Shown: one piece after another, positions 1 to 20,128 of the stretch
Layout of the letters: every line of letters starts with the position of its first letter
Numbering within the stretch: the first letter of the stretch is position 1
Origin: a virus
Length of the DNA stretch: 20,128 nt
Virus record (IMG/VR): IMGVR_UViG_3300006789_000253
Location: 1-20,128 of that record
Direction: 5' to 3' (one strand)
Made by a program: the position numbers and the translations under genes
Notes under the pieces: model-generated
The model's database searches: none
What the model was told of the DNA's origin: nothing
Seen by the model: only the letters and a program-made list of their open reading frames with translations

Positions 1-2
1 CA

Positions 3-686
3 GGTCAAACAACTTGCAAAGCTGATGGAGGTTCCGACAGGGATGCCCTCTCAGCTTGTCAAGCAGTTAATCAAACTGAACTTGGTGCTTTCTACGCTAA
101 AACAAACGGCGTGTTAAAATTCATGGATCGTAACGACATAGTTAAGAAACATGCTGAGAGTCCAACCGTGTTCGATGATACTGGGGCGAACATTCAATAT
201 CAGTCAGTTGATTTCGATATTGATGACACGATTCTCGCTAACGATGTTTCTGTTCAACGATCAGGTGGCACAGCGCAAAATGTTACTGATTCCACTTCTA
301 TAAGTGACTTTTTCCAAAGGAATTATAGTCGTACAGGATTGATAATGGATACGGATGCTGATGCTTTGCTTCAAGCTAAAGCGATTCTGAATAATCGTAA
401 AAATCCGAAGCTGAGAATCGGTAGCATAAGCCTTGATGCTTACGGTGATGTTTCAAACAGAGTGATAGCGGCTTTGGATACTGAGATAATGGACCCGATT
501 AAAGTAACAAGAACCCAACCGGGGGGTGGTACGGTTTCTCGTACTCTTTCTGTGCAGGGAATTGAACATACAATAACGCCAAATAATTGGGTTACGACTT
601 TTCAAACAGCGGAGAAGATATTGGATGGCTTCATACTTAACAGTGCCACATCTGGTAAGTTGGGTACGAATGCCTTGAGTTATTAA
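3..686 (+). CDS. Phage minor tail protein, C-terminal part (5' truncated by window edge)
   Basis: The reading frame is open from base 3 with no stop, so the gene starts before the window; the first in-frame start-like codon (GTG at 111) is not a credible start. The visible part is 227 residues. It contains a segment reading LGAFYAKTNGVLKFMDRND, the 'baseplate/minor tail' style motif (G-x-F-[YF]-x(4)-G-x-L-x-F-x-D-R) seen in siphovirus tail-tip proteins of actinophages. It ends with a block around ITPNNWVTTFQTAE that is also typical of such tail proteins. It would form part of the tail tip or baseplate and lies directly upstream of fibre genes, as in siphovirus late operons. The family call is from motif resemblance and gene order; the exact homologue is not identified. 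Confidence 0.6.
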   Translation, partial: GQTTCKADGGSDRDALSACQAVNQTELGAFYAKTNGVLKFMDRNDIVKKHAESPTVFDDTGANIQYQSVDFDIDDTILANDVSVQRSGGTAQNVTDSTSISDFFQRNYSRTGLIMDTDADALLQAKAILNNRKNPKLRIGSISLDAYGDVSNRVIAALDTEIMDPIKVTRTQPGGGTVSRTLSVQGIEHTITPNNWVTTFQTAEKILDGFILNSATSGKLGTNALSY

Positions 687-697
687 GGAGTAATAAA

Positions 698-1555
698 ATG
701 GCAGGAGCAGGTTACAAGAGTTTCACCACAGGTGATGTGTTGACGGCGAGTGATCTTAACACGTATGGAATTGAGCAGACCATTATGGTTTTTGCGTCAA
801 GTACAGCGAGGGACACAGCGTTATCAAGTGCGAAATCTGAGGGAATGTTTGCGTTCCTTAAAGACTCTGATTCTTTGACTTACTATGACGGTTCATCTTG
901 GACAGTAGTTGATTTAGCTGGTGACATAACTGGTGTCACGGCAGGGACAGCGCTGTCAGGTGGAGGAACGAGCGGAACTGTTACGGTGAACGTGGATGTC
1001 AACTCGGCTTCTACAGTAACAGGGACAACTTCTGACTACATGCTCATTTCGGATGTTGATGATTCTAACGCCACGAAAAAGGCGTTGATTTCTGACGTTG
1101 TAGCGACAGGTGATATTACTGGTGTGACTGCCGGAACGAACATTTCAGGTGGAGGCACTAGCGGTACTGTCACAGTAAATCTTGCTATTGATGCCGCTGT
1201 TGAAGCAGGTTCAGATGGTTCAGGTGTTGACGTTACCTTCCACTCCGCAACTGCTGGCGATTACGCCATGTGGGATGCTTCAGAAGAAAAGCTGATTTTA
1301 GAAGGCACAAATGGTGCGACAGTTTTAGACATTACTGATGGCAACGTGGTTATCGGTGACGGAACTCTCACAGTTGGCTCTGATGGAGCAGGCGCAGATG
1401 TAACCTTTCATAGCGGTACTGCTGGTGATCTGGTATTGTGGGATGCAAGTGATAAATCTTTAGAGTTTACAGATGCAACGATTAGTCTTAATGGAGCATC
1501 AGCAGGCTCTTGGGCTGACGCAAACATAGTTCTTAGCAACACGGTTTTTAATTAA
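698..1555 (+). CDS. Tail fibre-like structural protein with GDITGVTAG repeats
   Basis: This 285-residue protein follows a clear ribosome binding site (AAGGAG about 9 bases before the ATG). It is rich in Gly, Ser, Thr and Ala. Two copies of a 26-residue unit begin with GDITGVTAGT and continue through an SGGGTSGTVTVN stretch (codons at 920-997 and 1109-1186). Two further internal repeats share a VTFHS...AGD...WDAS core (near residues 180-200 and 235-255). Repeats of this type are common in tail fibres of marine phages and suggest an elongated beta-rich trimeric fibre. The N-terminal part (residues 1-75) probably attaches to the tail. A third copy of the GDITGVTAG unit occurs in the short gene at 5389-5553. 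Role inferred: host recognition or fibre shaft. Confidence 0.7.
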   Translation: MAGAGYKSFTTGDVLTASDLNTYGIEQTIMVFASSTARDTALSSAKSEGMFAFLKDSDSLTYYDGSSWTVVDLAGDITGVTAGTALSGGGTSGTVTVNVDVNSASTVTGTTSDYMLISDVDDSNATKKALISDVVATGDITGVTAGTNISGGGTSGTVTVNLAIDAAVEAGSDGSGVDVTFHSATAGDYAMWDASEEKLILEGTNGATVLDITDGNVVIGDGTLTVGSDGAGADVTFHSGTAGDLVLWDASDKSLEFTDATISLNGASAGSWADANIVLSNTVFN

Positions 1556-1571
1556 ATAAAGGAAAGGCGAT

Positions 1572-1925
1572 ATGGCAACATATTCAAAAGAGTTACTATC
1601 AGGTGGCACAAACGGTAAAAACATTAAAGTTGCCGCTACAGCTACTGCTGGTACGACTATTCATACCGCTACAAGTGGTACTTCCAACTTGGATGAAATC
1701 TGGTTGTATGCTTGCAACACGGATTCAACGGACAGGAAACTGACCATCGAATACGGTGGAGCAACATCACCTGATGAATTAACAGAAATCACGATTACTG
1801 CTGAAGCTGGTTGGGTGCTTGTAGTCCCCGGTTTGCTTTTGCAGAACAGTCTCGTTGTTAAAGCATTTGCGGCGGCGGCTAACGTGGTCAACATTAACGG
1901 TTTTGTAAATAGAGTAACTGCTTAA
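1572..1925 (+). CDS. Small phage structural protein, unknown function
   Basis: 117 residues, starting 11 bases after a GGAAAGG ribosome binding site. The sequence is Thr/Ala/Gly-rich with alternating hydrophobic residues (DEIWLYACNTDSTDRKLTIEY; EITITAEAGWVLVVPGLLL), consistent with a beta-sandwich fold. There is no signal peptide or convincing membrane segment. Position between two fibre/adhesin genes suggests a virion component, such as a fibre-associated or head-fibre protein. I do not recognise a named family. Confidence 0.5.
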   Translation: MATYSKELLSGGTNGKNIKVAATATAGTTIHTATSGTSNLDEIWLYACNTDSTDRKLTIEYGGATSPDELTEITITAEAGWVLVVPGLLLQNSLVVKAFAAAANVVNINGFVNRVTA

Positions 1926-1937
1926 AAAGGGTTCTTA

Positions 1938-2894
1938 ATGTTTCGACAAGATAGGACTAACCCTAGTACCGCTGTTTCTACGTGGAAGGCTCGAAAGGAT
2001 TTGCCGAAGGCTAATCCGTCTACGGCTGTTTCTGCGTGGATGAACGGCGGTTTGGCTGGTGCTGGTGGTTTATCTGAATTACTTGGTGGTGTAAGAACCC
2101 AGTATGAGGATTCTGGCACAACGTATCGTGTTCATACTTTCAAAAACAATGGGACTCTTACTGTTACTGGTAGCGGCGAAGTGGAATACATTTTGGTTGC
2201 GGCTGGAGGATCAGTTTACAATGGTGGCGGTGGTGCTGGCGGTTACATAACAGGAACTATTGAGTTGACCGAAGGTGATTACTCAATCGTTGTTGGTAGC
2301 GGAGTTCGTTATGAGCAAACAGGTGGTGACATCGGTGCAGGTGTAACTCCTAGTCGTGGAAATAATTCTACGGCATTTGGTTTAACTGCTTACGGTGGCG
2401 GTGGTGGCGGTTCAGGTGGCGTTACAGCAGATGGTGGTTCGGGTGCTGGAACTATTAATGGTACAACTGCTGGATCTGCTGTTTTATCAGGCGCACAAGG
2501 TAACGATGGTGCCACTTCAGTTTCTAGTCACGCTGGTGGCGGTGGTGGTGCTGGTGGTGCAGGTCAGGCAGGCACTTCAAGCAAATCTGGTGACGGTGGA
2601 GCGTATGTTACAGCCGCATTTAGTTGGGATGGTGTAACAACCTACTTTGCTGAAGGTGGTGGTGGTTCTTATTCTACTGATACAGGTGGTACAACTGCTC
2701 TTTTTATTGGTGGGCCGGGTGCAGGTTATGATGGAGAAACTTCTGATGATGTGCAGGGTTATTCAGCCGCACCTAATTTTGGTGGAGGAGCAGGCGGTAA
2801 GGGCAATAATGCGTCAACACAATCTAATAGTTACGGAGCGATTATGACTGAAAGTGGCGGTGGTATCGTGATGGTCAGAGTGGCGGCAGAATAA
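1938..2894 (+). CDS. Glycine-rich tail fibre / adhesin-like protein
   Basis: 318 residues. The N-terminus carries a duplicated segment (NPSTAVSTW at residues 9-17 and NPSTAVSAW at 26-34). Next comes a short beta domain (YRVHTFKNNGTLTVTGSGEVEYILVAAGG) and then a long stretch with many runs of three to five glycines (GGGGAGGY, YGGGGGGSGG, AGGGGGAGGAG). Glycine-rich phage fibre tips and adhesins form polyglycine sandwiches whose loops contact receptors; this protein fits that pattern. Its stop overlaps the start of the next gene (TAATG), indicating translational coupling. Role inferred: host receptor binding. The glycine codons (GGTGGCGGT tracts) also make this region internally repetitive and prone to slippage. 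Confidence 0.65.
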   Translation: MFRQDRTNPSTAVSTWKARKDLPKANPSTAVSAWMNGGLAGAGGLSELLGGVRTQYEDSGTTYRVHTFKNNGTLTVTGSGEVEYILVAAGGSVYNGGGGAGGYITGTIELTEGDYSIVVGSGVRYEQTGGDIGAGVTPSRGNNSTAFGLTAYGGGGGGSGGVTADGGSGAGTINGTTAGSAVLSGAQGNDGATSVSSHAGGGGGAGGAGQAGTSSKSGDGGAYVTAAFSWDGVTTYFAEGGGGSYSTDTGGTTALFIGGPGAGYDGETSDDVQGYSAAPNFGGGAGGKGNNASTQSNSYGAIMTESGGGIVMVRVAAE

Positions 2895-3565
2895 TGGCAG
2901 TTCCTATTATCACAGATCAAACAAGTGGTTTTGAGGCTGTTACTTCTCATTTGATGGGCAGTGATGGTCCTGTGCAAACGTGGACTATCAGTTCTGGTAC
3001 TACTAATACTGCCGCTGATTGGGCTTTGTATCACGAACTGATAATAATTATGACATTGAATATGACAGATTCAGGTGGTTCAACTGGTACGAGCCAAAAT
3101 GATATGTATATGAAAATCAATGACACTAGTTATGGGAATAGGTGGAAGTATTGGTATTTTTCAAATAATCAGGATTTGGCTGAGGGTTACACTTCTTCTA
3201 ATAGTCAACCGTTTTTTGACACGAATGGGATTCAATTAAACGCTAGATCAGGAAGCGAGGATAAGCAACCGTTTTGGGCGAGAATACGCATTTCTAATGC
3301 GAATAGTAAAGCAATGAAAAACATTCAGTTCAGTTCAGGTAATTTTTATTCTACTGATTCTTCGTCAGCAAATTCGGCTACCAGTTATGTTCCTAATGGT
3401 GTTGGACAATGGGGTGGTGCTTCCAGTACGAGCAGTTACGGACTTCAAACAGATTATCAAGCACCTGTGAGTTCAATAAAGTTTCATATGGTTCCAACCA
3501 GTTCTTATTTTGCGGACAATTCAAAGATTTTTGTTTACGGCAGACGACAACAGGAGATTTACTAA
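2894..3565 (+). CDS. Tail fibre-like protein, member 1 of a tandem adhesin set
   Basis: 223 residues, coupled to the previous and next genes by one-base TAATG overlaps. Rich in Ser, Asn, Tyr and Gly, with few charged residues, as is usual for exposed fibre or receptor-binding domains. The C-terminus reads SKIFVYGRR, resembling the ends of the next two proteins (STVTIYGLDD and GQLTVYGITGAT), and all three begin with a short MA- start. The three are therefore probably distant paralogues or one structural module repeated. No enzymatic motif is visible. A virion surface or fibre role is inferred from context. Confidence 0.5.
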   Translation: MAVPIITDQTSGFEAVTSHLMGSDGPVQTWTISSGTTNTAADWALYHELIIIMTLNMTDSGGSTGTSQNDMYMKINDTSYGNRWKYWYFSNNQDLAEGYTSSNSQPFFDTNGIQLNARSGSEDKQPFWARIRISNANSKAMKNIQFSSGNFYSTDSSSANSATSYVPNGVGQWGGASSTSSYGLQTDYQAPVSSIKFHMVPTSSYFADNSKIFVYGRRQQEIY

Positions 3566-4182
3566 TGGCGGCACCAGTTTATGAACCTATAGCAACCGCA
3601 ACTGTTCGTTCCAAAGTTGCAAATTTTACTATTTCTAGTATTCCTCAAACTCATTCACATTTGCATATATCTTGCGATTTTGGTATGGCATATAATGAGT
3701 ACAACACTTCTTATGGTGGGGTTTACCAGTTTCGTTTCAACGGTGATAGTGGTGGTTCAAATTATGGTTGGGTTTCTTGGGGACACCCTATGAATTACAA
3801 TAGTTACACTCGCTTGATTCAATACGATTTATCTGATGGCGGTTTTGAATGTAGGAGTATGGCTACAGGTGTAAATAAAACGGTTGATGGCAACAAAGTC
3901 TCTGTTCCTTGGCAAGGTTACGATCACATAGAGATGACTGTGGCGGATTACACAGAAGCAGTTCATAAAGGTAAAGCGGTTGATCTTTACGCCACTAGCG
4001 GAAAAAGTTACTGGAAAGCGGGGTGGAGCAGTATGTATTTTTGTGGAACAAATCAAGGATCTGGTGTGTGGTATGACTCGACTGGTACAGGGAATGTAAC
4101 TAGCCTTTATTGTGCGGTGGGAAGTGGATATTTCACTCCCGGTTCGACAGTAACAATCTATGGATTGGATGATGACAACTAA
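3565..4182 (+). CDS. Tail fibre-like protein, member 2 of a tandem adhesin set
   Basis: The frame is open further upstream (to 3409), but the ATG at 3565 is chosen because it overlaps the preceding stop codon exactly as the neighbouring genes do (TAATG), giving 205 residues. Tyr-, Gly- and Ser-rich, with a beta-rich appearance. It contains a YDHIEMTV segment and a final TVTIYG motif; the next protein has the matching YDHLMIVG and LTVYG. This supports a shared fold with the flanking proteins. Two cysteine-containing strands (YFCGTNQ, LYCAVGSG) are present. No catalytic motif. Inferred function: receptor-binding or decoration protein of the tail. Confidence 0.5.
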   Translation: MAAPVYEPIATATVRSKVANFTISSIPQTHSHLHISCDFGMAYNEYNTSYGGVYQFRFNGDSGGSNYGWVSWGHPMNYNSYTRLIQYDLSDGGFECRSMATGVNKTVDGNKVSVPWQGYDHIEMTVADYTEAVHKGKAVDLYATSGKSYWKAGWSSMYFCGTNQGSGVWYDSTGTGNVTSLYCAVGSGYFTPGSTVTIYGLDDDN

Positions 4183-4781
4183 TGGCTGAAGCAATAGAAG
4201 TAGTTAAAAATAGTAGCGGCACTACTGTCGGTAATAGCACTTGGGGAAACGCTCAACCTGCTTCAGTAGAGATTGGTCCTTTCATAGATTATGACCATCT
4301 TATGATTGTTGGGCATATGACTTCTAATGATACTGGTGTTAACCAAGTCTATAATTATATGAGAGTAGGAAATACGTCTGGAACATATTCTTCAGAACAT
4401 CAATTCCAAAGATCCGTTGGCGATTTGAATACATATAACATTAGTGCTGTTTTATCTTACGATTCGGATTTCGCTTGGATGAGTACTCTGTCTACTTCTA
4501 TGCACACCTTTGGAGAAAAAGGTGGAACTTCTTTCACTTATTGGATTTACAACGCTAAAGGTGGTTTAGATCAATCTGGTAACGCCGCTTATGTAGTAGG
4601 TCAAGGTGATGCTCAATGGGTTCCTAGTGCTACAAGTAGTCATTATTGCAATTCTTGGGGGCAGTTTATGGTGGCAGATTCAAGTATCAGTAAAGCAAAT
4701 AAGTTGTATTTTTACCCTAATAGCACTACTTATGGGGATTATGGTCAATTAACAGTATATGGAATAACAGGAGCAACATGA
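4182..4781 (+). CDS. Tail fibre-like protein, member 3 of a tandem adhesin set
   Basis: 199 residues, starting within the previous stop (TAATG). YDHLMIVG near residue 37 and LTVYGITG at the C-terminus parallel the YDHIEMTV and VTIYGLDD segments of the gene before, so these genes look like diverged duplicates. Low charge and high Ser/Tyr/Asn/Gly content suit an exposed phage surface protein. The stop is 1 base from the start of the tail chaperone-like gene. Name is by context only. Confidence 0.5.
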   Translation: MAEAIEVVKNSSGTTVGNSTWGNAQPASVEIGPFIDYDHLMIVGHMTSNDTGVNQVYNYMRVGNTSGTYSSEHQFQRSVGDLNTYNISAVLSYDSDFAWMSTLSTSMHTFGEKGGTSFTYWIYNAKGGLDQSGNAAYVVGQGDAQWVPSATSSHYCNSWGQFMVADSSISKANKLYFYPNSTTYGDYGQLTVYGITGAT

Positions 4782-4782
4782 T

Positions 4783-5067
4783 ATGAGTAAACCTCAAAAA
4801 ATGGTTAATGGTGTGGTCATGGATATGACCGATGAAGAAATCGCTGAACGCGAGGAACAACAAGCAAGATGGGATTCAGATTTCACCAGTGTCAGAAATG
4901 AAAGAGACAGTAAATTGTTTCGTAGCGATTGGACTCGTTTAGATGACAATGGTTTGTCTGATGAGAAGAAAGCGGAATGGGCGACATACAGGCAAGCACT
5001 CAGAGACTATCCTGCTTCGGCAAGTAAAGTTTCTAAACTTGGTGCATGGCCGTCAGAACCGTCTTAA
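4783..5067 (+). CDS. Phage tail assembly chaperone-like protein (Phage_tail_APC type)
   Basis: 94 residues. The segment from about residue 39 to 76 matches the hallmark of the phage tail assembly chaperone / fibre-assembly family: an R-x-x-R-D-x-x-L start, a DWTRLDD core, then WATYRQALRDYP. An acidic helical N-terminal half (TDEEIAEREEQQARWDSDF) precedes it. In other phages such small proteins sit beside tail fibre genes and help fibre assembly; the position directly after the adhesin set agrees. The N-terminal 20 residues (VNGVVMDMTDEEIA) also follow the pattern of this family. Confidence 0.7.
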   Translation: MSKPQKMVNGVVMDMTDEEIAEREEQQARWDSDFTSVRNERDSKLFRSDWTRLDDNGLSDEKKAEWATYRQALRDYPASASKVSKLGAWPSEPS

Positions 5068-5088
5068 AAATAATAGTAAGGTAAGAAT

Positions 5089-5379
5089 ATGAGTAGAGTA
5101 AAAGCAAGCGCTGGGGATTACGGAGTTTACAAGGGTGATGAGGCTTTAACAGTTTCAAGCACCGCTGTGGCTTTAGCTTCTGTTCCAACAGGTGCAGTAA
5201 ACGCTTTAGTTACTAATGGTGCTGAAGCTATACGAGTCAGGTGGGGGACACCGACTGCTTCAGTTGGACATTATTTGAATCCTCATTCTGTTATTGACCT
5301 TTTCAGCAGTATGGAAACAGTTAAGTTCATTCGAGTGGGTAGTTCTGATAGCACTATTCACGTAACTTATTTCGGGTAG
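5089..5379 (+). CDS. Small phage structural protein, unknown function
   Basis: 96 residues, preceded by a GTAAGG ribosome binding site. Contains a central IRVRWGTPTASVGHYLNPHSVIDL segment and ends in STIHVTYFG. The pattern of short beta strands suggests a jelly-roll or similar virion component. Same strand, same late-gene block, 9 bases upstream of the next short gene. I do not recognise a characterised family. Confidence 0.45.
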   Translation: MSRVKASAGDYGVYKGDEALTVSSTAVALASVPTGAVNALVTNGAEAIRVRWGTPTASVGHYLNPHSVIDLFSSMETVKFIRVGSSDSTIHVTYFG

Positions 5380-5388
5380 GAGAGTCTT

Positions 5389-5553
5389 ATGCCAAGTCGT
5401 ATTCAGCAAAGGGTTGAACAAGTCCCTACAGGTGACATCACAGGTGTGACAGCAGGGACAGCACTTTCGGGTGGAGGTTCCAGCGGTGCGCTTACAATAA
5501 ACGTTATTGTAGCTGACGATGATTTGATACTCGCTTCACAAGTGTATGCCTAA
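5389..5553 (+). CDS. 54-aa protein carrying a single tail-fibre GDITGVTAG repeat
   Basis: Short gene with a good ribosome binding site (GGAG, 8 bases before ATG) and a stop that overlaps the endolysin start (TAATG). Residues 15-40 form one copy of the same 26-residue GDITGVTAGTALSGGG-type unit that occurs twice in the fibre protein encoded at 698-1555; the remainder is a short basic N-terminus (MPSRIQQRVEQVPT) and an acidic hydrophobic tail. It may be a small fibre component, a remnant of a larger fibre gene, or a mobile fibre segment. Coding is supported by spacing on both sides and by protein-level conservation of the repeat. Confidence 0.65.
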   Translation: MPSRIQQRVEQVPTGDITGVTAGTALSGGGSSGALTINVIVADDDLILASQVYA

Positions 5554-6290
5554 TGAATCTTCCTACGACTAAAAGCAACATCCAGCTTGACTTACTGCAT
5601 CCGAAATTTGTAACAAGACTTGAAGCGTTCTTTTCAGATAGTCGTATCAAAGGAAAAGTTAAAGTCAACTCAGGTTGCAGATCGTATGCGACACAAATGG
5701 GTTACTACAAAGCATACAAAGCAGGTAAAGGTAACCTTGCGGCTAATCCTGATAGACGTTTCGGTGTTAAAGGTTTAGACGGTCAAGGCATTTGGCGAGG
5801 CTCTTGGCACATGGAACAGCTTGACGGATATTGTTACGCTGTCGATTTGGCTCAATGGAGCAAGAAGCTTTCCAAACCTGCTATCAACGACATCGCTACA
5901 GAGTATGGGATTGTTCCAACGATTAAAGATAAAGAATGGTGGCATCATCAGCCACGTTCAGGCGTTGACTGGTTTCCTGCTCCAGCATTAACAGGTGAAC
6001 CGTCAGAGAAAGTAGACGCTCCTGAACCAGTAACAGACTGGGCAGGAATACTCGCCGCTATTGAAATGCAACGCAAAGAAGTAACAGCTTTTCCTTTACG
6101 TAAAGGAGCTAAAGGTGGATCGGTTAAAACTGTTCAATCATGTCTCGGAAGATTAGGTTTTGAGTGCGGAATAGCTGACGGTCTGTATGGTCGTAAAACA
6201 GCTTGGGCGGTTAAACAATTTCAGAAAAAGCGAGGATTGCGTGTAACTGGTATAGTTGACGGTAATACCTTTAGCGCATTATTCAAGTAA
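5553..6290 (+). CDS. Endolysin: M15-family peptidase with C-terminal peptidoglycan-binding domain
   Basis: 245 residues. The N-terminal domain has the zinc peptidase M15 signature: SGCRSYATQ near residues 40-48, SWHMEQLDGYCYAVDL with the probable zinc ligands His86 and Asp98, and EWWHH with the last ligand at His131 or His132. Members of this family cleave peptide bonds in peptidoglycan cross-links. A linker of about 35 residues leads to a PG_binding_1 domain (about 175-243) with the usual LGRLGF...ADGLYGRKTAWAVKQFQ pattern. There is no signal peptide, so release would depend on a holin; a holin candidate lies two genes downstream. This is the main lysis enzyme of the window. Confidence 0.85.
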   Translation: MNLPTTKSNIQLDLLHPKFVTRLEAFFSDSRIKGKVKVNSGCRSYATQMGYYKAYKAGKGNLAANPDRRFGVKGLDGQGIWRGSWHMEQLDGYCYAVDLAQWSKKLSKPAINDIATEYGIVPTIKDKEWWHHQPRSGVDWFPAPALTGEPSEKVDAPEPVTDWAGILAAIEMQRKEVTAFPLRKGAKGGSVKTVQSCLGRLGFECGIADGLYGRKTAWAVKQFQKKRGLRVTGIVDGNTFSALFK

Positions 6291-6304
6291 GGAGAAATAA
6301 TAAA

Positions 6305-6655
6305 ATGCTACTCACCCACAAAAGGGCTGATCGTGTATCAACTATAAGAGTCCAAGAAGCTCTAAGAAATAAAGGTTATGCATCAGGTCACACAGATGGC
6401 AGATATGGAATAACAACTATGAAAGCTGTAGTTGCTTTTCAGAATGAGAACAAGCTTGATCCAACAGGTCGAGTTGATGATGAGTTGTTCGCCATGATTG
6501 TGGATGGGGCAAAAGCTCCAGCTAAAAAGGCTCCTGCTAAGAAAGCTCCTGCAAAGAAAACAGAAGCTAAGAAAGAACCAGCTAAAAAAGCTCCAGCTAA
6601 AAAAGCTCCAGCTAAAAAACCAGCCGCTAAGAAACCTGCGGCTAAGAAAGGTTAA
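6305..6655 (+). CDS. Peptidoglycan-binding domain protein with histone-H1-like Lys/Ala/Pro tail
   Basis: 116 residues, with an AAGGAG ribosome binding site 10 bases before the ATG. Residues 12-66 form a PG_binding_1 domain ([12 protein letters not shown]...[16 protein letters not shown]...[12 protein letters not shown]), related to the domain of the upstream endolysin. From about residue 70 to the end the protein is almost wholly [13 protein letters not shown] repeats, resembling the C-terminal tails of histone H1 and mycobacterial HupB. The DNA shows matching 12-15 bp repeats, so length variation is likely. No catalytic domain. It may anchor to the wall by the first domain and bind DNA, teichoic acid or other polyanions through the basic tail; this is inference. 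Confidence 0.7.
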
Positions 6656-6657
6656 CA

Positions 6658-6924
6658 ATGAATTTGAAATTAGATTTAGACCAGCTTAAAGATGTTGCGG
6701 AACGTGCCTTAATGACATATGTGCAATCCGTAGTCGGTTTGATTGCCGCTTCGGGAATGACAGACTTGTCAATGTCGAGCGCTAAGACGATTGTCGTTTC
6801 AGCGGCTCCTGCGGCTTTATCAATTATTAAAGGCTACTTTGCTTCCGTGTTACCAGTAGGTGACAAGTCAGCTTCAGTTTTGCCTATGGCGAAACCAACA
6901 GGTAAAGAATATAAAGCAGAGTAA
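6658..6924 (+). CDS. Putative holin (r1t-like)
   Basis: 88 residues starting 2 bases after the stop of the previous gene. It resembles the r1t holin family: an amphipathic N-terminal helix (LDLDQLKDVAERALMTYVQS), a hydrophobic segment (VVGLIAASG), then a second hydrophobic helix (TIVVSAAPAALSIIKGYFASVL) and a charged C-terminal tail. Holins make membrane lesions that release endolysins. The position at the end of the lysis cassette fits. The alternative is another small membrane-associated lysis protein. It ends exactly where the convergent HNH gene ends. Confidence 0.65.
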   Translation: MNLKLDLDQLKDVAERALMTYVQSVVGLIAASGMTDLSMSSAKTIVVSAAPAALSIIKGYFASVLPVGDKSASVLPMAKPTGKEYKAE

Positions 6925-6937
6925 TTAAACTCTTTTT
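6918..6937 (+). terminator. Weak intrinsic terminator candidate at the convergent junction
   Basis: A 5-bp stem (AGAGT/ACTCT) with a 6-base loop is followed by TTTT. It overlaps the last codons of the holin candidate and the convergently transcribed HNH gene, whose stop codons abut with no intergenic space. The stem is short, so efficiency is uncertain. Confidence 0.35.
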
Positions 6938-7332
6938 AATAAACCTAATTTAGTTGCGGCTTCAGGGTTGTCGTGTATCCATGTGTGACAGCTTCTGCAA
7001 ACTGCCATAGTGTTTTCAACATCAAGAATTGAACCACCTCTAGCTCTTGTTAGTGGTTCGTGAATGTCAACTGCTCGCCCATCACATACAAGTTTTTCTG
7101 CATTGCTTTTAATAGCACGTTTCTGTGTTTCAGTTAATAAAGATAATAAGTGTCGAGTTATGTGAACACCTGCTTCACACCATTGTCGATACTCTAATTC
7201 ATTTTTTACAAATTCACGGCGTTGAGTTTGAACACGTTGCCTTTTTTTACTCATTGGGCGTAACGGTGTTTTACGTTTAAGAGGAGTTTTTTGTTTTAAA
7301 GGTGTTTTTCGTTTAAGCGGCGTTCTTTTCAT
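6925..7332 (-). CDS. HNH endonuclease
   Basis: 135 residues. The N-terminus is a basic repeat (KRTPLKRKTPLKQKTPLK...), common in phage HNH proteins and probably DNA-contacting. The HNH core is at residues 89-120: DIHEPLTRARGG with His91, an Asn in DVENTMAVC (Asn107), and CRSCHTWIH with His120; Cys83, Cys112 and Cys115 are possible zinc ligands. It would nick or cut DNA; small HNH proteins often assist packaging or act as free-standing homing enzymes. Last gene of the leftward operon; its GGAG ribosome binding site lies inside the preceding small gene, with a 20-base overlap. Confidence 0.8.
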   Translation of the reverse strand: MKRTPLKRKTPLKQKTPLKRKTPLRPMSKKRQRVQTQRREFVKNELEYRQWCEAGVHITRHLLSLLTETQKRAIKSNAEKLVCDGRAVDIHEPLTRARGGSILDVENTMAVCRSCHTWIHDNPEAATKLGLLKRV

Positions 7333-7471
7333 TTCTGCAACTCCGTAATTGTTTTATTGAATGTGTTTTTGTAGCTTCTCCACAATGACATAGTATGGCT
7401 ATGTCTTGTTTGAATCTTTTTTGTCCGTCAGGGATTTTGCTAGTAAAAACAAAGTCGTTACTTAACTCCAT
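7313..7471 (-). CDS. 52-aa protein with CHC...C motif
   Basis: A short frame on the minus strand that fills the gap between two operon members. Its ATG overlaps the upstream stop (TAATG) and it runs 20 bases into the HNH gene. Residues 28-45 hold C-H-C-G followed 15 residues later by another Cys, which could be part of a small metal site, with a basic C-terminus. Evidence for coding is the exact coupling at the start, the lack of any other use for the gap, and the HNH ribosome binding site embedded within it. Function unknown. Confidence 0.55.
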   Translation of the reverse strand: MELSNDFVFTSKIPDGQKRFKQDIAILCHCGEATKTHSIKQLRSCRNEKNAA

Positions 7472-8133
7472 TAGCTGTTCCAAACATTATCTAATCCTTT
7501 AAGTTTGCCACCTTGTTTTAAAAATTCCACAGCAACAGATAATCTGAAATGGTATTTGTTGGGTGTGTTAGGTGGGTAGCGTTCTTCTAACAATTCTATT
7601 GTAGCTTTAAAAGGAAAATCATCCCACTCAGCTTCAAACCATCTTTCAATCCAACTAGAAGAAGGTTCTTCATACACTGGTGCAAGAATTACAGGAACTA
7701 CATCAATGTCAGTAATGTTAATACTTGTACCTCCGTCAAAAGTAAGTTCTTCAATGGTGTTAGTAGTTGTTGGTGAAGGAGTTGTTGTTGTTGTAACTCT
7801 TGTTTCTACCTGATGTGTAGGAGGATGGTCAAGTGGGATAATTGGAATAGCTTGCCAAACGCCTGACATGCCCAACAAACATTGATGCCTCCAGTTTGTA
7901 TAAACACTAGGTGATTCTCCCCAGAAAGGATCGTTATATTTTAAAGCATTACCTGTTTGATAGTCTATATACCACACTTGTTCTTGTATGGGTCGAGTAT
8001 CTTCAGGATCGCATGGTGCATACACCATGTCATGTTCTGCATTAGCAGTTTGAGGTTCACAAGCTATCCACATGACACCAGAAATTAATAACCCTATTGC
8101 TACCACTGACCATAAATGAATGTAATGTTTCAT
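7471..8133 (-). CDS. Secreted or membrane-anchored protein with Thr-rich linker, unknown function
   Basis: 220 residues. The N-terminal hydrophobic segment (about residues 7-25, HLWSVVAIGLLISGVMWIAC) followed by ANA is a signal peptide or membrane anchor. The extracellular part has four Cys, an aromatic-rich region (YTNWRHQCLLGMSGVW), then a low-complexity linker (VTTTTTPSPTTTNT) and a C-terminal domain with SSWIERWFEAEWDDFPF and a helical end. ATGA overlap with the upstream gene shows coupling. A second secreted protein with a similar Thr linker is two genes upstream, so the pair may act together at the cell surface, for example in wall modification or superinfection exclusion. That role is inference. 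Confidence 0.6.
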   Translation of the reverse strand: MKHYIHLWSVVAIGLLISGVMWIACEPQTANAEHDMVYAPCDPEDTRPIQEQVWYIDYQTGNALKYNDPFWGESPSVYTNWRHQCLLGMSGVWQAIPIIPLDHPPTHQVETRVTTTTTPSPTTTNTIEELTFDGGTSINITDIDVVPVILAPVYEEPSSSWIERWFEAEWDDFPFKATIELLEERYPPNTPNKYHFRLSVAVEFLKQGGKLKGLDNVWNS

Positions 8134-8378
8134 ATTACCGCCTTAAAGCTGTCACATTTATCGCATCTCAACCAATAGTTATAACGCAAAGGTTGCTTCT
8201 TTAAATGTTTTTTAGTTTTCAATTCTTTACTTATTTCCTTTTCTTCTGTAACTGTCACAGCATCTTGCCAATTGTGTTCACATTTTCTAACAGGGAAACG
8301 CCACCCTGTAGGAACACACCACCTACACAAAGGTGATTGATTAAGACAGCTTGTAGCACATTTCATTTGATGATGCAT
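8130..8378 (-). CDS. Small zinc-ribbon-like protein, unknown function
   Basis: 82 residues from the ATG at 8378, chosen because GGGAGGA lies 4 bases before it and because this ATG overlaps the upstream stop (TAATG); a TTG twelve bases further upstream lies before the ribosome binding site and is rejected. Cysteines occur in the N-terminal half (CATSC, CRWC) and near the C-terminus (RCDKC), consistent with one or two metal-binding knuckles; a basic helix (KELKTKKHLKKQ) lies between. May bind nucleic acid. It sits between two genes for secreted proteins. Confidence 0.55.
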   Translation of the reverse strand: MHHQMKCATSCLNQSPLCRWCVPTGWRFPVRKCEHNWQDAVTVTEEKEISKELKTKKHLKKQPLRYNYWLRCDKCDSFKAVI

Positions 8379-9004
8379 TATTCCTCCCAACAGGATCTAC
8401 TCGGATACCAGTGACTACTGCCGCCATGCAAATTGAAATAAATCCAAGCCGCCATGCCTACATTCGCAACAGGATCAAGAATATGAAAACCGTCAAACAT
8501 TTCGCTTCTCTCAGTTCTTTCAATCCAAAATTTTGGTAAATGCTGAAACCATCCTGAAGCTCCACTAGATTTATTGATTGCTGTTGAATACTTATCTGTC
8601 GGTTTAGCACTCGACTCGCAAAAAGCTATTCTTAAAAACAGTTGGCGGTCACTCCATCTAGGAAAAAACCAGTTTACCAATTCTTCTAAAGTGGGTAGTT
8701 GTTCAATATAAATCTCAGGATCAATCTCACAAGGTTTATTTATCGGACATTCTTCAAGCTTGCCTTGAGCTTCCAGCCACTTGCCATAACTATTAAGATT
8801 AGGTTCTTCTTCAATAACTTTTCTCAAAGGCACTTTCCATACAGGAACAGTTGTCGTAGTTGTTGTAGCTGTAATTACAGCAGGAGCTTGAACTCCATAA
8901 ATTTGAGTTTCGACTAAATTCAAAGGCTCTTGAATAAGAACTGCATCACTAACAACCGTGCAACAAGTAATCGCAAAAGCTGTAACTATTTTCTCAAACA
9001 TCAT
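8378..9004 (-). CDS. Secreted transglycosylase-like (lysozyme-fold) protein
   Basis: 208 residues from the ATG at 9004; ATG at 9001 is equally possible. Residues 4-22 form a signal peptide-like hydrophobic stretch. A Thr-rich linker (TATTTTTTVP) follows. The C-terminal domain (about 115-208) has the lytic transglycosylase pattern: FCESSA with the presumed catalytic Glu130, then a Asn/Ser-Ser-Gly-Ala-Ser-Gly-Trp-Phe-Gln-His run (SSGASGWFQHLPKFW), a DPVANVGMAAW helix and a final HWYPSRSCW. Such enzymes cleave the glycan strands of peptidoglycan. Unlike the main endolysin it sits in the replication operon and carries its own export signal. It overlaps the end of the initiator gene by 11 bases. 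Confidence 0.7.
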   Translation of the reverse strand: MMFEKIVTAFAITCCTVVSDAVLIQEPLNLVETQIYGVQAPAVITATTTTTTVPVWKVPLRKVIEEEPNLNSYGKWLEAQGKLEECPINKPCEIDPEIYIEQLPTLEELVNWFFPRWSDRQLFLRIAFCESSAKPTDKYSTAINKSSGASGWFQHLPKFWIERTERSEMFDGFHILDPVANVGMAAWIYFNLHGGSSHWYPSRSCWEE

Positions 9005-9824
9005 AATTCCATTTACCTTCTTCGCTGTCATATTTAGCAATCGCGCTTCCGTCTGTATCTTTTATTACCATTCCAACAAGGTCAGGATTACTTACGTGAG
9101 GTTTAGGTTTCTCAATTACAAGTGTAGCTTCTCTTTCCAAATCCCTAAATTTTTCAATGTGTTCTGCATCTCGTAAAAGTAAATTTAAAGAATTATAAAT
9201 AGCATTTCTGTCATTTTGACCGCAATAAAAAGGTTCTCGTTTCCACCCAATTACAGCGTCACAAACATCTTCAAAGGAATGGGTTTTAAGTGCTTTTCTT
9301 ATAACGGATCTACGTTTTTCATCTAATTTTGTTCTTTTTGGGTGTTTTTCAGTTGCTTCTACCCATTTTTCAAATACTTTTTCTACTAAATTTGGTTCTT
9401 CTTTTTGGTTATGTTCATTTATTAGGTTAATAGGGGGGACAGTTTCGTCTCCCACAAGGGGTACAGTATTGTCCTCCTCATCGGGGTCAGTTTCGACCCC
9501 CTTATTTATTGGCACTAAAAGAGTATAAAGTGGAGTTGTATCTCTGCCATTTCGAGGATCTTTACGATATTCAACTTCTAAAAGGTTGGCTTTTTCTAAT
9601 TCTCCTCTTGCCCTTCGCAAAGAAGTTTTTGCAGTACCTTCAGGCATTAATTCCAATAATTTCCTACGAGAAGGAAAACATTGGCGTTTATCATTAGCAA
9701 ATTGCGCTAAAGCAATCCAAAGTCTTAAAGCAGTTGGTGATAGTTTTTCGGCTAAAATAGCTGTAGGAAAAATAACTATCTCATTATTTGTCCAACGCCG
9801 CCGTAATTTAGTAGAATCTGTCAT
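8994..9824 (-). CDS. Winged-helix replication initiator-like protein
   Basis: 276 residues. The N-terminal third (about 20-110) resembles a winged helix-turn-helix of phage replication initiators: AILAEKLSPTALRLWIALAQFANDKRQCFPSRRKLLELM...TSLRRARGELEKANLL. An acidic low-complexity linker (about 112-140) contains an eight-residue periodicity and corresponds to three 24-bp DNA repeats. The C-terminal part (VFEKWVEATEKHPKRTKLDEKRRSVIRKAL...NAIYNSLNLLLRDAEHIEKF) matches the helical domain seen in actinophage and DnaD/replisome-organiser-type proteins. The likely role is binding the phage origin and loading host helicase. The gene lies downstream of the RecT-like gene in one leftward operon. Confidence 0.7.
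   Translation of the reverse strand: MTDSTKLRRRWTNNEIVIFPTAILAEKLSPTALRLWIALAQFANDKRQCFPSRRKLLELMPEGTAKTSLRRARGELEKANLLEVEYRKDPRNGRDTTPLYTLLVPINKGVETDPDEEDNTVPLVGDETVPPINLINEHNQKEEPNLVEKVFEKWVEATEKHPKRTKLDEKRRSVIRKALKTHSFEDVCDAVIGWKREPFYCGQNDRNAIYNSLNLLLRDAEHIEKFRDLEREATLVIEKPKPHVSNPDLVGMVIKDTDGSAIAKYDSEEGKWNYDV
9435..9506. repeat. Three 24-bp iteron-like repeats with dyads; candidate replication origin
   Basis: Three head-to-tail units start at 9435, 9459 and 9483. Units 1 and 3 agree at 17 of 24 positions and units 1 and 2 at 16. Each has a core CAGT and an internal inverted repeat: GGGGTC-AGTTTC-GACCCC in unit 3, the same loop with A:T swapped for T:A in unit 1, and an imperfect version in unit 2. 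About 55 bp of A+T-rich DNA lies on the low-coordinate side (9376-9432). The repeats fall in the linker-coding part of the initiator gene. Confidence 0.5.
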
Positions 9825-9848
9825 GTATACCGTTACCCTTATATACAG

Positions 9849-9881
9849 TGGTCGGGGGGTTATTCCCTAGCCCCCCGACCA
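9849..9881. other. Strong GC-rich hairpin in the RecT-initiator gap
   Basis: An 11-bp perfect inverted repeat (GGTCGGGGGG with its complement, plus a closing T:A pair) with an 11-base loop lies between the stop of the RecT-like gene and the start of the initiator gene. Neither strand shows a clean run of T after the stem, so it may be an attenuator, processing site or mRNA-stabilising hairpin, or a poor terminator. Confidence 0.6.
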
Positions 9882-9892
9882 AAACTTTTCCC

Positions 9893-10609
9893 TTATAGAA
9901 TTACCGATTGTAACTCCTCAAGTAGCCTAAGTACATCTAATCTGAGTATTTTTTCAGAATTTGCAAATTCTAATTCCCAAATATCTTTGGCTTCTTCTTT
10001 GTTACCTCCGACTGCATCTAATATGAGATGTTTAGCTTCAGCTATTGAAATTTCATCTTCAGAAATTTCTTCTTTAGATTCCATTCCAATAACTTCACCT
10101 GTATGTGTTACTTCAGCACCAAGTTCTTCAGGAACATATCCTGCACCTAAAACAACATCAGGAAATAACACACGACAGAGTTTAGAAACTGCTCTCCAAG
10201 TCAGCATTGCTTCTTGGTATTGTTTCCAATTTCTTTTATCTGCTAAACCAGCCGCTTCAGCATCTTCCATTGTGAAAGTTGCTACATGCTCATCTGCGGT
10301 ATCAGCACGTTTGCCTGTAGCTTGTGCATAAGTTTCTGTTGTTTCTAAAGTAACAGAATGACCTGCTTGTCTAACAAGACCCAACATTGATTCAGGTCGT
10401 AAACTTGCAGAGCCTTCTATAACATGAAACTGTCTCATGCTTGTCATTACATCCCATCCATAGGCTCGACCCGCAAGTCCAGCCGCTACAATATCAGCGG
10501 CTTTACGCCTATAAGAACTGGGAATAATAGTTGAATTAGCTAAAATATCTGCTTGTCTCATAATGAGATCAAACGAAGCTGTTTCACTAATAGGTATTAA
10601 TTCTGACAT
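9893..10609 (-). CDS. RecT-like single-strand annealing / recombination protein
   Basis: 238 residues from the ATG at 10609, which overlaps the preceding stop (TGATG); an upstream in-frame start would add 18 Cys-rich residues and is not favoured. The protein follows the pattern of RecT-type proteins of actinophages: an N-terminal helical region ending in AGLAGRAYGWDVMTSMRQFHVIEGSASLRPESMLGLVRQAGH, then EHVATFTMEDAEAAGLADKRNWKQYQEAMLTWRAVSKLCRVLFPDVVLGAGYVPEEL, and an acidic variable tail. RecT proteins pair homologous single strands during phage recombination and replication. The companion nuclease is not evident next to it, though a PD-(D/E)XK candidate lies in the divergent operon. Strong call at family level. 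Confidence 0.8.
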   Translation of the reverse strand: MSELIPISETASFDLIMRQADILANSTIIPSSYRRKAADIVAAGLAGRAYGWDVMTSMRQFHVIEGSASLRPESMLGLVRQAGHSVTLETTETYAQATGKRADTADEHVATFTMEDAEAAGLADKRNWKQYQEAMLTWRAVSKLCRVLFPDVVLGAGYVPEELGAEVTHTGEVIGMESKEEISEDEISIAEAKHLILDAVGGNKEEAKDIWELEFANSEKILRLDVLRLLEELQSVIL

Positions 10610-11115
10610 CACAACACCCCAGCACTTGTAAGTTTCACAGATGCAACAAACTCTCTTGAACAAAAATCGTCATCATTAACCCCAAGATTTTTCAGTTCAG
10701 TCCATTTAGGTTCTGAACGGAAGCATCTTTTATGCAACTCTAAAGCTGTTGCATCTGATGAACGTAATTCACCAGTTTCAGGATTCATGCGTAAATCTTC
10801 TAAGTGAGCGCATTTAGCCACATATTTTTCTAAACCTTCACGGTCTATATTTGTGCGCCGATAAGAACCAGTCTTTTCAGCGATTAGCCCACTAGGAAGA
10901 ACTACTCTTTGTTCTCCTCGTTTATCCATTTGCATATTTGCAAGTGTTTTTGCCGCTGTAACGGCAAAACGTATATTGCGATTGGCTTTATCAAGCTGAT
11001 CTATAATTTCAATCAGTTTTGCTAAATCCTCAAAGTCAGAATCAGAATCTGAAAACTCATCTAACAGAGCTTCAGACATATCATTTAGCTCGGAAGCTAA
11101 TTTTAATGTTTCCAA
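10609..11115 (-). CDS. RecT-operon leader protein, unknown function (TTG start)
   Basis: 168 residues. The start codon is TTG, supported by an AGGAG ribosome binding site 6 bases upstream; an ATG 36 bases inside has no such site. The N-terminal 70 residues are helical and acidic (EALLDEFSDSDSDFEDLAKLIEIIDQLDKANRN). A basic middle part (KRGEQRVVLPSGLIAEKTGSYRRTNIDREGLEKYV) and a C-terminal segment with CFRSEPKWTELKNLGVNDDDFCSREFVASVKL follow. It is the first gene of the leftward replication operon and overlaps the RecT start. It is probably a recombination accessory protein by position; no family recognised. Confidence 0.55.
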   Translation of the reverse strand: METLKLASELNDMSEALLDEFSDSDSDFEDLAKLIEIIDQLDKANRNIRFAVTAAKTLANMQMDKRGEQRVVLPSGLIAEKTGSYRRTNIDREGLEKYVAKCAHLEDLRMNPETGELRSSDATALELHKRCFRSEPKWTELKNLGVNDDDFCSREFVASVKLTSAGVL

Positions 11116-11303
11116 TTTTTCTCCTAACTTTCAGCCGGTGGAAACCACCGCTAATACCATTTTATTTCGTGGGGGTGACAGGGCTGTATTAGCTGACTGT
11201 TTGAAACACGGATAACCGTTGAGAACTCAATGGTCTAAAAAATTTTAAAAAGTTTTCCGCCTAATGTATACATGGGGTTATATTTCGTATATAGTAGTAC
11301 TTG
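11116..11303. promoter_or_regulatory. Divergent control region between leftward replication and rightward early operons
   Basis: This gap holds, in order: a 6-bp hairpin CGGTGG-AAA-CCACCG (11136-11150) in the leader of the leftward mRNA; the leftward element described separately (about 11158-11194); a near-palindromic TTGAGAACTCAA site (11219-11230); and the rightward promoter core with -10 TATAGT at 11290-11295. The arrangement of two outward promoters around a dyad site suggests a shared switch. Confidence 0.55.
11158..11194 (-). promoter_or_regulatory. Element B, leftward copy: dyad plus AAATAAAATG
   Basis: On the minus strand it reads AGCTAATACAGCCCTGTCAC, then 7 bases, then AAATAAAATG. 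The same layout, with 18 of 20 identical bases in the first block and identical spacing, precedes the DUF932 gene at 16823. The first block contains the dyad ACAG-NN-CTGT, and TAAAAT fits an actinobacterial TANNNT -10. It probably drives the leftward operon starting at 11115. Confidence 0.6.
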
Positions 11304-11311
11304 ATGGGAAA
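11268..11311 (+). promoter_or_regulatory. Shared early promoter P1 (TATAGT, 8 bases, ATGGGAAA)
   Basis: -10 TATAGT at 11290-11295 is followed by AGTACTTG and then ATGGGAAA at 11304-11311. A TGTATA block 16 or more bases upstream may serve as -35. The segment GTACTTGATGGGAAA is repeated exactly at 19116 and 19922. The ATG lies at about the distance expected for a transcription start, suggesting a leaderless transcript. Confidence 0.65.
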
Positions 11312-11337
11312 TACAAAAACAACAAAGGAGATCCCAA

Positions 11338-11525
11338 TGGAAACAAAAACTACTATGCCAAGAATGAATAAGGTTGCTAAAGGCTTCGCTATTCAATTCA
11401 TCACAAACGGAATGCTTGATACTTATGGAACCGAATGGGCTGTAAGAAATAGCAACGGTGAAGTTTACAGCAAAGAAACAATCAACCAAGTTGCTGAGGT
11501 TCTTAAAGAAATGGGTGAAATCTAA
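11338..11525 (+). CDS. Small early protein, unknown function
   Basis: 62 residues from the ATG at 11338, which has a strong AAAGGAGAT ribosome binding site. An in-frame ATG at 11304 (adding MGNTKTTKEIP) lies right behind the promoter and could be used on a leaderless transcript. The protein has a short basic N-terminus and a body reading FAIQFITNGMLDTYGTEWAVRNSNGEVYSKETINQVAEVLKEMGE, a compact alpha/beta pattern. It shares its first six residues (METKTT) with the next gene. First gene of the rightward early operon; early phage proteins of this size are often host take-over factors, but no function can be read here. Confidence 0.6.
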
Positions 11526-11526
11526 C

Positions 11527-11745
11527 ATGGAAACAAAAACAACACGTATTTATTGGAAAAAAGCCGAATTAACTAAAGAACAAGCTCTTAATAAATGTGA
11601 AGCTGAAGAATTGTTCTATGACTTGCTTAATGACATCAAGGTAACTGACTCAAAGAATCTTGTGGAAGTTTTAAACTTCACAAAATTCCACATAGACAAA
11701 TGGTTAAAGGAAAATCAATTAGACACTTATGGAGATGAAAGCTGA
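11527..11745 (+). CDS. Small early protein, unknown function
   Basis: 72 residues starting at the ATG one base after the previous stop; a longer frame upstream overlaps the previous gene and lacks support. It begins METKTT like the preceding protein, is rich in Lys/Glu/Leu, and looks wholly helical (TKEQALNKCEAEELFYDLLNDIKV). It ends with LDTYGDES; the LDTYG sequence also occurs in the previous protein. The two may be related small early proteins. TGATG overlap with the WhiB gene downstream indicates coupling. Confidence 0.55.
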   Translation: METKTTRIYWKKAELTKEQALNKCEAEELFYDLLNDIKVTDSKNLVEVLNFTKFHIDKWLKENQLDTYGDES

Positions 11746-12002
11746 TGGAGGGATTTTTAGATAGGGAATTTACTCCTGCTCCATTTATGGACAATGCCGC
11801 TTGTAAAAATGCAGACCCTGATGTGTTTTTTGTTAATAAAGGAGATACAGGGATTGCGGCTAAAAAACTTTGTGAATCCTGTCCTGTAAAACAAGCTTGT
11901 CTAGATTTTGCTATTCAAACTCACGAACGGTTTGGAATTTGGGGTGGAATGAATTTCGCTGAACGAACTAGAGAAGCTAGAAGAAGAAGAAAGGCTATCT
12001 GA
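11745..12002 (+). CDS. WhiB-family iron-sulfur transcription factor (1 of 4)
   Basis: 85 residues with the complete WhiB signature: Cys20, Cys43, Cys46 and Cys52 (LCESCPVKQACLD) for a [4Fe-4S] cluster, the GIWGG turn at 64-68, and a basic Arg-rich tail (RTREARRRRKA) for DNA contact. WhiB proteins act with the host primary sigma factor (region 4 of SigA) and are limited to Actinobacteria and their phages. It starts in the previous stop (TGATG) and its stop overlaps the next WhiB start the same way. Likely role: redirecting or repressing host transcription during infection. Confidence 0.92.
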   Translation: MEGFLDREFTPAPFMDNAACKNADPDVFFVNKGDTGIAAKKLCESCPVKQACLDFAIQTHERFGIWGGMNFAERTREARRRRKAI

Positions 12003-12229
12003 TGGCAGATTGGGTGAAACATGCGGCTTGCAAAGACATGAGTTCAAATGTTTTCTTTTCACAAAGAGGAGAATCTACTGAACCTGCGAAACAGGTTTGC
12101 GAAAATTGTCCTGTTAAAGAACCTTGTTTAGATTATGCACTTGCTAATAATGAAACAATAGGTGTTTGGGGTGGGATGTCACGCCGCCAAAGAAGAATTG
12201 AAGCTCAAAGAAGAAAGCAAGCTGTATGA
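12002..12229 (+). CDS. WhiB-family iron-sulfur transcription factor (2 of 4)
   Basis: 75 residues with Cys10, Cys33, Cys36 and Cys42 (VCENCPVKEPCLD), a GVWGG turn at 54-58 and a basic tail (RRQRRIEAQRRKQA). Coupled to the WhiB gene before it by a TGATG overlap and to the nuclease candidate after it by an ATGA overlap. The two tandem copies are clearly paralogous but differ outside the Cys and WGG motifs, so they may have different promoter or sigma partners. Confidence 0.92.
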   Translation: MADWVKHAACKDMSSNVFFSQRGESTEPAKQVCENCPVKEPCLDYALANNETIGVWGGMSRRQRRIEAQRRKQAV

Positions 12230-12711
12230 ATTTTGACGATTTAAATATCACCTCAGAAATACTTGAAGAAGCTCAAAGAATGGCAGACGAATTACCGATT
12301 CTGAATCATTCAATCAGACAGGGCGAAGGAACCATTTACGGTTTTTTAGGTGAAATAATTTTTAGAACTTTAGTTGGTGGTGAACAACAGAACACTTATG
12401 ACTATGACATTGTTATGACAAGCGGGATGAGGGTGGATGTCAAAACTAAGATGGTTAATTCTATTCCTAAACCTCATTATGAATGTTCAATAGCTTCAGG
12501 TCACACTCATCAAGATTGCGACATTTATTCCTTTGTTCGAGTTATGGAAGATAAATCTAAAGGATGGTATGTGGGTTCTATTTTGAAAGAAGATTTCTTT
12601 CAGAAAGCTCATTTCGTTAAAAAAGGTGATGTTGACAAAAGCAATAATTGGACAGCTAAAGCTGATTGTTACAACCTGCCGATTAATGAATTAGGTGTTC
12701 GCAATGTCTAA
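12226..12711 (+). CDS. Putative PD-(D/E)XK-fold nuclease
   Basis: 161 residues. Residues 38-75 hold the expected active-site order: a helix with Glu43 (YGFLGEIIFRTL), then Asp61 in DYDIV, then DVK at 71-73 (GMRVDVKTK), matching E...D-x(n)-(D/E)-x-K. The rest (HYECSIASGHTHQDCDIYSFVRV...WYVGSIL) is consistent with the beta sheet of restriction-type or resolvase-type folds. In a phage it could process DNA ends, act with the RecT-like protein, or degrade host DNA. The call rests on motif spacing and needs a profile comparison; I give the fold moderate confidence and no specific substrate. Confidence 0.55.
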   Translation: MNFDDLNITSEILEEAQRMADELPILNHSIRQGEGTIYGFLGEIIFRTLVGGEQQNTYDYDIVMTSGMRVDVKTKMVNSIPKPHYECSIASGHTHQDCDIYSFVRVMEDKSKGWYVGSILKEDFFQKAHFVKKGDVDKSNNWTAKADCYNLPINELGVRNV

Positions 12712-13933
12712 ACAAAAGCTCAATAATTGTACGGTTGAAGGATGTGATAAAGATATTCGTGCTAAAGGTCTTTGCACAAAACACTATGCAAGAAAAGAAA
12801 GAACTGGAACAACAGATCGTTTGCGTGGGGGAGATCCAAAGAAGTGTATTCACTGTGGTAAAACTCATCATGCTACGACTGATAAGAGAAGGGGTTTATG
12901 TCGTTCATGTTATGAGGACAGAGATATTGCTAGCCAATACGGTAAGTTTGCAGTTCGCAAGCCTCGTAAACCAAATGATTATTGGAAAGCTTACTCTTGT
13001 GATGGCAAGAAAAAAGATGGCACTTCCTGTGATCGAGAAGTAGTTACGAAAAATGAAGATGGAAAGTACATATGTAATCCCCATGCTCAGATGTATAAGA
13101 AACATGGAAGGATTGAATATCTTGAACGTGTAAAAGGAACATGCACTATTAACGATGACACTTGCAGTAAAACTTATTACGGTCATGGTTACTGTGGCTC
13201 ACATTGGAAAAGGAAAGAAAATTATGGTGACCCACACAAATTTCATCCTCGCACCAATATGCAACCATCTGATAAAAAAACTTGTACACAATGTCTCATT
13301 AAGAAACCCATCGGTCAGTTTGCAAATAATAAGGCATGCAAATATGACGGAAAGACAGCTAAATGTAAAATGTGTATTTCCGACAGGGCTAAAATTTATA
13401 GGAACAATCCTGAGAATAAAGCACAAATTAAAGCCAACAGAAAACGTTGGTATGAGGAGAATAAAGAATCCGAAATACAAAAGTCACTAGATTGGTTAAA
13501 GGCTAATCCCGACAAGGTAAAAACGTCTCGTGACAAATACAGTGCTAAACATAGAGAGAAACTTAATAAGAAGGCAAAGGCGTACCGATTAGCCAACATA
13601 GAAAAGGTTAATCGTAAAGATCAGGAAAGAACAAGAATCTATCGGGCAAAAAAAGCTAATGCTGTAAGTGATGGTCACACTATCGCTGAACTTCAACAAT
13701 ACTGGGAAGATAAAAACATTGATCCGAAGCTTTGCACCTATTGTGATGCTTGGCATACAGAATGGGGTCATAATTGGAAGTGGTCGCAAGGTGACCATGT
13801 AGTACCGCTTGATAAAGGCGGCACTGATTGTATGGATAATTTAATGCCTTGCTGTAGAACTTGTAATTCTTCTAAAGGATCTAAATTGTTATCTGAATGG
13901 ACACAACCTAAACATGAAAAGAAAGCGGCATGA
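12704..13933 (+). CDS. HNH endonuclease with an array of zinc-finger modules
   Basis: 409 residues from the ATG at 12704, an 8-base overlap with the previous gene. The N-terminal 230 residues contain repeated Cys/His modules: C9..C14..C24..H27, C48..C51..C66..C69, C99..C109..C124..H127, C147..C154..C164..H167, and C194..C197..C221..C224. A long Lys-rich helical region (about 225-320) follows. The C-terminal HNH domain (344-398) has CTYC, DHVVPLDKGG (Asp364-His365), an Asn379 and CCRTCNSSKG. It would be a DNA-cutting enzyme with several DNA-binding knuckles, perhaps a homing-type enzyme. The first and fourth modules, both followed by K/R-rich segments and GDPH/GTTD-like turns, appear related. 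Confidence 0.8.
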   Translation: MSKQKLNNCTVEGCDKDIRAKGLCTKHYARKERTGTTDRLRGGDPKKCIHCGKTHHATTDKRRGLCRSCYEDRDIASQYGKFAVRKPRKPNDYWKAYSCDGKKKDGTSCDREVVTKNEDGKYICNPHAQMYKKHGRIEYLERVKGTCTINDDTCSKTYYGHGYCGSHWKRKENYGDPHKFHPRTNMQPSDKKTCTQCLIKKPIGQFANNKACKYDGKTAKCKMCISDRAKIYRNNPENKAQIKANRKRWYEENKESEIQKSLDWLKANPDKVKTSRDKYSAKHREKLNKKAKAYRLANIEKVNRKDQERTRIYRAKKANAVSDGHTIAELQQYWEDKNIDPKLCTYCDAWHTEWGHNWKWSQGDHVVPLDKGGTDCMDNLMPCCRTCNSSKGSKLLSEWTQPKHEKKAA

Positions 13934-14145
13934 AGAAAAAAGATAAACCTTGGGAATCAATGTACCGAGCGCTACTTAAACGATTAACACAAATAGCTTA
14001 CCCTGAAGATTATGAAACTTTAACAGGAGAAAAAACAGGTATGGCTGATCTAAAAGTAATAGTTAATGCACATAACGCTTTATTAGCTGAACATGACAGA
14101 TCAGTGGAAGAAAACACTAATAGTAAAGGAGGGCTATTAGACTAA
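13930..14145 (+). CDS. Small protein, unknown function
   Basis: 71 residues, coupled by an ATGA overlap to the HNH gene. Highly charged and helical (KPWESMYRALLKRLTQIAYPEDYETL...DLKVIVNAHNALLAEHD). No cysteine cluster, signal peptide or membrane segment. The placement between nuclease and resolvase genes suggests a DNA-metabolism accessory role, but this is only context. Confidence 0.5.
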   Translation: MKKKDKPWESMYRALLKRLTQIAYPEDYETLTGEKTGMADLKVIVNAHNALLAEHDRSVEENTNSKGGLLD

Positions 14146-14152
14146 TTAAACG

Positions 14153-14521
14153 ATGAATAAATGGATTCTGGAAGATACCGAGTTGCCTTGGACAGCTAAT
14201 GCTGAAAGATCATGGCATTACCATAAACGAGCAACAAAAGTTCGGGAAACTAGGGAACGATGGGCATGGATAGCTAAAGCATCTAAAGTTCCTAAATTAC
14301 AACGAATTTCAGTTATTGCCACTCCATTAAAATCATCTCGCAGAGCTATGCCTGATGTAGCCGCCTGTTATCCAGCAGTTAAAGCGGCAATAGATGGTTT
14401 GGTTGATGCAGAAATAGTTGCAGATGATGACCCTTTCCATGTGATTAGGATTACATTTAATGCACCTGAAGTCTGTTCAAATAATGGACTACGACTAGAA
14501 ATAATTGAAGAAAGTGACTAA
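14153..14521 (+). CDS. RusA-like Holliday junction resolvase candidate
   Basis: 122 residues. The signature region is AMPDVAACYPAVKAAIDGLVDAEIVADDDPFHV (66-98; written here in part for position: Asp68, Lys77, Asp81, Asp91-93), matching the RusA arrangement of a D-x(n)-K-x-x-x-D-G-L-v-d-a...D-D-x-x-V block that binds metal and cuts four-way junctions. The N-terminus (LPWTANAERSWHYHKRATKVRE) is basic, as expected for junction DNA. RusA-type proteins resolve recombination or replication intermediates before packaging; neighbours (SSB, nuclease) agree. The first Asp is in a PD rather than DxDN context, so the identification is moderate to good. Confidence 0.65.
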   Translation: MNKWILEDTELPWTANAERSWHYHKRATKVRETRERWAWIAKASKVPKLQRISVIATPLKSSRRAMPDVAACYPAVKAAIDGLVDAEIVADDDPFHVIRITFNAPEVCSNNGLRLEIIEESD

Positions 14522-14649
14522 TGAAAAAAGAAGAAAAATCTAATGTGGTGGTGTTAGCTGATTATCGGCAAATACGCCAATATCCACTTAGCCATCCTTC
14601 TGTTTACCATAAATTAAAAAGAATGAGAGATAAATTAAATGGCGTTTGA
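14521..14649 (+). CDS. 42-aa small protein, unknown function
   Basis: A short frame that begins in the stop of the resolvase gene (TAATG) and overlaps the SSB start by 11 bases, so it closes the only gap in the operon. It reads as a basic peptide with a hydrophobic VVVLADY strand and the C-terminal helix KLKRMRDKLN. Coding is supported by the coupling geometry only. Function unknown. Confidence 0.5.
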   Translation: MKKEEKSNVVVLADYRQIRQYPLSHPSVYHKLKRMRDKLNGV

Positions 14650-15031
14650 TAATACTGTAACTGTAATAGGAAATTTAACTAGAGAACCTGAATTAAAATA
14701 TACGGCTTCTGGAGCCGCTGTTTGTTCATTCAGCGTTGCTTGGAATAGGAAAGACCAAAATCAAGAAGATGTTGCATCATTTTTCGATGTGACTTGTTGG
14801 CGAGATTTAGCTGAACATACCGCTGAGTCTTTAAGTAAAGGTCAGCGTGTGGTTGTTTATGGAAGAATTGAACAAGAATCTTGGGAAAAAGATGGCGAAA
14901 AACGCTCCAAAATAAAAATCGTTGCAGAAGATATAGGCGCTTCTATGAAATGGGCATCAGTTGGTGGAGTTGAAAAAACAGAACCTAAACCATTAACCAA
15001 AAAATATGATCGACCTGAAGAACCGTTTTAA
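14639..15031 (+). CDS. ssb: Single-stranded DNA-binding protein (SSB)
   Basis: 130 residues with the bacterial SSB OB fold: NTVTVIGNLTREPELKYTASGAAVCSFSVAWNR at the start, FFDVTCWRDLAEHTAESLSKGQRVVVYGRIEQESWEKDGEKRSKIKIVAEDIG in the middle. The C-terminal end DRPEEPF keeps the acidic -PF tip that recruits partner proteins, after a short linker. It coats single strands during replication and recombination and may work with the RecT-like and RusA-like proteins. It overlaps the next gene by one base (TAATG). Shorter than host SSBs, as is usual for phage versions. Confidence 0.92.
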   Translation: MAFDNTVTVIGNLTREPELKYTASGAAVCSFSVAWNRKDQNQEDVASFFDVTCWRDLAEHTAESLSKGQRVVVYGRIEQESWEKDGEKRSKIKIVAEDIGASMKWASVGGVEKTEPKPLTKKYDRPEEPF

Positions 15032-15402
15032 TGAGTGGATATGACGAATACCTAATTCAAACCGATGTTGAAAACCTTATGGTTAAGCTTGGCAAACAGT
15101 TGGAAGAAGGAACAGAAGAATTTTCTAAACTAGCTGAAGAAAAAGCTATAGCAGAATCTGAATACAAGGAAAGATATTGGACTGCTTTAGTGAGACAAAT
15201 AGATTCTGATGGAACAGGTATGCACCGTTTAACAGCGGTACAAAAAGAAGCAAGAGCTTCTTTAATGGCTAGAGAAGAATTTAGAAGATTCAAATTAATG
15301 GAAGCAAGAGAAAAAGCCGCTCAACAATTTCTTATCACAATAAGAGCAAGGTTGGATTCCTTAAGAACAATAGCGGCAAATGTCAGAGCATCAGGAGGGT
15401 AA
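15031..15402 (+). CDS. Helical protein, unknown function
   Basis: 123 residues directly coupled to SSB. Composition is dominated by Glu, Lys, Arg, Ala and Leu with heptad-like stretches (LGKQLEEGTEEFSKLAEEKAIAESEYKERYW; REEFRRFKLMEAREKAAQQFLITIRARLDSLRT), so it is predicted to be coiled coil or a helical bundle. No catalytic motif. The fixed position after ssb suggests a replication/recombination accessory or SSB partner, which is inference. Confidence 0.55.
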   Translation: MSGYDEYLIQTDVENLMVKLGKQLEEGTEEFSKLAEEKAIAESEYKERYWTALVRQIDSDGTGMHRLTAVQKEARASLMAREEFRRFKLMEAREKAAQQFLITIRARLDSLRTIAANVRASGG

Positions 15403-15403
15403 A

Positions 15404-15640
15404 ATGGAAGATGCAATAAGCACTGTGTTGGAAAAGTCAAATAATTTAACTAAAGAAATGAGACAGTTACAAAATCAGATAATGGAATGTAACAATAAAC
15501 GTAGAGAGCTTTGGCATGAAGCTTCTACAAATGGAGTTTCATATTCAAAGATTGCTGAACAAAGTGGAGTGGTTAAGCAAACTGTTTACAATGAGTTGCG
15601 TAAACGCCGTACTCATGCAATAAATAAACTTGACTTATGA
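15404..15640 (+). CDS. Small helix-turn-helix protein
   Basis: 78 residues from the ATG at 15404, chosen because AGGAGGG lies just before it; an earlier in-frame ATG at 15380 sits inside the previous gene. The N-terminal half is a coiled coil (VLEKSNNLTKEMRQLQNQIMECNNKRREL). The C-terminal half is a helix-turn-helix (VSYSKIAEQSGVVKQTVYNELRKRR) of the type found in small sigma-like or transposon-type regulators. A dimeric DNA-binding regulator is likely. ATGA overlap with the next short gene. Confidence 0.65.
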   Translation: MEDAISTVLEKSNNLTKEMRQLQNQIMECNNKRRELWHEASTNGVSYSKIAEQSGVVKQTVYNELRKRRTHAINKLDL

Positions 15641-15771
15641 AAAACAAAGCACGAGTAGATTTTCGTGTGGGAGAAGAAAAGTTTACTTATATACCACAAT
15701 TAAATGAGAGATCCTTGTCAGAATTTATACAGGATTGTGTAGCTGATAGAGAAAATGATTTAATTCAATGA
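15637..15771 (+). CDS. 44-aa ribbon-helix-helix-like protein
   Basis: Starts by an ATGA overlap with the HTH gene and ends by an ATGA overlap with the epimerase gene, so both ends are coupled. The sequence has a short strand (ARVDFRV) followed by SLSEFIQDCVADREND, the outline of an Arc/MetJ-type ribbon-helix-helix domain in which the strand contacts DNA as a dimer. At 44 residues it would be a minimal version. Regulator role is inferred. Confidence 0.5.
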   Translation: MKNKARVDFRVGEEKFTYIPQLNERSLSEFIQDCVADRENDLIQ

Positions 15772-16763
15772 AAGTTTTAATTGCAGGTGGAGCAGGTTTT
15801 ATTGGTTCCCATTTAACAGGTCGCCTTTTGGAAAGAGGAGATAAAGTTACTGTAATTGATTCTTTAGTTACAGGCAGAATGATTAATGTTTCTCGTTATG
15901 GGAATCATCCAAATTTTTCTTTTCACAACATGGATATTAATTATCCTCAATATGTTCAATGGTTGAATTTAAGCCCATTTGAAAAGACAGGAAATTTTGA
16001 CGCAATATTAAATCTTGCCAGCCCTGCTTCTCCTGATGATTTTAAAACAATGCCTATTCATATTTTGACAACTGGAAGTGTGGGGAATATGAGGCTTTTG
16101 GATTTAGCTGAAAAATCGAACGCCAAGTTTCTTTTGGCTTCTACCAGCGAAGTTTATGGCGATCCTGAAATTCATCCTCAGAAGGAAACATATAACGGTT
16201 CTGTGAACCCTGTCGGCAGAAGAAGTTGTTATGACGAAGCTAAAAGATTCGCTGAAGCAACAACCATGACTTTTCATAATGCTTATAACACTGATACACG
16301 AATAGCTAGAATTTTCAACACTTACGGCGAACGTATAAATCCGCATGATGGCAGAGTGATTAATACTTTTATAAAGCAAGCACTTTTAGATCAACCATTA
16401 CCTGTTTACGGTAAAGGAACTCAAACACGTTCTTTTTGTCATGTTTGGGATTTAGTTGAAGGGTTAGTGAAACTTTTAGATTTAGAGAATTGTGATGTAA
16501 AAAATCAACCGTTTAATCTTGGCAATCCTACAGAATTAACAATGTTTTCTTTAGCGGAAGCAATTATAGAAATGACTAATTCTAATAGCCGAATAGAGTT
16601 TCTTCCTATGCCTTTAGAAAGAGAAGGTGACCCTAAATTAAGGTGTCCTGATATTACTTTGGCTAAATTACATCTTAAATGGGAACCAGAGATTGAATTG
16701 CATGAAGGATTAAAAAGAACTATTACTCATTTTATTAATAATGAATCAATTTCGGGCATATAA
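15768..16763 (+). CDS. NAD-dependent nucleotide-sugar enzyme, UDP-glucuronate decarboxylase-like
   Basis: 331 residues, full length for the extended short-chain dehydrogenase family. The NAD-binding GGAGFIG motif is at residues 7-13; the catalytic Ser/Thr-Glu region is ASTSEVYGDP (124-133, Glu128) and YDEAK gives Tyr155 and Lys159. LASPASPDDF, NPVGRRSCYDEAKR, RIFNTYGERI, DGRVINTFI and QTRSFCHVWDLV are the blocks that separate UDP-xylose synthase (UDP-glucuronate decarboxylase) from plain epimerases and dTDP-glucose dehydratases. It would make UDP-xylose or a related sugar nucleotide. No glycosyltransferase is in the window, so the acceptor (host surface glycan, virion or DNA) is unknown. Sequence is rather diverged in the C-terminal third. 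Confidence 0.8.
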   Translation: MKVLIAGGAGFIGSHLTGRLLERGDKVTVIDSLVTGRMINVSRYGNHPNFSFHNMDINYPQYVQWLNLSPFEKTGNFDAILNLASPASPDDFKTMPIHILTTGSVGNMRLLDLAEKSNAKFLLASTSEVYGDPEIHPQKETYNGSVNPVGRRSCYDEAKRFAEATTMTFHNAYNTDTRIARIFNTYGERINPHDGRVINTFIKQALLDQPLPVYGKGTQTRSFCHVWDLVEGLVKLLDLENCDVKNQPFNLGNPTELTMFSLAEAIIEMTNSNSRIEFLPMPLEREGDPKLRCPDITLAKLHLKWEPEIELHEGLKRTITHFINNESISGI

Positions 16764-16888
16764 ACCATTAATGAATTAATATAAACTGCTTAAAATCGCT
16801 CTATCAGGCAACAATTTTCGTGAGCTAATACAGTTCTGTCACACCTATTAAATAAAATGTTTCTATAAACAAAGCCGAGGAGGGCTAA
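16764..16888 (+). promoter_or_regulatory. Promoter region of the DUF932 gene (element B, rightward copy)
   Basis: AGCTAATACAGTTCTGTCAC at 16823-16842 is followed after 7 bases by AAATAAAATG at 16850-16859; it matches the leftward copy at 11158-11194. TAAAAT (16853-16858) is the probable -10. A GAGGAGGG ribosome binding site precedes the ATG at 16889. The rest of the gap (16764-16822) is A+T-rich with no gene that I can support. Confidence 0.6.
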
Positions 16889-18088
16889 ATGGAAACACAA
16901 ACTGAAGCTAGGAATTTGGATTTACCAAACCTAGTAGCAATGCTTAAAGAACAATCAGATGTTCGTTATGACGTTGTTGTTCCCGCATCGGGAATAAAAA
17001 TGAAAAACGGTAATTTGATTATTAAAAGTGGTGGAGTGCGGATTGATGAACAAGGTGTTCACACCGAAGATGCCACATTAGTTCCTACACCAATTTTTGA
17101 TGAAGGAATTGCTAATCGTTTAAATATACCTGCAAGGTATGTTCGCACTATGCGAGAACAAATTACTTCAGATATAGAAAATCATAAGCAAACAAATACA
17201 GCAAATATCAAAGCTCATAGAGGTTTTTCGACACTTTATGACGAAAACATCAATTATTGGTTGGAGAACGATCCATCAAGATTACATCTTGTCAGGGGTT
17301 TCAGAACAGATGATGTTGATGATGTTGGAATTGCGAGAGCTTTTCTTTCTGACAGATACCGAACAATAGATAATTATGATGTTCTGTTAGCCACACTTGA
17401 CGGAGTTAAATCCGCTGGAGTGGAAGTAAATATTGACGGTGCTGATGTTTCAGATCACAGAATGGCATTAAGGTTAACTTGCCCCGAAGTGCAACAATAC
17501 AGCGAAGAAATTTTGCGTGGTTACACTTCACCGTTTACAGGGGAATCTGGAACAGATAACCCTACTATTTTTGCTGGTTTAGTTATTAAAAACTCTGAAA
17601 CAGGCGGTGGGGCTTTTTCTATAGTGCCTCGTCTTGTGATTAAAGTTTGCAATAACGGTTTACAGATGACTAAAGATGCTATGAGGGCAGTCCATCTTGG
17701 AAGCAAATTAGAAGAAGGAGTTATTACTTGGTCTGAGGAAACTCAACAACAAGAATTAGCTTTAATAACAACTAAAACAAGAGATGCTGTAGCAACTTTT
17801 TTGGATGTGGAATACATGAAATCTAAAATAGATGAATTGCATCAACTAGCAGGTGTTGAAGTTAAGCAACCACCTAAAACTATGAAAATGATTTCTAAGA
17901 AATCTGGATGGTCAGAAAATGAAGAAAATAATATTCTGAAGCACTTTTATCAAGGTGGGGATAACTCTGCACTTGGTGTAGCTCAAGCAATTACGTCTTA
18001 TGCACAGACTGTGAAAAAAGCAGACAGGCAAGATGAATTAGAAAGTTCTGCACTTAACTCTGCGGAATTGGTTAGTATAAATATTTGA
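16889..18088 (+). CDS. DUF932-family protein
   Basis: 399 residues with a strong ribosome binding site. It follows the pattern of the DUF932 / phage-plasmid-like protein family: FRGFSTLYDENINYWLENDPSRLHLVRGF-type central region (GRHLVRGFRTDD...VGIARAFLSDRYRTIDNYDVL), then ADVSDHRMALRLTCPE, FAGLVIKNSETGGGAFSIVPRLVIKVCNNGLQMTKDAMRAVHLG and a helical C-terminal third. The family is common in phages and plasmids near replication and recombination genes; its biochemical function is not established. It has its own control region (element B) shared with the leftward replication operon, so co-regulation with replication genes is likely. It begins METQT like several early genes here. Confidence 0.8.
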   Translation: METQTEARNLDLPNLVAMLKEQSDVRYDVVVPASGIKMKNGNLIIKSGGVRIDEQGVHTEDATLVPTPIFDEGIANRLNIPARYVRTMREQITSDIENHKQTNTANIKAHRGFSTLYDENINYWLENDPSRLHLVRGFRTDDVDDVGIARAFLSDRYRTIDNYDVLLATLDGVKSAGVEVNIDGADVSDHRMALRLTCPEVQQYSEEILRGYTSPFTGESGTDNPTIFAGLVIKNSETGGGAFSIVPRLVIKVCNNGLQMTKDAMRAVHLGSKLEEGVITWSEETQQQELALITTKTRDAVATFLDVEYMKSKIDELHQLAGVEVKQPPKTMKMISKKSGWSENEENNILKHFYQGGDNSALGVAQAITSYAQTVKKADRQDELESSALNSAELVSINI

Positions 18089-18352
18089 CAACTAAATAAT
18101 GAACATATGGTTTGAAGGTTCACGGATGAACCGGACATAGATCCTAAGATTAAATTCGGGGAGTCGGGTAGTTGAAGTGACACAAAAAAATAAGTTTACC
18201 TTCGGGATTCTATATAGATAATTTGTGACACCAGCCTTCAAAACTTTTGCAGACACAGGGAGCCTCCTCGGTTCGTTTTTCCCATCAGAAAAACCTGTGT
18301 TTGCCAAGGGGTCAGGATGATTAGGTCGAGCTAACATCCTGACCCCTTTTTA
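18085..18352 (+). ncRNA. Candidate structured non-coding RNA region
   Basis: About 260 bases without a credible gene, between the DUF932 gene and a convergent WhiB gene. A TTGACA box at 18085-18090 is followed 15 bases later by TATGGT, a possible promoter. Downstream are: hairpin GGTTC/GAACC (18117-18132); an 8-bp long-range pairing of 18111-18118 with 18235-18242, which competes with that hairpin; an 11-bp stem, 18249-18259 with 18294-18304 (one G-U), enclosing a 6-bp hairpin TTTTTC/GAAAAA; and a strong terminator. A 7-base direct repeat GTGACAC occurs at 18177 and 18225. No tRNA, tmRNA or known RNA class was recognised. It could instead be a long 3' untranslated region. Confidence 0.45.
18306..18351 (+). 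terminator. Strong intrinsic terminator
   Basis: A 13-bp perfect stem (AAGGGGTCAGGAT with its complement) with a 17-base loop that can itself pair (TTAG/CTAA), followed by five T. It ends rightward transcription from the DUF932 unit or the candidate RNA. Its T-run overlaps the stop codon of the leftward WhiB gene, so the stem may also act on that strand, though there only two T follow. Confidence 0.85.
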
Positions 18353-18577
18353 TTCTTCTATATGGCGTTTATATGCTCTGCGTTTCGATTCAGTTAAACC
18401 TCCCCAAATACCATGAGCAAGATTTTCTTTCAGGGCATAGTCAAGACATTTTTGTTGAATCGGGCATTGGTTACAAATGAAAATCGCTACATCAAATTTG
18501 CCACCTTGTTCAGGAAACCACCATTTTGTTGGAAAACCTTTGCAGATAGCTTTATCTTGCCAAGCAAAAATCCCCAT
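18350..18577 (-). CDS. WhiB-family iron-sulfur transcription factor (3 of 4)
   Basis: 75 residues. Cys12, Cys35, Cys38 and Cys44 (ICNQCPIQQKCLD), the turn GIWGG at 56-60, and a basic tail (SKRRAYKRH) are all present. The segment KWWFPEQGGKFD between the first and second Cys is typical of WhiB. Its ATG directly follows the stop of the upstream WhiB gene (TGAATG), so the two are one leftward unit. Confidence 0.92.
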   Translation of the reverse strand: MGIFAWQDKAICKGFPTKWWFPEQGGKFDVAIFICNQCPIQQKCLDYALKENLAHGIWGGLTESKRRAYKRHIEE

Positions 18578-18964
18578 TCATTTAGCTGAGTTCATATTAA
18601 AGGGAATATGGTCAGCGGTTCCTCTCCCTTTAAGGTTAGTAGAATTTTTATATTTATCCCATAATTTGGATCTTATTTCTACTCTGCCGTTCACAGTTGT
18701 GCCGCCCCAAATTCCGTATCGTTCCATTACTGTTACAGAGTAATCGAGACATTCTTTTTCAACGTCACAGTTGTTGCAGATTTTTTTAGTTTCTCTAGTT
18801 TGATAAGACGAGCCTGTTGGTTCAGGAAAAAAAAGATTCGTGTCCATTCCTTTACAAGCGGCTTTTTGTCGCCATGAATGGGTGATTGTTTTGCCTTCAA
18901 AATTAGGATGGCTTCTTCCTGATCTGTATTCAATAAGCCAGTGTCGGCGTTTTTCTTTTCCCAT
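18578..18964 (-). CDS. WhiB-family iron-sulfur transcription factor with terminal extensions (4 of 4)
   Basis: 128 residues, the longest of the four. The WhiB core spans about 30-90: Cys37, Cys63, Cys66, Cys72 (ICNNCDVEKECLD) and GIWGG at 84-88. A 28-residue basic N-terminal extension (MGKEKRRHWLIEYRSGRSHP) and a 40-residue C-terminal extension with NGRVEIRSKLWDKYKNS are additional. CDVEK replaces the usual CPV at the second Cys pair. The start ATGGGAAAA is the same sequence that follows the three shared rightward promoters. It is the first gene of the leftward WhiB pair and divergent from the gene at 19123. Confidence 0.88.
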   Translation of the reverse strand: MGKEKRRHWLIEYRSGRSHPNFEGKTITHSWRQKAACKGMDTNLFFPEPTGSSYQTRETKKICNNCDVEKECLDYSVTVMERYGIWGGTTVNGRVEIRSKLWDKYKNSTNLKGRGTADHIPFNMNSAK

Positions 18965-19122
18965 TGAGATGGCAACTTACAGGTATTTGTAGCGTTTCTA
19001 AGCGATGGGAAATAAATTTATTTGGGTTTATTGGAAAACCATTGAGAACTCGCATAGTTCTGCATTAAAAAATATCAGCAAAAGTGTATAAACCCCGTTA
19101 TACAATGTTATAGTGGTACTTG
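18965..19122. promoter_or_regulatory. Divergent control region with promoter P2
   Basis: Contains a palindromic AATAAATTTATT near 19011-19022, a CCATTGAGAACTC site (TTGAGAACTC at 19042-19051) as in the other divergent region, and rightward promoter P2: -10 TATAGT at 19109-19114, then 8 bases, then ATGGGAAA at 19123. GTACTTGATGGGAAA (19116-19130) is identical to P1 and P3. A leftward -10 such as TACAAAT may serve the WhiB pair; that part is weak. Confidence 0.6.
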
Positions 19123-19635
19123 ATGGGAAAACAAACCGAAAGGCAAAACCAAATGGAAACACAAGAAGTAACAATCCTTCACAGGAACAATACGGATGAA
19201 AAAGGAAGAATAGTAGGAGATTGTTGGAAATTAACCTGCATGTTCTCTGTTCAATACTCAGATTACACACCTACATGGAAACAAGCTTATTCATACGAAG
19301 TAGATGCAAATTCAATAAAAGAATACTCAGATGAAGAATTAGATGCAGTATTCCCAGCCCACCTAGGAGATCCACACACTGATTGCTTCAGAATCAACAA
19401 TGCTGTAGATGGAACTGATGATGAAATGCCAGTTAAATTCCAAACACGCAGTTTAAGTGTTGGAGACTTAGTGAGAATAGGTGCAGATGATTACTACTTT
19501 GTAGATCGTCATGGTTATGTAAAAATTGATAAAAGCTGGTTACATCAGATTGGATTCTACCCACATGAAATTGAATTAGATGTAGTAGGTGAAAGAATGC
19601 AAAGTTCACGAACAATGGCAGAAGGGAGGAACTAA
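19123..19635 (+). CDS. Early protein, unknown function
   Basis: 170 residues if translation starts at the ATG directly behind promoter P2 (leaderless); 160 if it starts at the in-frame ATG 19153, which has only a weak ribosome binding site (GAAAGG). The shorter form begins METQE like other early genes here. The protein is acidic. Its last third contains RSLSVGDLVRIGADDYYFVDRHGYVKI, a short beta-rich segment seen in some phage and plasmid proteins of the S-x-S-V-G-D-x-V type, with W and Y residues around it. No known enzymatic motif. Possibly a small early host-modifying protein. Confidence 0.6.
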   Translation: MGKQTERQNQMETQEVTILHRNNTDEKGRIVGDCWKLTCMFSVQYSDYTPTWKQAYSYEVDANSIKEYSDEELDAVFPAHLGDPHTDCFRINNAVDGTDDEMPVKFQTRSLSVGDLVRIGADDYYFVDRHGYVKIDKSWLHQIGFYPHEIELDVVGERMQSSRTMAEGRN

Positions 19636-19884
19636 ATGGAAACCGTTCAAGAAATATTTGATTTGAAGCTTGCAAAAGATTTGAAAGCTGGTGATGTAAT
19701 CGGTAAATGGATTGATGATCTTTCAAATACAGATTTGGATGGAGTGGAAGTTGTTTCTGTAGAACCTCACGAAATGATTTCCACACCTGATGCTGTGAAA
19801 CTTACTTTTAAAGATCCGACAACAGGAAACAAAGAAATAAATATTATTAATGGAGATTTTTTATTTACAGTCGAAATCGTATAA
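19636..19884 (+). CDS. Small early protein, unknown function
   Basis: 82 residues starting at the base after the previous stop, with a GGGAGG ribosome binding site 7 bases before the ATG. It begins METVQE. The body LKAGDVIGKWIDDLSNTDLDGVEVVSVEPHE...AVKLTFKDPTTGNKEINIINGDFLFTVEIV reads as a small beta-barrel. Same unit as the gene before. Function unknown. Confidence 0.6.
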   Translation: METVQEIFDLKLAKDLKAGDVIGKWIDDLSNTDLDGVEVVSVEPHEMISTPDAVKLTFKDPTTGNKEINIINGDFLFTVEIV

Positions 19885-19936
19885 CCCCAATTTGACAGTT
19901 GGGTAAATATGAGTTAGAATGGTACTTGATGGGAAA
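19885..19936 (+). promoter_or_regulatory. Shared early promoter P3 (TTGACA - 17 bp - TAGAAT)
   Basis: TTGACA at 19892-19897, a 17-base spacer and TAGAAT at 19915-19920 make a consensus-like primary-sigma promoter. As in P1 and P2, the -10 is followed by exactly 8 bases and then ATGGGAAA. The -35 lies in the loop of a CCCAA/TTGGG inverted repeat (19886-19903), a possible operator or short terminator of the gene before. Confidence 0.75.
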
Positions 19937-20128
19937 AATGGAACATATGCAAAATCAAACGATTGAACAACTTATCGAAAATACTCCTCACGAGGATTTT
20001 CAATTTGTTCTACCTTTCAAATTAACTAAAAAACAAATGGAAGGTTTGTTTCATCAAGTCGAAATAAAAGATGACCGTCAAACTATCCAAATTGATACCG
20101 ACATCTTACTTGAAGTAAGGGGAGGGGA
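19929..20128 (+). CDS. Early protein, unknown function (3' end beyond the window)
   Basis: An open frame starts at the ATG of the shared promoter's ATGGGAAA and continues to the window end (at least 66 residues); in-frame ATGs at 19938 and 19947 are alternatives. It reads M-G-K-M-E-H-M-Q-N-Q, then IEQLIENTPHEDFQFVLPF, KLTKKQMEGLF and IQIDTDILLEVRGG, a mixed alpha/beta pattern. Truncated by the window, so no function can be assigned. Confidence 0.55.
   Translation, partial: MGKMEHMQNQTIEQLIENTPHEDFQFVLPFKLTKKQMEGLFHQVEIKDDRQTIQIDTDILLEVRGG

Follow-up and report, generated by a model that had tools for sequence, protein, structure and literature searches.

The DNA analysed here, a stretch of 20,128 nucleotides referred to as the window, carries an O-like replication initiator gene that is preceded by a RecT-like gene (9893-10615) and followed by a gene (8378-9016) without a Pfam or PHROG match (Table 1). 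Pfam HTH_36 matches residues 27-82 of the initiator (E 7.6e-9), and among PHROG families it matches those for replication initiation, O-like proteins and DnaD-like helicase loaders. A PDB sequence search with the initiator gave zero matches, and Foldseek returned weak winged-helix matches (the N-terminal domain of DnaD and the Rep-DNA complex 5kbj), none of them at E<=0.001. The AF2 model is modest overall (mean pLDDT 60.6, pTM 0.34) and consists of an N-terminal winged helix, a linker and a helical C-terminal part; pLDDT is mostly 70-84 in the N-terminal domain and below 50, at about 30, in the linker (residues 107-143), which is predicted to be disordered. The winged-helix domain is presumed to be the iteron-binding domain, and the C-terminal domain is presumed to recruit a helicase or its loader.

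Table 1. Coordinates of the initiator gene and of the features in and around it
Feature	Position	Strand	Basis or detail
Replication initiator gene, 276 aa, O-like	8994..9824	-	Pfam HTH_36, PHROG families, relatives L001-L007, L009-L013, L018
N-terminal winged-helix domain, aa 21-104	9513..9764	-	HTH_36 aa 27-82; AF2 pLDDT; weak Foldseek matches
Iteron unit 1, TAAGGGGGTCGAAACTGACCCCGA (gene sense)	9481..9504	-	dyad 9482-9501, GGGGTC-GAAACT-GACCCC
Iteron unit 2, TGAGGAGGACAATACTGTACCCCT (gene sense)	9457..9480	-	dyad 9458-9477, imperfect
Iteron unit 3, TGTGGGAGACGAAACTGTCCCCCC (gene sense)	9433..9456	-	dyad 9434-9453
Junction element, two tandem 13-mers TAACCTAATAAAT GAACATAACCAAA, family form GAACCTAAnnAAt	9404..9429	-	synonymous constraint; 13-bp lag
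A+T-rich stretch, 80% A+T	9365..9424		joint A+T-richest 60 bp of the 20-kb window
C-terminal helical domain, aa 145-235	9120..9392	-	part matched by distant homologues
Initiator leader, two hairpins	9825..9881	-	long 9849-9881; short 9825-9846 with Shine-Dalgarno sequence in loop

The window also encodes an SSB and a RusA-like resolvase. Four WhiB genes lie within 20 kb, as two tandem pairs (window 11745-12229 and 18350-18964). Phages of Gordonia, Propionibacterium, Microbacterium and Arthrobacter encode RecT proteins similar to that of the window, and from this resemblance together with the WhiB/SSB/RusA-like gene content we infer that the host is probably an actinobacterium. No P-like loader was recognised in the product of the gene downstream of the initiator (Pfam, PHROG), nor in a Pfam scan of early proteins from G001 (L002), a 53.5-kb relative whose ends repeat over ~119 bp. 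Since none of the proteins scanned in G001 belongs to a recognised helicase, primase, polymerase or loader family, the phage presumably recruits the replisome of its host.

Within the initiator's own coding sequence, codons 107-130, located after the HTH_36 match and before the C-terminal helices, are made up of three 24-bp units, each of which contains a hyphenated dyad; 6, 5 and 6 of the 7 stem pairs are formed in units 1, 2 and 3, respectively. We number the units in gene sense, while the earlier note had counted them on the plus strand, so that its unit 1 is the dyad at 9434-9453 and its unit 3 the one at 9482-9501. Because the units are only ~68% alike, a generic repeat finder missed the array. 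Nevertheless, when the linker was recoded 20,000 times with the peptide kept and with the gene's own codon usage, both the likeness between the units (49/72 identical positions against a null mean of 39.6, p=0.0012) and the pairing within them (17/21 dyad pairs against a null mean of 7.3, p<=5e-5) exceeded the expectation. The dyads of the window remained significant when register and loop were left free (p<=5e-4), and other 24-bp-spaced triples in the gene reached at most 12 dyad pairs. The three units are the sole occurrences in the window, two long relatives hold no copies elsewhere, and GC3 is 0.54 in the units and ~0.17 across the remainder of the gene. The earlier description of three 24-bp repeats in the linker of the initiator gene, next to A+T-rich DNA, is hence correct, and these repeats go beyond what the synonymous null yields. 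A scan of all viral contigs with the motif GGGGWCGAAACNGWCCCC gave 33 single matches, only three of them in initiator relatives and the others without tandem copies, and the isolated motif was consequently judged unspecific.

Three scans of viral contigs provided relatives of the initiator with 56-91% identity, plus one identical contig; those from IMG/VR are assembled contigs, several of them fragmentary. No prophage relatives were found in bacterial genomes, and a DNA-level search of isolated phages gave zero matches. In each of the 12 genomes in which the linker could be read (the window and 11 diverged relatives), there are exactly three units at 24-bp spacing that end just before an Asn-Leu motif, and this array persists while the A+T content of the genomes spans 36-61%. 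The core of the unit is mostly kept (GGGGAC or GAGAGC, then GAAA or CAAA), whereas the linker peptide differs, as illustrated by VETDPDEE in the window, DEMTPLEE in L005 and DQNRRGEG in L010. At fixed register, dyad pairing lies above the synonymous null in 12/12 genomes (p 5e-5 to 0.046); at free register, the dyads are not significant in L005, L007, L010, L011 and L018. Among 31 distinct units, 70.5% of the cells at dyad positions are paired (shuffles, 64.8%; slid registers, 50.7% or less). Double changes occupy 15 cells of the stems where shuffles give 6.9, a count that none of 500 shuffles attained and that tops all slid registers; as the unit sequences are related, these covariation figures are to be read as support and not as a probability. 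Judged from these comparisons, the conserved element is the unit, with its GGGGAC arm and A-rich centre, and not a perfect dyad, the second half-site being looser. The comparison of homologues proposed in the earlier note, dyads versus peptide, therefore came out in favor of units that are kept while the peptide changes, but perfect dyads are not present in every genome. Likewise, its suggestion of selection on the dyad rather than the peptide is consistent with constraint at the DNA level, evident from recoding and from synonymous sites, but it is the unit that is conserved, with weak dyads in about five relatives.

The earlier note correctly read a paired change at stem position 5, with T:A in the dyad at 9482-9501 and A:T in that at 9434-9453. 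However, A:T is the common form at this position elsewhere, so that only one or two swap events are involved, and unit-to-unit conversion could account for them. In the 88% identical relative L003, T:A is also present in the unit at 9434-9453, owing to two nonsynonymous substitutions (D to V, V to D); these reflect either compensation or conversion between units.

Constraint on the DNA is also evident from synonymous sites. Across nine lineages, identical codons at sites with the same amino acid are 1.5- to 2.5-fold over the codon-usage expectation at codons 105-141 and ~1 over most of the gene, with smaller rises near codons 1-10, 25-31, 51, 73-79 and 205-211. A further peak, near codons 238-258, was discounted because L004 and L005 share the 3' end of the window's gene in a recombination- or assembly-like manner at contig ends. 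The proteins of these two relatives are 72-76% identical to that of the window, yet their last ~80 coding bases are nearly letter-for-letter the same; this looks like a recombination event or an assembly join. The highest synonymous constraint of the gene, with z values of 12-14 that treat related sequence pairs as independent, is found at codons 127-138, at the junction between the array and the A+T-rich stretch and outside the units, and follows the pattern CCT-nnn-AACCTA-Ann-AAT-GAAC. Here, where the iterons give way to the A+T-rich stretch, lie two conserved tandem 13-mers, which the earlier note had not described; in L010 they read GAACCTAACCAAA GAACCTGAACAGA. A lag of 13 is the best in 9/12 genomes, with p<0.03 against synonymous recoding in six and a weak signal in the window itself (p=0.18), and these p values are optimistic, as the lag was spotted in the data before it was tested. 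Since 13 is not a multiple of three, a repeat in the peptide cannot produce these 13-mers. By analogy with the 13-mers of bacterial oriC, they might tentatively be regarded as a sequence-specific melting and strand-loading element that is read by the initiator or by a host protein. If true, a two-part origin of iterons and sequence-specific unwinding repeats would be contained in one open reading frame.

The A+T-rich stretch at 9365-9424 is the presumed duplex unwinding element; across 9376-9430 the A+T content is 76%. The homologous 60 bp directly after the array are the joint A+T maximum in G001 and G003, tied for the top in L009 and L018, and within the top 0.7% in G002. In L010 and L012, with 63-64% G+C, this stretch is the A+T maximum of the entire 6.7-kb locus, and its A+T content exceeds the synonymous null in L010, L011 and L012 (p 0.01-0.02). 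In the A+T-rich genomes it is no higher than the peptide alone would yield, a finding that counts against the origin reading. GC skew, which the earlier note had proposed as a check of the origin, turned out to be uninformative: GC skew and GC3 skew in the 53.5- and 49.7-kb relatives either track gene direction or are noise, and give no origin signal.

Distant O-like homologues in isolated phages, which match the C-terminal part of the initiator, contain iteron-like arrays with a 22-bp or 21-bp period in the same linker, followed directly by an A+T maximum in 2/4 of them. In Parageobacillus phage JGon-2020a, the gene contains exact 22-bp repeats and reaches its highest A+T content just after them. 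The sites in Flyfo siphovirus Tbat2_3 are of the lambda type, CCCCAAAAATGGGG, and two of them are spaced 22 bp. Repeats of 21 bp occupy the homologous linker in Marinomonas phage P12026 and Vibrio phage vB_ValP_FGH; in P12026, a P-like gene and a DnaB-like helicase gene come after the initiator homologue. As a 22-bp period is out of codon phase, a peptide repeat cannot explain these distant arrays.

The region between recT and the initiator gene contains two hairpins in every lineage checked (L002, L003, L005, L007, L009, L010 and L012, with L011 similar); their position is kept while their sequence has changed. The long hairpin has a stem of 10-14 bp across lineages (TGGTCGGGGGG...CCCCCCGACCA in the window), and the short one has a ~5-bp stem, presents the Shine-Dalgarno sequence in its loop and ends 0-3 nt before the start codon. 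These hairpins probably control initiator expression. An Rfam search with them gave zero matches. In layout they are reminiscent of the ESAS/SAS elements in Cluster K mycobacteriophages, GGGATAGGAGCCC (PMC3203893), and L011 has GGGATGGAGACCC; in the phages studied here the layout is seen once per genome.

Collectively, these comparisons make it very probable that the array and the A+T-rich stretch constitute the replication origin of the phage, placed inside its own initiator gene as an intragenic origin of the lambda type. The three 24-bp iterons would be recognised by the winged-helix N-terminal domain, which probably sits on the dyad as a dimer; the core of the site would be the GGGGAC half-site together with the A-rich centre. 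Cooperative binding would strain the adjoining A+T-rich stretch, melting would start at the GAACCTAAnnAAt 13-mers, and the C-terminal domain would bring the replicative helicase of the host, either directly or via an unrecognised loader. Because the iteron DNA is also translated, it lies in the predicted disordered linker between the domains, where the protein can accept nearly any sequence.

The earlier note had named a repetitive acidic linker peptide as the competing explanation, with the DNA repeats as a by-product of an 8-residue period. That 24 bp equal 8 codons and that the linker is acidic in several relatives would fit such a peptide, but the dyads and a large part of the repeat vanish on synonymous recoding, the peptide changes strongly while the core of the unit stays, synonymous sites are most constrained at precisely this linker, and distant homologues have repeats of 22 bp. 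On these comparative grounds, the peptide explanation is largely excluded, and we give it hardly any credence. We likewise consider it very unlikely that the dyads work at the RNA level, as hairpins of the initiator transcript with a part in, for instance, translation or mRNA decay. The stem pairs covary and the hairpins of the window would be stable; yet the sequence is better conserved than the pairing, including in the loop (A12 is invariant and A14 nearly so), several units cannot pair, and the adjoining 13-mers and A+T island require an explanation at the level of DNA. The leader hairpins exemplify what constraint on structure alone looks like, with pairing kept and sequence free.

A different role of the same DNA would be that the repeats are initiator-binding sites for control, by autorepression, titration or handcuffing, while the true origin is located elsewhere. 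The repeats bound by plasmid initiators also serve control, and the elaborate leader suggests that expression of the initiator is probably regulated. Sites over 300 bp past the start codon are poorly suited for repression, however, the A+T island and the 13-mers that adjoin the array are also conserved, and neither the window nor the long relatives contain a second array of units. We therefore regard a purely regulatory array as unlikely, and retain the intragenic origin as the preferred reading.

In lambda, the O protein binds imperfect inverted-repeat iterons within gene O, and an adjoining 40-bp A+T-rich region opens (PMC5043065, PMC7466680). The locus studied here is similar in that the putative origin elements lie in the middle of the initiator gene with an A+T-rich tract adjoining the iterons, in that each of these forms a hyphenated dyad whose G/C arms enclose an A-rich centre, and in that an N-terminal DNA-binding domain is combined with a presumed C-terminal recruiting domain. 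Imperfect inverted repeats of ~18-19 bp per iteron, as expected of the lambda type, are present in the window and are not significant at free register in five relatives. Unlike in lambda, the iteron sequence is unrelated, three units at fixed 24-bp spacing replace four (six in Stx phages), the junction 13-mers are an addition, the downstream gene is no recognisable P, and the host is probably actinobacterial. The lambda-type motif ATCCCCAAAAATGGGGAT, present in the Flyfo phage Tbat2_3, is absent here. The lambda-like reading of the earlier note, with initiator-binding iterons and an unwinding stretch in the initiator gene, thus gains support from comparative evidence, from which binding by the initiator is inferred. 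The system fits the broad kind known from lambda, with in-gene iterons, dyads, an A+T tract and selection at the DNA level; as it has no recognisable P gene and no lambda-like iterons, we do not call it a lambdoid O/P system.

The initiator shares its domain families with DnaD-like/HTH_36 phage initiators (PHROGs 270, 345, 186 and others; JGon-2020a), and JGon-2020a also has tandem repeats (22 bp) in the gene; its initiator differs in the sequence and period of the repeats and is 32% identical over 47% of the protein. Direct repeats next to an A+T-rich region are likewise found in iteron plasmid origins of the RepA, pi and TrfA type, where a replicon-specific initiator binds them. The iterons of plasmids are, as a rule, helically phased and bound by monomers (PMC5043065), in contrast to the intragenic dyads found here; the 24-bp spacing of the latter is not near a whole number of helical turns, which counts against the origin reading.

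The kind of origin is known, and the example from this phage group is new; a literature search, with most subscription journals outside it, found no paper on the origin of this group. An uncultured, probably actinobacterial phage group thereby gains a defined candidate origin. The linker is also a clear example of amino acids that follow a code of DNA sites, in that three sites of fixed spacing stay while the peptide drifts and the A+T content of the genome shifts from 61 to 36%. In-gene iterons, as the relatives show, extend well beyond lambdoid phages, and origins in unannotated phages can thus be sought via synonymous-site constraint in O-like genes.

Several other repeats were encountered. 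The 30-bp repeats containing GTTGCAAGCGCAACAA at L007:5460-5580, in a gene near the initiator, encode a Thr/Ala/Pro-rich peptide repeat and were judged to be an ordinary coding repeat. Several 24-bp repeats of the TCGGGGCGCTGC type at L063:1731-1840 (Propionibacterium phage B22 gp37), in a gene of unknown function upstream of recT, were also judged to be a coding repeat. A single further long perfect inverted repeat exists in the window, with 14-bp arms AAGGGGTCAGGATG...CATCCTGACCCCTT at 18306-18348; it is intergenic and probably a terminator.
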